Assembly (NCBI GenBank): GCA_012960415.1
Contig: DUBH01000084.1
Location: forward strand, 121,689 to 181,502
Direction: 5' to 3'
DNA length: 59,814 bases
Origin: Henriciella sp.
Lineage (GTDB): Bacteria; Pseudomonadota; Alphaproteobacteria; Caulobacterales; Hyphomonadaceae
Positions within the stretch are counted from its first letter, which is position 1. The number at the start of each line of letters is the position of its first letter. The translations under genes were made by a program, and so were the position numbers. The notes under the pieces are model-generated. The model had not been told where the DNA came from, ran no database searches, and worked only from the letters and a program-made list of their open reading frames with translations. Of this stretch, positions 1-59,814 are shown piece by piece.

Positions 1-190
1 CAGGCACCCCTTACCCCTTAGGGGGGAGGGGGTGAGGGGGAGCAACCTCGTTTCGAGCACTGAGATCTCAGCGATGCTCCCTCCCGCAATCACTGCCCGC
101 ATCAGCCCATGAGGAGAGGTGGCGCTCCCTCATCCCCGGCCCTTCTCCCAGCGGGAGAAGGGAGATTTGTCCCCCTCCCCACGCCCCCGT
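1..190. repeat. Intergenic repeat, copy A
   Basis: G-rich then C-rich intergenic DNA that is repeated in the same order and orientation at about 709-905. Shared blocks in order are a G-rich start with GGGGTGAGGGG, the block CAGCGATGCTCCC, ATCACTGCC followed by CCCGCA, then CCCTCATCCCCGGCCC and GGGAGAAGGGAGA. The G-rich start and the C-rich end are roughly complementary, so the unit could fold. It may extend past the left edge of the window. No protein is encoded. Confidence 0.6.
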
Positions 191-242
191 CTATAAACCT
201 TCACCAATGGAGCTGAGTTGGGCAATCATATGGAGCTGTCTG

Positions 243-626
243 ATGCGGGTGCCGGTGCGGCACTGGCGGACGCTGTTTCATTATCTGGGCCGGCTGAGCG
301 CCACTTTTGACGAAGCGAGGGCGGACGGCCGCACATGGGTCAACTGGCATGTACGCGAGGATGGCGTCATCTGGGTCTCGGCATGGGAACTGACACAGGC
401 CGAGAAGGCCCAGCGCGCCGCGCTGCCCGCCGCCTCTCCCCCCGCCCCCTGGACACACCCCGCCTTGCAGCTTGAGCCTGCCTGGACCGCGCTCACCCCA
501 TGCACCGCGCTTACACCGCCGCTGCACCACGGGCACACCGTCCTCACACCAGAGCGACACCCCACCAAAACCACCGCCCGCGCCCCGCCTTTTCCGGGCG
601 ATCCGCCCCTCCCGGCAAAAGCCTAA
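243..626 (+). CDS. Small hypothetical protein between repeats
   Basis: A 127-residue open frame. I prefer the ATG at 243 to the one at 207 because GGAG at 232-235 lies seven bases before it. The first 60 residues look protein-like, with aromatic clusters (HWRTLFHYL, TWVNWHV, WVSAWEL). The second half is Pro/Ala/Thr-rich low complexity, as expected when a GC-rich frame runs into non-coding DNA, so the real protein may be effectively the N-terminal part. It sits between two copies of an intergenic repeat and has no visible operon partner. I do not recognise a family. It could also be a spurious frame. Confidence 0.4.
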   Translation: MRVPVRHWRTLFHYLGRLSATFDEARADGRTWVNWHVREDGVIWVSAWELTQAEKAQRAALPAASPPAPWTHPALQLEPAWTALTPCTALTPPLHHGHTVLTPERHPTKTTARAPPFPGDPPLPAKA

Positions 627-708
627 AACCTCGTACAACAAAGTCTGACACCCGCACTCCAACCAACGGAGCCTGCGGGCGCTGGTGCTAGCTGGTGGGA
701 AAGAGGGC

Positions 709-905
709 GGCAGGCGTACCCCTCTCCTTGGGGAGAGGGGCTAGGGGTGAGGGGAGGCAGAAGCTGTATCAGGAACTGAAGACGCAGCGATGCTCCCGAC
801 CGATCACTGCCACCCGCAGCACTTGATGAGAGGCAGCTCCCCCTCATCCCCGGCCCCCTCATGGTGAGCTTGTCGAACCACTCCCGAGGGAGAAGGGAGA
901 AGGCA
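709..905. repeat. Intergenic repeat, copy B
   Basis: Second copy of the repeat at 1-190, in direct orientation. It begins with a clear hairpin (CCCCTCTCC at 719-727 pairing with GGAGAGGGG at 732-740) and shares the CAGCGATGCTCCC and CCCTCATCCCCGGCCC blocks. It carries an extra stretch of about 25 bases around 860-888 containing GTGAGCTTGTCGAACCAC, absent from copy A, which resembles a short dispersed intergenic repeat common in proteobacteria. It ends at the stop of the arsenite transporter. Confidence 0.6.
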
Positions 906-1931
906 TCAGCCCTCTTCTACAAAAGCCCCCCGCGTCCGGTTCGCGAACGCCACCAGAGACAGCATCACCGGCACCTCCACCAGCACACCCACAACGGTTG
1001 CGAGCGCGGCCCCTGAATTGAGCCCGAACAGAGAGATCGCCACAGCAACCGCAAGCTCGAAGAAGTTCGACGTCCCGATCAGCGCGCAGGGCGCGGCGAC
1101 ATTGTGCGGGACTTTCAGCGCATAGGCCGCGCCGTAGGCGACCGCGAACATGCCATAGGACTGGATCAGGATCGGCACGGCGATCAGCGCGATGACCAGC
1201 GGCTGGGAGAGGATCACCTCCCCCTGAAACCCGAAGAGGAGAACGACAGTCAGAAGCAAGCCGAGCACCGAGGCAGGCTTCACCCGCTCGATGAAACCAT
1301 CGACAGCCGCGTCCCCACCCCGCGCCCTCAGCATCTGGCGCACGGCGATGCCCGCCACCAGCGGCACAACGACATAGAGCGCAACCGACAGCAGCAGCGT
1401 CTCCCACGGCACGACGATATCGGTAATGCCCAGAAGGAACGCCACAATCGGCGCGAAGGCGACGACCATGATCGCGTCATTCACGCTGACCTGGACGAGG
1501 GTATAGTTCGGGTCGCCCCGCGTCAGCTGTGACCAGATGAAGACCATCGCCGTACAGGGCGCCGCGCCGAGCAGGATCAGCCCTGCGATATACCCTTCAG
1601 CATCTGCCTCGGGGATGAAGCCAGCGAAAACAAAACGAAAGAAGAGAACCCCCAACGCCGCCATGGTGAAAGGCTTGATCAGCCAGTTCACCACCAGCGT
1701 GATGAAAAGCCCCTTCGGCTTCTCCCCCACCCGGGCGAGCGAAGAGAAGTCCACCCCGATCATCATCGGCCAGACCATCGCCCAGATCAGGATCGCGACC
1801 GCGAAGTTCACATTGGCGTATTCAAACCCCGCCAGCGCGTCGAAGACACCCGGCAGCAACTGGCCAAGACCGATCCCGACCACAATGGCGAGCGCGACCC
1901 AGACAGACAGATAGCGTTCAAAAGCACCCAT
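906..1931 (-). CDS. arsB: ACR3-family arsenite efflux transporter
   Basis: Inner-membrane arsenite extrusion protein of 341 residues, the normal ACR3 length, with about ten hydrophobic segments. The family hallmark is the conserved Cys in the fourth helix, here Cys126 in [15 protein letters not shown], and the following stretch [12 protein letters not shown] also matches the family. It detoxifies arsenic by exporting As(III) driven by the proton gradient (family knowledge). It lies 30 bases downstream of an arsR-type gene on the same strand, so both are probably one As(III)-inducible transcript. No arsenate reductase (arsC) is visible next to it, so reduction of arsenate must be encoded elsewhere or the pump serves arsenite only. 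Confidence 0.93.
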
Positions 1932-1961
1932 GGAGTTTCCCCGTCTTTCTCGGCTGGCGTA

Positions 1962-2324
1962 TTATGAGTTCACTGAGGAAGCTGGCGCACAGCAAAGGGC
2001 GCGCTCTGCCGCCGCCTGAACACTGGTCGCAACGCAAGGCTCACCGGCGCAGCAATCTTCCATCAGGTAGACGATGAGGTCGCTGACCCGGTCGAAACAG
2101 GCCGAATAGATGATGGAGCGCCCCTCGCGCCGGCTCTCGATCAGGCCCGCCTGCTGAAGCAGGTTCAGCTGCGCCGACAGCGTATTGGGCGCGCGGCCAG
2201 CTTGTTCGGCAATGAGGCCAGCGGCAAGCCCGTCCGGCCCCGCCTTCACGAGCAGCCGGAACACCTCCAGCCGCCCTTCCTGAGACAGCGCCGAAAACGC
2301 GAGCAGTGCAGTCTTGTTTTCCAT
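1962..2324 (-). CDS. arsR: ArsR-family As(III)-responsive repressor
   Basis: A 120-residue winged-helix repressor. Residues about 8-75 form the HTH core (LSQEGRLEVFRLL, then APNTLSAQLNLLQQAGLI as recognition region). The C-terminal end holds a Cys cluster: Cys91, Cys92 and Cys97 (DCCAGEPC) and a second pair at 111-112. This matches the C-terminal As(III) site type known from Acidithiobacillus ArsR (two adjacent Cys plus one about six residues on) rather than the E. coli CVC site in the DNA-binding helix. It is expected to bind its own promoter and release on arsenite, controlling itself and the ACR3 pump 30 bases downstream. Confidence 0.9.
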   Translation of the reverse strand: MENKTALLAFSALSQEGRLEVFRLLVKAGPDGLAAGLIAEQAGRAPNTLSAQLNLLQQAGLIESRREGRSIIYSACFDRVSDLIVYLMEDCCAGEPCVATSVQAAAERALCCAPASSVNS

Positions 2325-2344
2325 ATTTCCATGATCGTTGAAAT
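2325..2344. promoter_or_regulatory. Candidate ArsR operator
   Basis: ATTTC at 2325-2329 and GAAAT at 2340-2344 form an inverted repeat with a 10-base centre, directly abutting the arsR start codon. Position and shape fit autoregulation by ArsR, but the arms are only five bases and the match to a known operator was not tested. Confidence 0.35.
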
Positions 2345-2440
2345 GTCGAAACGCGTCAATCGGGTTTTGGTCAATTGATAAGCCGGGCCGCCCGCAAGAA
2401 CGCTCTTGATCCCTGTCCGGCCTTGCTCAAACTGCGCGTC

Positions 2441-3226
2441 ATGACCGAGCTTGCCGACGCCCTCCTGCCGCTACTCAAGGCACAGCTCTCCGAAGGGCCC
2501 ACGCCGCACCTTGTCTTCATCTCCGGCGCGCAGGGGATCGGCAAGTCGACGGCGCTTCGCTCTGCGATCGAGGCGCTTGGCCCCCGCGCCATCGGCCTCG
2601 GCATCGATGACTTCTACCTCCCAAAGTCCGAGCGCGAGCGCCTCGCCGCTGAGGTCCACCCGCTTTTCGCCACGCGCGGCCCGCCCGGCACGCATGATGT
2701 CCCACTCCTGATGGAGACGCTCACCGCGCTCAGGACCGTGCGGCCAGGCTCGGCAATCTCCCTGCCCCGTTTCTCCAAGCGTGATGATGACCGCGGCGAG
2801 CCGACTGTGCTTACGCCAGAAGAGCGCCCCAGCCTCATCATCCTCGAAGGCTGGCTCATGGGTGCCGCACCAGACCCATCCGCCCCATCGGATGCGCCGC
2901 TCAACAGCATTGAGGCTGAAGACCAGACTGGCGCATGGCGGCAATATCAGGAGGAGCAGCTTGCCGGCCCCTATGCCCGCCTCTGGGACTTGGCCGACAG
3001 TTTCATCCATCTCGACGCGCCGGACTTTGAAACAGTCCTCGGCTGGCGCCTGCAGCAGGAGGCCGAAAACCTCGGCAAGGCGCCCGGCACGCTGAGGGAG
3101 GCAGAGACCCGATGGGTCGAGCGCTTCATCCAGCATTATAAACGGCTTACCCGCCGTATGCTCTCCGGCCAACGGCGAGACGGGCACGTCATCAAGGTAC
3201 GGGTCGACAGATCGGTCGAAGTCTGA
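2441..3226 (+). CDS. P-loop kinase, D-glycerate 3-kinase-like
   Basis: Predicted cytoplasmic small-molecule kinase of 261 residues. Walker A is GAQGIGKST at residues 29-37. It is followed by GIDDFYLPKSERERLA, the acidic loop typical of the plant-type glycerate kinase / YggC-like group, and by LIILEGWLMG at about 134-143, the Walker-B-like strand of that group. The frame also opens upstream with a TTG at 2375, but the protein similarity begins at the ATG at 2441, so I use that. If it is a glycerate kinase it would make 3-phosphoglycerate from D-glycerate, but the substrate is inferred from overall resemblance only. It is divergent from arsR with no functional link visible. Confidence 0.75.
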   Translation: MTELADALLPLLKAQLSEGPTPHLVFISGAQGIGKSTALRSAIEALGPRAIGLGIDDFYLPKSERERLAAEVHPLFATRGPPGTHDVPLLMETLTALRTVRPGSAISLPRFSKRDDDRGEPTVLTPEERPSLIILEGWLMGAAPDPSAPSDAPLNSIEAEDQTGAWRQYQEEQLAGPYARLWDLADSFIHLDAPDFETVLGWRLQQEAENLGKAPGTLREAETRWVERFIQHYKRLTRRMLSGQRRDGHVIKVRVDRSVEV

Positions 3227-3329
3227 CGTGCGGCGGGGTTTCCCCCTGCTCCAGGGCATAAGGTATTAGGGAACAGGGCAACCGTCCCACCCATTGTCGG
3301 TACAACCCAACCAGACCCGGAGCAGCCCC

Positions 3330-3887
3330 ATGGACCCCATCCTCCTCGACCAGCAGAGCGACCTTGTCCGCGTGCTCATCTCTGCACCGATCATGTATCT
3401 CACCATCGTTCTCGCGATCCGGCTTTCAGGAAAGCGGGCAACCTCGCAGATGAACAATTTCGACTGGATCGTGACCGTGGCGATCGGCTCCCTGGTCGGC
3501 TCCGGCATCGTTCTCAAGGGCGTGACGGTACTGGAATCGGTTGCTGCCATCGTGATGCTCCTCATCCTGCAATGGGTGCTGACCAAGTCTGTGCTGCACA
3601 GCAAATTCCTGTCGAAACTGGTCAAGGCAGAGCCAGTTGTCCTGCTTGGTAATGGCGTCTTCCGCGAAGATGCCATGCGCAAGGAGCGTGTCACCAAGCG
3701 TGAAGTCATGTCCGCAATCCGCCAGAACGGCCTTGTCGATCCGGACCAGGTTCAGTGGGTCATCCTCGAGACGAACGCGTCCTTCAGCGTCGTCGCCAAA
3801 GACGCGAATGAAAAGCAGATCCGTGCCTTGGAAGACGTCGACGGCATTGATGTCGTGCCTCAGGTAGAACGCGCGCAAACCTCCTGA
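3330..3887 (+). CDS. DUF421 (YetF-type) membrane protein
   Basis: A 185-residue protein with three hydrophobic segments in residues 15-90 followed by a soluble domain. The stretch RLSGKRATSQMNNFDWIVTV (residues 31-50) is the DUF421 signature, and AEPVVLLGNGVF followed by a Lys/Arg-rich region matches the YetF-type C-terminal domain. The ATG at 3330 is chosen because GGAG at 3319-3322 lies seven bases upstream, whereas the longer frame starts with an unsupported TTG at 3294. The biochemical role of the family is not established. It stands alone between the kinase gene and the nitroreductase. Confidence 0.88.
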   Translation: MDPILLDQQSDLVRVLISAPIMYLTIVLAIRLSGKRATSQMNNFDWIVTVAIGSLVGSGIVLKGVTVLESVAAIVMLLILQWVLTKSVLHSKFLSKLVKAEPVVLLGNGVFREDAMRKERVTKREVMSAIRQNGLVDPDQVQWVILETNASFSVVAKDANEKQIRALEDVDGIDVVPQVERAQTS

Positions 3888-3911
3888 GGAGCGCCAAATC
3901 TCCCGAATGTC

Positions 3912-3954
3912 TTGACTAGTTTGATGCCGTACTTTAATTGTATGGTATCAAACT
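3912..3954 (+). promoter_or_regulatory. 37-bp palindromic operator and promoter of the nitroreductase-marR unit
   Basis: AGTTTGATGCCGTAC at 3918-3932 and GTATGGTATCAAACT at 3940-3954 are inverted copies agreeing at 13 of 15 positions around a seven-base AT-rich centre. A TTGACT (3912-3917) just before it could serve as -35, which would place the -10 inside the palindrome. The 3' arm ends 14 bases before the chosen start codon. The natural candidate ligand is the MarR-type repressor encoded by the second gene of the same unit, giving negative autoregulation. Confidence 0.75.
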
Positions 3955-3968
3955 AAATGGAGACAGGG

Positions 3969-5105
3969 ATGTTTAAGCGCCGGAATGTTCTGATGCTGAT
4001 TGGAGGTGGCAGCGTTCTCGCCGCCGGAAGCGTAGGCGGCTTCGTTCTGGCCAACGGGCCGTCCAGTGAGGCGCGGCGTCCCTGGCGCGAAGCCGGGCGG
4101 TATGCTGATTTCCGCAAACGCGCGCTTTCCTACGCCTTGCTGGCGCCCAACCCGCATAATCTCCAGCCCTGGAAGGTCGCGCTGGTGGGAGACAACGCGC
4201 TCACCTTCTACCCCGATCCTGACAGGCGGCTGCCCGCGACCGACCCGTTCGATCGCCAGATCACCATCGGATGCGGCGCTTTCCTCGAACTCCTCCGCCT
4301 CGCCGCCGCCGAAGAGGGCTATGCCGCAGAGATCGACCTCTTTCCCGAAGGCAGCGACATGTCCTCGCTCGCCAGCGCGCCGATTGCCCATGTCCGTTTC
4401 CTCCCCGGACAGGCGAGCTCCGACCCGCTATTTGCCCAGGTCCTCAAGAGACGCTCCAACAAGGAAGTCTATGCACAAAAGGATGTTGAGCCGGAGAAGC
4501 TCGGCGCACTTGTGCAGGCGGGCACCACATACGGCCAGCGGGTCGGGGCGACGGGTAACACGCCGCTTGCGGCCAAGCTGCGCGAGCTCACCTGGCAGGC
4601 ACACAAGCTGGAAGTCACGACAGACTACACCAATCAGGAGTCAGTCGACCTGATGCGGATTGGCGCCCGTGAGGTCCGCGAGAACCCCGATGGGATTGAG
4701 CTTGAGGGTCCGATGATCGCGGCTGGCAAGCTCCTTGGCATGGTCAACCGTGACAGTCTCGCCGATCCGACGTCTGCGGGCTTCCAGCAGGGACTTGCCA
4801 TGTATGAAGCTATGGCGATGTCGGCGCGCGGATTCCTCTGGTTGAGCAATGATGACATTTCGCGCCAGGACCAGATCAATGCCGGGCGTGCCTATGTCCG
4901 TCTCAATCTGAAAGCCACTGAGCTAGGCCTTGGTATCCACCCCTGGAGCCAGTCCCTGCAGGAATATCCGGAGATGGCGGAGCTCTACGAAGAGGTGCAC
5001 GCCCTCATTGGCGAAGGAAAAAGACTACAGATGCTGGTGCGGGTTGGATATGCTCCGGACGTGATCGCGACCCCCAGAAGAGGATTGAACGCCCACCTTG
5101 TCTGA
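3969..5105 (+). CDS. Exported nitroreductase-family (Acg-like) protein
   Basis: A 378-residue flavin-type protein with an N-terminal export signal (KRRNVLMLIGG followed by a Gly/Ala/Val-rich stretch), twin-arginine-like, so it may be folded with cofactor before export. The motif LLAPNPHNLQPWKV at about 58-71 is the FMN-binding start of nitroreductase-like Acg proteins, and LKRRSNKEVY and GLGIHPWSQ are further family blocks. I start at the ATG at 3969 rather than 3957 because GGAG at 3959-3962 is well spaced for it. The gene overlaps marR by eight bases and lies behind a palindromic operator, suggesting an inducible redox or drug/nitro-compound response. Substrate unknown. Confidence 0.8.
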   Translation: MFKRRNVLMLIGGGSVLAAGSVGGFVLANGPSSEARRPWREAGRYADFRKRALSYALLAPNPHNLQPWKVALVGDNALTFYPDPDRRLPATDPFDRQITIGCGAFLELLRLAAAEEGYAAEIDLFPEGSDMSSLASAPIAHVRFLPGQASSDPLFAQVLKRRSNKEVYAQKDVEPEKLGALVQAGTTYGQRVGATGNTPLAAKLRELTWQAHKLEVTTDYTNQESVDLMRIGAREVRENPDGIELEGPMIAAGKLLGMVNRDSLADPTSAGFQQGLAMYEAMAMSARGFLWLSNDDISRQDQINAGRAYVRLNLKATELGLGIHPWSQSLQEYPEMAELYEEVHALIGEGKRLQMLVRVGYAPDVIATPRRGLNAHLV

Positions 5106-5580
5106 CACCCCGCCCGAAGAACTCGCCGCCCTGCCCGATGAGGCTGTCTTTTTCCGCCTGTTCAACGAGATCGGCATCATCCAGCAGCTGGCAACGAGCG
5201 CGTTCGAGAAAATCCTTCCGCACGGGCTCACCCAGGCGCAGTTCAACATTCTGAACCATTGCGTGCGGCTGGGCGATGACAAGACCCCTGCCCAGCTTGC
5301 AGCAGCCTTTCAGGTCACGCGCGGAACGATGACGTCGACCCTCGCGCGGCTTGAGCAGAAAGGTTTCATCTGTGTCGAGCCAAGCAAGACAGATGGCCGC
5401 TCAAAGCGCGTCTTTCTGACAGAAAGCGGGAGGCAGGCGCGTGAAGAAGGCCTTCGGCAGGCTGCGCCCCTTCTTAACCGGACGCGCGAGGCGATGAGCC
5501 GCGAAAAAGCAGAAGGCCTGATTGGTCCTCTGTCAGAGCTTCGCGCCTGGATGGACGCTGATCGCGACAGGCAAGACTAG
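5098..5580 (+). CDS. MarR-family transcriptional regulator
   Basis: A 160-residue winged-helix regulator. The HTH lies at about residues 45-95 (LTQAQFNILNHC, then TPAQLAAAFQVTRGTMTSTL as recognition helix) followed by the wing KTDGRSKRVFLTESG, which carries the conserved D-x-R-S motif of MarR proteins. It begins with TTG at 5098, overlapping the end of the nitroreductase by eight bases, which implies translational coupling. It probably represses the operon from the palindrome at 3918-3954 and is released by a small ligand (family knowledge plus inference). Its stop codon shares the palindromic CTAG with the convergent GNAT gene. Confidence 0.92.
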   Translation: MSDTPPEELAALPDEAVFFRLFNEIGIIQQLATSAFEKILPHGLTQAQFNILNHCVRLGDDKTPAQLAAAFQVTRGTMTSTLARLEQKGFICVEPSKTDGRSKRVFLTESGRQAREEGLRQAAPLLNRTREAMSREKAEGLIGPLSELRAWMDADRDRQD

Positions 5581-6071
5581 GCGGCCGTTACGAGGCCTTC
5601 GAGCACGCTCGCATCCCCCGCAAGGTCCCGAACCATGACGCGTGACTGGTCCTGCGGCCCGGGAAAGGTAAGTCGCCCGCGCGGGGTCACTGCAAAACCG
5701 ATCCGACCGAAATAGGCCGGCGCGCCGATCAGGACTGCCGCGGGCCAGCCAGCTTCCGTACCAGCCTCAAGTGCCGCTTCAGTCAGCTGAAGGCCAAGTT
5801 CGGAGCCTCGCCAGGCGGGAGAGACAGCAACAGGTCCGTAGAACAGCGCCTTGTCGCCCCGCGCGCCAACCTTGAGCGGCCAGACACGGCAGACGCCAAC
5901 GACCGTGTCTTGGTCGACCACAGCAACGCGGTTGATCTCTGGCAGTGTCCAGGAATATTCGCGCAGCCGCTCTGCGGTCTTGGCGAAGTGGCCCGGCCCG
6001 AAGGTGCGGTCGAACAGGCCTTCAATCGCCTCGGCGTGCCGGGCGGGCGTCTCAGGGAGGATCTCAATCAT
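5577..6071 (-). CDS. GNAT-family N-acetyltransferase
   Basis: A 164-residue acetyltransferase of the YhbS-like type. The strand VVGVCRVWPLKV is followed by ALFYGPVAVSPAWRGSELGLQLTEAAL (residues about 75-101), the acetyl-CoA-binding region with the R-G-x-x-x-G pattern present as RGSELG. AAVLIGAPAYFGRIGFAV fits the C-terminal strand-helix of the YhbS group. The acceptor is unknown. It is the last gene of a minus-strand run, 45 bases after the alpha/beta hydrolase gene, and converges on marR with the two stop codons sharing CTAG at 5577-5580. Confidence 0.87.
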   Translation of the reverse strand: MIEILPETPARHAEAIEGLFDRTFGPGHFAKTAERLREYSWTLPEINRVAVVDQDTVVGVCRVWPLKVGARGDKALFYGPVAVSPAWRGSELGLQLTEAALEAGTEAGWPAAVLIGAPAYFGRIGFAVTPRGRLTFPGPQDQSRVMVRDLAGDASVLEGLVTAA

Positions 6072-6116
6072 TTCGCGGGTGTTTAGGGTGCGAGGCCAGC
6101 GCTTGCAAATCCCAAA

Positions 6117-7088
6117 TCAGCGGCGCCCCGGCCAGCCAGCCAGCAGCCCGCGGATTGAAGAAACAAAGGCAAGCGGCTGGTCGAGCATGACATGGTGATA
6201 GGCCTCAGGCACCGTAATCATCGGCACCGGCGGGTCCTGAAGCGAGCACATATAATCGGCGACCCTGTCCGGCACGAGGTCGGAAAGGCCGCCTCGCATG
6301 AAGACAATCGGACAGCGCGTTTCCATCGATGTCAGGTCGACATCATTCCACTCATCCATCAGCGAGTTAAAGATGAACGGATCGAACTTCCAGGAATAGC
6401 CTTCCTCGCCATCCTCACTGGTCATCTCCCTGATGCTGTGACGGGCGATATAGTCGACGATGTAATCGTTCTCACAAGGCTGAGGCGGGGCGAGGCGGAA
6501 GCGCGCCAGCGCCTCGTTGAAGCTCGAATAGGTGCGGTTCGCACGCGTCCGGCGCGGCGGGCGTGGCCGTTCATCGCCGGGCGGTTCGAGATGACTATCG
6601 ACGATTACAGCGCCGCCAAATTTGTCCCCGCCTTCCGCGATCGTGGTAAAAAGTGAGATGATGCCGCCAAAGGAGTGGGAGACAATGATCGGCTTTTCGG
6701 CATGGTCGAACAGGCCTGCATGTTCACAGACGGCGTGCTGCTCGCGGCTGAAGAGTGGGAAGCTGTAGGACTTGCGCCAATCACTGTCGCCCATTCCTGA
6801 AAAGGTCGGGGCGACGACGTAATAATCGGTTGCGAGGAAGGGCGCGATGAAATCCCACCAGCGGGCATGCGCGCCATTCCCGTGGGCGAGCAGCAGGCCG
6901 GGCTTGGATGGGTCGCCCCAGCTTCGATAGGCGATTTTGGCCCCGTCGACCTCGACGCTGGCCTCGTTGGCCTCCTGCGCGATCGCCCAATTGAACCATT
7001 CCGGCGCGGCTGGCTTCTCGCCGCCATAGCGGGCGAGCGTCATGTCGCCTGCGACTGTTGTCTTGGCGGCCAAATTTCCGTCACTCAT
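6117..7088 (-). CDS. Alpha/beta hydrolase
   Basis: A 323-residue cytoplasmic hydrolase. LLLAHGNGAHARWWDF contains the HG oxyanion motif, VAPTFSGMGDSDW the conserved G-x-G-x-S-D loop, and IIVSHSFGGIIS (residues about 139-150) the nucleophile elbow with Ser in S-H-S-F-G-G. The likely catalytic His is in EAYHHVMLDQP near the C-terminus and an acid is available in GGLSDLVPD. No signal peptide is seen. It lies 13 bases after a hotdog thioesterase gene in the same run, so an acyl- or ester-related role is plausible, but the substrate cannot be read from sequence. Confidence 0.9.
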   Translation of the reverse strand: MSDGNLAAKTTVAGDMTLARYGGEKPAAPEWFNWAIAQEANEASVEVDGAKIAYRSWGDPSKPGLLLAHGNGAHARWWDFIAPFLATDYYVVAPTFSGMGDSDWRKSYSFPLFSREQHAVCEHAGLFDHAEKPIIVSHSFGGIISLFTTIAEGGDKFGGAVIVDSHLEPPGDERPRPPRRTRANRTYSSFNEALARFRLAPPQPCENDYIVDYIARHSIREMTSEDGEEGYSWKFDPFIFNSLMDEWNDVDLTSMETRCPIVFMRGGLSDLVPDRVADYMCSLQDPPVPMITVPEAYHHVMLDQPLAFVSSIRGLLAGWPGRR

Positions 7089-7101
7089 CGAAATTCCAGT
7101 C

Positions 7102-7536
7102 TCATCCGCGGCGCTCTATGACCTTGAAGATACCGCTGCCTGTGAGCAGCGTGCGCTCTCCGGTCCAGATGCGGCCTTCGACAGTATAAAGATTGTTTTC
7201 TTCGGCCACGATACTGGCCTTGCCCTCGACGAACTCGCCATGCTTTGCCCCCGAAAGAAAGTCACAGAGAAGGCGGATGGTGACCCACCAGCTATCCTCG
7301 TCGCTTTCGACGGCTGCGCCCCAGGCCATGTCAGCAAAGGTCATCAGCATGCCGCCATGGGCATTCATCATGCCATTGGTGTGATGCTCCTCGACCCGGA
7401 AGGCGCGGGTGATGCCATCAGGCCCCCTCTTTTCGAAGAGTGGGCCGATCTGCCGGCCAAAGCCCCTGTGCCATGGCAGGAGCTGATAGCCTTCGGGAAG
7501 ATCAAATGTCTGGGAACGGTCTAGATCGTCTGTCAT
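7102..7536 (-). CDS. PaaI-type hotdog-fold thioesterase
   Basis: A 144-residue single hotdog-domain protein. [21 protein letters not shown] (split around residues 53-73) contains the H-G-G motif before the long hotdog helix that marks PaaI/YiiD-type acyl-CoA thioesterases, and [18 protein letters not shown] is the following strand pair. The frame is open to a TTG at 7557, but the ATG at 7536 gives the expected family start. It lies 42 bases after the CPBP protease gene and 13 before the hydrolase. It likely hydrolyses an acyl-CoA, with chain specificity unknown. Confidence 0.88.
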
Positions 7537-7578
7537 TTCGAATGCGGTGTGCCGCAAGCCGCCGGGGCCAACAAGTCC

Positions 7579-8322
7579 TCACCCAGCGGGAGGCGCGAGG
7601 CTGGCGAGGAAGGTGATCATGCTGTTCGCTGCAATGTGCGCGAGGATTGGCACTAGCATCGACCCGCTCTTCAGCCGCAGCCATGCAAACCCCATCCCCG
7701 CTACGAAGACCACGATGAGCGCAGGGATGCTGTATTGGAGGTGCAGGAAGGTGAAGGCAGCAGAGGACAGCGCCATTGCCATGATCGGAGGCACACCCCG
7801 AACGACGAGCGCGCCCAGCGCCACGCCGCGAAAGGTCACTTCCTCAAGGATGGGGGCCAGAAGAAGCGCAAAGACCAGATAGGCGATGCCCCAATTCTCG
7901 CGCGCGAAGAAGCTGGTATCGACGTCGCGGGAATACTCCCAGCCCTGCTCGCCGCCCGCGATGAGGGCGGCGATCAGGTTTGGGGCGATCAGGATGACAG
8001 GGCCAAGCAGGATGGAGGCGACGATCCAGTTCTGTGAGGCGCGCATTGAGCCCGCGAAAGCGCCGGCGCCCATACGCTCACTCCAGATGCTCAGGATCGC
8101 AAAATGGACGAGATGGATCGCCGCGAGCGCTGTCCAGAGAAGGCCGATGGCTTCGGTGGTTCTATCGGTCCCGTTGATGACCTGATTGAAGCCCGGCCAG
8201 GCAAGGCCGATCAGGAAGGCGCCGAGAACAGGAAACAGGAACGGCGCGCACAGCGTCCAGAACGCAGCCGTGAATGGCTCACGGCCCAGCGCTTCGGGCG
8301 TGTTGTAGGGCTTCGATTCCAT
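7579..8322 (-). CDS. CPBP-family intramembrane metalloprotease
   Basis: A 247-residue integral membrane protein with about six to eight hydrophobic segments. The three family motifs are visible: EEVTFRG (EExxxR, about residues 160-166), FTFLHLQ (FxxxH, about 190-196) and LAHIAANS (HxxxN, about 228-235). These form the metal site of the Abi/CAAX-type (Rce1-like) proteases. Substrates of bacterial members are mostly unknown; some process peptides or take part in bacteriocin immunity. It lies nine bases after the ABC1-type kinase gene, so the two are probably co-translated. Confidence 0.9.
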   Translation of the reverse strand: MESKPYNTPEALGREPFTAAFWTLCAPFLFPVLGAFLIGLAWPGFNQVINGTDRTTEAIGLLWTALAAIHLVHFAILSIWSERMGAGAFAGSMRASQNWIVASILLGPVILIAPNLIAALIAGGEQGWEYSRDVDTSFFARENWGIAYLVFALLLAPILEEVTFRGVALGALVVRGVPPIMAMALSSAAFTFLHLQYSIPALIVVFVAGMGFAWLRLKSGSMLVPILAHIAANSMITFLASLAPPAG

Positions 8323-8331
8323 AAGCCCGGA

Positions 8332-9687
8332 CTAGACTGTAAGGCCTGCCTTGGAAAGCGCTTCAGACTGGCGGGCTGCGACCGCGTCTTCGCTGAACCC
8401 TTCGAGACTTTCCTCAAACAGGCGGTGGTAATTCACTTCAGCGCCGAGCCGGATATAGGCCGCACCAAGCCCGATGGCGGCGCGGTCCATGAAGACGAAC
8501 TCACGCGGGATGGTGATGGGGCCAGCCTCTTTCAGGCGCTTGCGGACCTCGAAGGCCTGCTTGCGGCCATACTCTCCGGGTGCAACGCCATCGGCGACGC
8601 TGCGCACCCGGTCTTCCAGAAGCGGGCCGTAGATGAACTTTGCCCAGATATTCAGGATCTCGACGAGGTCCTTGTTGAGGTTCTTGAAGCCCCACTTCTC
8701 ATAGGCCGCATAGGTCGCGTCGAAATCGTCCGCCCGGATGGCGCGGTAGAGATCGACAACGCCGCCAACAAAGTTTGGCGGGAAGATACGGATACAACCA
8801 AAGTCGAGCAGGTTGAGCCCTTCGCCGCCATCTGTGACCTGATAATTGCCAAGGTGCGGGTCGCCATGGATGACGGCGTAGCGCAACATGGGTAGCCACC
8901 ACGTCCAGTAGAGCCGCTTGGCGATGCCATTGCGCACCTCTTGCGGCGCGTCCTGCCAAACTGTGAGCGGATCGCCTGTCACCCATTCCATGGTGAGGAG
9001 GCGGTCGGTGGACAGCTCATCAACCGGCTGAGGGATATGGACGAAATCCTTCTCCTCAAGCATGTGGCGATAGAGGTTCATCGCCTTGCGCTCTCGCTTG
9101 TAATCGAGCTCTTCACGCAGGCGATCAGAGATTTCGACGACGATCTCTTCAGGGTCGATAGAACCATCGAGGCGGCGGAACATGCCGAGAAGGCTTTTGA
9201 GCTGGCCGACATCGCTTTCAACGGCGCTCGCCATGTCCGGATATTGCAGTTTGCAGGCGACCTCTCGTCCATCGGGGAGCGTCGCGCGGTGGACCTGCCC
9301 CAGCGAGGCTGCATGGGCCGCTTCCTGACCGAAGCTTGCAAACTTGTCCTGCCAGTCGGGTCCAAGCTCGGCGCGCATGCGGCGCTTTACAAACGCCCAT
9401 CCCATGGGCGGGGCCTGCGCCTGAAGCTGTGACAGCTCGTCGGCATATTCCTGCGGCAGGAAATCAGGAATGGTCGACAGGATCTGCGCAACCTTCATCA
9501 GCGGGCCCTTGGTCTTGCCAAGGGCGGAGGCGAGTGCGCGAGCGGTACGCTCATCACCTTCATCGCCGCCAAAGATGCGGTTCGCCGCAAAGGCGACACC
9601 TGCGCCGGAGAGGTTGGAGCCGACCTGCGCGGTCCGCCTCAGCCGGGCGCTGAACCTGTTTCGCTCTTTGTCTTTATCGTCTGCCAT
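8332..9687 (-). CDS. ABC1/UbiB-family (ADCK-like) atypical kinase
   Basis: A 451-residue protein-kinase-like ATPase of the ABC1 family. GPLMKVAQILSTIPDFLP (residues 61-78) is the family-specific N-terminal motif, with Lys65 and Gln68 but Ala instead of Gly in the usual KxGQ. AAHAASLGQVHRA is the Ala-rich nucleotide loop, REVACKLQYP gives the ATP-binding Lys146, and HGDPHLGN (274-281) and DFG (295-297) are catalytic. The start is the ATG at 9687; the frame continues upstream to 9864 with implausible Arg/Ser-rich sequence. Family members support ubiquinone or other lipid metabolism. No ubi gene is adjacent here, and the partner is a CPBP protease nine bases downstream. Confidence 0.9.
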   Translation of the reverse strand: MADDKDKERNRFSARLRRTAQVGSNLSGAGVAFAANRIFGGDEGDERTARALASALGKTKGPLMKVAQILSTIPDFLPQEYADELSQLQAQAPPMGWAFVKRRMRAELGPDWQDKFASFGQEAAHAASLGQVHRATLPDGREVACKLQYPDMASAVESDVGQLKSLLGMFRRLDGSIDPEEIVVEISDRLREELDYKRERKAMNLYRHMLEEKDFVHIPQPVDELSTDRLLTMEWVTGDPLTVWQDAPQEVRNGIAKRLYWTWWLPMLRYAVIHGDPHLGNYQVTDGGEGLNLLDFGCIRIFPPNFVGGVVDLYRAIRADDFDATYAAYEKWGFKNLNKDLVEILNIWAKFIYGPLLEDRVRSVADGVAPGEYGRKQAFEVRKRLKEAGPITIPREFVFMDRAAIGLGAAYIRLGAEVNYHRLFEESLEGFSEDAVAARQSEALSKAGLTV

Positions 9688-9745
9688 TCGCTGGCATTTA
9701 AGCCGGTAGCCGGTGCAAGCAACGCCCCCAGATGCGGCGCTTTGC

Positions 9746-10216
9746 CTACCAGGTGCCGATATTCTCCGCGCTGGCCCAAGGCTCCTTCGGCGGAAGCGGA
9801 TCGCCCTTCTGCAGAAGCTCGACCGAAATGCCATCCGGCGAGCGCACAAAGCACATGCGACCATCGCGCGGCGGGCGATTGATGGTCACGCCAAGGTTCT
9901 GAAAGCGCTCAGTGGCGGCATAGATGTCGTCAACCTTGTAGGCGAGGTGGCCGAAATTGCGGCCGCCTTCCAGTTCTTCAGGGTCCCAGTTGTGGGTGAG
10001 CTCAATCATTGGAAGGCCTGGCGGCAGACCTGTCTCGTTCGGGTCTGGCTTGTTACGAGCAATGTCCTCTGGCGACGCGAGGAAGACGAGCGTGAAACGG
10101 CCCGCTTCATTGTCGACCCGGCGAATTTCCTTCAGGCCGAGACCGTCGCAGAAAAATTTCAACGCCGCATCAACGTCGCTGATCCGGATCATGGTGTGCA
10201 GGTATTCAACACTCAT
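9746..10216 (-). CDS. VOC-family protein, glyoxalase I-like
   Basis: A 156-residue protein of two beta-alpha-beta-beta-beta modules. The first starts HTMIRISDVDAALKFFCDGLG with a conserved early His (His7), and the second has GRNFGHLAYKVDDIY. The C-terminal strand FVRSPDGISVELLQ gives the usual metal-binding Glu. This resembles lactoylglutathione lyase more than other VOC proteins and would remove methylglyoxal as a glutathione adduct, though related VOC enzymes cannot be excluded. Its ATG overlaps the stop of the upstream membrane protein gene (ATGA at 10213-10216), so the two are translationally coupled. Confidence 0.85.
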   Translation of the reverse strand: MSVEYLHTMIRISDVDAALKFFCDGLGLKEIRRVDNEAGRFTLVFLASPEDIARNKPDPNETGLPPGLPMIELTHNWDPEELEGGRNFGHLAYKVDDIYAATERFQNLGVTINRPPRDGRMCFVRSPDGISVELLQKGDPLPPKEPWASAENIGTW

Positions 10217-10683
10217 TCGTCTTTTCCTTCGAGGCGGCGGATTTCAGATTTCAATGATGGCGGCGCATTTCGATAATAGTGCGAGGTCACCGCATAGAGG
10301 AACAGCACGACCGCGCCCATGACGAACAGGAACGTCATAAAGACGTTGAACATGTAACCGCGCTCCATGGGGCCGGGGACGGAGCCGCCAAGGCGCCACA
10401 TGAAGTCCCACAGATTATTGAAACCCATGATGAGGAGTGGCAGCGCCAGAAGGCTGACCAGTGCGGCGCCCCAGCGATAGGAAGCTGCCAGCGGTGCTTC
10501 GGTGCGGATAAAGATTTCCTTGAAGTCTTCCTGGGAGATACGGTCGGAGAGAAGCTTTTTCTCCCGCATCGACTCGTAGACAGCTTTTGAAAAAGCCGGC
10601 AACTCGCGCCACTTCATCAAAATCCAGATTCCCCACAGCCCGAGAGCGACGAACATCATCGCGTAAAATGTAAGGTATCCCAT
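10213..10683 (-). CDS. Hypothetical membrane protein
   Basis: A 156-residue protein with three hydrophobic segments: residues about 5-22, 70-90 and 110-133. Between the first two is a charged cytoplasmic-type stretch containing REKKLLSDRISQEDFKEIF. I do not recognise a family. The start ATG at 10683 has a GGAAGAG sequence a few bases upstream. It is the first gene of the minus-strand run that continues through the VOC protein, and its stop overlaps the VOC start, so it may act in the same context, but no function can be assigned. Confidence 0.75.
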   Translation of the reverse strand: MGYLTFYAMMFVALGLWGIWILMKWRELPAFSKAVYESMREKKLLSDRISQEDFKEIFIRTEAPLAASYRWGAALVSLLALPLLIMGFNNLWDFMWRLGGSVPGPMERGYMFNVFMTFLFVMGAVVLFLYAVTSHYYRNAPPSLKSEIRRLEGKDE

Positions 10684-10735
10684 GTCTCTTCCATTGGCCG
10701 GGCGCTCTGCCAGCCGCGAGACCTAGTCGGAGGGC

Positions 10736-11620
10736 TCAGGCGGCGTGTGCGCGCTCAAATGTCAGCATGGCGCGCTTTCGCGCCACACCCCAATGGTAAT
10801 TATGTAACCGCCCATCCGACGCAAGGGCGCGATGGCAGGGAATGAGCCACGATATTGTGTTCGCCCCAATTGCAGTTCCTGCAGCACGCGCCGCCTTTGG
10901 CTGGCCAGCAGCGGCGGCGACCTCTCCATAGGTGCGCGTCTCGCCGGGCGGAATATCAAGGAGCGCGCGCCAGATCTGACGGCGAAAAGGCGTGCCATAG
11001 AGCGCGACGGGGACAGGCTCTGTGCCTTCGAAGATGCGGGTTGCCCAACGGGCCGCTTCGCAATTGTCTTCGCGGATGGAGGCATTGGGGTAGCGGCTGG
11101 CAAAGTCCTCTTTCACAGCCCGCTTACCATAGCCTGGATGCTCAAACCCTAATTTCGCATCCGCCCCGTCATCGGCAAAACCGAGGCCGCACAGCCCGCG
11201 CGGCGAAATGACGAGAATGGCCGTCCCGAAAGGTGTTTCAGCCTCTCCCATGACGAGATCAGCGCCCTGCCCGCCCGTCTTCGCCTCGCCGGGTGTGAGG
11301 CCTTCATGCGCGATAAACAGGTCATGCAGACGGGACGGGCCTGACAGGCCTGTCTCGTATGACGCATCCAGCAGGCTTGCGCCCTGACGCAGGAGGTCGC
11401 CTGCCTCAGCATGGGCAAGGGCGGCTTGATACTGTTTCGGGCTGATACCAGCCCAGCGGGTGAATTCGCGCTGGAAGTGGTGCGGCGACAGACCGACGGC
11501 CCGCGCGCACTCAGCGAGGTCGGGCCAGTCGCGCCAGGTATCACCAAGGTGTGAGAGCGCATCAGCCATGCGGCCATAGGCGACCGAGCGTTCGGAAAGA
11601 GAAGAAGCGGTATTCGTCAT
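10736..11620 (-). CDS. AraC domain fused to O6-alkylguanine-DNA alkyltransferase (Ada-like)
   Basis: A 294-residue fusion. Residues about 15-110 form an AraC-type HTH (LAECARAVGLSPHHFQREFT and the second HTH around SRLHDLFIAHEGLTPGEA). The C-terminal part is a methylguanine methyltransferase with the acceptor motif IPCHR near residue 260 and the preceding helix GQPKAARAAGTAIG. The enzyme removes O6-alkyl groups from guanine in DNA by suicide transfer to Cys. The N-terminal zinc/methylphosphotriester domain of E. coli Ada is absent, so sensing must differ from classical Ada. I use the ATG at 11620; the frame opens 11 codons earlier. Confidence 0.9.
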   Translation of the reverse strand: MTNTASSLSERSVAYGRMADALSHLGDTWRDWPDLAECARAVGLSPHHFQREFTRWAGISPKQYQAALAHAEAGDLLRQGASLLDASYETGLSGPSRLHDLFIAHEGLTPGEAKTGGQGADLVMGEAETPFGTAILVISPRGLCGLGFADDGADAKLGFEHPGYGKRAVKEDFASRYPNASIREDNCEAARWATRIFEGTEPVPVALYGTPFRRQIWRALLDIPPGETRTYGEVAAAAGQPKAARAAGTAIGANTISWLIPCHRALASDGRLHNYHWGVARKRAMLTFERAHAA

Positions 11621-11686
11621 GTAGCAGAGTTTGCCGCGCCCGGCGGCACGCATCCACCCGTTTCTTGCGCATCACCCGCGCCTGAA

Positions 11687-11716
11687 TAAAAAAGGCCCCG
11701 CCAGCGGCGAGGCCTT
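11687..11716 (-). terminator. Rho-independent terminator of the NtrC-type regulator gene
   Basis: AAGGCCCCGCC at 11692-11702 and GGCGAGGCCTT at 11706-11716 form an 11-bp stem with one mismatch and a three-base loop. On the minus strand it is followed by a run of U, 28 bases after the stop of the response regulator gene. Confidence 0.85.
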
Positions 11717-11743
11717 GATTGAATTTGGCTATAAGGACAGACG

Positions 11744-13222
11744 CTAACCCGCTTTGCGGTTCTCTTCGCCGTCGAGCTCATACTCGCGGATCTTGCGGTA
11801 AAGGGTCGAGCGGCCGATGCCGAGGCGACGGCTGACTTCGGACATATGGCCCTGATAGAAGTCGATCGCATACTCAATGATGTCGCGTTCGATATCGGTC
11901 AGCGGGCGAAGCTCGCCTTCCTCATCCTTGATCGTAACGGGGCTGGACGGCGAGGCCATCACTTCAGCGCGCGGTTCACTGTCGGCTGCTGGCAGGTCAT
12001 TCGCCGGAGACACACGTTTTGGCACAGGCGGCAGGTCTACCATTTCAGGCATGATGCCGGAGATCTGCGGGAAGTCGTGCGGCTGCAGCGTGTCACCTTC
12101 GCAAAGGATGACAGCGCGGAAGACGGCGTTTTCGAGCTGGCGGACGTTACCCGGCCAGTCGAAGGCGCAAAGCATCTGCAGCGTTTCCTCGCTGGCGGTC
12201 TCGACGTCGCGGTTTTCAGACGCGTTGAAGCGCGAGATGAAGTGGCTGACGAGGGCTGGAATATCCTCGCGGCGCTCTCGCAGCGACGGGACATCGACCG
12301 GGAACACGTTGAGACGATAGTAGAGGTCTTCGCGGAAGTTTCCGGCCTTCACCTGTTCGGCAAGGTCGCGGTTGGTTGCCGATACGATGCGCACATCGAC
12401 CTTGGTCGGACGGCGCGAACCGACGGCGTCGACCTCACCTTCCTGCAGGGCGCGCAGGAGTTTGACCTGCATGTCGAGCGGCAGTTCGCCAATCTCATCG
12501 AGGAAGAGCGTGCCGCCATCCGCCTCGACGAACTTACCGAGAGATTTGGAAACCGCGCCCGTAAACGCGCCCTTCTCATGCCCGAAAAGGATGCTCTCGA
12601 CCAGGTTTTCAGGGATGGCACCGCAGTTGACGGTGACGAATGGCTTGCCGGCGCGGTCGGACGCACCCTGGATACAGCGGGCGATGACTTCCTTACCGAC
12701 ACCGCTTTCACCGAGGATGAGGACCGGAATGTCGGAGCTTGCCGCGCGCTGTCCCAGACGGACGACCTGGCGCATGGCCGGGGCGGCCGCGATCATATCG
12801 TCAAAGCTCATCCCGCCTTCGGTCTTGCGGGTCAGGCGTTTCACTTCGCCGGTCAGCGAGGACATTTTCAGGGCGTTGCGGATCGAGACGACGACACGTT
12901 CAGGATTGGCAGGTTTGACAACGAAGTCGACGGCACCTGCGCGCATGGCGGTCACGATGGTGTCGATGCCAGAGGTCGCGGTCAGCATGATGACCGGCAC
13001 ATCGGGAATACGCTCGCCAAGGCGTTCCAGCGTTTCCATCCCCGAAAGGCCAGGCATGGTCAGGTCGAGAAGAATGACGTCTGCGCCAGCTTCGGTCGCG
13101 GTCGTGAAACCGGTTTCGCCATCCGGGGCGGTCCGGCAGGCAAAGCCGGCCTTTTCCACCGCGGCCTGGATCAGCCTGCGCTGGGTTGGATCGTCATCGA
13201 TGACCAGAACCGTCTTCGCCAT
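11744..13222 (-). CDS. Sigma54-dependent NtrC-family response regulator
   Basis: A 492-residue three-domain activator. The receiver domain (1-120) has the phospho-acceptor Asp53 and conserved Lys103. The AAA+ domain (about 145-375) has Walker A GESGVGKE at 171-178, GAFTGA at 218-223 for sigma54 contact, and Walker B GGTLFLDEIG. A Fis-type HTH closes the protein (VSRRLGIGRSTLYRKIREY). It opens promoter complexes at sigma54 promoters after phosphorylation. No histidine kinase is adjacent, so it is an orphan regulator here. Among Caulobacterales the architecture resembles TacA, but paralogues such as NtrX and FlbD are close enough that I assign no symbol. AGGAG precedes the start. Confidence 0.93.
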   Translation of the reverse strand: MAKTVLVIDDDPTQRRLIQAAVEKAGFACRTAPDGETGFTTATEAGADVILLDLTMPGLSGMETLERLGERIPDVPVIMLTATSGIDTIVTAMRAGAVDFVVKPANPERVVVSIRNALKMSSLTGEVKRLTRKTEGGMSFDDMIAAAPAMRQVVRLGQRAASSDIPVLILGESGVGKEVIARCIQGASDRAGKPFVTVNCGAIPENLVESILFGHEKGAFTGAVSKSLGKFVEADGGTLFLDEIGELPLDMQVKLLRALQEGEVDAVGSRRPTKVDVRIVSATNRDLAEQVKAGNFREDLYYRLNVFPVDVPSLRERREDIPALVSHFISRFNASENRDVETASEETLQMLCAFDWPGNVRQLENAVFRAVILCEGDTLQPHDFPQISGIMPEMVDLPPVPKRVSPANDLPAADSEPRAEVMASPSSPVTIKDEEGELRPLTDIERDIIEYAIDFYQGHMSEVSRRLGIGRSTLYRKIREYELDGEENRKAG

Positions 13223-13335
13223 GTCACATCACTCCTGAAAGCCTGTTCGACCTCTGTTGGGTCATTTTGCTACGGCCCGATATGGCACACAGGTGTGAGG
13301 TTATGGTTCAGCTGATATTTCAAATTTCAAACAAA

Positions 13336-13368
13336 TAAAAACCCCGCCCGGACAAGCCGAGGCGGGGT
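13336..13368 (-). terminator. Rho-independent terminator of the thiolase gene
   Basis: ACCCCGCC at 13341-13348 and GGCGGGGT at 13361-13368 form a perfect eight-bp stem around a 12-base loop. On the minus strand a U-run follows (A-run at 13337-13341 on the plus strand). It lies 34 bases after the thiolase stop. Confidence 0.85.
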
Positions 13369-13402
13369 CTTCGATTTTCAAGGCGAAGTCTCGCCTGGAG
13401 AT

Positions 13403-14653
13403 TTAGGCGTCGAGACGCTCTATGATGATGGCAGGGGCCATACCGCCAGCGGCACACATGGTGACGAGGCCGTACTTGCCGCCGGAGCGCTCAAGCTCAT
13501 CGAGGGCGGTGCCGATCAGGATCGAACCGGTCGCGCCGATCGGGTGACCAAGCGCCATCGCGCCGCCATTGATGTTGACCTTCTCACGGTCGAGCTTGAG
13601 GTCGCGGATGAACTTCTCTGCAACGACAGAGAAAGCCTCGTTGATCTCGTAGACGTCGATGTCGTCGGTAGTCATGCCGGCTTTTTCGAGCACTTTCTTC
13701 GCAGCAGCGACCGGTGCGTTGAGCATCAGGGTCGGACAGTCGCCCATGTTCGCCGTTGCGACGATGCGGGCGCGCGGCTTCAGGCCGTTCTTGTCGGCAT
13801 ACTCTTTCGAGGTGACGAGGATGGCGGCTGCGCCATCGACCACACCCGAGGAGTTACCGGCATGGTGGACGTGCTGAACGTTGCCTTTGATCTGCGGGTA
13901 CTTCTTCTCGATCATGTTGCCATAGGTCGTGCCCTTGTCGTCGACAGGGATGTCCCAGAACATGTTGAAGACGGTCTTGAGGCCTGAGAGGCTCTCCATC
14001 GTGGTGCCCGGACGCGGGAATTCGTCCTTGTCGAGCGCCAGCGATCCATCGCGATTGTAGACAGGCACGACGGACTTGTCGAAACGTCCTTCGTCCATCG
14101 CCTTCTTGGCGCGCTCTTGCGAGACGACGGCCAGCTGGTCGACGGCTTCCCGGTCGATGCCTTCGAGGGTCGCGATGGCGTCCGCACAGCAGCCCTGCTG
14201 GGACTGCGGGTGCATTTCACGAAGGTGAAGGTTGCCAGCGTCCATCATTGGCGGGTTCTTCGGGTCCGCGGTGGACGCAGTGTAGCTCATCATCTCACAG
14301 CCGCCTGCGATGACGCAGTCTTCCATGCCGGACATGATCTGTGCTGCTGCGAGCGAGACGGTGGTGATGCCCGAGCCGCAGAAGCGGTCGAGGGTCACGC
14401 CGGACGCCTTGACGTCGAAGCCTGCGTCGAGAGCAGCCATGCGGCCCATGTCGGCACCTTGCGCGCCACGCTGGGAGCTCGTGCCCCAGATGATGTCGTC
14501 GACGGTGGACGTGTCGAGATTGTTGCGGTCACGGATCGCGCCGAGGACGGTCGCGCCGAGATGCTGTGGGTGAAGGTGGGCGAGCGAACCCTTGCCAACC
14601 TTGCCAATGCCGCGCGGCGTGCGGACCGCGTCGATGATGTATGCTTCAGCCAT
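13403..14653 (-). CDS. Thiolase (acetyl-CoA C-acyltransferase)
   Basis: A 416-residue thiolase. The acylated Cys is Cys92 in LDRFCGSGITTV. The C-terminal motifs NGGAMALGHPIGATGS and CAAGGMAPA supply the catalytic His and second Cys. It either condenses two acyl-CoAs or cleaves 3-ketoacyl-CoA in beta-oxidation, and the direction cannot be read here. It is slightly longer than typical biosynthetic PhaA/AtoB enzymes (about 390). GGGAGG lies just before the ATG. It is monocistronic with its own terminator; no hydratase or dehydrogenase partner is adjacent. Confidence 0.93.
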   Translation of the reverse strand: MAEAYIIDAVRTPRGIGKVGKGSLAHLHPQHLGATVLGAIRDRNNLDTSTVDDIIWGTSSQRGAQGADMGRMAALDAGFDVKASGVTLDRFCGSGITTVSLAAAQIMSGMEDCVIAGGCEMMSYTASTADPKNPPMMDAGNLHLREMHPQSQQGCCADAIATLEGIDREAVDQLAVVSQERAKKAMDEGRFDKSVVPVYNRDGSLALDKDEFPRPGTTMESLSGLKTVFNMFWDIPVDDKGTTYGNMIEKKYPQIKGNVQHVHHAGNSSGVVDGAAAILVTSKEYADKNGLKPRARIVATANMGDCPTLMLNAPVAAAKKVLEKAGMTTDDIDVYEINEAFSVVAEKFIRDLKLDREKVNINGGAMALGHPIGATGSILIGTALDELERSGGKYGLVTMCAAGGMAPAIIIERLDA

Positions 14654-14757
14654 AAATTCCTCCCGAACGTGCTGAATTGAACCGTATGGGGAAAGCTAAT
14701 CCCCTTTCCGTCAACGGAAGGCAATCTCTGCCCCAGCGTCAAAGACTGAAAGGAAAT

Positions 14758-15567
14758 CTAGAGGCCGAGAACGTCGTTCATGTCATAGAGGCCAGCAGGC
14801 TGGCGAAGGGCCCAGCGCGCCGCTGCGAGAGCACCATGCGCGAAGACAGATCGGTCCAGCGCGGAATGGGCAAGCGTGATGACTTCCTTCTCCGAGCCGA
14901 AGGTGACTTCGTGTTCGCCAATAACGCCGCCCGAGCGGCGAACCGAGAAGCCGATCTTTCCAGGCTCCCGTGCCGCATCCGGGCCATCATACGGAGCCTG
15001 GCGGAGCGCCTTGAGGCCCGCGCCGCGGCCCGCGGCGGCTGCATCGCCCAGCATCAGCGCCGTGCCGGATGGTGCGTCTACCTTGCGCCGGTGATGGGTT
15101 TCGAGAATCTCGATGTCCCAGTCTTCGCCAAGGCTTTCGGCAGCCCGCCTTGTCAGCGCGCAGAGCAGATTGACGCCGAGCGAGAAGTTACCGGCCTTGA
15201 CGATGGCAAGCTCTCCAGCCGCTTCCGCGATCTCGGCTTCCTGCGCGGCGTCGAAGCCAGTGGTGCCGATCACGACGGCTTTCACGCCTGCTGATTTGAG
15301 ATGCTTCAGCGCCTCCAGCGTGGCGCTGGGACGCGTGAAATCGATCCAGACATCCGCGCCGCTGGCGGCTTTCGAGACATCAGATTGCGGCTGGATGTCA
15401 TCGGGTGCGCCATGGACCAGCTTTGAGAGCGCGGCGCCGAGGGCGTCACTGCCCGGTGCTTCGCTCGCGCCTGTCAGTGTGTGGCCTGCCTCAACAGCGG
15501 CAGAGGCGAGCTGGCGGCCCATGCGCCCAGCGACGCCAGCAATTGCGATTTTCATCGTTCCTGTCAT
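14758..15567 (-). CDS. dapB: 4-hydroxy-tetrahydrodipicolinate reductase
   Basis: A 269-residue cytoplasmic NAD(P)H-dependent enzyme of the diaminopimelate/lysine pathway, so it feeds both lysine and the meso-DAP of peptidoglycan built by the mur genes of this window. The Rossmann motif IAGVAGRMGRQL is at residues 8-19, and the DapB signature EILETHHRRKVDAPSGTA is at about 156-173, containing the catalytic His pair and Lys. The start at 15567 has AAGGACGAGG just upstream; an in-frame ATG four codons later is an alternative. It is divergent from the Tyr-rich secreted protein gene. Confidence 0.97.
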   Translation of the reverse strand: MTGTMKIAIAGVAGRMGRQLASAAVEAGHTLTGASEAPGSDALGAALSKLVHGAPDDIQPQSDVSKAASGADVWIDFTRPSATLEALKHLKSAGVKAVVIGTTGFDAAQEAEIAEAAGELAIVKAGNFSLGVNLLCALTRRAAESLGEDWDIEILETHHRRKVDAPSGTALMLGDAAAAGRGAGLKALRQAPYDGPDAAREPGKIGFSVRRSGGVIGEHEVTFGSEKEVITLAHSALDRSVFAHGALAAARWALRQPAGLYDMNDVLGL

Positions 15568-15666
15568 GCCTCGTCCTTAGCGCCTTTCCGCCCCGCATGA
15601 ACAGACCTCGCCGCACGCAAAAATTGCGCGGCGTTACGATTTTGGGGTGCGAGGCGGATTTCTGTG

Positions 15667-15709
15667 TTAACCTTCTGTTTACCCACAGAAGTTGCAGCAG
15701 GAAGGATTC
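15667..15709 (+). promoter_or_regulatory. Candidate CtrA-type box and GANTC site upstream of the Tyr-rich protein
   Basis: TTAA at 15667-15670 and TTTA at 15678-15681 are separated by seven bases, one mismatch from the TTAA-N7-TTAA consensus for CtrA. GATTC at 15705-15709 is a GANTC site of the CcrM type, just before the start codon at 15713. Motif matches only. Confidence 0.35.
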
Positions 15710-15712
15710 CGT

Positions 15713-16243
15713 ATGCGCACCAAACTCTTCATTGGCGGGGCGCTCGCCGCGCTTCTCGCCCTTCCTGCAGCCGCCGACGGCTATGTCTACACAGCGCCCT
15801 CAACCAGCCACGGCTATGCGACAAGCCATACGGGTACGACCTCGCCGTGCGCGGTGACGAGCTGCTGCTGCGGCCACCAAGTGGTGCGGACCTATACCAC
15901 CGCGCCTGTCGTGCGCCGCTATGTGCAGACCTATACGCGGGTCGCCCCGCCAAACTGCACGGCGACCAGCCATGTCGGCCATGACCACGCCTACCACAAC
16001 TATAGCCATGCTGGCGCGCGGACATACTCCACGACCCGCACAGTCACCGGCTACAGTCAGGGCAGCAGCTATTCAGGTAGCGCCTATGCCAGCAGCGAGG
16101 GCTACGCCTATGGCGATGCGTACTACGATGACGGCTATTATGAGGTCGATGGCTATTACGAAGCTTACCCGGCCCCGTCAGCAGGCTACGCAGCCGAGCT
16201 TAGCCTCGACCGCGAAGACCCGTGGAACGGCTATCGCCGCTGA
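15713..16243 (+). CDS. Secreted Tyr-rich protein with Cys/His clusters
   Basis: A 176-residue protein with a clear signal peptide (MRTKLFIGGALAALLALPAAA). The mature part is highly biased: a Cys cluster (PCAVTSCCCGH) and a further PPNC, a His cluster (HVGHDHAYHNYSHAG), then a Tyr/Gly/Ser/Asp tail with repeated short units such as GYAYGDAYYDDGYY and VDGYYEAY. I do not recognise a family. The composition suggests a surface, matrix or metal-binding protein, but this is inference. The ATG at 15713 is preferred over a TTG seven codons upstream because AGGAAGG lies at proper spacing. A CtrA-like box and a GANTC site lie in its promoter region. It converges on the cyclophilin gene with adjacent stops. 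Confidence 0.75.
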   Translation: MRTKLFIGGALAALLALPAAADGYVYTAPSTSHGYATSHTGTTSPCAVTSCCCGHQVVRTYTTAPVVRRYVQTYTRVAPPNCTATSHVGHDHAYHNYSHAGARTYSTTRTVTGYSQGSSYSGSAYASSEGYAYGDAYYDDGYYEVDGYYEAYPAPSAGYAAELSLDREDPWNGYRR

Positions 16244-17140
16244 TCAGTCGGCAGCGGCAACGCGCTCTGCGGGCGTGTTGAAACTGCAGATATCCAGCAC
16301 TTCGGGCGGCTTTCTGTAGAAGAACTCGCTGTCGCGGACGCGAAGGGCGCGCTTGTGCTCAGCGAAAGGCTCGCCTTCGCTGGTCATTGTCCGCCAGACG
16401 GGGCGCTGGTCTTCGGGCAGGTCCGCCGCGATGGTGAGGCCGAGGATTTCCTCGCCCTGCTCCGGCGCCTGGATGACACCATTGGAGATGGCCCGGTCAC
16501 CGCGCTTGAAGGCCTGAACATGCTCCATCCCGTCAATGACACGGCCAAACACGGTCAGGTTGCGATCAAGATAGCGCTGCGCATCGAGGACGATATAGAT
16601 TTCGGTGCCACCTGAATCGGGGTCATTGTTGCGCGCGAGCGCTACGGCACCCGGGCAATGGAGCAGCCATTCCTGATCCAGCGCCTCATCCCGGCCGACA
16701 GGGAAGCCGCCAATATGGCCGACCTCGGCTGCGAACAGGTCATCATTGCCGAGCGGGACGAAACCTTCGCCGCCATAGGGCCGGTCATTCTCATTCTCGA
16801 GCGGGCCCCAGCGCAGGATCTGCATATCATCGAACAGGCCGCCCTGCGCCACGAAACCCTCAATCACGCGGTAAAAGTGCTCACCCTCATACTCACCGGA
16901 AGCGGCAAGTTCTCGCATGCGCTCAGCGTGGCGCGGCGCAAAGTCTGGGTTAAGCTCAATCACGATCGGGCCCTTGCCGGTTTCGATCATCATGAGGTTT
17001 TCGGGCGCGATGGTACGCCAGCCCGGTTCTGCTGTCCCGGCAACGGGTTCGACTGCAACGTCCTGCGCACTGGCTGCGCTTGTTGTGGCCGCCGCGATCA
17101 TCGCCAACCCCGCAAATGCGCGTCTCATAGATTGTCCCAT
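16244..17140 (-). CDS. Periplasmic cyclophilin-type peptidyl-prolyl isomerase
   Basis: A 298-residue protein with a Sec signal peptide (RRAFAGLAMIAAATTSAASAQ within residues 6-26). The cyclophilin domain shows GPIVIELNPDFAPRHAERM, HFYRVIEGFVAQGG (conserved F-x-R and Q-G-G) and NLTVFGRVIDGMEHVQ. A large insertion around residues 105-165 (acidic, containing GGEGFVPLGNDDLF) and a C-terminal extension of about 70 residues make it longer than minimal cyclophilins of 165-190. It should assist folding of exported or outer membrane proteins. It is divergent from prmA. Confidence 0.9.
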   Translation of the reverse strand: MGQSMRRAFAGLAMIAAATTSAASAQDVAVEPVAGTAEPGWRTIAPENLMMIETGKGPIVIELNPDFAPRHAERMRELAASGEYEGEHFYRVIEGFVAQGGLFDDMQILRWGPLENENDRPYGGEGFVPLGNDDLFAAEVGHIGGFPVGRDEALDQEWLLHCPGAVALARNNDPDSGGTEIYIVLDAQRYLDRNLTVFGRVIDGMEHVQAFKRGDRAISNGVIQAPEQGEEILGLTIAADLPEDQRPVWRTMTSEGEPFAEHKRALRVRDSEFFYRKPPEVLDICSFNTPAERVAAAD

Positions 17141-17214
17141 AGCCCAGCCTTTCCCGAAATCTGCTGAGCGCGACCCTACCCCGTTCCTGCGCGCTCTGCT
17201 ATGGGCGGGCCGTC

Positions 17215-18075
17215 ATGTATCAGATTTCTGCAAAAGGCCCGCGCGAGGCCATCGAACCTGCCTGGGATGCCCTGGCCTGGACCGACCCGTCACCGGCAGG
17301 CGCCGTTGACGCCAAGGAGGATGGCCGCCACGCCTGGCGCCTCGACGCCTATTGCGAAACGGCCGAGGAAGCCGACGCCTGCAAGGCCATCATCGAAGAG
17401 GTTTCGCCGCAGCTCAACGTCGTCATCGAGGCGCTGGAAGACCGCGACTGGGTGACCCTGTCGCTGGAAGGTCTGCCGCCAGTGGAAGCTGGCCGCTTCA
17501 TCGTGGCGGGCAGCCATGTGCTGGCGAAATCTGCGCCCGGCAAGACGCCTATCCTGATCGAGGCGGGACCTGCCTTCGGCACGGGCCATCATGGCACGAC
17601 ACTTGGTTGCCTCATCGGGCTGGAGCATGTGCTGCGCAGCACGCGCCCGCAAAAGGTGCTCGATATCGGGACCGGATCCGGCCTTCTGGCCATCGCCGCG
17701 GTCAAGACCGGCGCCAGGCGTGCCTGGGGCACCGAGATCGACACAGACAGCGTGCGCGTCGCCAATGAGAACGCGGCAAAGAACCATGTCGCCAACGCCT
17801 TCAAGACGTTTGAAACCGGCGGCGGCATGAACACGACCATCCGCAAGGATGCGCCATACGACCTCGTCTTCGCGAACATACTGTTCCGTCCACTTGTCGG
17901 GCTGGCACCAGAGATCGAGCGCCTGACCGCGCCGGGCGGCCATATCATCCTGTCGGGCCTGCTGTCGCCGCAGGAGCCGCTAGTGCGCAAGGCTTATGGG
18001 AATCGCGGCCTCGCCCTCGTGAAGCGTGTGCGCCGCGATGGCTGGTCGAGCCTCGTTTTCCGCAAGGCGGACTAG
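17215..18075 (+). CDS. prmA: Ribosomal protein L11 methyltransferase
   Basis: A 286-residue SAM-dependent methyltransferase that trimethylates ribosomal protein L11. The N-terminal substrate-recognition domain (about 1-100) precedes GPAFGTGHHGTT, the PrmA signature, then motif I DIGTGSGLLAIAA (about 148-160) and motif IV FANILFRPL, where N-I-L replaces the NPPY of DNA methylases as usual in PrmA. The second domain boundary and length fit the family. It is followed 50 bases later by the aminopeptidase gene in the same direction. Confidence 0.93.
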   Translation: MYQISAKGPREAIEPAWDALAWTDPSPAGAVDAKEDGRHAWRLDAYCETAEEADACKAIIEEVSPQLNVVIEALEDRDWVTLSLEGLPPVEAGRFIVAGSHVLAKSAPGKTPILIEAGPAFGTGHHGTTLGCLIGLEHVLRSTRPQKVLDIGTGSGLLAIAAVKTGARRAWGTEIDTDSVRVANENAAKNHVANAFKTFETGGGMNTTIRKDAPYDLVFANILFRPLVGLAPEIERLTAPGGHIILSGLLSPQEPLVRKAYGNRGLALVKRVRRDGWSSLVFRKAD

Positions 18076-18125
18076 GACGCAGACTCCACCTTCCGCTGCG
18101 GGCGCATTCGCACTAGATTTCGTCC

Positions 18126-19940
18126 ATGAGACAGAATTTCGACGTGAAAGGCGGCCCACAGCTTGGCCGCAAGAACCTGCCGCTCCTGCGCGCTGCGATG
18201 AAATCCCAAGGCCTCGATGGCTTCTACATCCCGCATGAGGATGAGTTCCAGAACGAGTATTTGCCTGCCTGCAATGACAGGCTGACCTGGGCGACCGGTT
18301 TTACCGGGTCTGCCGGTGCGGCCATGGTGTTTCAGGACACGGCCGTCATCTTTGCTGACGGGCGTTATACCTTGCAGGTGCGCGACCAGACCGACCGCGA
18401 GTTTCTTGAGATCAGCAGCCTGCCCGACCCCGGCCCGTTTGGCTGGCTGGCTGGGCAGAAGCGCAAGGGCGAGACGCTCGGCTATGATGCGCGCCTGATG
18501 ACGCCGAATGACCTTGCCGTGCTTGAAGAGAGCGCGAAGAAGGCTGGCGTCACGCTGAAAGCGGTCGATGCCAATCCGATCGACGAAGCCTGGGACGACC
18601 GCCCGGCAGAGCCGACCGAGCAGGTCGTGCCACATTCCGTGAAACATGCCGGCGAAGAAGCCGATGACAAGCGCGAGCGGGTCGCAGCCGCCCTGAAAGA
18701 GGACGGCGCTGATGCGGCCATCATCACGTCTCCGGCTTCGGTGGCGTGGGCGTTCAATATTCGCGGCGGCGATGTCGCCTGCTCCCCGCTGCCGCTGTCG
18801 CGCGCCATCCTGAAAGCCGATGGCACGGCGGACCTTTTCCTGGACCCGCGCAAGACCAGCGACAAGCTGCGTGAGCATCTTGGCAACAAGGTGCGCCTAC
18901 GCCCGATGGAAGAAGTCGAACCTGCGCTGGCGGAGCTTTCTGGCCAGACCGTCAGCCTGGACCCGGCGCTTGCCTCTGCCTGGTTCTTTGGTGAGCTGGA
19001 GAAAGCGGGCGCGAACATCCTGCGCCAGCGTGACCCTGTTCTTCTGCCCAAGGCCTGCAAGAATGCGACGGAGATTGCAGGGACCGAGGCTGCGCATATC
19101 CGCGACGGCGCCGCGCTGACGCGTTTCCTGCACTGGCTGGACACAGACGCGCAGTCTGGCGAGGCAACCGAGATCGATGCGGCGCTGAAGCTGGAGAGCT
19201 TCCGCGAGCAGCTCGGGGACCTCAACGACCTCTCTTTTGAGACGATCTCGGGCGCAGGCCCGAACGGCGCCCTGCCCCATTACCGCGTCTCTTCCGCGTC
19301 GAACCGGAAGCTGGAGCGTGGCTCGCTATACCTCGTCGATAGCGGCGGCCAGTATCTCGACGGCACGACCGATGTGACACGCACAGTCCCGATCGGCACG
19401 CCGTCTGCGGACATGCGGCGTCACTATACGCTGGTGCTGAAGGGACATATCGCGCTTGCCGATGTGCGCTTTCCGGAAGGCACGACGGGCACGCATCTCG
19501 ATGCGCTGGCACGCCATCCGCTCTGGCAGGCCGGCCTGGACTATGACCATGGCACTGGACATGGTGTCGGCGTCTATCTGGGCGTGCATGAAGGCCCGCA
19601 GCGGATTGCGAAGCCATGGAACAGCGTCGCGCTGCGCCCGGGCATGATTGTTTCGAATGAGCCTGGCTTCTACCGCGAAGGCCAGTACGGCATCCGCATC
19701 GAGAATTTGCAGTATGTGACCGAGCCTGCAGCTATTGAGGGCGGTGAGCGCAAGATGCTTGGCTTTGCCAACCTCACCTGGGCGCCTCTCGCACGTGATC
19801 TCATCGATCTTGAGCTGCTCAGCCCGGCGGAGCTTGCCTGGGTCAATCGCTACCATAATGACGTGCTGGCCAAGATTGGTCCGCTCGTCGATGGAGAGGT
19901 TCTGGACTGGCTGAACGCCCAGTGTGCGCCTCTCGCATAG
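18126..19940 (+). CDS. Long-form aminopeptidase P (Xaa-Pro aminopeptidase, M24B)
   Basis: A 604-residue cytoplasmic metallopeptidase with two creatinase-like N-terminal domains and a C-terminal pita-bread catalytic domain, the long form as in eukaryotic cytosolic APP1 rather than the 440-residue E. coli PepP. Metal ligands are visible in SGGQYLDGTTDVTRT (two Asp), DHGTGHGVGVYLGVHEGP (His), IVSNEPGFYREGQYGIRIEN (Glu and Glu). It removes N-terminal residues preceding proline. The early block WATGFTGSAGAA fits the first domain. It converges on ligA with 25 bases between stops. Confidence 0.93.
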   Translation: MRQNFDVKGGPQLGRKNLPLLRAAMKSQGLDGFYIPHEDEFQNEYLPACNDRLTWATGFTGSAGAAMVFQDTAVIFADGRYTLQVRDQTDREFLEISSLPDPGPFGWLAGQKRKGETLGYDARLMTPNDLAVLEESAKKAGVTLKAVDANPIDEAWDDRPAEPTEQVVPHSVKHAGEEADDKRERVAAALKEDGADAAIITSPASVAWAFNIRGGDVACSPLPLSRAILKADGTADLFLDPRKTSDKLREHLGNKVRLRPMEEVEPALAELSGQTVSLDPALASAWFFGELEKAGANILRQRDPVLLPKACKNATEIAGTEAAHIRDGAALTRFLHWLDTDAQSGEATEIDAALKLESFREQLGDLNDLSFETISGAGPNGALPHYRVSSASNRKLERGSLYLVDSGGQYLDGTTDVTRTVPIGTPSADMRRHYTLVLKGHIALADVRFPEGTTGTHLDALARHPLWQAGLDYDHGTGHGVGVYLGVHEGPQRIAKPWNSVALRPGMIVSNEPGFYREGQYGIRIENLQYVTEPAAIEGGERKMLGFANLTWAPLARDLIDLELLSPAELAWVNRYHNDVLAKIGPLVDGEVLDWLNAQCAPLA

Positions 19941-19965
19941 AAGCGCACTGAACATCAGACCTGGG

Positions 19966-23765
<3,800 letters not shown>

Positions 23766-23783
23766 GCACCCTCAATATCATCA

Positions 23784-23819
23784 GAACAAAGTGAGAACAA
23801 GAATGTTCTCTCTACGTTC
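23784..23819. promoter_or_regulatory. Two LexA (SOS) boxes upstream of recN
   Basis: GAAC-N7-GAAC at 23784-23798 and GTTC-N7-GTTC at 23805-23819. Each is a perfect match to the alphaproteobacterial LexA direct-repeat box, one on each strand, six bases apart. They fill the 54-base gap between bamD and recN and lie 19-54 bases upstream of the recN start, placing recN and probably ligA under SOS control. Confidence 0.85.
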
Positions 23820-24635
23820 TTACCAGGGTGTGATGCGGCCGAGCCAGCTTTCGCCACTCGCCTGCTGGGCGCTGCCGTCGCTGCCACCTTCAATCAGGTC
23901 GTAGCTTGCGCGGTACCAGTCGCTGTCCGGATAGTTGTATTGCAGCACGGAAGCCGCCGCCACGGCTTCGCCGCGAAGGCCAAGCGAGAGGTATGCCTCC
24001 ACGAGGCGATGCAGGGCTTCCGGCGTGTGCGTCGTCGTGTCGTAGTCGTCGACCACTTTCTTGAAGCGGTTCACCGCGGCGAGATGCTGGTTGCGGCGCA
24101 GATACCAACGGCCGATTTCCATTTCTTTGCCCGCAAGCTGGTCGCTGACCATGTCGAGCTTCAGCTGCGCATCGCGCGCATAGTCGGTAGTCGGGAAGCG
24201 GCGCACAACATCGTTCAGCGCATCGCGGGCCAGTTCGGTCGTGCGCTGGTCGCGGCCAACGTCAACGATTTGCTGGAAATAGCTGAGCGCAATGAGGTGA
24301 TAGGCATAAGGGGCGCCCTCGCCTGCCGGGTTCAACGAGAGATAGCGCTGCGCGGTGCCAATCGCATCGTCATAGCGGCGCGAGCGATAGGAGGCGTAAG
24401 CCGCCATGAGCGTGGCGCGGCGGGCCCATTCTGAATATGGGTGCTGGCGCTCGACTTCGTTGAAGAGTTCGATTGCGCTGATGTAGTCGCTGTCGTCCAT
24501 CTCGTCGGCAGCAGCGTTGTAGAGCGCCTCGACCGGGCGTTCGACATAGGCAAGCTCTCGCGCCTGCCGGTTCGAGCTGCACGCAGCAAGAGCCAGGGTC
24601 ATGATTGCGACGGAGCCAATGAGCGAAAGCTTCAT
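23820..24635 (-). CDS. bamD: Outer membrane assembly lipoprotein BamD
   Basis: A 271-residue lipoprotein of the BAM complex that inserts beta-barrel proteins into the outer membrane. The signal ends in a lipobox (LALAACSSN), so Cys near residue 19 is lipidated. TPR-like helix pairs follow, including PVEALYNAAADEM, DYISAIELFNEVERQHPYSEWARRA (two blocks) and APYAYHLIALSYFQQI, matching BamD/YfiO. I place the start at about 24635 because the lipoprotein signal begins there; the frame opens 22 codons earlier at 24701 with sequence unlike a signal. It lies upstream of recN but the SOS boxes separate the two transcription units. Confidence 0.93.
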   Translation of the reverse strand: MKLSLIGSVAIMTLALAACSSNRQARELAYVERPVEALYNAAADEMDDSDYISAIELFNEVERQHPYSEWARRATLMAAYASYRSRRYDDAIGTAQRYLSLNPAGEGAPYAYHLIALSYFQQIVDVGRDQRTTELARDALNDVVRRFPTTDYARDAQLKLDMVSDQLAGKEMEIGRWYLRRNQHLAAVNRFKKVVDDYDTTTHTPEALHRLVEAYLSLGLRGEAVAAASVLQYNYPDSDWYRASYDLIEGGSDGSAQQASGESWLGRITPW

Positions 24636-24742
24636 AACAGATACCGGTTTCTCAACAGACTTTGCCGCACTTTGCCGCTGGCAGGCAGCTTGTAAAGTCA
24701 TTGCCTACAGGAACAGCCAGGTGAATTTCTAGTTATTATGGT

Positions 24743-24772
24743 GTATCAGGATATATCAGCCTATGTTGATAC
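24743..24772. promoter_or_regulatory. Inverted and direct repeats in the bamD-XRE divergent promoter region
   Basis: GTATCA at 24743-24748 and TGATAC at 24767-24772 are inverted, and TATCAG occurs twice 10 bases apart (24744-24749 and 24754-24759), all in an AT-rich stretch about 45-70 bases upstream of the XRE start. This could be an operator for the XRE protein itself. Confidence 0.4.
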
Positions 24773-24814
24773 CGGCGCGAAGGGTTCGTGCGAGCGGCCT
24801 AAAAGGCAAATGAC

Positions 24815-25255
24815 ATGACACAGCGACTATCAGATTTCACCGCTTCGGATGTCGACTCGCTGGTCGGCGAACGCATCCGCAAACGCAGGATCCTTGCGGG
24901 ACTGACGCAGGATCAGCTTGGTGAAGCACTAGGTGTCTCCTATCAGCAGATCCAGAAATACGAGACCGGTGCGAACCGTGTCAGCGCTGGACGCCTTTAT
25001 CTGCTCGCAGAACGGCTAAACGTGGCGCCGGGCTGGTTCTTTGAGGGCCTGACCGACATCGACGCACAGTCTGGCGACGAGCTTGATGCATCGTCGCGCT
25101 TTGCGATTGAGTGCGTACGCAGCCTGACGCGTATTCGGGACGAGAAGGTCCGCGCTTCGATCCTCAACATGTTGCGTGCGCTGGCTGATTCTGAAACTGC
25201 CGGTGAGACGAAGTCTGCGCCGGTTGAAGAGCGCCCGCGTCCACGCGCTGACTAG
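24815..25255 (+). CDS. XRE-family transcriptional regulator
   Basis: A 146-residue DNA-binding protein. The Cro/CI-type HTH spans about residues 17-72 (RIRKRRILAGLTQDQLGEAL, then GVSYQQIQKYETGANRVSAG as recognition helix), followed by a helical C-terminal part with SRFAIECVRSLTRIRDEKVRASI and a charged tail. This single-HTH type with Y-Q-Q-I-Q-K-Y-E is common in alphaproteobacteria, but targets cannot be read. Repeats upstream suggest autoregulation. It is divergent from bamD and converges on lpxC with 54 bases between. Confidence 0.9.
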   Translation: MTQRLSDFTASDVDSLVGERIRKRRILAGLTQDQLGEALGVSYQQIQKYETGANRVSAGRLYLLAERLNVAPGWFFEGLTDIDAQSGDELDASSRFAIECVRSLTRIRDEKVRASILNMLRALADSETAGETKSAPVEERPRPRAD

Positions 25256-25309
25256 CGCTACTTTCCGGGCACCGCTCACATCTTCAAGAGATTGGTTTGG
25301 GTTGGCCGC

Positions 25310-26230
25310 CTAGCGGGCTGCTGACGCGCGCGCTGTTGTCTCAGCTTCGACTTCGGCTTCATCGGTTTCCCAGCACCAGGCGTCTGGTGCATCGATGAGC
25401 GCGCGAACGAGCTTGTTGTTCAGTGCGTGGCCGGGCTGGCGGGCCTCATAGACACCGGCAATCGGCGCACCAGCCAGCATCAGATCACCCACCGCATCAA
25501 GGATCTTGTGGCGCACGAACTCGTCGCTTGCGCGCAGGCCTTCCGGATTGACGATCGAGTCGCCATCCAGAACCACGGCATTGTCGAGCGACCCACCCCG
25601 GGCAAGGCCCATGGATTTCAGTTTCTCGACATCCTGCGCAAACCCGAAGGTGCGAGCAAAAGCGATGTCACGCGCGAACATGCCCGGGAGCATGCGCAGC
25701 GACATTTGCTGTGTGCCGATGGCACGGCTTTCAAACTCGATCTTGGCGTGGATCGAGAGATAGTTGTCCGCCGATGGGCTGAGACGGGCGGTCTTGATAC
25801 CGTCGGTAACCTCAACCTCTTCGAGAATACGGATACGGCGGCGGACAGCCCTCTGTTCGCGCAGGCCCGCCGCCATCATCAGTTCGCAATAAACCGACGA
25901 GGAGCCGTCCATGATCGGCACTTCAGGGCCGTCGATTTCAATGATCAGGTTGTCGACACCGACACCGGCGCAGGCCGCAAGCAGGTGTTCAACCGTCGCA
26001 ACAGATTGACCCGCTTCATTGGTGAGCGTCGTACCAAGCTGGACTTCGGTCACGAAATCGCCGCGTGCGATGATGTCCTCGCAGCCTTCAATATCCATAC
26101 GGCGGAAACGGATACCCGTGCCCGCAGCAGCCGGTTTCATCACGATACGCGCACGCGCGCCGGAGTGAACACCGACGCCGGCACAGACAACCGGATGGCT
26201 GATGGTTTGCTGGTACTGAACGCGACTCAT
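25310..26230 (-). CDS. lpxC: UDP-3-O-acyl-N-acetylglucosamine deacetylase
   Basis: The committed zinc-dependent step of lipid A synthesis, 306 residues, cytoplasmic. Zinc ligands are visible as His82 in TVEHLLAA and His in EFVRHKILDAVGDLML, which also gives the Asp ligand. The catalytic stretch GPEVPIMDGSS is the other LpxC signature, and the inserted element VVLDGDSIVNPEGLR matches the family. It follows ftsZ in the transcription direction but is separated from it by a strong terminator at 26308-26344, so it is downstream in map order and likely has its own promoter. Confidence 0.97.
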   Translation of the reverse strand: MSRVQYQQTISHPVVCAGVGVHSGARARIVMKPAAAGTGIRFRRMDIEGCEDIIARGDFVTEVQLGTTLTNEAGQSVATVEHLLAACAGVGVDNLIIEIDGPEVPIMDGSSSVYCELMMAAGLREQRAVRRRIRILEEVEVTDGIKTARLSPSADNYLSIHAKIEFESRAIGTQQMSLRMLPGMFARDIAFARTFGFAQDVEKLKSMGLARGGSLDNAVVLDGDSIVNPEGLRASDEFVRHKILDAVGDLMLAGAPIAGVYEARQPGHALNNKLVRALIDAPDAWCWETDEAEVEAETTARASAAR

Positions 26231-26307
26231 GAAGACCTCATCTCTCAGGGTCCTATGAAGGCGATCGGGCGCAAAGATTCAAAACAAGGAATATGTCGCA
26301 ATATTAC

Positions 26308-26344
26308 AAAAAAACAGAGCGCTCCCGGGTTGGAAGCGCTCTGT
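26308..26344 (-). terminator. Rho-independent terminator after ftsZ
   Basis: ACAGAGCGCT at 26314-26323 and AGCGCTCTGT at 26335-26344 form a perfect 10-bp stem around an 11-base loop. On the minus strand seven U follow. It lies 26 bases past the ftsZ stop and separates the dcw cluster from lpxC. Confidence 0.9.
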
Positions 26345-26369
26345 CTGTCCTTTGGGCTATCCCTGGCTT

Positions 26370-27830
26370 CTAGCGGTTTGCCGATCGGCGAAGGAAAGCT
26401 GGAATTTCAAGATCGGTATCGTCGAACGAAGCTGGCGCCGTGAACTTGTCGCGTGCAGGCGCTGCTGGCTCATCTTCGATTTCGTCGACGGAATGGTCGT
26501 CATTGTTCTGCGAGGACAGTTTTGGCCAGCCGAAAAGGTTGCCGAAACCGGCCTTGCCTTCTGAGCCAGAACGACCGCGCGACTTGCCGCCGCCGAAGAC
26601 CTGATCGGCGCTGACCTGGTCATTGCCAGACACGCTTTCGCGCTCTGCAGCTGGCAGGCTGCGGCTGACAAAGTCAGGACGCGTGTCTGCTTCGAAAACG
26701 TCGTCTTCGCCGAGGTCGTTGATTACGACACGTGGGCGTTCTTCGATCTCGATCTCTTCTTCTGCAATGCTGATATCGCTTTCAGCGAGTTCGATCTCAG
26801 CTTCGGCAGGTTCAGCCTCGATCTGTTGCGGCTCAACCGGCGCAGCGCTGAATGAGGCTTCGCGGACTGGCTCTTCATAGATGCGGGCTTCGGAGTCGAT
26901 GCCGGCAGCAACGACGGAAACGCGAAGCTTGCCTTCAAGCTCTGGGTCGAATGTCGAACCGAGAATGATGTGCGCATCAGGGTCGACCTGCTTGCGGATT
27001 TCATTGGCTGCTTCGTCGACTTCGAACAGCGTCATGTCATACCCACCGGTGATGCTGATCAGAACGCCGCGAGCGCCCTTCATCGAGACATCGTCGAGAA
27101 GCGGGTTGTCGATGGCAGCGCGGGCAGCTTCGAGGGCGCGGCCTTCGCCTTCGCTCTCGCCCATGCCCATCATCGCAGCGCCCATACCCTTCATGATCGT
27201 ACGGACGTCGGCAAAGTCGAGGTTGATCAGGCCAGGCATGACCATGAGGTCAGTGATGCCGCGAACGCCGGAATAGAGAACGTCATCAGCCATGCGGAAG
27301 GCGTCCGCAAAGGTGGTGCGCTCATTGGCAACGCGGAAGAGGTTCTGGTTCGGCACGACGATCATGGTGTCGATCGCCTTGCGCATCTCGGTGAGACCAT
27401 CTTCGGCGATGGTCATGCGGCGGTTGCCTTCGAAGCTGAATGGCTTGGTGACAACGCCAACCGTCAGGATGCCGCGCTCATGGGCGGCGCGTGCGATGAC
27501 AGGGGCTGCGCCGGTACCCGTACCGCCGCCAAGACCAGCAGCGATGAAGACCATGTGAGCGCCTTCGAGACACTTGCTGATCTCTTCGATCGACTCTTCA
27601 GCTGAGGCTGCGCCGACTTCCGGCTTTGCACCTGCGCCAAGGCCTGCGGTCACTTCAGGACCGAGCTGGATACGGGTTTCGCACTTCGATCGCTCAAGCG
27701 CCTGGGCATCTGTATTCGCGACGACGAACTCAACGCCCTGCAGGTTCGCTTCGATCATATTGTCGACTGCGTTGCCGCCGGCCCCGCCCACACCGAACAC
27801 GACGAGCCGCGGCTTGAGTTCTTGAGTCAT
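26370..27830 (-). CDS. ftsZ: Cell division GTPase FtsZ
   Basis: Tubulin homologue that forms the division ring, 486 residues. The nucleotide signature [10 protein letters not shown] is at 101-110, preceded by [12 protein letters not shown] at the N-terminus. After the core (to about 320) comes an unusually acidic linker with repeated Glu-Ile/Leu-Ala units ([20 protein letters not shown]), then a conserved C-terminal peptide ([13 protein letters not shown]) that binds partners such as FtsA. Alphaproteobacterial FtsZ proteins commonly have a long linker. It lies 94 bases after ftsA with its own candidate CtrA/GANTC promoter and a strong terminator behind it. Confidence 0.98.
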
Positions 27831-27892
27831 GAAAAATCCGCCTTTGCCAATCTACCTAGAGAGGTTTGTAGGCGCAGACTGCCTGCGTCACA

Positions 27893-27914
27893 CTAAGAGA
27901 GGGTTAAGGGATTC
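27893..27914 (-). promoter_or_regulatory. Candidate CtrA-type box and GANTC site in the ftsA-ftsZ gap
   Basis: On the minus strand TTAA-N7-TTAG (27907 down to 27893) is one mismatch from the CtrA consensus, and GATTC at 27910-27914 is a CcrM-type site beside it. Both lie in the 94-base gap 60-85 bases before the ftsZ start. In Caulobacter ftsZ is controlled by CtrA and by CcrM methylation, so the layout fits, but it rests on short motifs. Confidence 0.4.
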
Positions 27915-27924
27915 TGCCTCGCTG

Positions 27925-29220
27925 TTAAAAATTTTCATGCAGCCAGCGCAAGAAACTGTTCATTTTACCCCGTTTTGCGGGCCCTGAGCCCTGCACAGAT
28001 CCGATGCTGCCGGTCGAAACGTCGGCAAAGCCACGTGATTCGTACGACAGCAGCCCTGCGGCGGTCGAAAAAACGGGGCTGGCATGCGATTCGCCGAGCA
28101 CGTCCGCGTCGACTGGCTTGCCGAGGCGGACCGGCTGGCCGAGGACGCGGGAGGCAACATCGCGCACACCCGGAAGGAGGCTGCCGCCGCCTGTAAGAAC
28201 CGTGCGGCGCGGCATGATCTTGGCGAGCTCGCTCTTGCCGATGAGCCTCGCGGCATATTCGAACGTCTCTTCGATGCGCGGTGCGATGAGGCCGGTAAGC
28301 TCGCCGCGCGTCATGTGATGGGCGGCGAGACGGCCATCATCACCGAGGCGTGCCACTTCGACTTTCTCAGTAAGGCCGGTACCGGTCGTGTCGGCGTGAC
28401 CGTAGATCGTCTTCATGCGCTCTGCGGCGGCAAAGGTCGTGCCGATGCCCTGCGCGAGATCGCCTGTTACCTTGGCGCCGCCGGCAGGCACGACGCCCAG
28501 CCAGGCGGGCACGCCGTTCACGAAGGCGCAGGCTGTGGTCACGCCAGAGCCCATATCGATACAGATCGCGCCATTCTCTATTTCATCATCGATCAGCGTA
28601 CCGGCCGCACTGGCCAGCGCAGACGGGATCAGCCGGTCCACGTTGAGGTGCGCGCGGCCTACGCATTCAACCAGATTGCGGACCAGCGACTGCGGCGCTG
28701 AAACAACGGACAGAAGGACAGATAGTTTTGTGCCGATCATGCCGATCGGGTCGCTAATGCCTTCCTGCTCGTCCAGTTTGTAGAGGACTGGATGAGCGGT
28801 CAGGATCTCACGCTGCTTGGCGTCGATCTTGGCGAGGGCCTGACCGTGAAGCTTCTTGAGGTCTTTGGCGGTGACTTCGCGTCCGCCGATATCATTGAGA
28901 GCGCCAACGAACTCACAGGCGACCTGCGCGCCGGTGACACCGAGCGTGACCGAATCAATCCGCTCACCGGCTTGACGTTCGGCGTCCTCAACAGCGAGGC
29001 GCACAGAGCGCTCCAGCGCTTCCATGTCAGTGATCGATCCATCCTTGAAACCGCGCGCCTGCTGACGACCACCGCCGAGAAACGCGAACCCGGCTTTCGC
29101 CTCTGGATCGAAACGCCCGATCAGGCAGGTGATCTTGGAGCTGCCAATATCCAGCGAGGCGATAGGCTGGCCGACTTTTGCGGCGCGGGATGGTTTCAAG
29201 CGGAGGTCTGCCTTGGCCAT
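27925..29220 (-). CDS. ftsA: Cell division protein FtsA
   Basis: Actin-like ATPase of 431 residues that tethers FtsZ to the membrane. The phosphate-1 motif is in SLDIGSSKITCLIG at the N-terminus, a second in GAICIDMGSGVTTACAF, and TVLTGGGSLLPGVRDVA is the adenosine motif. The SHS2 (1C) domain lies near residues 95-170. The C-terminal end (KMNSFLRWLHENF) is an amphipathic membrane-binding helix, as expected. It starts two bases after the ftsQ stop, so translation is likely coupled. Confidence 0.97.
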   Translation of the reverse strand: MAKADLRLKPSRAAKVGQPIASLDIGSSKITCLIGRFDPEAKAGFAFLGGGRQQARGFKDGSITDMEALERSVRLAVEDAERQAGERIDSVTLGVTGAQVACEFVGALNDIGGREVTAKDLKKLHGQALAKIDAKQREILTAHPVLYKLDEQEGISDPIGMIGTKLSVLLSVVSAPQSLVRNLVECVGRAHLNVDRLIPSALASAAGTLIDDEIENGAICIDMGSGVTTACAFVNGVPAWLGVVPAGGAKVTGDLAQGIGTTFAAAERMKTIYGHADTTGTGLTEKVEVARLGDDGRLAAHHMTRGELTGLIAPRIEETFEYAARLIGKSELAKIMPRRTVLTGGGSLLPGVRDVASRVLGQPVRLGKPVDADVLGESHASPVFSTAAGLLSYESRGFADVSTGSIGSVQGSGPAKRGKMNSFLRWLHENF

Positions 29221-29222
29221 GG

Positions 29223-30095
29223 TCAGCTTTCTGCAGCGGTGCCGGAGGCACCCTGTTCGTCGAGAGGTTCAAGAAAAGTGCGCCCGGCAACCCTGAGGTC
29301 GATGCGCGCAAGCGAGCGTTGGGAAAGATCGGTAGAGGTTTCGAGCGCGATGAGTTCATCGGTCGCCCGCATGACGCTGGCGTCTGCCGGAAGCCGGATC
29401 AGCAAGCCGTCGCGAAGTTTGACGTCCCAGCGGCGGCGCGACACGCGCTCTGCATAGGACACACGGTCTGTCACGCTTCCAGCGCGCGCCAGAAACTGAA
29501 GCAGCGCAGGCACGCCCTCTGGCGCATCAACGCCGGTAAGCAGGACGAGCTCACTATAATCCTTGGCCGACAGACCTTCCATGATCTGGCCGGTGCTGTC
29601 GACGACCTGCTGGCCTTCGCCATCGAACCAGATGGCGCTGGCCTTGGCAGGCGAAGCATTGATCAGGATCTGGTTGGGCCAGAGCCGGTAGACATGCGCG
29701 CTCGTCACCTGTCCGGTCGCGAGGACCTGGCGGCGGATTTCATGCGGGTCGGCGCGAAACATGTTGTCGCCGGGCGCAACGCCCGACATCTGCTGGACGA
29801 GGCTAGCGCGGCGCACATCATCGCCGAGCCCGGTGATCTGTACGTCTTGAACGGCAAAGCCGAGACCGGTCGCTGCGCTGTCGAACGCATTGCCGACACC
29901 GTCGCCAACCTTGGACATCGATCCGCCCAGCAGGGCGGCGCCGGCGACGATGAGGGCGACCACCATGACAAAACCCGTCAGGATGGAGGTAAGATCTGCG
30001 CGCGCAGGTTCGACAGGCGTCGGCGCAGGCGCACGCTTGCGCGGCTGCGGCCGGGCGCGCTGGCCCTGCTTCGGCTGACCTTTCACCTTCGGCAT
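29223..30095 (-). CDS. ftsQ: Cell division protein FtsQ
   Basis: A 290-residue bitopic division protein of the FtsQBL complex. A basic, Pro-rich cytoplasmic tail (1-35) precedes one membrane segment at about 36-58 ([20 protein letters not shown]). A POTRA domain follows ([20 protein letters not shown] and on), then the FtsQ beta domain ([17 protein letters not shown]). It overlaps the end of ddl by 13 bases and is followed two bases later by ftsA. The order ddl-ftsQ-ftsA-ftsZ is the conserved one. Confidence 0.96.
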
Positions 30096-30991
30096 GAAGC
30101 ATCCTCGATCATCCAGGCGACAAGCGCCTCGAAGGTCATGCCCGTATAGGCGGCCTGCTCGGGAACGAGCGAGGTCGGTGTCATGCCTGGCTGGGTATTG
30201 GTTTCCAGGATCACGAGCCGGTCCTTCTTCTCGTCAAATCGAAAGTCTGATCGCGACACCCCCCGGCAGCCGAGAGCCTGATGCGCTTTCAGCGCTGCTT
30301 CCAGAGCCCTCTTCGTTACCGGTTCCGGAATGTCTGCAGGCACCACATGACGCGATCCACCAGCTGCGTACTTTGCATCAAAATCGTAAAACTCTCTTAA
30401 TGTCGTGATCTCGGTGACGGCGAGCGGCTTGTCTCCGAGAACCGCTACGGTGAGTTCCCGCCCGGGGATGTATTCTTCGGCCATGAGATTGTCGCCATAG
30501 GCCCATTCATCAGACAGGAGCAGCTGCGAGGGGCCGTTATTTTCCTCACGAACGAAGACGACGCCGAAGCTCGAGCCTTCGTTGACAGGCTTGATGACAT
30601 AAGGTGGTTTGATCGGATGGGCGCGGGCCGCTTCGGCGCGCGTGACGGCCACATCTTCTGCCACATCGAGGCCTGCCTGCGTGTAGACGGCCTTGGACTT
30701 GCGCTTGTCCATCGCGATGGCCGACGCGGTGACACCGGAATGGGTGTAAGGAATGGCGAGAATCTCAAAGAGGCCCTGCACGCAGCCATCTTCGCCCCAG
30801 GGGCCATGCAGACCGTTCAGGATTACGTCCGGCTTTTCCGCGGCGATCTGGCTTGCAAGATCCCGGTTGGCATCGATGCCAACAGCATCATACCCGGCGG
30901 CCTTTGCTGCGCGCAGCATCTGTTCGCCCGAGGACAGGGAAACTTCCCGCTCAGAGGACCAGCCTCCATAGACGACTGCAACGCGCTTCAT
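30083..30991 (-). CDS. ddl: D-alanine--D-alanine ligase
   Basis: ATP-grasp enzyme of 302 residues making the D-Ala-D-Ala dipeptide that MurF adds to the peptidoglycan precursor. [19 protein letters not shown] is the N-terminal Ddl signature, [16 protein letters not shown] the ATP-grasp core, and [20 protein letters not shown] the C-terminal metal and substrate block. The start is the ATG at 30991, preceded by GGAGG; the frame opens 21 codons earlier at 31054. It begins a second dcw half after a receptor gene that separates it from murB, so it must have its own promoter in 30992-31281. Confidence 0.96.
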
Positions 30992-31159
30992 GATTTGACC
31001 TCCAGACAGAAAAAGGGCCTGCATGCTCGCTGACCCGGCCCGCGACTCAAACACGTAGCAGCCGAGAAATTAAGGCAGTCCTTCAATTCAGCTGAACTTG
31101 CTGCATCCATTAATCATGCATGGCGCCGATCCGGGCCTTACCTGCCGAAGCTCTCGAAT

Positions 31160-31211
31160 TACAAATGCGTAAGTTGCGCTGAAACGAATTCCACAAGACT
31201 ACAAATGTAGT
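31160..31211 (+). promoter_or_regulatory. Candidate BlaI/CopY-type operator (TACA-N2-TGTA) upstream of the receptor
   Basis: ACTACAAATGTAGT at 31198-31211 is a perfect palindrome containing TACA-N2-TGTA, the core recognised by BlaI/MecI/CopY repressors. The eight-mer TACAAATG occurs there (31200-31207) and again exactly 40 bases upstream (31160-31167), about four helical turns. The surrounding 290-base region between ddl and the receptor is AT-rich and has no other gene that I can see. Confidence 0.5.
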
Positions 31212-31281
31212 TGTATCGATAAACAATATCTGATACGCGACATTCGATAATAATAAGCGTAGAGATAACGGAAACGCCCCC

Positions 31282-33319
31282 ATGAAACTCAAACTCCACC
31301 TGCTTGCGGGAACGATGATGCTTGCCTGCCTTTCAGGCCACGCCCAGACACCGGCAAGCGACCCGCAGGCGCAGGCAGCGCGAACCTACACACTGCCCGA
31401 TTTCGAGCAGTATTCGCCGAATACGGCACTAGACATGGTGACGCGGATCCCCGGCTTCTCCATCCGCAATGGCGACTTGTCGGAGCGCGGCCTCGGTCAG
31501 GCCGAAGGCAATGTGCTGATCAATGGGCGGCGCATTTCAGGCAAGTCACTGACACCCCGCGATGCCCTCGCCCGCATTCCGGCCACCAATGTCGAGAAGA
31601 TCGAGATTGTCGACGGCGCAACACTCAACGTGCCGGGCCTGTCCGGGCAGGTGGCAAACATTACGGCCAAGGTGAACGGTGTCTCGGGCACCTGGGACTG
31701 GCGGGCGCGCTTTCGCGACAACCTCCCGCCCTATTATCACGGCGGCAGCGTTTCGGTGGCCGGACAGCAGAACACGCTGGGCTGGACACTTGGCCTGACA
31801 AGTGAACCGATCAGGGGCGGCGCTTCAGGGCCGGAGTTTGTGCGTGACGCCAATCGCAACCTGATCGAGACGCGCGACGAACGCGTCACCAATATCGGCA
31901 ATAGTGCGGGCATCTCTGGCGCGCTGGAATGGACGCCGTTGAATGGGTCAGTCGGCAATCTCAATGCCGAGTACAATATTTTCCAGATCGACGCTGAGGA
32001 GACGTCCAACCGGTTTCCGGTTGCTGGACAACCAAGCATTCGCCAGTTCGCAAACTCCGAAGATGAGTGGAATAGCGAGATCAGCGGCGACTATGAGTTC
32101 GATCTCGGCCCTGGCCGCCTGAAGACGATCGGTCTCTGGCGCTTTGAACACAGCCCCTTCATCTCTAGCGTCCGCACGACCGAGGCAGATGGCACGCTTA
32201 GCGAACGCTCCATCTTCGAGCAGACTGTCGATGAAGGCGAGAGCATCCTGCGCAGTGAGTATAACTGGGCGCCGAGCGAGACAGTGGACTGGCAGATTGC
32301 CGGTGAGGCGGCCTTCAACTTCCTTGAAGCCGAAGCAGACCTGCAGGCGCTTGATGCCACGGGTGGACTTGTCCCTGTACCGCTGACCAATGCGAATTCC
32401 CGCGTCGAGGAGAAGCGGCTCGATGCGTCCATCACGCATGGCCGCAAGCTTTCAGAAGACCTGTCGGTGCAGGCCTCGTTCGGCATGGAGTATTCCGAGC
32501 TCAGCCAGTCAGGCGGCGCCGCACAGACGCGAACCTTCACGAGGCCGAAAGGCTTTGTCTCGGCTGCATGGACGGTGAATGAGCGCCTGACGATCAATGC
32601 GCGGGCCGCACGCGAAGTGGGCCAGCTCAACTTCTTCGATTTCATCTCGTCGGTGAACGTCAATGCCGGCAATGGCAATCAGGGCAATCCGGACATCGTC
32701 CCGCAGCAGAGCTGGAAAGGCGAGGTCTCATTTGATCGCGATTTCGGCGCAGCTGGTGCACACACGATGAAGGTCTACTACGAGGCCATTGAGGACGTTT
32801 GGCCCGAATGCAGAAGGCCCAGGCAATCTGGACCAGGCCACGCGCTACGGCATCGCGACCAATGGCACGTTCAAGTTTGCGCCTGTCGGCGTTGAAGGCC
32901 TCCAGCTGGAGTATGAGCTTGAAGTGCGCCAGTCCAAACTGGACGATCCGCTAACGGGCGAGACGCGCCGCATCAATGATGACCTGATGCTGGGCGGTTT
33001 CTTTGAGCTTCGCTACGACATTCCGAAGACGGACTGGGCGCTGGGCTTTGGCGGGGAGCGCTATGACAATGCGCCCTTCGTGCGGCTCGATGAGCGCCAG
33101 CTGTTTGAGCTCCGGCCGATCTACACCTTCCTCTATGTCGAGCATAAAGACATCTTCGGCATGACCGGGAAGGTCGAGTGGTTCAACGTGACCGATGGCG
33201 ATGAGCAATTCACACGGCAGGTCTACACGCCCCGGCGCGATGGCAGCCTTCTCTTCAGTGAGGACAGGAGCTGGAGCGCCGGGCCGATCCTGACCGTGTC
33301 GCTGCGAGGGACGTTCTAG
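31282..33319 (+). pseudogene. TonB-dependent receptor, frameshifted
   Basis: Outer membrane receptor with signal peptide (MKLKLHLLAGTMMLACLSGHA), a plug domain (about residues 35-120, with TALDMVTRIPGFSIRNGD, VLINGRRISG and NVEKIEIVDGA) and a beta-barrel ending in the typical terminal Phe (VSLRGTF). The frame breaks near 32797-32801: the first frame runs to 32895 with nonsense sequence after EAIEDV, and the second takes over with GPNAEGPGNLDQATRYG to 33319. One extra T in the TTT at 32798-32800 explains it. The joined product is about 678 residues. It lies between murB and ddl, opposite to the dcw genes, and shares the CTAG stop with murB. Real inactivation and sequencing error cannot be told apart here. 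Confidence 0.85.
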
Positions 33320-34272
33320 GCCTTCGCCTGGATGCGGCCGATGCGGCGGATTTCCCAGCGAAGGTCCACCCCGGTCACATCCAGCACGCGGGCGCGCACC
33401 AGCTCCCCAAGCGCCTCGATGTCTGCCGCGGTGGCGTCATCGGTATTGATGAGGAAGTTGCAGTGCTTCTCGGACACCTGCGCGCCGCCAACCTTCAGGC
33501 CCCTGCAGCCCGCTGCATCGATCAGTTTCCAGCTGGAGCGCTGGTCTGGCGTCCCCGGCGGGTCCGGATTGGCGAAGGTGGAGCCGCCCGTCTTGTCCTT
33601 GATCGGCTGTGTTTCAGCGCGCCGGGCCTGATGCTCTTCGATCTCGGCCTGAAGCGCTTCCGGGTCACCGTCACCTGACCCTGTCAGCAGGATGCCGGTC
33701 ACGATGACATCATCCGGAAAGTTGGTGTGGCGGTAGGAAAACTCGATCTTCGGGTCGCCATACTGGGCGATCTCGGCTTCGAAGCGGACTTTCTCACCAG
33801 AACGCGTGATGCCTTCAATCTGGTTGGCGACGTCTTTCAGTTCCCGGCCATAGCAGCCAGCATTGGTGCGCACAGCCCCGCCAATGGAGCCGGGGATACC
33901 AGAGAAGAAGGTGAGCCCCGAAATGCCGTGCTTTGCCGATGCCTTGGCGACGGCCAGATCAAGCGCGCCAGCACGTGCGAAGAGGGAATGTGAGCCAGCC
34001 GGCTCAACACTGCCCCAATAGCCGCCCATGAGCCGGATCGTGACGCCCTCGATACCGCCATCCCGGATGATGGAATTTGAGGCAACGCCCATGAAGTGAA
34101 CGGGCACATCGGCCGGCAGCACTCTCAGGAAGTCCGCAAGATCATCCTCATCCTTTGGCAGGAAGAGCGCATCGGCCGGCCCACCGACGCGGAACCAGGT
34201 GTAGGGCGCCAGCGGCTGATCCAGCAGCAGCTTGCCGCGCACGTCGGGCAGGTTATCTCGCCAGTCAGCCAT
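33316..34272 (-). CDS. murB: UDP-N-acetylenolpyruvoylglucosamine reductase
   Basis: FAD enzyme of 318 residues that reduces enolpyruvyl-UDP-GlcNAc to UDP-MurNAc. FAD-binding blocks are [17 protein letters not shown] at the N-terminus and [20 protein letters not shown] (two lines) in the middle. FSYRHTNF gives the Tyr-Arg pair and [13 protein letters not shown] the Ser motif of the type II MurB C-terminal domain. [10 protein letters not shown] is the final substrate block. It begins three bases after the inserted DUF4268 gene ends, which itself overlaps murC, so it stays in the operon. Its stop shares CTAG with the convergent receptor. Confidence 0.97.
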
Positions 34273-34275
34273 CGC

Positions 34276-35283
34276 CTAGTCGATCTCCAATTGCTTTGGA
34301 TCTACAGGCCCTGGATCAAGCCTTAGGCGCTCCATTAAGTCGTGAGCGACAGTCTTTAGCTTGATGAGAGTATCGATAATCCAATTGAGCTCACTCGTCT
34401 CGTCCAGTGCGCTTGCTGCTTCAGTAATCGACCGATAAATCGCAATTCGGGCGGTCGCCTTGTCGTTCATTCTCTCCCAGCTGATATCTTCTCCATCTAG
34501 AAGGTTTTCAGAATCGATAGTGTTCTTGAAAAAATCAAAGCCCAGTTTTGCTGATGCCATATAAAAATATATCTCTGCACGAAGTCCGATGTTCGACTTC
34601 GTTGCAGTCACATCAACGCCTAGCCATGACTTCAAGCTTAGCGACTCCGCCGTTTGCCAGTTCCCTTTGAATGGGGTGCGGCGCCCCAAAGCCGGGTATC
34701 TACCTTCTGCTTGACTGATTAAACGTTGCCAATAATCGCGATGGGCGATCTGACTTTCCGTCAGCTCACTTTCAGCCAATCGAGCTATTTTGCGGAAGTC
34801 TCGAGTCCAATCATTAGGATTGGCCGCAACGTTGAATTTTGGCGCAAGATCGCTCTCTCCAATGCGGTAAAGTTCAATCTCGACAGCAAAAAATGAGTAT
34901 TTTTCGTCAGAAATTTCATTCAACCAGTCGATTGCGGCACGGTGCTCGTCGCGGATTTTCGAGCAAATCCATACGATCGTCTTTGCATCGAGCCCGGCTG
35001 CATAAGTGAGACATTGGCCCAAGTGACTGTGATCGGATTGGGCCAGCTGATTTTCGATGAGTACGCGATTACCTCGAAAGTCTTCTGCCAAAATATCAGC
35101 AGAAAAACGTCCAACAGCCTGCTCACGGCCGATCGGTGTAAGGGCCTGCAGCCCTAGTGCTTCACCCAACAGCGAGATGTTTTCTTCTTCACAAAGCCAA
35201 GGTGTGAAATTGCGAGCTTCGTCGACCCAAGCTTTTCGCAGGTCGACCAATTCCAAGCGGCCGAGCTGCGGTCGCTCAATCAT
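34276..35283 (-). CDS. DUF4268 protein with PD-(D/E)XK nuclease-like domain
   Basis: A 335-residue protein of the DUF4268 type. N-terminal features are [20 protein letters not shown] and then a restriction-endonuclease-like core: Glu54, Asp63 (SADIL), Glu77-x-Gln79 (VLIENQL), SDHSHLGQ with Gln90, and TYAAGL with Tyr94. The C-terminal half (about 180-335, including [19 protein letters not shown]) is the DUF4268 domain. The gene is AT-rich: hand counts for three 60-base lines (34501, 34561, 34861) give 22, 26 and 19 G+C, against 37 for a line in murC (35401). Its ATG overlaps the murC stop (ATGA at 35280-35283) and it ends three bases before murB. It looks horizontally acquired yet kept within the operon. 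Nuclease activity is inferred. Confidence 0.85.
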
Positions 35284-36713
35284 GACGCGAGCTTCCCGGC
35301 GAGTGCATTCGCATGCGTGGTGATATCGCCAGCGCCGAGGCAAACGACGAGGTCGCCGGGGCGGGCAATCTCGCGAATGGCGGCCGGAAGGTCATCGAGA
35401 GATGTGAGAGCGCGTGCATCGGCATGGCCTCTTGCGTTGATCGCATCGACGAGTGCGGTGTGGCTCGCCCCCTCAATCGGGTCCTCACCGGCTGCATAGA
35501 CAGGCGCGATGAAAGCGATGTCGGCGTCATGGAAGCAGCCAGAGAAATCCTTGAAGAGATCGTGCAGGCGCGAATAGCGGTGCGGCTGGGCGACGGCGAT
35601 GACGCGGTTTTCGCCCTGCATGGCGCGGGCAGCCTTCAGGACGGCTGCAATCTCCACCGGGTGGTGACCATAATCGTCTATGATGCGGACACCATTCCAT
35701 TCACCTGCAGGGGTGAAGCGACGTTTCACGCCGCCGAAATTCCTGAAGCTGGTGCGGATCTGGTCGGGCGTCGCGCCAAGCTCCAGCGCGACCGTGATGG
35801 CGGCGAGGGCGTTGGAAACGTTGTGGTCGCCCGCCATTGGCAGCCGAACGCCTTCAATCGAAGACACGCCGATGCCGAGACGCTCACGTAGGACGACATC
35901 GAAAGTCACGCCGCCCGGATCGGATTCAAGATTGGTCGCACGGACGTCTGCCTGACGGTTGAACCCATAGGTCAGGATGCGCCTGTCAGACACGCGCGCC
36001 ACCATGGCGGAGACTTCGGGATGATCGGTGCAGAGGACGCCAAACCCGTAGAACGGGATGTTCTTCACATAGGTATCGAAAGCGGACCGCAGCGCCTCCA
36101 TGGAGCCGTAATGCTCCATATGTTCGGGGTCCATATTGGTCACGATCGCGATGGTCGGGCGCAGCTTTGTGAAGGTGCCGTCGCTCTCATCAGCCTCAAG
36201 CACGATCCAGTCGCCATTGCCGGCTTTGGCGTTAGAGCCATAGGCATTGATGATGCCGCCATTGATGACGGTCGGGTCGATGCCTGCGCCATCAAGGAGT
36301 GCAGCGACCATCGTTGTCGTCGTGGTCTTGCCGTGCGTGCCTGCGACAGCCACCGTCCATTTCAGGCGGATGATCTCTGCCAGCATGTCGGCGCGGCGCA
36401 CGACAGGGATGGCTGACTCACGCGCGGCGACGACTTCCGGGTTGTCTGCCTTGATGGCCGAAGAAATGATGACGGCCCCTGCCCCGATCACATTCTGCGG
36501 CTTGTGGCCGATATGGACGGTCGCGCCCTTGGCGCGCAGACGCTCCACATTGGCGCTGTCCTTCACGTCGGAGCCCTGGACCTTGTAGCCGAGATTGATC
36601 ATGATCTCGGCAATGCCTGACATGCCGATGCCGCCTATGCCAACGAGGTGGGCCGGACCGAGATCAAAGGGCGAAGGTTTGTTTGGCATGAATGTTCTGA
36701 CTTCGTAGGGCAT
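35280..36713 (-). CDS. murC: UDP-N-acetylmuramate--L-alanine ligase
   Basis: First amino acid ligase of peptidoglycan precursor synthesis, 477 residues. The N-terminal Rossmann-like part has [14 protein letters not shown], the ATP loop is [10 protein letters not shown] at 125-134, and [10 protein letters not shown] and [13 protein letters not shown] follow. [14 protein letters not shown] and [12 protein letters not shown] are the C-terminal MurC signatures. The start at 36713 has GGAGG upstream, and an in-frame ATG eight codons later is an alternative. It is 106 bases downstream of murG, the largest gap in this half of the cluster, and its stop overlaps the DUF4268 start. Confidence 0.97.
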
Positions 36714-36819
36714 GGAAACGGGGTCCTCCGCAGTAACGTGTGGAGGCCAGACTAGGCAAGCGCGAGCATGCTGAGATGGCTGCGACGCGGCAATTTAGGG
36801 GCAATCGGTCTAGAGGAGA

Positions 36820-37911
36820 TCAGCAGCTAGCTGCCTCTATGGCGAGTTCTGCGAGGTCCTGCGCCGCAGTGACCGTGCCCGCGTCCTTCGCCCGAGCGGC
36901 GCGCGCCTCCAGCTCTTCGCCATTCTCCAGCCGCACCTTGATCAGTTCACCGAGGAGGTTCGGGTAGAGATTGTCCTCAAGCACGACATCAGCAGCGTCG
37001 ACATCGACGAGGGCCTCCGCGTTTGCGGCCTGGTGGTCATCCATCGCGATCTTGAGCGGGATAAGAATGGACGGGCGCCCAACGGCTGAAATTTCGCTAA
37101 CCGTGCCTGCGCCAGAGCGCGCAATGATCAAGTGCGCGGCAGCGAGGCGTTCTGCCATATCGGCGAAGAAGGGCCGCAACTCATGTCGAAGACCGACCTC
37201 TTCATAGATGGCGCGGACCTCATCGAGCTGTTCTTCGCGCACCTGCTGGACGATCTTGAGGCGGGCGCGAAGCGGCGGCGGCGTTTGAAACGCAATGGCG
37301 AGCGGGATGATCTGGCCGAGGATGCGGGCACCCTGGCTGCCACCCGTGATGAAGATATTGAGGTCGCCGCTGGTCGGCGGAAATGGCGCACCGCGCATGG
37401 CCGCAATGGGCGCACGGACCGGATTGCCGACCGGCTCATGGCGCACACCAGCCGGCAGCTTGTCGAGGCGTGGGAAGCCTGAAGCGACAAACGCGGCCTT
37501 TGACGCGAACTGCCGGTTAACCCGGCCAAGGACCGCATTCTGCTCATGAACGATGATGGGCACCTCGCACCGGCGCGCGGCGCTGAGGGCCGGAAAGGCG
37601 GGATAGCCGCCAAAACCCGCAACAAGCGCAGGCTTTCTGGACTTCATCAACCGGTTGGCACGTCCGATGCCGCGCCAGATTTTGAGAACAGCAGATGGCA
37701 GCGTCCAGGGCTTGCGGATATTCGGGCTGGCAGCGGCAACTTCTTCCTTCCAGTCGGCTGGAAAGCTGTCTGCATAGGAGAGCCCGCGCGCGTCGCTTAT
37801 CAGTCCGACCTGCCAGCCCCGCGCGCGCATCTCTTCAGCAAAGGCTGCAGCCGGGAACATGTGCCCGCCCGTGCCGCCCGCGGCGATAATGACGAGCGGT
37901 TTGTTAGCCAT
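36820..37911 (-). CDS. murG: UDP-GlcNAc--lipid I N-acetylglucosaminyltransferase
   Basis: Membrane-associated glycosyltransferase of 363 residues that turns lipid I into lipid II. The N-terminal loop [20 protein letters not shown] at 8-27, [28 protein letters not shown], and the second-domain blocks [10 protein letters not shown] and [23 protein letters not shown] (in two parts) are all MurG family motifs, and [12 protein letters not shown] follows. It overlaps ftsW by eight bases at its start, in line with tight coupling of the cluster. Confidence 0.97.
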
Positions 37912-39058
37912 GTCGACCTCTCATCCCAAGGCTCTGGCGGCGGATCAAGGCGAGCGCGAGACCAAGCGTCAGCGCAATCCCAAGCATGGAAGAGCCGCCA
38001 TACGATATGAAAGGCAGCGTCATCCCCTTTGGCGGGATGAGGCTGACATTGACGGCGATATTGATCGCTGCCTGCAAGGCGAACAGGGTGAAAAGACCGG
38101 ACGCAGCCGCACGCGGATAAGGGTCATGCAGGCGCGATGCAGCGCGAAGGCCACGCCAGCAGATATAGCCATAGAGGCCGATTACCAGCAGCGCAGCGAC
38201 ATAGCCGAACTCTTCGCCAAGCACCGCATAGATGAAGTCCGTGTGAGCATCCGGCAGGCTGGATTTCACTGTCCCCTCACCCGGCCCGGCCCCGAGAAGG
38301 CCGCCGCGCGAGATCGCTTCGGACGCCTTGTCGATCTGGTAGGTGTCATAGTCAGACGGGTTGATGAAGCTGTTCACCCGGTAGCGCACGTGTGGAAGCA
38401 GCGCATAGAGCGCGCCGCTGAGCGTCACACCGCCGGCGAAGAAGGCCGCCGCCCAGCGCCATGGCAATCCAGACACGAAGAAGGTCGCGATGAAGGCGGC
38501 CGTAATCAGCGCCGACTGACCGACATCCGGCTGCAGCAGCAGGAGGCCTAGAACCACGACGTAGAAGACAAGCGCGACGACCGCCCAGGGCCCGTCCGGA
38601 AAAAGACGCCGCTGCGCGAGGAGCCAGCCGATTAGCACGATCAGGACGGGCTTTACGAACTCTGACGGCTGAAGCGTAAAGCCTGCGATATTGACCCAGC
38701 GCTCCGCCCCCTTCGCTTCATGGCCAATCAACATGATCGCCGCGAGCAGGACGAGCGATCCAGCAAAGATCAACGCAGATATCCGCCTCACCCAGACACG
38801 CGTCATCATGCTGGCCGCGATGAGCACGACCGATGCGCCAGCCGCGAAGACGCAGTGGCGTTTGACGAAGTGATATGGGTCTGAATAGCCAAGGCGCTCA
38901 GCTGCTGGTGGGCCAGCTGCCAGTGACAGCATCAGGCCGAGGCCAAGCAGCGTGAAGGATGCGGCCATGATGCGCCAGTCCACGCTGAGGCGCCATTCGG
39001 TGATGATCGACCGCTCGGAGCGCGGGACGATCACCGTGCTGCCGACCGAAACCGTCAT
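37904..39058 (-). CDS. ftsW: Septal SEDS glycosyltransferase FtsW
   Basis: Polytopic inner membrane peptidoglycan polymerase of the division machine, 384 residues with about ten hydrophobic segments. The SEDS signature is visible around [20 protein letters not shown] followed by [18 protein letters not shown], and [15 protein letters not shown] is the C-terminal block. It works with the transpeptidase FtsI encoded in the same cluster. It overlaps murD by four bases upstream and murG by eight downstream. Confidence 0.97.
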
Positions 39059-40482
39059 GCCGATTCTCGCATGACCGGGCGGAGCGCATCCCCGCCAAGT
39101 GTTTCGACCGCCTCACGGAAGGCCTGTCCCCGCGCCTCGAAATCCTTGAACTGGTCGAAGCTGGCGCAGGCCGGTGAGAGCAGCACGATCGGGTTTTCCT
39201 CGCCCGAGGCCTTTGCGTCCTCGAGTGCGCGTGCGACCGCCTTGTCCAGCGTGCCGCAGCTTTCATGGGCGGCCTTGCCTTCGAGCGTACGGGCAAATTC
39301 ATCAGCGGCTTCACCGACGAGATAGGCTTTGGCGACACGGTCCATCAGAGGCATCAGCGGCTCGATACCGCCCGCCTTAGGCTGGCCACCAGCGATCCAG
39401 TAGACGCGCGGATAGGCGCGGAGCGCCTGCTCTGCGGCCTGCGCATTGGTGGCCTTGGAGTCGTTGACAAAGCGCACGCCGTCGATCTCGCCGACCTGCT
39501 CCATACGGTGGGCAAGGCCAGGAAAGGTCAGGATGGCGCCGAAGATCCGGCCCGGGTCGAGCCCGAGTGCGCGGCAAGCAGCATAGGCAGCGGCCGCATT
39601 CTGCCAGTTATGGCGGCCGGGAAGAGTCGCAGACTCGCCTAGGTCACCAACGCGTACGGCATTGTTGGCGAGGCTGTCGAATAGCTTGCCATCGACGGCG
39701 CTGACGCCGCGCCCCAGCGCAAACTCTGACGAGATACGCGCCAGACGCATTTCGCCGCTGCCAGCAAGGCCCATAGCGATGGCCTGCGTGTGGTGGTCAT
39801 CGATCCCGATGACCGCCGTATCGCCGCGCCCCTGATTGCGGAAGATGCGCTTCTTGGCGGCGACATAGCCGTCCATATCGCCATGCCGGTCCAGATGATC
39901 TGGCGACATGTTAAGCAGGACCGACACGTCGCAATGCAGGCTCTTGGTCAGGTCAAGCTGATAGGATGAGAGCTCAAGAACATAGTACGCGTTCGCCGAA
40001 AGCGCTGGCAGGTCAAGAACGCCTGTACCGATATTGCCGCCGACATGAACGTCGAGGCCGCACTCCTTGAGGATGTGGCCGATAAGGGCGGTGGTCGTCG
40101 ATTTCCCGTTCGTGCCCGTAATGCCGATGATCTTCGGGCGGCCACGTTCAGGCAGCGACTGAACTGCCCGCGCGAAAAGCTCCATATCGCCGACGACTGG
40201 GACATTCGTCATCTGCGCCAGCCGCACGAGACGGTGTGGCTGCGGGTGTGTCAGCGGTATTCCTGGCGAGAGCACCAGAGCGGCGAAATTCTGCCAGTCG
40301 CGCTTGTTGAGGTCAGAAACCGGGATGCCCTCAGCTTCGGCCTTGGCCCGCGATGCCTCATTGTCGTCCCAGGCATGAACCTTTGCCTTACCGGCTTTCA
40401 GAGCGCGCGCAGCCGCAAGGCCAGTCCGGCCAAGGCCGTACACCGCAACGTCTCTTCCAGCATATTCGGTAATCGGGATCAT
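39055..40482 (-). CDS. murD: UDP-N-acetylmuramoylalanine--D-glutamate ligase
   Basis: Adds D-Glu to UDP-MurNAc-L-Ala, 475 residues. N-terminal VYGLGRTGLAAARALKAG is the UDP-binding fold, GITGTNGKSTTTALIGHIL (about 121-139) the ATP loop, ELSSYQLD and LNMSPDHLDRHGDM the central blocks, and FVNDSKATNAQAAEQAL the C-terminal MurD signature. It starts 10 bases after mraY and overlaps ftsW by four bases. Confidence 0.97.
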   Translation of the reverse strand: MIPITEYAGRDVAVYGLGRTGLAAARALKAGKAKVHAWDDNEASRAKAEAEGIPVSDLNKRDWQNFAALVLSPGIPLTHPQPHRLVRLAQMTNVPVVGDMELFARAVQSLPERGRPKIIGITGTNGKSTTTALIGHILKECGLDVHVGGNIGTGVLDLPALSANAYYVLELSSYQLDLTKSLHCDVSVLLNMSPDHLDRHGDMDGYVAAKKRIFRNQGRGDTAVIGIDDHHTQAIAMGLAGSGEMRLARISSEFALGRGVSAVDGKLFDSLANNAVRVGDLGESATLPGRHNWQNAAAAYAACRALGLDPGRIFGAILTFPGLAHRMEQVGEIDGVRFVNDSKATNAQAAEQALRAYPRVYWIAGGQPKAGGIEPLMPLMDRVAKAYLVGEAADEFARTLEGKAAHESCGTLDKAVARALEDAKASGEENPIVLLSPACASFDQFKDFEARGQAFREAVETLGGDALRPVMRESA

Positions 40483-40492
40483 AAGGTGCGGG

Positions 40493-41686
40493 CTACCTCA
40501 GCTTCAGCGTGGCAAGGCCCGCAAGGGCGAACAGGATGGAGAGGATCCAGAAGCGGACAACGACCTTGGTTTCAGGCCAGTTCTCTTTCTGGAAGTGGTG
40601 GTGCAGCGGCGCCATCAGGAAGACGCGCTTGCCGGTCCCGGTCAGGCGCTTGGTGATCTTGAACCAGCCGACCTGGATCATCACCGAAAGCGCCTCGATG
40701 ACAAAGAGACCGCCAATGATGGCCAGCGCAAACTCATGCTTGACCGCGACGGCGACGACGCCGATCAGGCCGCCGAGACCCAGCGATCCGGTGTCGCCCA
40801 TGAAGACGGTCGCCGGAAAGGCGTTGAACCAGAGGAAGCCCATGCCTGCGCCAATCATCGCGCCGAGCAGAACGCTCATCTCGCCTGCCCCGGGCGTGAA
40901 CTGGATGCCGAGATAGTCAGCAAAGATGATGTTGCCGGTGAGGTAGGCGATGAGAGCGTAAGAGCCGCCCGCAAAGATCACCGGCACGATGGCGAGGCCA
41001 TCCAGACCGTCAGTGAAGTTCACCGCATTGGCAGAGCCGACGATGACCACCATTGCGAAGATGATGAAGAAGCCGCCGAGCGGGATGAAGTAGTCATTCA
41101 CGAATGGCACAGCGACACCGCCAGAGAAGCTCTGATCGTTTGGCTCCAGAGAGGTCGGCGGGGCAAGCGCGGCGATGAACTCAGCGAGACCGTTAAGTGG
41201 GCCCCATTCCGCATGGCCGAGCGGTGTGTTGGCGCCGTGCAGACCCATGATGAAAGCACCGGCCAGCGCGGCGACAATGAACTCCACCATCAGGCGGACC
41301 TGCGCGGACACGCCCGCATCGGTCTGTTTGGTGACTTTCGCATAATCATCAAGGAAGCCGAGGAAGGCGAAGGCGACCGTCACGAAGAGAACAGTCCAGA
41401 TGTATGGGTTGCTGAGATCAGCCCAGAGAAGCGTCGCAACGAGGAGACCGATCCAGATCAGGAAGCCGCCCATGGTCGGCGTGCCGCGCTTTTCGAGCTG
41501 TGCCTGAAGCGAAAGATCGCGGATCGGCTGGCCCTTGCCCTGACGCTGGCGCAGCTGGCTGATCACCCAGTCCCCGGTGAGCACCGAAAACAGGAAAGCG
41601 GTAACGATCGCGCCGCCCGTGCGGAACGTCGTGTAGTTGAAAAGACGAAAGAACCCGTCGTCTGCGGCCAGCAGCTCATACAGCAT
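40493..41686 (-). CDS. mraY: Phospho-N-acetylmuramoyl-pentapeptide transferase
   Basis: Polytopic enzyme that makes lipid I from undecaprenyl phosphate, 397 residues with about ten membrane segments. [25 protein letters not shown] (the catalytic Asp-Asp pair), [14 protein letters not shown] and the His cluster MAPLHHHFQ are all MraY signatures. The start is the ATG at 41686, with a G-rich run (GGGGG) seven bases upstream; the longer frame begins at 41707. It overlaps the murF end by 11 bases. Confidence 0.97.
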
Positions 41687-43166
41687 CGCGACCCCCTGCA
41701 GCCCCATCAGAGCCGCTATCCATCACCTGCCCGTCCGCGGTCTTGCTCCACTGGCGCAACCTGTCTGCGAGCCTCCCCATCCCGGAGGCATTCGAGCCTT
41801 TAATCAAGAGGATATCACCGTCCCGCAGAGAGTTTTTCACCACCTCGTCGAGGCCGTCAGCCTTCTCTGCCCAGTGCGATTCTATCTGTGATTCGATGCT
41901 TGCCTGCAGGGGCTGCATTCCCCGGCCTGCGAGGAAGGCCATGACGGCCCCGCTATCAATCAAAGGTTTAGAGAGCCCGATGTGTTCTTTTTGCGACGTC
42001 TCGCCAACTTCAAGCATTTCTCCCAGCGCAACGAGGTGCCGACTGCCTTCTCTTGAGGCAAAGCTGGAAAGGGCCGCGCGCATGGATTCCGGATTGGCAT
42101 TGTAGGCATCGTCCACGAGGACGAATTCACCGCCGCCGGGCAGTGTGAGCCGTTCGGCCGTGCCCCGGCCAGCAGGCGGCGCATAGCCAGAGAGGTCCAG
42201 CGCAGCCTTATAGAGATCAATCGAACTGTTCAGGCCGACGGCCAGCAAGGCACAGGCGACATTATCTGCCCAGTGTTCGCCAACGGCGTGAATCTCGACA
42301 TCCAGCTTGCAGCTCAGCGTATCGAGCGCGATGTGGCTCATGCCGCCTACGCTGTTGTATGCTTCAACCCAGGACCAGCCGTCGCGATTGGTGATCCAGT
42401 CGAGGTCTGCGCCCGCGCCATTTGCGCCAAACAGCGCGATCGCGGCATTCGGCTTCAGTTCACGGACCCGTTCGACCAGAACGGGTAGCAGCTTGTCACC
42501 GGCAGGTAGCACAACAACGCCATCTGGTTCGATAAGGCCAGCCACGATATCGGACTTTTCGCGGGCGACACCTTCAATCGAACCAAGGCCCTCAAGGTGC
42601 GCTGGTGCGATCTTGGTGATGACGCTAACATGCGGAGCGACCATTTTAGACCGCGGCGCGATCTCACCCGGTGTCGACATGCCGATTTCGAAGACGGCAT
42701 ACTCTGTGTCAGCTGGCATGCGCGCCAGCGTTAGCGGCACGCCCCAGTGATTGTTGAAGCTCTTGACCGACCAGTGCGCCTTGCCTGCGCCCCGGTGGAT
42801 GCGGGCGATCATTTCCTTGACGCTGGTCTTGCCGACAGAGCCGGTCACCGCGATGCGCACGGCGTCCTTTGCCCGCTCACGCGAATAGAGGCCGAGCGCC
42901 TCCAGCGCCGCCATGACGTCATCGACGACGATAAGCGGTCCAGACGCGCCTTCGACCTCGCGGCTGACCAGCGCGGCACCTGCCCCCGCTTCAAAGGCTG
43001 CGGGGACGAAGTCGTGCCCGTCGCGAACATCCTTGAGCGCGATGAAGAGGTCACCCTTCTCAAGTGAGCGCGTATCAATAGACACGCCATTTACCTCAAA
43101 GGCGCCGGTTACGCGTCCGCCGGTTGCTTTGGTAATCTCCTCAGAAGTCCAGAGCGGGCGTGCCAT
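41676..43166 (-). CDS. murF: UDP-MurNAc-tripeptide--D-alanyl-D-alanine ligase
   Basis: Adds the D-Ala-D-Ala made by Ddl, 496 residues. The ATP loop is [15 protein letters not shown] near residue 110, followed by [14 protein letters not shown] and [14 protein letters not shown], both MurF hallmarks, and [18 protein letters not shown] in the C-terminal half. The ATG at 43166 shares a base with the murE stop (TGATG). A GTG one codon earlier is an alternative. It overlaps mraY by 11 bases. Confidence 0.96.
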
Positions 43167-44599
43167 CACTTGCGCGCCTCCAACGCCGCGAGCGCGGTGT
43201 CCTGATCGGAGAAAGGAAACACCTTGTCGCCAACAATCTGGCCGGTCTCATGCCCCTTGCCCGCAATTAGGAGCGTGTCACCTGCCTGAAGCTGCGCGAC
43301 AGCATGCTGGATCGCTTCGCCGCGATCACCGATTTCAACTGCGCCCTTGGCACCGGCGAGAACCGACTTGCGGATTTCTGCCGCATCTTCAGAGCGCGGA
43401 TTGTCGTCAGTAACGATGACGACATCTGCCTGCTTTACTGCCACTTCGCCCATAATCGGGCGCTTCTTTCGGTCACGGTCGCCGCCGCAGCCAAAGATCA
43501 CGAACAGACGGCCCGCCGTGTGGGGTCGCGCTGCGCGGATGAGCGTATCGAGACCATCTGGCGTGTGTGCATAATCGACAAAGACGCCTGCACCGTCGGA
43601 GGTTTCGCCAACGAATTCGAGACGGCCTTTCACTGGCTTCAGGCTGGAAAGACCCTTCTTCACGTCTGAGAGGCTCGCGCCCAGCGACAGGGCAAGTCCA
43701 GCCGCCGTCAGGGCGTTGAGCGCCTGGAATTCACCAATCAGCGGAAGCTCGACTTCGGTTTCTTCGCCATGCCATTTCAGGAACAGGGTCTGGCCGGTCG
43801 CCTTTGGCATCAGCTCTGCAATCTTGAGATCATCGCCGCGCCAACCAACAGAAAGCGGCTTCAGGCCGCGCGCCTTCGCGCCCGCCTCGAAGGCACCGCG
43901 CTCCGGGCTGTCGGCGTTGATGACGGCCGGTGCGCCCGCTGGCAGCAGATCGGAGAAGAGCCGCATCTTTGCCGCGCGGTACTCATCCATGTCCGCGTGG
44001 TAGTCGAGATGGTCCTGGGTAAGGTTCGTGAACGCGCCTGCAGTGAGTTTGACGGCATCGAGCCTGTACTGGACGAGACCGTGGGAGGACGCTTCCATCG
44101 CACAATGCGTCACGCCCTCATCTGCGAGCTTTGCCAGCGTCGCATGGATCGCCACCGGATCAGGCGTGGTATGCCCAAGGTCGATATGCCCGTTCGGGCC
44201 GATTGCGCCGAGCGTGCCCATAGAGGCCGCCGTGATCCCGGCGCTCTCCCAGATCTGGCGCAGGAAATCGACAGTGGAGCTTTTGCCATTAGTCCCAGTG
44301 ACAGCAACGACGTGCTGTGGCTGGCGGGCATAGAAAGCTGCCGAAGCCGTGGCCAGTGCAAGGCGCGGCTCGTCTACCTCAATGGCGACGGCATTTCCGA
44401 CATCTGGCAGGTCATGGCCAATTATGGCGACGGCACCCTTTTGGAGCGCTTGCGGGATGAACTGGCGCCCGTCTGCGGCGACGCCTTTCAGGGCGGCGAA
44501 GACAAAGCCTGGCGCAACTTTGCGGCTATCAGCCGTCAGTCCACTGACCTCAACGGTTGCGGGCAAGTTCTTTCCGGGAAACAGGGCGGCGAGGTTCAC
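43166..44599 (-). CDS. murE: UDP-MurNAc-dipeptide--meso-diaminopimelate ligase
   Basis: Adds the third residue of the stem peptide, 477 residues. The ATP loop is TGTNGKSS at 101-108, TPDPVAIH and TNLTQDHLDYHADMDEYRAA are central motifs, and DNPR at 399-402 is the motif that distinguishes meso-DAP-adding from lysine-adding MurE. This agrees with dapB in this window and a Gram-negative wall. It overlaps ftsI by four bases upstream and the murF start downstream. Confidence 0.97.
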   Translation of the reverse strand: MNLAALFPGKNLPATVEVSGLTADSRKVAPGFVFAALKGVAADGRQFIPQALQKGAVAIIGHDLPDVGNAVAIEVDEPRLALATASAAFYARQPQHVVAVTGTNGKSSTVDFLRQIWESAGITAASMGTLGAIGPNGHIDLGHTTPDPVAIHATLAKLADEGVTHCAMEASSHGLVQYRLDAVKLTAGAFTNLTQDHLDYHADMDEYRAAKMRLFSDLLPAGAPAVINADSPERGAFEAGAKARGLKPLSVGWRGDDLKIAELMPKATGQTLFLKWHGEETEVELPLIGEFQALNALTAAGLALSLGASLSDVKKGLSSLKPVKGRLEFVGETSDGAGVFVDYAHTPDGLDTLIRAARPHTAGRLFVIFGCGGDRDRKKRPIMGEVAVKQADVVIVTDDNPRSEDAAEIRKSVLAGAKGAVEIGDRGEAIQHAVAQLQAGDTLLIAGKGHETGQIVGDKVFPFSDQDTALAALEARK

Positions 44600-46251
44600 A
44601 GCGTACTCCTTCTCTCTGCGACGGAGCGAACGAGCGGGCTTTCATACGGACCGTAATCATCAAAGCTGGGCTCTACACCAAGTGACGGGGCGATCCGGTT
44701 GATGACCCGCCCCGCCGTCGGCGCAGCATTCCAGGCTGCCGTACGTCCGCGCCCGACATCCGCCTTGGGGGAGTCAAGCACGATCAATACGACATATTCA
44801 GGACTGTCAGCGGGAAACACCGCAGCAAAGGACGCGATGTTCGCATTATTGGCATAGCCGCCAGCGACAGGTTTCTCCGCTGTGCCGGTCTTGCCTGCCA
44901 CGCGATACCCGGCGACTTCGGCCTGCCCGCCCGTACCGTCGACGACCGCTTCGCGCAGCATGTGCGTGATAAGCGAAGCCGTCGGCGCAGAGACAACACG
45001 ACGAACTTCGCGCTCTGTGTTCCGGTTCGCGAGGATGGTCGGCTCGATGACTTCGCCGCTATTTGCAAACATCGAGAACGCGCCAGCAAAAGCAATCGGA
45101 GACACGGCGATGCCGTGACCGTAGCTGACAGTCGCCGCATGGATATCGTCAAAGCGCGACGGCAGGATCGGGTCCGCACTTCCGGCAAGCTCAATCGGTG
45201 AACGCTCGAACAGGCCGAGGTTCTCAAGAATGTCCTGCTGGCGGCGCGCGCCGAGCATCAGGGCGACTTTAACCGTGCCGATATTGGAGCTTTCGGAAAC
45301 AATCTTCGCCGGAGAAATAGGGCCCGGAATACGGTGCGTATCGCCGATCCGGCGCCCTGCGATCACAATCGGCTCTTCGACGTCGAATGTGTCTGACGGC
45401 CGGATGGCGCCGGTATCGATACCAGCCGCGACGGTGATCGGCTTGAACACGGAGCCAAGCTCAAACACGGAGTTGACGGCACGGTTGGCACGCGCGGGAT
45501 CATCGCTTGCAAGGGTGTGTGCACGGTTCGGGTCGATGGGCGGCCAGCTTGCGAGGCCGAGTACTTCGCCATTGCGCGCATTGAGCACGACGCCCGCGCC
45601 GCCTTCGATTTCATATTCGGTCGCTGCGGTAGCCAGCTCGGATTCCAGCATATGCTGCACGCTGGAATCGATGGTCAGGCGGAGCGGCTCACCGCCATCA
45701 GCCAGTTCTGCGTCCAGCGCATATTCGACACCGGCGAGGCCCTGCCCGTCCGTCCCGGCATAACCGAGCACATGGCCTGCAAGGGTCCTGCGCGGATAGA
45801 CGCGGCGGCTCTCTTCGCGAAAGCCAAGGCCTTCCAGGTTGAGGTCGAAAACAGCCTTGTGTTGGCGAGGCGTGAGGCCGCGCTTGATCCAGACGAAAGC
45901 GCGCTCATTGTCGGAGAGGCGGCGCGTCAGCGTATCGACATCCAGCTCCGGGAAGACGCTGACCAGACCCGCAGCGACGACTTCCGGCTCCCAGATGGCG
46001 CGTGGGTCGGCAAACAGGGAATAGACGTTCACAGAGGTCGCCAGCAGCACACCATTGCGATCTACAATGTCGGCGCGGCGGGCTGGTTCTTCGAAAGCGG
46101 TCGAGACACCCTCCTGGCCGGACGGCCCGGCGAGGGCGACAAACCCGGCTTTCATGGTCACGGCCAGAAAGCCGACGCAAAGTGCCAGAGACACGAGCCG
46201 CGCACGAAGGGCAGAGCCCTCAACTTCACTGACAGCGAGCCGATCAGTCAT
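44596..46251 (-). CDS. ftsI: Septal transpeptidase FtsI (PBP3)
   Basis: Class B penicillin-binding protein of 551 residues that crosslinks septal peptidoglycan. One membrane anchor lies at about 19-41. The dimerisation domain begins RRADIVDRNGVLLATSVNVY. The catalytic motifs are Ser267-x-x-Lys270 (GSVFK), Ser-Ser-Asn at 321-323 and Lys-Thr-Gly-Thr at 454-457. It overlaps ftsL by eight bases and murE by four. It is the partner of the SEDS protein FtsW in the same cluster. Confidence 0.97.
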   Translation of the reverse strand: MTDRLAVSEVEGSALRARLVSLALCVGFLAVTMKAGFVALAGPSGQEGVSTAFEEPARRADIVDRNGVLLATSVNVYSLFADPRAIWEPEVVAAGLVSVFPELDVDTLTRRLSDNERAFVWIKRGLTPRQHKAVFDLNLEGLGFREESRRVYPRRTLAGHVLGYAGTDGQGLAGVEYALDAELADGGEPLRLTIDSSVQHMLESELATAATEYEIEGGAGVVLNARNGEVLGLASWPPIDPNRAHTLASDDPARANRAVNSVFELGSVFKPITVAAGIDTGAIRPSDTFDVEEPIVIAGRRIGDTHRIPGPISPAKIVSESSNIGTVKVALMLGARRQQDILENLGLFERSPIELAGSADPILPSRFDDIHAATVSYGHGIAVSPIAFAGAFSMFANSGEVIEPTILANRNTEREVRRVVSAPTASLITHMLREAVVDGTGGQAEVAGYRVAGKTGTAEKPVAGGYANNANIASFAAVFPADSPEYVVLIVLDSPKADVGRGRTAAWNAAPTAGRVINRIAPSLGVEPSFDDYGPYESPLVRSVAERRSTL

Positions 46252-46588
46252 GACGCACCCCCTGCGAGCCGCGTTCAGCGAGGCTTATCTCACGGGCGTC
46301 ATCAACGGCGTCGAAGATGTGCGGCAGGTCGTCTGCGCGCACGAACTGTTCAGCGCGTGGCGTGACCATGCCAAGCTCATTGCGGGCATAGTCTTCGACC
46401 CAGTCTTCACGTGACAGGGTGCTCAGCTCGCCCAGCAGGATCTGGCGCTCATCGATGGCGCGCTCGATCTCTGCTTCGATGCCCGCGATGCGCTCAGCGC
46501 TGTCTGCGGCCCCATACTTCGCCCGGTAGAGGCTGAAGATCAGGAGCGCGATGACGCCGAGGCCGACCATGAATGCGCGGCGGCTCAT
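46244..46588 (-). CDS. ftsL: Cell division protein FtsL
   Basis: A 114-residue bitopic protein. A short basic N-terminus precedes one membrane helix (about 5-22, FMVGLGVIALLIFSLY), then a Glu-rich periplasmic coiled coil (about 30-58, ERIAGIEAEIERAIDERQIL) and a C-terminal tail with the DWVEDYARNELGMV region usual for FtsL. Sequence conservation of FtsL is weak, so much of the identification rests on its position between rsmH and ftsI and its architecture. It overlaps both neighbours (ATGA with rsmH). Confidence 0.88.
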   Translation of the reverse strand: MSRRAFMVGLGVIALLIFSLYRAKYGAADSAERIAGIEAEIERAIDERQILLGELSTLSREDWVEDYARNELGMVTPRAEQFVRADDLPHIFDAVDDAREISLAERGSQGVRHD

Positions 46589-47577
46589 GAGGACACCTCT
46601 ACGCTATCAAGGCCCGGAAGGTTGAGGCCGGTGTCGACCGGCTCCCCCCATGCTGGCGCATCGGTGCGCACAGCAAGACGAAGCTTTGCCGACCGGGCAC
46701 GCGGATTGGCATGCGTCTCGGCCTCACCTGGCTCGATCGCTTTTCTCTGGACCAAATTGAAACTTGGCGCGCGGCCAGCCTCTGGCGCGGGCAGGTAGCG
46801 AGAGCCACCGCCCATCTGGCCAGCCCTCTCCTTCAGGAACTGCTTGACCATCCTGTCCTCCAACGAGTGGAAAGTCACAATGGCTAGCCGGCCTCCTGGC
46901 CTCATCAGTGCCTCGCAGGCATCCAGAGCTCTTGCAAGCTCACCCAGCTCATCATTGACGAACATCCTGATCGCCTGGAATGGCCTGGTTGCTGGATGCG
47001 TCCGCGCGCCCCGGCGCCCGCCCATTGCATCTTCTATGTGGCTGGCAAGATCGAGTGTTGTGGTGAACGGAGCCTTAAGACGGCGCGCAGAAATCGACTT
47101 TGCGATCCGGCGGGACTGCTTTTCCTCTCCGAGGCGGAAAATGATGTCGGCAAGCGCCTTTTCAGGCATCGTATTGACCACATCCGCTGCTGACGGGCCA
47201 TCGCCCCCCATGCGCATGTCGAGCGGTCCGTCACGCATGAAAGAAAAGCCGCGCTCGGCCTCATCCAGCTGGAAAGAGGACACGCCGAGATCCAGTGTAA
47301 TACCGTCAACGGCCTCATAGCCTGCAGCCGGCAGCAGCGTCCCCATGTCGCCGAAGCACCCCAGCACAGGCGTGAGGCGCCCATCATAATCGTCAGACGC
47401 ATTTGCGCGGTCGATGGCAGTCTCGTCCCGATCGATCCCGATCACCTGGCAATCAGCCGCCTTGAGAATGGCGCGCGTGTATCCGCAGCCACCCAGGGTG
47501 CCATCGACAATCACATCGCCGTCCTGCGGCGCGAGACCCTCAACGACTTCGTTCAGGAGAACCGGTACATGCCCCAT
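46585..47577 (-). CDS. rsmH: 16S rRNA (cytosine1402-N4)-methyltransferase
   Basis: SAM-dependent enzyme of 330 residues that methylates C1402 in the ribosomal P site. HVPVLLNEVVEGL opens the protein as in all RsmH/MraW, VDGTLGGCGYTRAIL is the SAM motif, and QAIRMFVNDELGEL plus IVTFHSLEDRMVKQFLKE are the C-terminal signatures. The last part is loosely conserved. It overlaps mraZ by one base and ftsL by four, the standard start of the dcw cluster. Confidence 0.97.
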   Translation of the reverse strand: MGHVPVLLNEVVEGLAPQDGDVIVDGTLGGCGYTRAILKAADCQVIGIDRDETAIDRANASDDYDGRLTPVLGCFGDMGTLLPAAGYEAVDGITLDLGVSSFQLDEAERGFSFMRDGPLDMRMGGDGPSAADVVNTMPEKALADIIFRLGEEKQSRRIAKSISARRLKAPFTTTLDLASHIEDAMGGRRGARTHPATRPFQAIRMFVNDELGELARALDACEALMRPGGRLAIVTFHSLEDRMVKQFLKERAGQMGGGSRYLPAPEAGRAPSFNLVQRKAIEPGEAETHANPRARSAKLRLAVRTDAPAWGEPVDTGLNLPGLDSVEVSS

Positions 47578-48077
47578 CAGACGCCCCCCGTCCCGGCAGA
47601 GCCGACACTTGGAAGGTTTCCTGCTGCCATTGCCTTCTGAAACGGCTCATCAAGCGCGCTTTGGTTTTCGAGTGCCGCCTGCGCCATTTTCTCATCGAAG
47701 GCATGAAAGCGAGACGGCTCCCAGATGTGGAACCGGTCAAAGGCGCCCGCGAAGACCAGCTTCTTCTCGATGCCAGCCGCTTCAAGCAGGTGGGCGGGCA
47801 GCGTGATGCGGCCGGTATCGTCCATCTTGAGGTCAGCGGATTTGGTGAAGATGGCATGCATGAAAGCCCGGCGATGCGGATCTGTCGGCGCCATGCGCGC
47901 AAGCGTCTGACGATAGACAGCCATCAGTTCGTCGCCGCCGCCCTCAAGACATCCAGATCCATCCATGGCCGGCCAGACGAAAAGGCGTGAGCCGCCACCC
48001 AAAGCTGCGCGGAAGGATGCAGGCACGGAGACCCGTCCCTTCGCATCAAGCGCAGTTTCATAGGTGGAAATGAACAC
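47577..48077 (-). CDS. mraZ: Transcriptional regulator MraZ
   Basis: A 166-residue DNA-binding protein with two AbrB/SpoVT-type swapped-hairpin repeats. The D-x-x-G-R motifs are DAKGRVSVP at 11-19 and DDTGRITLP at 86-94. E. coli MraZ is an autorepressor that binds tandem TGGGN repeats with a 10-bp period, and such an array occurs here at 48134-48168. It starts with GTG at 48077, with AAGGGA eight to ten bases upstream. It heads the dcw cluster. Confidence 0.95.
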   Translation of the reverse strand: MFISTYETALDAKGRVSVPASFRAALGGGSRLFVWPAMDGSGCLEGGGDELMAVYRQTLARMAPTDPHRRAFMHAIFTKSADLKMDDTGRITLPAHLLEAAGIEKKLVFAGAFDRFHIWEPSRFHAFDEKMAQAALENQSALDEPFQKAMAAGNLPSVGSAGTGGV

Positions 48078-48437
48078 CAGCCACTTTCCCTTCAGCCCAG
48101 ACCCACATTCGGTGGGATAGTTGTGATCAAATTTGGGATAGCATGGGTAGGCTAGGGCACCAATGGGCAGACACGGTGATTCGCTTATTTCACAAGCGAC
48201 CAGAACAAGAACATAAGCCGAATATAACGGAACGGGCGGTCGACCAGGGCACGCTGAAGGCCCTTTCGAGGCAATAAGTGACTGATTTACAAAGGGTTAA
48301 TAAAGAGCGTGAAATCCCATGCATTTTTTGACGGGGCCTGTGTTTTTCGACGGCAGGCCGGTGCTGCCCGACTTCGCGATTATGATCTGAAGAATTTGAC
48401 GACCTCCCGCCCGGTTCGGTGATAGAGGCTTTCAGGC
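48078..48437. other. Intergenic region between mraZ and trkH
   Basis: A 360-base non-coding, relatively AT-rich divergent promoter region. It contains the mraZ leader, the TGGGN array (48134-48168), an isolated TGGGA at 48113-48117, a GATTC site at 48178-48182, TTAA-N7-TAAA on the minus strand (around 48289-48300) and a TATGAT at 48381-48386 that could be a trkH -10. No convincing -35/-10 pair was found on either strand and no small gene or RNA was recognised. Confidence 0.6.
48134..48168 (+). promoter_or_regulatory. MraZ-box array
   Basis: TGGGA (48134), TGGGT (48144), AGGGC (48154) and TGGGC (48164) repeat with exact 10-bp period and five-base spacers, the TGGGN-N5 pattern of MraZ boxes. 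The third unit has one mismatch. The repeats read TGGG on the plus strand, opposite to mraZ, and lie 57-91 bases upstream of its start. Confidence 0.75.
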
Positions 48438-49892
48438 ATGCAGATTCGAGCCGTCATATTTGCCATCGGCATCATGGTCGCCCTGCTGGGCGCCGCAATG
48501 ATCCCGTCAGCCCTGCTGGACATTGCTGACAATTCCGACCAGTGGCCGATCTTCCTGGTCTCGTCTGCCGTCAGCATCCTGATTGGTGCGGGCCTCGCTG
48601 TCCTGTCGGGCGGCGCGCCGCCATCGACCGGCGCACGCGAAGCGTTCCTTCTGACCGTCGTGATCTGGATCGCCCTGCCCCTGATCGCGACGATCCCATT
48701 CATCAGCTACGGGATGAGTTTTACCGACTCCATGTTCGAAGCCGTATCGGGCCTGACAACAACCGGCGCGACCGTCATGACAGGCCTCGACTCCACGCCG
48801 CGCGGTATCCTGCTCTGGCGCGCCATCCTGCAATGGATTGGCGGTATCGGCATCATCGTGACCGCGATCGTGATCCTGCCCATGCTGCGCGTTGGCGGCA
48901 TGCAGCTTTTCCAGATCGAGAGCTCGGACATGTCAGGCAAGTTCTTGCCGCGCATCACCGAGATCACAGCGCAGACCGGCATTGTCTATCTGCTCATCTC
49001 TGCCATCTGCGCGATTGTCTATGCAGCCTGCGGCATGAGCGCCTTCGATGCGATCGCTCACGCGATGACAACAATGTCGGCTGGCGGCTACTCAACCCAT
49101 GACGCCTCATTCGGCTATTTCAGCGATACACCGGCCGCCTATGCGGCCACTTTCTTCATGTTTGTCGCAGGCTTGCCCTTCAGCCTGCTCACCCTGTTGA
49201 TCCTGCATGGACGCTGGAGGCCCTTCGCATCTGACCCGCAGCCAAAACTCTATTTCTGGCTCGCGGTCGGATTCTCAGTCGTTATCGTCGTCTGGCATGA
49301 GGCGGTCGTCGACCCGCCCGTCTTCGATCATATCTTTCATGGCTTCAGACAGGCCCTGTTCAATATCATCTCAATCATGACTGGAACGGGCTATGCCTCG
49401 GCACCCTATGACACCTGGGGCGGCCCTGTGACCATCATCTTCCTGGCTGCGACCTTCCTTGGCGGCTGTGCAGGCTCAGCGGCCTGCGGCATCAAGATGT
49501 TCAGGCTGGAAATCAGCTTCAAGGCAGTCGCCGCCTATGCCGCCCAGATCGTCCGACCCAATCGGATCGTGCGCGTGCGCTATGCAGGCCGCGTCGTCTC
49601 CTCTGACACGCTGCAGTCGGTCATGGTCTTTGTCTTTCTGTACCTCGCGACCTTTGTTGTCGCGTCCGTCCTCCTGTCGCTGACCGGGATGGACCCGCTT
49701 TCAGCGATTTCCGGCGCGGCGACCAGCGTCTCCAATGTCGGCCCCGGACTTGGCCCTGAAATCGGCCCGTCCTCTACCTTCCAGAACATTCCAGGCGCCG
49801 CCAAGTGGATCTGCCTGACCACCATGCTGCTTGGCCGACTTGAGTTCGTCGCCGTCTTTACACTGATGACGTCGCGTTTCTGGCGCGGCTAA
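48438..49892 (+). CDS. trkH: TrkH-family potassium uptake protein
   Basis: Inner membrane K+ channel subunit of 484 residues with four M1-P-M2 repeats. Filter-type loops are visible: SGLTTTGATVMTG, AMTTMSAGGYSTHD, IMTGTGYASAPYDTWGG and SGAATSVSNVGPGLGP, each with the conserved Gly. It needs a cytoplasmic TrkA-type NAD-binding subunit, which is not in this window. A TrkA-N-like domain occurs only in the Kef-type gene at 54684. It is divergent from mraZ. Confidence 0.95.
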   Translation: MQIRAVIFAIGIMVALLGAAMIPSALLDIADNSDQWPIFLVSSAVSILIGAGLAVLSGGAPPSTGAREAFLLTVVIWIALPLIATIPFISYGMSFTDSMFEAVSGLTTTGATVMTGLDSTPRGILLWRAILQWIGGIGIIVTAIVILPMLRVGGMQLFQIESSDMSGKFLPRITEITAQTGIVYLLISAICAIVYAACGMSAFDAIAHAMTTMSAGGYSTHDASFGYFSDTPAAYAATFFMFVAGLPFSLLTLLILHGRWRPFASDPQPKLYFWLAVGFSVVIVVWHEAVVDPPVFDHIFHGFRQALFNIISIMTGTGYASAPYDTWGGPVTIIFLAATFLGGCAGSAACGIKMFRLEISFKAVAAYAAQIVRPNRIVRVRYAGRVVSSDTLQSVMVFVFLYLATFVVASVLLSLTGMDPLSAISGAATSVSNVGPGLGPEIGPSSTFQNIPGAAKWICLTTMLLGRLEFVAVFTLMTSRFWRG

Positions 49893-49964
49893 AGGCTTAC
49901 AGCTCCGCAAGGCGCCGCTCACTGGCTTGCACGCCTATCGGGTTTCCGGCACACACTGCTCACG

Positions 49965-51251
49965 ATGAGCCGAATTATGCAGACATCTGAGACAAGTCTT
50001 GCCGACATGATGGTCGGCATGGGCAAACGTGCGCGCGCTGCGTCGATGCGCCTGTCACACCTCACCGCAAAAGACCGCAGCCGCGGCCTGCTTGCCATGG
50101 CGGATGCACTCGAAACGTCGCAGGACGAGATCCTGAAGTCCAACGCGCTCGATATGCAGCAGGCAAAACAAAAGCAGCTGTCCGACGCCATGCTGGACAG
50201 GCTCCTGCTGACGCCGGAGCGGATGCGATCCATGTCAGGCGCCGTTCGTATGATTGCTGAACTTCCAGACCCTGTCGGCGAAACCATTGCCAACTGGTCC
50301 GTTCCCTCAGGGCTCGACATTTCACGGGTGCGCACGCCGCTGGGCGTCATCGGCATCATCTATGAATCGCGCCCGAATGTGACGGCCGACGCCTCGGCGC
50401 TTTGTCTTCGCTCGGGCAATGCCGCGATCCTGCGGGCTGGCAGCGAAAGCCTCAACTCAGCGCTCGCCATTGCAACGGCGCTCAGGTCTGGTCTTGAGGG
50501 CGCAGGCCTTCCCGCCGACTCGCTTCAGCTTGTCGGCACACGCGAACGCGAAGCGGTTGGACACATGCTGAGCGGGCTGGAAGGCAACCTTGATGTTGTT
50601 GTCCCACGCGGCGGCAAAGGTCTTGTCGAACGGGTCCAGAAGGATGCGCGCATACCGGTCATCGGTCACCTTGAGGGCCTCTGCCACATCTATATCGATG
50701 CCGACGCCGACCCTCAGAAAGCCATCGATATTGCCTTCAATGCAAAGATGCGGCGCACCGGCGTCTGCGGCGCTATGGAAACCCTGCTGATCAACGAAGC
50801 CGTTGCCGCCCGTCTTCTGCCTGCCATCGCCGCGCCCCTGAGGGATGCAGGATGCGAATTGCGCGGAGACGCACAAGCCAAGGCGTTGCTGCCTGACATG
50901 ACGACTGCCACCGAAGAAGACTGGCGCACCGAATATCTCGCGCCGATCCTGTCGGTCAAAGTGGTAAAGAATCTCGATACTGCACTGGCACACATCGCGC
51001 GCTACGGGACGGGCCACACCGAAGCAATCATCACGGAGAACAACTCCACCGCCGAGCGGTTCATGCGCGAGGTCGACGCCGCCATCGTGCTTCACAACGC
51101 ATCGACACAGTTTGCCGATGGCGGCGAATTCGGTATGGGCGCAGAGATCGGTATTGCGACCGGCCGCATTCATGCACGCGGTCCAGTCGGCGCCGAGCAG
51201 CTGACGACGTTCAAATACGTTGTGCGCGGCAAGGGCCAGACCCGGCCCTGA
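49965..51251 (+). CDS. proA: Glutamate-5-semialdehyde dehydrogenase (gamma-glutamyl phosphate reductase)
   Basis: Second step of proline synthesis from glutamate, 428 residues. Family blocks are RVRTPLGVIGIIYESRPNVT-like sequence at about 125-145, LCLRSGNAAILRAGSE, and the catalytic Cys in TGVCGAMETLLIN. The C-terminal GRIHARGPVGAEQLTTFKY is the final ProA signature. It is first in a proA-nadD-rsfS-rlmH run, an arrangement common in alphaproteobacteria (proB is often adjacent but is not seen here). Confidence 0.96.
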   Translation: MSRIMQTSETSLADMMVGMGKRARAASMRLSHLTAKDRSRGLLAMADALETSQDEILKSNALDMQQAKQKQLSDAMLDRLLLTPERMRSMSGAVRMIAELPDPVGETIANWSVPSGLDISRVRTPLGVIGIIYESRPNVTADASALCLRSGNAAILRAGSESLNSALAIATALRSGLEGAGLPADSLQLVGTREREAVGHMLSGLEGNLDVVVPRGGKGLVERVQKDARIPVIGHLEGLCHIYIDADADPQKAIDIAFNAKMRRTGVCGAMETLLINEAVAARLLPAIAAPLRDAGCELRGDAQAKALLPDMTTATEEDWRTEYLAPILSVKVVKNLDTALAHIARYGTGHTEAIITENNSTAERFMREVDAAIVLHNASTQFADGGEFGMGAEIGIATGRIHARGPVGAEQLTTFKYVVRGKGQTRP

Positions 51252-51275
51252 GCAGACAGAAGAAACTCGCTGATT

Positions 51276-51896
51276 TTGCCCTCTCCTTTCCTGTCACCTG
51301 TGCGCACGCTGCCGCCGGTAAAGACCACCCAGCGCATTGGCCTGTTTGGTGGGTCGTTCGACCCGCCGCATTCGGGCCACTTCCACGTCGCAAAGACGGC
51401 GATGAAACGGTTGGGCCTCGACTGGATCTACTGGCTGCCAGCGAGCGGTAACCCGCTGAAATCGAAGCCTGCTGATTTCTATGACAGGCTCCTCGCCGTG
51501 CGTGAGCTTGCAGGCGGCCATCCGAAGATGTTCGTCAGCGACTTCGAACATTGGGCGGGCCTTCGATACACCGCTGACGTCGTCCGTGCGTTCACAGCCC
51601 ATAGCCGGAATGCTAGGTTTGTCTGGCTCATGGGCGCCGACAGTCTGCGTAACTTTCACGACTGGAAGAACTGGGAATCCGTCGCAGCGACGCTGCCGCT
51701 CTGCATCGTGTCTCGCCCGGGTGCCGGCCCGCGCGCGCTCAGCTCTCCTTTTGCGCGCCGCTTCGCTCCGTTTCGCCTTCCAGAGCGTGATGCCGCCCGG
51801 CTGCCATTCATGGCACCGCCCGCCTGGGTTTTCCTGAAAGCCCCCTTCGATGCGACCTCCTCAACCCAACTGCGAGCGCACGCGCAAAAAGGCTAG
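51276..51896 (+). CDS. nadD: Nicotinate-nucleotide adenylyltransferase
   Basis: NAD biosynthetic enzyme of 206 residues. The nucleotidyltransferase motif is GLFGGSFDPPHSGH (G-G-x-F-D-P-x-H-x-G-H), followed by WLPASGNPLK and the metal/ATP block WLMGADSLRNFHDWKNW, and the C-terminal SSTQLR (S-x-T-x-x-R type). The start is uncertain: the longest frame begins with TTG at 51276, and a GTG at 51300 would also leave a proper N-terminus. It is 24 bases after proA. Confidence 0.93.
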   Translation: MPSPFLSPVRTLPPVKTTQRIGLFGGSFDPPHSGHFHVAKTAMKRLGLDWIYWLPASGNPLKSKPADFYDRLLAVRELAGGHPKMFVSDFEHWAGLRYTADVVRAFTAHSRNARFVWLMGADSLRNFHDWKNWESVAATLPLCIVSRPGAGPRALSSPFARRFAPFRLPERDAARLPFMAPPAWVFLKAPFDATSSTQLRAHAQKG

Positions 51897-51977
51897 AGCC
51901 TCTAGGCCTCGCATGTTATGAAGCCGGTTGTATTGAGAAAAAAGGATTAAGCCCTGCCCTCTTCCAGCCCGCAGCCA

Positions 51978-52343
51978 TTGAAGGCCGCCAAAGCCAGTGC
52001 TGATGACATTCGCGCGCTTGCCGACTCCGTCGTCAACAATCTTGAAGATGATAAGGCCGAAGATATCATTTCGATCAATCTTCAGGGGAAGTCATCCCTC
52101 GCTGACGTGATGATCATCGCGTCTGGCCGCTCAGCACGCCACGTCGCCTCGATCGCAGACCATCTTTCCCAGACGATGAAAGAAGTCACAGGCCGCCCTG
52201 TAAAGGTCGAAGGCCTGCCCAATGCTGATTGGGTGCTTCTCGATATCGGCGACATCATTGTTCACCTCTTCCGACCGGAAGTGCGCAGCTTCTATAACCT
52301 TGAGAAGATCTGGGCCGACGACAGTGCGCACGGACACGCCTGA
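51978..52343 (+). CDS. rsfS: Ribosomal silencing factor RsfS
   Basis: A 121-residue DUF143 protein that binds ribosomal protein L14 and blocks subunit joining during starvation. LADVMIIASGRSARHVASIA, NADWVLLDIGDIIVHLF and EVRSFYNLEKIW are its three conserved blocks. The start is a TTG at 51978 and no better one is seen nearby. It follows nadD by 81 bases and precedes rlmH by 16, the usual order. Confidence 0.95.
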   Translation: MKAAKASADDIRALADSVVNNLEDDKAEDIISINLQGKSSLADVMIIASGRSARHVASIADHLSQTMKEVTGRPVKVEGLPNADWVLLDIGDIIVHLFRPEVRSFYNLEKIWADDSAHGHA

Positions 52344-52359
52344 TCGGCAGTCCTGACTT

Positions 52360-52824
52360 GTGCGCATCTCGATAATCGCCGTGGGCCGTATCAAGAAAGG
52401 CCCCGAACGCGAGCTCTTCGACGACTATATAGACCGTTTCAGGAAAGCCGGGCGCCAGCTCGGCTTTCGCAGTGCTGACCTCATCGAGGTCGATTCCTCC
52501 GGAGGTCTCGATGCTGAGGCTGACCGTATCCTTGCAAAGATCCCTGCAGGCGCGCGTACGATCCGCCTCGATGAATTTGGCGAACAATACACCTCCACCG
52601 CATTTTCCAGCCTCCTCGCCAATGAACGCGACAAGGGCCTGCCCGATCTCTGCTTCCTGATAGGCGGGGCGGAAGGCTATGGCGCAGCGGTGCGCGAGGC
52701 CGTACCGAACACAATGGCGTTTGGTGTCCAGACCTGGCCGCATCGCTTCGTCCGGGTCATGCTTGCCGAGCAGCTCTACCGGGCCGCAAGCCTTGAGGCT
52801 GGCCTTCCCTATCACAAAGCCTGA
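52360..52824 (+). CDS. rlmH: 23S rRNA (pseudouridine1915-N3)-methyltransferase
   Basis: SPOUT-class methyltransferase of 154 residues acting on helix 69 of the large subunit. The family core is visible as LDEFGEQYTSTAFSSLL, LCFLIGGAEGYG (the trefoil-knot SAM loop) and HRFVRVMLAEQLYRA, followed by the short C-terminal YHKA where most family members end YHR. It begins with GTG at 52360, 16 bases after rsfS. Confidence 0.95.
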   Translation: MRISIIAVGRIKKGPERELFDDYIDRFRKAGRQLGFRSADLIEVDSSGGLDAEADRILAKIPAGARTIRLDEFGEQYTSTAFSSLLANERDKGLPDLCFLIGGAEGYGAAVREAVPNTMAFGVQTWPHRFVRVMLAEQLYRAASLEAGLPYHKA

Positions 52825-52894
52825 GCGCCCCGATTGACGCCGCAGCCCTCACCGGGCCAAGTGACGCCAAAGAAAAACCGGGAAGGAAACAGGC

Positions 52895-53707
52895 ATGGCT
52901 GACAAGGATCTGGCAGGGCGCAAGGCAATTGTAACAGGCTCGGCAACCGGGCTTGGACGCTCTATTGCGCTGCGCCTCGCTGAACGCGGCGCAGACGTCA
53001 TCATCAATTGCACGCGAAGCATCGCCGATGGTGAGGCAACAGTGGCAGCCTGTAGTGAAGCTGGCGCGCAGGCCCAGCTGGTCGCTGCCGATGTGTCGAC
53101 TGATGAAGGCGCCCGGAAGCTGGCAGATGCCGCGTCGGCCTGGGGCCGTCTGGATATTCTCGTCAATAATGCAGGCATCACCCGCCACGCCCGGGACCAT
53201 TCTGACCTCGACGCGCTCAGCCGCGAGGACTTTCTCGATACCTATGCCGTGAATGTGGCTGGACCTTTTCTGGTCATGCAGGCCTGCAAGCCGCTCATGG
53301 TTAAAGCGTTTGAGCAGACGGGCCGGGCATCGACGGCGCTCAACATCTCCTCCATCGCAGGCGTGACCGGGATCGGCTCATCGGTTGCCTATGCTGCGAC
53401 CAAGGGCGCGCTTAATACGATGACCCTCTCACTTGCACGGGCGCTCGCCCCGGCCATCCGGGTCAACGCAGTCTGTCCAGGCTTTATCGGCACGCGCTGG
53501 TTCAAGGACGGAATGGGCGCTGAGCAATATGAACGCCTTGAGGCGAACGTTGCCCGTTCCACGCCGCTCAACGCAGCCAGCGGGCCGGACGATATCGCAG
53601 ATTCTGCAGTGTTTTTCCTCACCGACGCTTCACGCCACGTCACCGGTGAAACACTGCTCGTCGATGCTGGGACTCACCTCGGCTACGCCCCTCTCGCTGC
53701 GAGATAG
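52895..53707 (+). CDS. Short-chain dehydrogenase/reductase
   Basis: A 270-residue classical SDR. The cofactor motif TGSATGLG (T-G-x-x-x-G-x-G) is at 14-21, NNAG in ILVNNAGITRHA, the catalytic Ser in LNISSIAGVTG, and YAATK (Y-x-x-x-K) at about 178-182. CPGFIGTRWF and LLVDAGTHLG follow as in FabG-like enzymes. Substrate unknown. GGAAGGAAACAGGC precedes the start (GGAAGGA). It follows rlmH by 70 bases, where other alphaproteobacteria more often have envelope-related genes. Confidence 0.9.
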   Translation: MADKDLAGRKAIVTGSATGLGRSIALRLAERGADVIINCTRSIADGEATVAACSEAGAQAQLVAADVSTDEGARKLADAASAWGRLDILVNNAGITRHARDHSDLDALSREDFLDTYAVNVAGPFLVMQACKPLMVKAFEQTGRASTALNISSIAGVTGIGSSVAYAATKGALNTMTLSLARALAPAIRVNAVCPGFIGTRWFKDGMGAEQYERLEANVARSTPLNAASGPDDIADSAVFFLTDASRHVTGETLLVDAGTHLGYAPLAAR

Positions 53708-53866
53708 CGCCCTAATCAGCACTTATTGCAGGCGATTTTTGCGCCATGTGCCTGAATTTCGTGCTGCGGCGCAAAATTTTACGGTTACGATTATTTCATC
53801 ATGGCTGACTTTTGAGCACCCCTTCAGTTTGTGCCTCGTGATGAGGATGCAAAGGAGGTAGTAACA

Positions 53867-54547
53867 ATGCTCAAATCATTCACACGACTTGCAGCGCTCG
53901 CAGCTGCAACAGTGGTCATGGCAACACCTGCTCTCGCGCAGGAAGAGGGCGAATGGAGCGGCAACGTTACGCTCACGTCGAACTATGTGTTCCGTGGCAT
54001 TACGCAGACTGACGAAGCTCCGATGATCCAGGGTGGCTTCGACTGGGCGAGTGACAGCTTCTACGTCGGCACCTGGGCTTCTGGCGTCGACTTCGGCGAC
54101 GGCACGTCCACCGAGATCGACCTCTATGCTGGCTGGACGCCAACTGTTGGCGCCTTCGACCTTGATCTCGGCGTCATCTATTACTGGTATCCGGATGCAC
54201 CGGACAATCCAGAGCAGAATTTCTTCGAAGCCTATGCCGGTGCAAGCACCACGCTCGGCGACACGCTCGAAGTTGGCGCATCTATCGCTTACTCGCCAGA
54301 GTTCTATCTCGAGATTGGCGACGCCTTCTATTACGCAGGTAGCGTTGCGCTTCCGATCAACGAGCTGTTCTCGGTTGATGCGACCATCGGTTATTCCGAC
54401 TTCGTGGACGCTGGCGGCGACTACACCGACTACTCGCTAGGTCTGACCACGTCGTTCGAAGGCTTTGACCTCGACTTCCGCTTCATCGGCACGGACAGCG
54501 ACGCCATCGACGAGTACTTCGTCGTGTCAATCGGCCGTTCGCTCTAA
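53867..54547 (+). CDS. TorF-type putative outer membrane porin
   Basis: A 226-residue protein with a signal peptide ending ATPALAQ and a beta-strand-rich mature part with alternating aromatic residues (SGNVTLTSNYVFRGITQTDE, DLDLGVIYYWYPD, YFVVSIGRSL). This matches the TIGR02001/TorF family of small porin-like proteins common in alphaproteobacteria. The start is the ATG at 53867 with an excellent AAAGGAGG eight bases upstream. A longer frame begins at 53831 and is not supported. It has its own terminator and is probably strongly expressed, judging from the ribosome site. Confidence 0.85.
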   Translation: MLKSFTRLAALAAATVVMATPALAQEEGEWSGNVTLTSNYVFRGITQTDEAPMIQGGFDWASDSFYVGTWASGVDFGDGTSTEIDLYAGWTPTVGAFDLDLGVIYYWYPDAPDNPEQNFFEAYAGASTTLGDTLEVGASIAYSPEFYLEIGDAFYYAGSVALPINELFSVDATIGYSDFVDAGGDYTDYSLGLTTSFEGFDLDFRFIGTDSDAIDEYFVVSIGRSL

Positions 54548-54606
54548 GCTGAACCAAGCTCCTCACCGGAACCGGTTCGGAAGAATTCGTTACCGGGTCT
54601 GGAAAG

Positions 54607-54643
54607 AGACCGCCGCTTCAATAGGAGCGGCGGTCTTTCTTTA
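54607..54643 (+). terminator. Rho-independent terminator of the TorF-type porin gene
   Basis: AGACCGCCGCT at 54607-54617 and AGCGGCGGTCT at 54626-54636 form a perfect 11-bp stem with an eight-base loop, followed by a T-rich tract. It lies 60 bases after the porin stop. Confidence 0.9.
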
Positions 54644-54683
54644 ATCATTCAATGGCCCAATATAGGGGCAGAGGAGGATCGGA

Positions 54684-56432
54684 ATGGCAGACCCGGCTAC
54701 AACACCAGTTGACGCACTGATCCCCACCATGACCCTGCTCGCCGCAGGCGGTGCAGCCGCGCTGGCCTCCAAGGCGCTCAAACTCTCTCCGATCGTTGGC
54801 TATCTTGCTGTCGGCATTCTGATGGGGCCGCACGTCTTCGGCCTTATGGAAGAAAGCTCGACCACACACCTGCTAGCAGAGCTGGGCGTGGTCTTCCTGC
54901 TGTTCGATATCGGTCTGCACGTCTCACTTCGCGAGCTGAAAGAAAGCCAGCGTGACCTGATGGGTCTTGCGCCTGCGCACCTGGTCCTGACCAGTGTCCC
55001 CTTCACCATTGCGCTGACATTGCTCGGGCTCGACTGGCCCATCGCGCTCGCACTTGGCATCTCGTTCGGCCTGTCATCGACCGCCGTTGTCTCACGCGTC
55101 ATGGTGGAACGGGGGCTCGGCTCCTGCCCGCTCGGCCGCTCCACGACGCACGTCCTGATCTTTCAGGACATCGTGGCCATCTTCCTGCTCATCTTCGCCA
55201 ACTCGCTCGGTGCAGGCGGGGATGGGATGCAGCTTGCGCTCAACCTGGCCAAGGCTGCTGGCCTCGCCGTACTCGCCTTTGTCGTTGCCTTCGCGGCAGG
55301 CCGTTATCTCATGGGCCCGATCTTCAGGGTGCTCGCCCCGACACGCGATCAGGAAGCCTTTACCGCCGTCACCCTCCTGCTTGTCCTTGGGGCCGCCTCG
55401 GCAACCGCTTTTCTCGGCCTCTCCCTGACGCTCGGCGCATTCCTAGCCGGTCTGGCTGTGTCAGGTACGGCGTTCCGGCATCAGGTTCAGATGGAAACAG
55501 GTCCGTTTCGCGGCCTGCTCCTCTCCTTCTTCTTCATGTCAGTCGGCCTGTCGGTCGATCTCGGGGTGCTTCTCAATCGCTGGCCTGTTGTCCTCGGCGT
55601 TACCGTCGCGATCCTGCTGGTAAAGACGCTGACCGGCTTTGCAGCCGCACGCCTCAACAAGTGGAGTAATCCGGGCAGCGTGCAGCTCTCCTTCCTGCTG
55701 GCGCAGGGCTCGGAATTCACGCTGGTCGTCTTGTCCATTCTGGTGATGACGACAGACGCTGTCCCGCCAGCGCTCGACACGATTGCTGTCGCCTCAATCG
55801 CACTCTCGCTTGCGGCGGCACCTTTCTGGGCGGCTGGTGGCATGCGCCTGTCGCGCAAGGTCGCCAACATGCTGAAAGGCCAGACCCGGCCGGTAAACGA
55901 GATCACACCGATCGGTCCGGAGCGTCCAGTGATTATCTTCGGAATGACCGAAGCTGGCCGCCTCGCAGCGGACGCGCTTGCAGACCATGACATCCCGCAT
56001 GTCTGCCTCGATGCCGAGCCTGAACGTTTCGTGTCCGCAATCGCGGATGGTTACAAGGTCGCCTTCGGAAATGCCGCCAATCTGCGCCTTGTAGAAGCGG
56101 TTGCCGGACCGAACCCGCGTGCCGTGGTTATCGGAGCGCCGCGCTATGATGTTTCACGGGACCTCACGCCTGCGACGCAACGGGAATTTCCGAACACGAC
56201 GCGTTTCGTCTCCGTCGACAATGAGGCCGACCGAAGCAAATTCGCCAATCTCGGCATGCGCGCCTGGATATCGATGGGCGAGCCGAAGGGGATTGAAATG
56301 GCCGCCGACATCCTTCGCCAACTTGGCGTCGAGGAAGAGAAAGTCGCCGACTGGGTGTCCCGCGAGGCTGACCGTTTCGAAGTCGATGAACCAAGAGAGA
56401 TTGGCGAACGCGTCGAGACGGAAGCGGCCTGA
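54684..56432 (+). CDS. Kef-type CPA2 cation:proton antiporter with TrkA-N domain
   Basis: A 582-residue antiporter. About twelve hydrophobic segments span residues 15-380, with GYLAVGILMGPHVFGL, FLLFDIGLHVSLRELK and LIFQDIVAIFLL (the ion-binding Asp) as CPA2 signatures. A cytoplasmic RCK/TrkA-N domain follows from about residue 405 (VIIFGMTEAGRLAADAL, with a G-x-x-x-x-G nucleotide loop variant). K+ efflux with H+ exchange is the likely function. KefB/C-type regulation by glutathione adducts is not tested. The C-terminal end is acidic. It follows the porin by 136 bases. Confidence 0.92.
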   Translation: MADPATTPVDALIPTMTLLAAGGAAALASKALKLSPIVGYLAVGILMGPHVFGLMEESSTTHLLAELGVVFLLFDIGLHVSLRELKESQRDLMGLAPAHLVLTSVPFTIALTLLGLDWPIALALGISFGLSSTAVVSRVMVERGLGSCPLGRSTTHVLIFQDIVAIFLLIFANSLGAGGDGMQLALNLAKAAGLAVLAFVVAFAAGRYLMGPIFRVLAPTRDQEAFTAVTLLLVLGAASATAFLGLSLTLGAFLAGLAVSGTAFRHQVQMETGPFRGLLLSFFFMSVGLSVDLGVLLNRWPVVLGVTVAILLVKTLTGFAAARLNKWSNPGSVQLSFLLAQGSEFTLVVLSILVMTTDAVPPALDTIAVASIALSLAAAPFWAAGGMRLSRKVANMLKGQTRPVNEITPIGPERPVIIFGMTEAGRLAADALADHDIPHVCLDAEPERFVSAIADGYKVAFGNAANLRLVEAVAGPNPRAVVIGAPRYDVSRDLTPATQREFPNTTRFVSVDNEADRSKFANLGMRAWISMGEPKGIEMAADILRQLGVEEEKVADWVSREADRFEVDEPREIGERVETEAA

Positions 56433-56471
56433 TCTGAAAGCCGGCCCCAGTCGCTTTCTCAAATCTACCAA

Positions 56472-56510
56472 AACGAAAAAAGCCGGGCGCATCCTGCACC
56501 CGGCTTCTTT
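56472..56510. terminator. Bidirectional terminator between the Kef gene and gcrA
   Basis: AAGCCGGGCGCA at 56480-56491 and TGCACCCGGCTT at 56495-56506 form a 12-bp stem with one mismatch and a three-base loop. T-rich ends on both strands suit the convergent Kef and gcrA genes. Confidence 0.85.
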
Positions 56511-56531
56511 GATCTGGCTCACGAAGGCCGC

Positions 56532-57059
56532 TTAGCCAGCGATCTTCCGTGCAACCTTGTCCTCGCCGCCCTTGCGGTCGCGCTTGCGTTGCGGCTGGAA
56601 GGCCACTTTCGCATGCTCGGTGCAATATGGGCCACAGTCCGACTTGCGGCCGCAGAACGCAAATTGCGGATCTGCCGGGTCACCGATCGGCCATTTGCAC
56701 ATGGAGTCCCGCAGGGTGAGGATCGTTGCAGCTTCGCCGTCTGCGACGGGCGCTGGCGCGAGCGCGGACAGGATTGCCTGCTGATCGGAGCGGCGAATCC
56801 GGCTTTCTTCGGGCGATGCTGTTGGCGTCTGCACCTCGACCGCTCCCGTGGCCTGGATTTGCGGCTTCGGACGCGCCAGGCGCGGCGGGCGTTTTACAGG
56901 GCGCGACGGTGTTGCGCGGCCCGACAGGCCGAGACGGTGCACTTTGCCGATCACGGCATTGCGGGTCACACCCCCGAGTTGCTTTGCGATCTGGCTGGCT
57001 GAGTGACCTTCTGCCCACAGTTTCTTCAGAACATCGACGCGATCTTCGGTCCATGACAT
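56532..57059 (-). CDS. gcrA: Cell cycle regulator GcrA
   Basis: A 175-residue sigma70 cofactor that activates promoters with CcrM-methylated GANTC sites in Caulobacterales. The N-terminal helix-turn-helix is the unmistakable signature (SWTEDRVDVLKKLW then GHSASQIAKQLGGVTRNAVI and GKVHRLGLSGR, residues 2-48). A Pro/Ala linker follows and a C-terminal Cys-containing domain (CKWPIGDPADPQFAFCG and CGPYCTEH) that contacts sigma70. AGGAGG lies just upstream of the start. Its upstream region has DnaA-box-like sites and a GANTC site. It is divergent from the ABC permease. Confidence 0.97.
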   Translation of the reverse strand: MSWTEDRVDVLKKLWAEGHSASQIAKQLGGVTRNAVIGKVHRLGLSGRATPSRPVKRPPRLARPKPQIQATGAVEVQTPTASPEESRIRRSDQQAILSALAPAPVADGEAATILTLRDSMCKWPIGDPADPQFAFCGRKSDCGPYCTEHAKVAFQPQRKRDRKGGEDKVARKIAG

Positions 57060-57177
57060 TTGGATGGCCTCCTGGCGTTGTGCGACCCTAGATATAGTGA
57101 CGGCCTAGTTTTGCCGCCGTGCTTAACACCTACATATCGTATCTAAGGCGAAATGAAACACAACATGATGATCAGAG

Positions 57178-57223
57178 TTCTCCACAACCTTTCTATATGT
57201 AGTATGGCCTTGTGGATAGAATC
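57178..57223. promoter_or_regulatory. DnaA-box-like sites and GANTC upstream of gcrA
   Basis: TTCTCCACA (plus strand, 57178-57186) and CTATCCACA (minus strand, 57211-57219) each match the DnaA box TTATNCACA with one mismatch in inverted orientation, and GAATC at 57219-57223 is a CcrM site. They lie about 120-165 bases upstream of gcrA. In Caulobacter gcrA is activated by DnaA, so this is a plausible control region. Confidence 0.5.
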
Positions 57224-57289
57224 GAAAAATCCTTGCGCCAGAAGTTTTTAGCTATCGTCTTTGGCCAGCCGAGCCCCTAAATAGCGCCC

Positions 57290-58129
57290 ATGAGCGATCA
57301 GATTTCTGCAGATGCCCGCCCGCTTCCCGCCCCACCGCGAAACTATGGTGCGATCAACTGGATCGGGCTCTGGACGCTTTATCAGCGTGAGGTCGGCCGC
57401 TTCCTGAAGGTCTGGATGCAGACCCTGTTTGCCCCCGTCATCACAACGCTTCTGTTCATGACAGTGTTCAAGCTGGCCTTCGGGAACCGCGGTGAGCTCA
57501 CGGGTGACTTTGCCGGTCTCGACTACAATGCCTTTCTCGCGCCCGGCCTCATCATCATGTCGATGTTGCAGAACGCCTTCCAGAATACGTCTTCCTCGCT
57601 GACCATCGCCAAGGTGCAAGGCAGCCAGGTCGACTTTCTGATGCCGCCGCTCTCCCCGCTGGAGCTGACGCTTGGCTTTATCTTCGGCGCCGTCACGCGG
57701 GGCCTTATGGTCGGCGTGATCGGCGGCCTTGCCATCCACTTCTCCGGCCTTGCCGATCTTAACATCTCGATGATCTGGCCGATCATCTGGTTCAGCCTCA
57801 TGGCGACGATCTTCCTTGCCGCCCTCGGCGCAATTGCCGGTATCTGGGCAGAGAAGTTCGATCACCTTGCCGCCATCACCAACTTCGTGATCGTGCCGCT
57901 GACCTTCCTTTCGGGGACGTTCTACGACATCAAGGTGCTGGTTGAGCCGTTCCAGACGGCCGCTCATTTCGACCCGATCTTCTATCTGATCGACGGTTTC
58001 CGTGCGGGCTTCATCGGGGTCTCCAACTCCTCGCTGATGACCGGCGTTATTGCGTCGGCCGCTTTCACCTTCGCCGCATGTCTCTGGGTCTGGTGGCTGT
58101 TCCGGACGGGTTACAAGCTGAAGTCCTGA
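57290..58129 (+). CDS. ABC-2 type transporter permease
   Basis: A 279-residue integral membrane protein with six hydrophobic segments, of the NodJ/YadH-like ABC-2 permease type. QREVGRFLKVWMQTLFAPV is the typical amphipathic N-terminal region, FLSGTFYDI and FDPIFYLIDGFRAGFIG are family blocks near the C-terminus. Such permeases work with a separate ATPase, often exporting lipids, polysaccharides or drugs. No cognate ATPase is adjacent: the next gene is an ABC-F ATPase, which is cytosolic and not a transporter partner. It is therefore an orphan permease in this window. Confidence 0.88.
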   Translation: MSDQISADARPLPAPPRNYGAINWIGLWTLYQREVGRFLKVWMQTLFAPVITTLLFMTVFKLAFGNRGELTGDFAGLDYNAFLAPGLIIMSMLQNAFQNTSSSLTIAKVQGSQVDFLMPPLSPLELTLGFIFGAVTRGLMVGVIGGLAIHFSGLADLNISMIWPIIWFSLMATIFLAALGAIAGIWAEKFDHLAAITNFVIVPLTFLSGTFYDIKVLVEPFQTAAHFDPIFYLIDGFRAGFIGVSNSSLMTGVIASAAFTFAACLWVWWLFRTGYKLKS

Positions 58130-58176
58130 TGAAGCTGGCTTGACGACACCTGCCCGCAGGCCGCACCTCACACCCC

Positions 58177-59673
58177 ATGGCAGACCTTCCCATTCTCCGG
58201 CTCGCCGATGTCGAGCTGACCTTTGGCGGCACACCGATCTTTACGGGCGTGACCTTCACCCTTGCGCGCGGTGAACGCGCAGCGCTTGTCGGGCGTAACG
58301 GGGCGGGCAAGTCCACGCTGATGAAGCTGGTGACCGGCATACATGCGCCGGACGCAGGCGACCTCTGGCGCCAGCCCGGTGTCGAAGCCGCGACCGTTGA
58401 GCAGGAGCCGGACCTCTCCGCCTTCGACACCGTGATCGATTACGCCGCTGAAAACCTTGAAGCCGTCTGGATGGCAGAGGCCGAGCTTGGCCTGTTCGGG
58501 ATTGATCCTGAAGCCGACCCGAAGACGCTGTCTGGCGGCCAGATCCGGCGCGCGGCCCTTGCCCGCGCCTTTGCCCGCGACCCGGATATCCTGCTCCTCG
58601 ACGAGCCGACCAACCATCTCGACGTGCCCATGATCGAGACGCTGGAAACGCGTCTGAAATCCTTTCCCGGCGCTGTCCTTCTGGTCAGCCACGACCGTCG
58701 TTTCCTCGAGAATGTGACAACTACCACGCTCTGGCTTCGTCAGGGCAAGGTTTGGAAGTCGCCCAAGGGTTATGCCGAATTCGATGAGTGGGCCGCCGCG
58801 ATCGAGGCTGAAGAGGAAAAACAGCTTCAGCGGATGAAGACGCACCTGAAGGAAGAGCAGCACTGGCTGGCCCGCGGCGTCACGGCGCGTCGCAAGCGGA
58901 ATATGGGGCGCCTGTCACGCCTGCACGAACTGCGCGCCCAGCACGCCAAGCAGAAATCCCTGGTCAATGATGCAAAGTCGACTGCGGGCCTGAGCGCCGA
59001 AAGCGGCGACAGCCAGAGCCGCAAAGTGCTCGAGGCGTTCGGTATCTCGAAGAGCTTCGACGACACGGTCATCGCAAAGGACCTGTCGCTTCGTATCCTG
59101 AAAGGTGACCGGATCGGTATCGTCGGTCCGAACGGGGTCGGCAAAACGACGCTTCTCAAGATCCTACTGGGAGAGCTTGCGCCAGACGAGGGCTCTGTGA
59201 AGATAGGCCAGACGCTCAATGTCACCTATCTCGACCAGACGCGGGACACGCTAAAGCCTGACGAGACGCTCTGGGAAGCGCTGACGCCCGCGGGCGGCGA
59301 CTCCATCATCGTTCAGGGCCAGCCAAAGCATGTGGCGGGCTACGCAAAGGACTTCCTGTTCTCGCCCGAACAGCTGCGCCAGCCCGTGTCGGCTCTATCG
59401 GGCGGTGAACGCAACCGGCTGACCATGGCGATCGCCCTCGCCCAGCCCGCTGATGTCCTCGTTCTCGATGAGCCGACCAACGATCTCGACATGCAGACGC
59501 TCGATCTTCTTGAAGAGATGCTGAGCGACTACGACGGCACGCTCATCCTCGTCAGCCACGACCGCGCCTCCTCGATGCCATTGTTACGAGCTGTCTGGTG
59601 CCGATGGGCGGTGGACGCTGGGTGGAAACTTCAGGCGGCTGGAGTGATGCGGCCCAACAGGTTCCGTCCCTGA
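58177..59673 (+). CDS. uup: ABC-F family ATPase (Uup-like), frameshifted and window-truncated
   Basis: Cytosolic protein with two ABC domains. First Walker A GRNGAGKST and signature LSGGQIRRAALARA, a linker with Arg/Lys-rich helix, second Walker A GPNGVGKTT and signature LSGGERNRLTMAIALAQ, and Walker B VLVLDEPTNDLDMQTL. Good similarity ends at LILVSHDR. The frame then changes: the next bases read in the +2 frame give RLLDAIVTSCLVPMGG, RWVETSGGW and a Lys/Ala-rich C-terminal extension to the window end at 59814, as expected of Uup. A single missing T near 59569-59570 (CCTTCC to CCTCC) explains it. ABC-F proteins act on ribosomes or DNA structures; Uup assignment is tentative. Confidence 0.85.
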   Translation: MADLPILRLADVELTFGGTPIFTGVTFTLARGERAALVGRNGAGKSTLMKLVTGIHAPDAGDLWRQPGVEAATVEQEPDLSAFDTVIDYAAENLEAVWMAEAELGLFGIDPEADPKTLSGGQIRRAALARAFARDPDILLLDEPTNHLDVPMIETLETRLKSFPGAVLLVSHDRRFLENVTTTTLWLRQGKVWKSPKGYAEFDEWAAAIEAEEEKQLQRMKTHLKEEQHWLARGVTARRKRNMGRLSRLHELRAQHAKQKSLVNDAKSTAGLSAESGDSQSRKVLEAFGISKSFDDTVIAKDLSLRILKGDRIGIVGPNGVGKTTLLKILLGELAPDEGSVKIGQTLNVTYLDQTRDTLKPDETLWEALTPAGGDSIIVQGQPKHVAGYAKDFLFSPEQLRQPVSALSGGERNRLTMAIALAQPADVLVLDEPTNDLDMQTLDLLEEMLSDYDGTLILVSHDRASSMPLLRAVWCRWAVDAGWKLQAAGVMRPNRFRP

Positions 59674-59814
59674 CGACGCGCAGAGCTGCGAAGCCGGCGG
59701 ACAAGGCCCAGAAGAAACAGGCCAGCGTGCCGGCTTCAGTCGGTTCAAAGCGCGAAGCGAAGCTCTCCTTCAAGGACAAGCACCGCCTGAAGGAAGCGGA
59801 GGCTGCGATGCCGC

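Follow-up and report, generated by a model that had tools for sequence, protein, structure and literature searches.

The window analyzed here, a stretch of 59,814 nucleotides from Henriciella sp., carries between murC and murB of the division/cell-wall (dcw) cluster a gene, hereafter the S11 gene, that is co-oriented with both neighbors (Table 1). Our reading of the open reading frames (ORFs) bears out the layout given in the original prediction, in which the start codon of the S11 gene overlaps the murC stop codon in an ATGA and the gene ends 3 nt before murB, which starts at 34272. A simple scan of 34200-35400 covering one promoter type detected neither promoter-like nor terminator-like sites, although chance alone would give about one of each. 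A purine-rich GGGAAG at the murC end precedes the ATG of murB by 12 nt in relatives and that of S11 by 8 nt in the window, and the tail of the S11 gene contains a GGAG 12 nt before murB; with these two motifs in place, both essential genes may stay translated.

Table 1. Features of the murC-murB junction and of the gene inserted there
Feature	Position in window	Strand	Description
PDC-S11 / DUF4268 gene	34276..35283	minus	335 aa, intact ORF, PD-(D/E)XK-like nuclease candidate
Inserted segment	34274..35286	minus	~1,013 nt (2 nt + ORF + 3 nt); replaces the 6-nt murC end of relatives
N-terminal PD-(D/E)XK-like domain	34819..35241	minus	residues ~15-155, limits set by eye from the AlphaFold model
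Predicted catalytic residues E54, D63, E77, Q79	35047..35124	minus	invariant in aligned members
DUF4268 domain	34345..34743	minus	residues 181-313, Pfam PF14088, E 1.3e-6
ATGA overlap, S11 start and murC stop (TGA)	35280..35283	minus	read from the sequence
murC	35280..36713	minus	TIGR01082, E 4.5e-153
murB	33316..34272	minus	NF010480, E 1.3e-101

The gene had been described as sitting in one of the most conserved operons of bacteria. The murC and murB flanks are confirmed; however, the order of the cluster is already broken by a gene for a TonB-dependent receptor on the opposite strand (31282-33319, plus strand) between murB and ddlB. In the window, a 17-bp deletion near 32797, not shared by three relatives (G004, G018, and G014), disrupts the receptor gene, which is, therefore, probably a pseudogene; in several genus members, the receptor has no match in the available flank. 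For a rickettsial endosymbiont, the literature passages considered here mention a hypothetical gene that separates murB from ddlB.

The window protein matches PADLOC family PDC-S11 over nearly its entire length (E 1e-96; residues 5-318 of 335 against positions 3-313 of 318 in PDLC04911), and PDLC04912 and PDLC04914 also match it. Membership in DUF4268, as originally proposed, stands at 28.9 bits against a cut-off of 27. The proposed PD-(D/E)XK motif is present as E54-x8-D63-x13-E77-x-Q79, i.e., with E-x8-D rather than the E-x9-D spacing first reported. E54, D63, E77, N78, and Q79 are invariant in 56/56 genome-derived members found by HMM; the original case would have been weakened by variation of the motif residues among homologues, and there is none in this set. 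All five are also invariant in 13/13 and 41/41 aligned sequences, but because the 41-sequence alignment was drawn partly with the ENQ pattern in a viral scan, the invariance of E77 and Q79 in it is partly built in, and 56/56 is the count to trust.

An AlphaFold model of the protein has a mean pLDDT of 85.7, with 10-residue blocks over residues 11-160 at 89-98. The order of its elements (H33-43, E49-57, E60-67, E73-78, H85-97, E102-107) is alpha-beta-beta-beta-alpha-beta, which is the core order of PD-(D/E)XK enzymes, and E54, D63, and E77 sit on three successive strands. The structure alignment (A4), from which the 41/41 count comes, comprises 40 of 43 homologues, short L160, L167, and L124 being omitted and near-duplicates dropped beforehand. 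The model thus points to a PD-(D/E)XK-like N-terminal domain with the predicted catalytic residues on the expected fold. The description as nuclease-like is supported to the extent of motif and predicted fold, but Pfam leaves the N-terminal domain of the window protein unassigned, with no match to a PD-(D/E)XK family. The NucS model reaches the window protein only at E 0.017, far below its cut-off, and single members among 41 match PDDEXK_4 (five), YhcG_C (two), NucS_C (one; E 0.11), and HSDR_N_2 (one) weakly, none better than E 0.016, while DUF4268 is matched at E up to 1 in 35/41. Sequence searches of the PDB produced nothing credible, the best profile match being at E 0.1, and Pfam detects neither DUF262 nor DUF1524 in the window protein. 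The position of the active-site lysine is occupied by Gln, which counts against assumed activity; in some PD-(D/E)XK families, Gln or Glu replaces this Lys. In two members from viral contigs, L162 and L163, a PDC-S11-like N-terminal domain is followed by a RAMA-like C terminus in place of the usual DUF4268; the RAMA matches (E 7.5e-5 and 0.0073) fall short of the Pfam cut-off. In L083, a provirus of Archaeoglobus profundus (BK065154.1) classed under Pleolipoviridae, a DUF4268 homologue adjoins a gene annotated as PD-(D/E)XK superfamily.

The junction is empty in the nearest relatives of the window. In G004 and G018, in which MurB is 98-99% identical and the flanks are ~92% identical in DNA, murC TAG abuts murB ATG. 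Alignments with G004, G018, and G014 lose homology at 35287 and regain it at 34273; the six bases of the relatives that form the last codon and the stop codon of murC are replaced by ~1,013 nt, little beyond the ORF. An assembly artefact is rejected on the basis of 12.4 kb and 7.1 kb of collinear flanks at 92% identity to G004, and an ancestral gene fixed at the junction is rejected because the junction is empty in the nearest relatives. The genus sample comprised 29 genomes including that of the window, and murB was found in all 29. An S11 insert at murC-murB is present in 1/28 genomes with a readable junction, i.e., in the window, while in the 29th the junction is at a contig end; the junction comparison suggested in the original prediction thus finds the gene not fixed.

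The accompanying statement that murC and murB are normally adjacent was too strong. The murC-murB gap measures 0-1 nt in 11 genus genomes and 51-59 nt in 3; single genomes have gaps of 170, 243, and 1,793 nt, six have 736-791 nt, and four have 1,395-1,446 nt. The long gaps elsewhere in the genus contain other ORFs. In the family, murB matched in 59/61 genomes, and 15 new loci were checked in its other genera: four have a gap of −4 or 0 nt and two a gap of 863-1,157 nt, and in 9/15 murC was not within the 1.5 kb covered. The murC-murB junction is, therefore, tight in most near relatives of the window but no universal constant in the genus or the family. At L042 (G026), it holds an opposite-strand ORF of the GPP34 family and an unassigned ORF of 194 aa, similar ORFs being present in other genus members, and at L034 (G012), it holds an insert of its own of 1.8 kb with two ORFs, one for a secreted-looking protein of 388 aa that matches TonB_C weakly and starts in an overlap with the stop codon of murC, the other of 131 aa. 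The 243-nt spacer of L035 (G010) is repeat-like by eye. None of the four proteins of the G012 and G026 inserts has a PADLOC match, leaving the idea that all murC-murB inserts are defence genes unsupported.

The S11 gene differs in composition from its neighbors. Its G+C content is 49% and its GC3 0.50, compared to a GC3 of 0.755 in murB and 0.734 in murC. The 60-base lines with 22, 26, and 19 G+C that had first drawn attention to the gene are real but are the three lowest of the 16 lines wholly within it; the mean is 29.5 (49%) versus 36.7 (61%) in 23 murC lines. Judged from the GC3 contrast with murC and murB together with the empty junction in the nearest relatives, the S11 gene at murC-murB is foreign and horizontally acquired.

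PDC-S11 proteins are patchily distributed. In a phylum sample, 23/398 genomes matched at E 1e-3, DUF4268-only matches included; at E 1e-40, PDC-S11 is present in 20/385 genomes of the class, 14/328 of the window's own order, and 18/341 of the order of G375, which may be the Rhodobacterales. It is also found in 63 plasmid records, at 52 loci on viral contigs, and in 4 phage records, one of which covers >80% of the query. The window copy has no close orthologue: it is 40% identical over 287 residues to that of G025, the only one of 28 other genus genomes with PDC-S11, in which the gene lies near hsdM-, hsdS-, and hsdR-like genes away from murC-murB, and 49% identical over shorter stretches of G057 and L033. 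A contig scan with the single window protein recovered 1 locus, and a genus search around G1058 recovered G1058 alone.

We surveyed the neighborhoods of 56 full-length genome loci, setting aside DUF4268-only and partial phylum matches, L210 (partial, with an internal stop), the duplicates L003, L059, and L199, and plasmid and viral members. Restriction-modification (R-M) genes, for which several reference proteins came from the surveyed loci themselves, are present in 22/56 within the flank searched, which was at most 7 kb and only ~1.5 kb for many loci; a housekeeping operon, defined as murB, murC, pyrB, and pyrC only, in 7/56; and neither in 27/56, many of these with a flank of ~1.5 kb or less. 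S11 shares a stop/start overlap of 4 or 1 nt with at least one neighbor at 25/56 loci (16/22 R-M, 6/7 housekeeping, and 3/27 other) and with both neighbors at 12/56 (9 R-M and 3 housekeeping), to be read against a crude baseline of 12/66 neighboring pairs in 30 of the same loci that includes R-M operons and is no proper control family; PDC-S26, considered as a control, occurs in 2/195 genomes, which is too few. Overlaps on both sides are exemplified by hsdS-S11-hsdR (L116), res-like-S11-mod (L094 and L114), and REase-ARP-S11-PDDEXK_4 (L051), and in several loci hsdS-like and hsdR-like genes flank S11, in some of them together with an additional ORF.

A second housekeeping seat is formed by pyrB and pyrC, which NCBIfam identified at representative loci. 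Of the 18 genomes with S11 in the order of G375, 6 have it beside pyrC or pyrB, at loci with both genes. In the genus of G375 and G793, S11 adjoins pyrB in 2/7 genomes: these two have the order pyrB-ATGA-S11-GTGA-membrane protein, and in G794 and G351 the junction is empty, pyrB overlapping the gene for the membrane protein by ATGA. In G873, S11 lies between a small gene and pyrC, which are joined directly in 4 other genomes of its genus (pyrC 93-99% identical). At three junctions including that of the window, little beyond the ORF was, thus, inserted at stop/start codons. The pyrBC-seated copies fall into two clades in both family trees (bootstrap/SH-aLRT 92/97 and 84/92 in the second tree), and the window copy branches apart from them, beside L118 (81/92). 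The tree prefers three entries into housekeeping operons; however, a single pyrBC clade survives the AU test (p-AU 0.42), which weakens two independent pyrBC entries and leaves at least two entries (dcw and pyrBC) that are safe. In several of the housekeeping seats, the S11 copy has less G+C than the surrounding locus (copy/locus: window 0.49/0.59, L190 0.48/0.61, L192 0.44/0.55, and L185 0.57/0.66), and the contrast is smaller in L193 (0.65/0.67), L058 (0.62/0.64), and L194 (0.61/0.66). The pyrBC-seated pair G375-G793 has a dN/dS of 0.20, i.e., it is under purifying selection; two other pairs gave 0.18 and 0.46, the latter being the solitary pair L055/L057, one of which is truncated, and two were saturated.

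The PDC families are said to go back to Payne et al. 2024. As described in the parts of two papers that concern them, PDCs were proposed by guilt-by-embedding in immune operons and can be single- or multi-gene (PMC12988326, PMC12255303); most are without validation according to the former. The PDC-S11 family is, thus, already catalogued as a defence candidate, and the literature passages at hand describe no tested member. Among the 10 strains of a P. aeruginosa panel that carry PDC-S11, 90% were phage resistant, a correlation only, going by the relevant portion of the report (PMC10855318), and co-occurrence of PDC-S11 is mentioned in an excerpt on S. suis (PMC12813430). The window protein resembles PDC-S11 in the near full-length profile match, the conserved N-terminal motif, and the C-terminal DUF4268; the difference is in the seat, an essential cell-wall operon rather than the immune operons of the discovery set, and immune-operon embedding is a feature of that set, not of the protein. 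DUF4268 is joined to the domains of the GmrSD type IV restriction system in some homologues, as a passage on that system states (PMC4619093), but the window protein lacks the DUF262 and DUF1524 of GmrSD and has a PD-(D/E)XK-like catalytic domain instead. With NucS, HSDR_N, PDDEXK_4, and YhcG_C it shares the PD-(D/E)XK-like core and weak profile matches; it differs by scoring below every family cut-off, by E-x-Q for E-x-K, and by its C-terminal DUF4268. DarTG2, placed between hsdS and hsdR in the section that describes it (PMC12255303), likewise exemplifies defence genes at another operon's junction, as S11 in several hsdS/hsdR loci, except that it is a toxin-antitoxin system of two genes and its host operon is an immune one. 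Our search, with bioRxiv and most subscription journals outside its scope, found no paper on defence genes embedded in housekeeping operons, and the word "housekeeping" is absent from the accessible part of PMC13092281.

Altogether, the comparisons at the level of sequence make it probable that the gene at murC-murB is a single-gene anti-phage defence candidate of PDC-S11 that entered by horizontal transfer as little more than a coding sequence, without a promoter, and settled where the murC stop meets the murB start. In favor of this reading are the PADLOC match, the invariant residues on the predicted core, the R-M genes near 22/56 loci, the company of GmrSD and RAMA-like domains, the foreign composition and empty sites, the housekeeping seats with two further empty/filled pairs, the purifying selection on a pyrBC-seated pair, and the resistance among P. 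aeruginosa strains; against it stand the 27/56 loci with neither kind of neighbor, the unassigned N-terminal domain with Gln for Lys, and the dN/dS of 0.46 in L055/L057. We suggest that the S11 gene is transcribed with the division/cell-wall operon, and that S11 would be translated from the purine-rich murC end and murB from the S11 tail. The N-terminal domain would then cut nucleic acid, with incoming DNA as the most likely target, and DUF4268 at the C terminus would select the DNA to be cut, probably via sequence or modification; this role of DUF4268 is suggested by its analogous position in homologues of GmrSD and by its exchange for a RAMA-like domain. The protein would be a putative one-protein type IV-like restriction enzyme, and type IV, modification-dependent restriction by PDC-S11 is suggested by domain company only. 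Following from the operon seat, the gene would gain steady, growth-linked expression without a promoter of its own, and casual loss would be costly. In place of the original claim that the gene cannot be lost by simple deletion, precise loss is possible, though many deletions would damage murC or murB.

The precise fit of the insertions beside conserved genes, seen in empty/filled pairs at three junctions, is also what a stand-alone, selfish homing-like nuclease might leave behind. Cutting the empty junction and being copied in by repair would account for ORF-only insertion at conserved operon junctions, and the predicted nuclease-like fold is in line with it. Nevertheless, compared by eye, the three junctions have no clear common target beyond the stop/start codons, homing does not predict that 22/56 family loci lie beside R-M genes, and the DUF4268 and RAMA-like domains point to restriction, making homing as the whole explanation very unlikely. 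The R-M neighbors also argue against a host-adapted accessory nuclease in DNA repair or processing that gains from dcw co-expression and has no role in defence, as does the patchy distribution in both orders, on plasmids, and on viral contigs; we consider such an enzyme unlikely, although the weak NucS resemblance and the purifying selection in the pyrBC pair are in its favor. That the insertion was an accident, tolerated because murC and murB stay translated, and that the gene is a neutral or decaying hitchhiker, would fit the foreign base composition and the unrelated inserts without PADLOC matches in the same genus, and the insertion itself may be younger than the split from the nearest relatives. 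However, the full-length ORF keeps all residues that are invariant in 56/56 members while its flanks have already diverged to 92% nucleotide identity, and we regard a hitchhiker as quite unlikely.

Building on the defence candidate as the preferred explanation, a broader and decidedly tentative model would be that PDC-S11 genes are naked, promoterless ORFs that move into the stop/start junctions of immune and housekeeping operons alike, leaving the neighbors in frame and translated. Essential operons such as dcw and pyrBC would then be shelters that express the gene and penalize its loss, and the nuclease may help insertion as in homing. The pyrBC cases link PDC-S11 to a second housekeeping operon, and the relatives seated there suggest that such genes borrow the expression of essential genes. 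The three empty/filled pairs make it testable how a bare ORF comes to be placed precisely where a stop codon meets a start codon; they also bear on whether an essential-operon seat stabilizes S11. Searches for defence genes mostly target defence islands and immune operons. If our reading of the murC-murB gene is true, its seat would give expression whenever the cell grows and make loss hard, and defence candidates inside essential operons could escape island-based searches.
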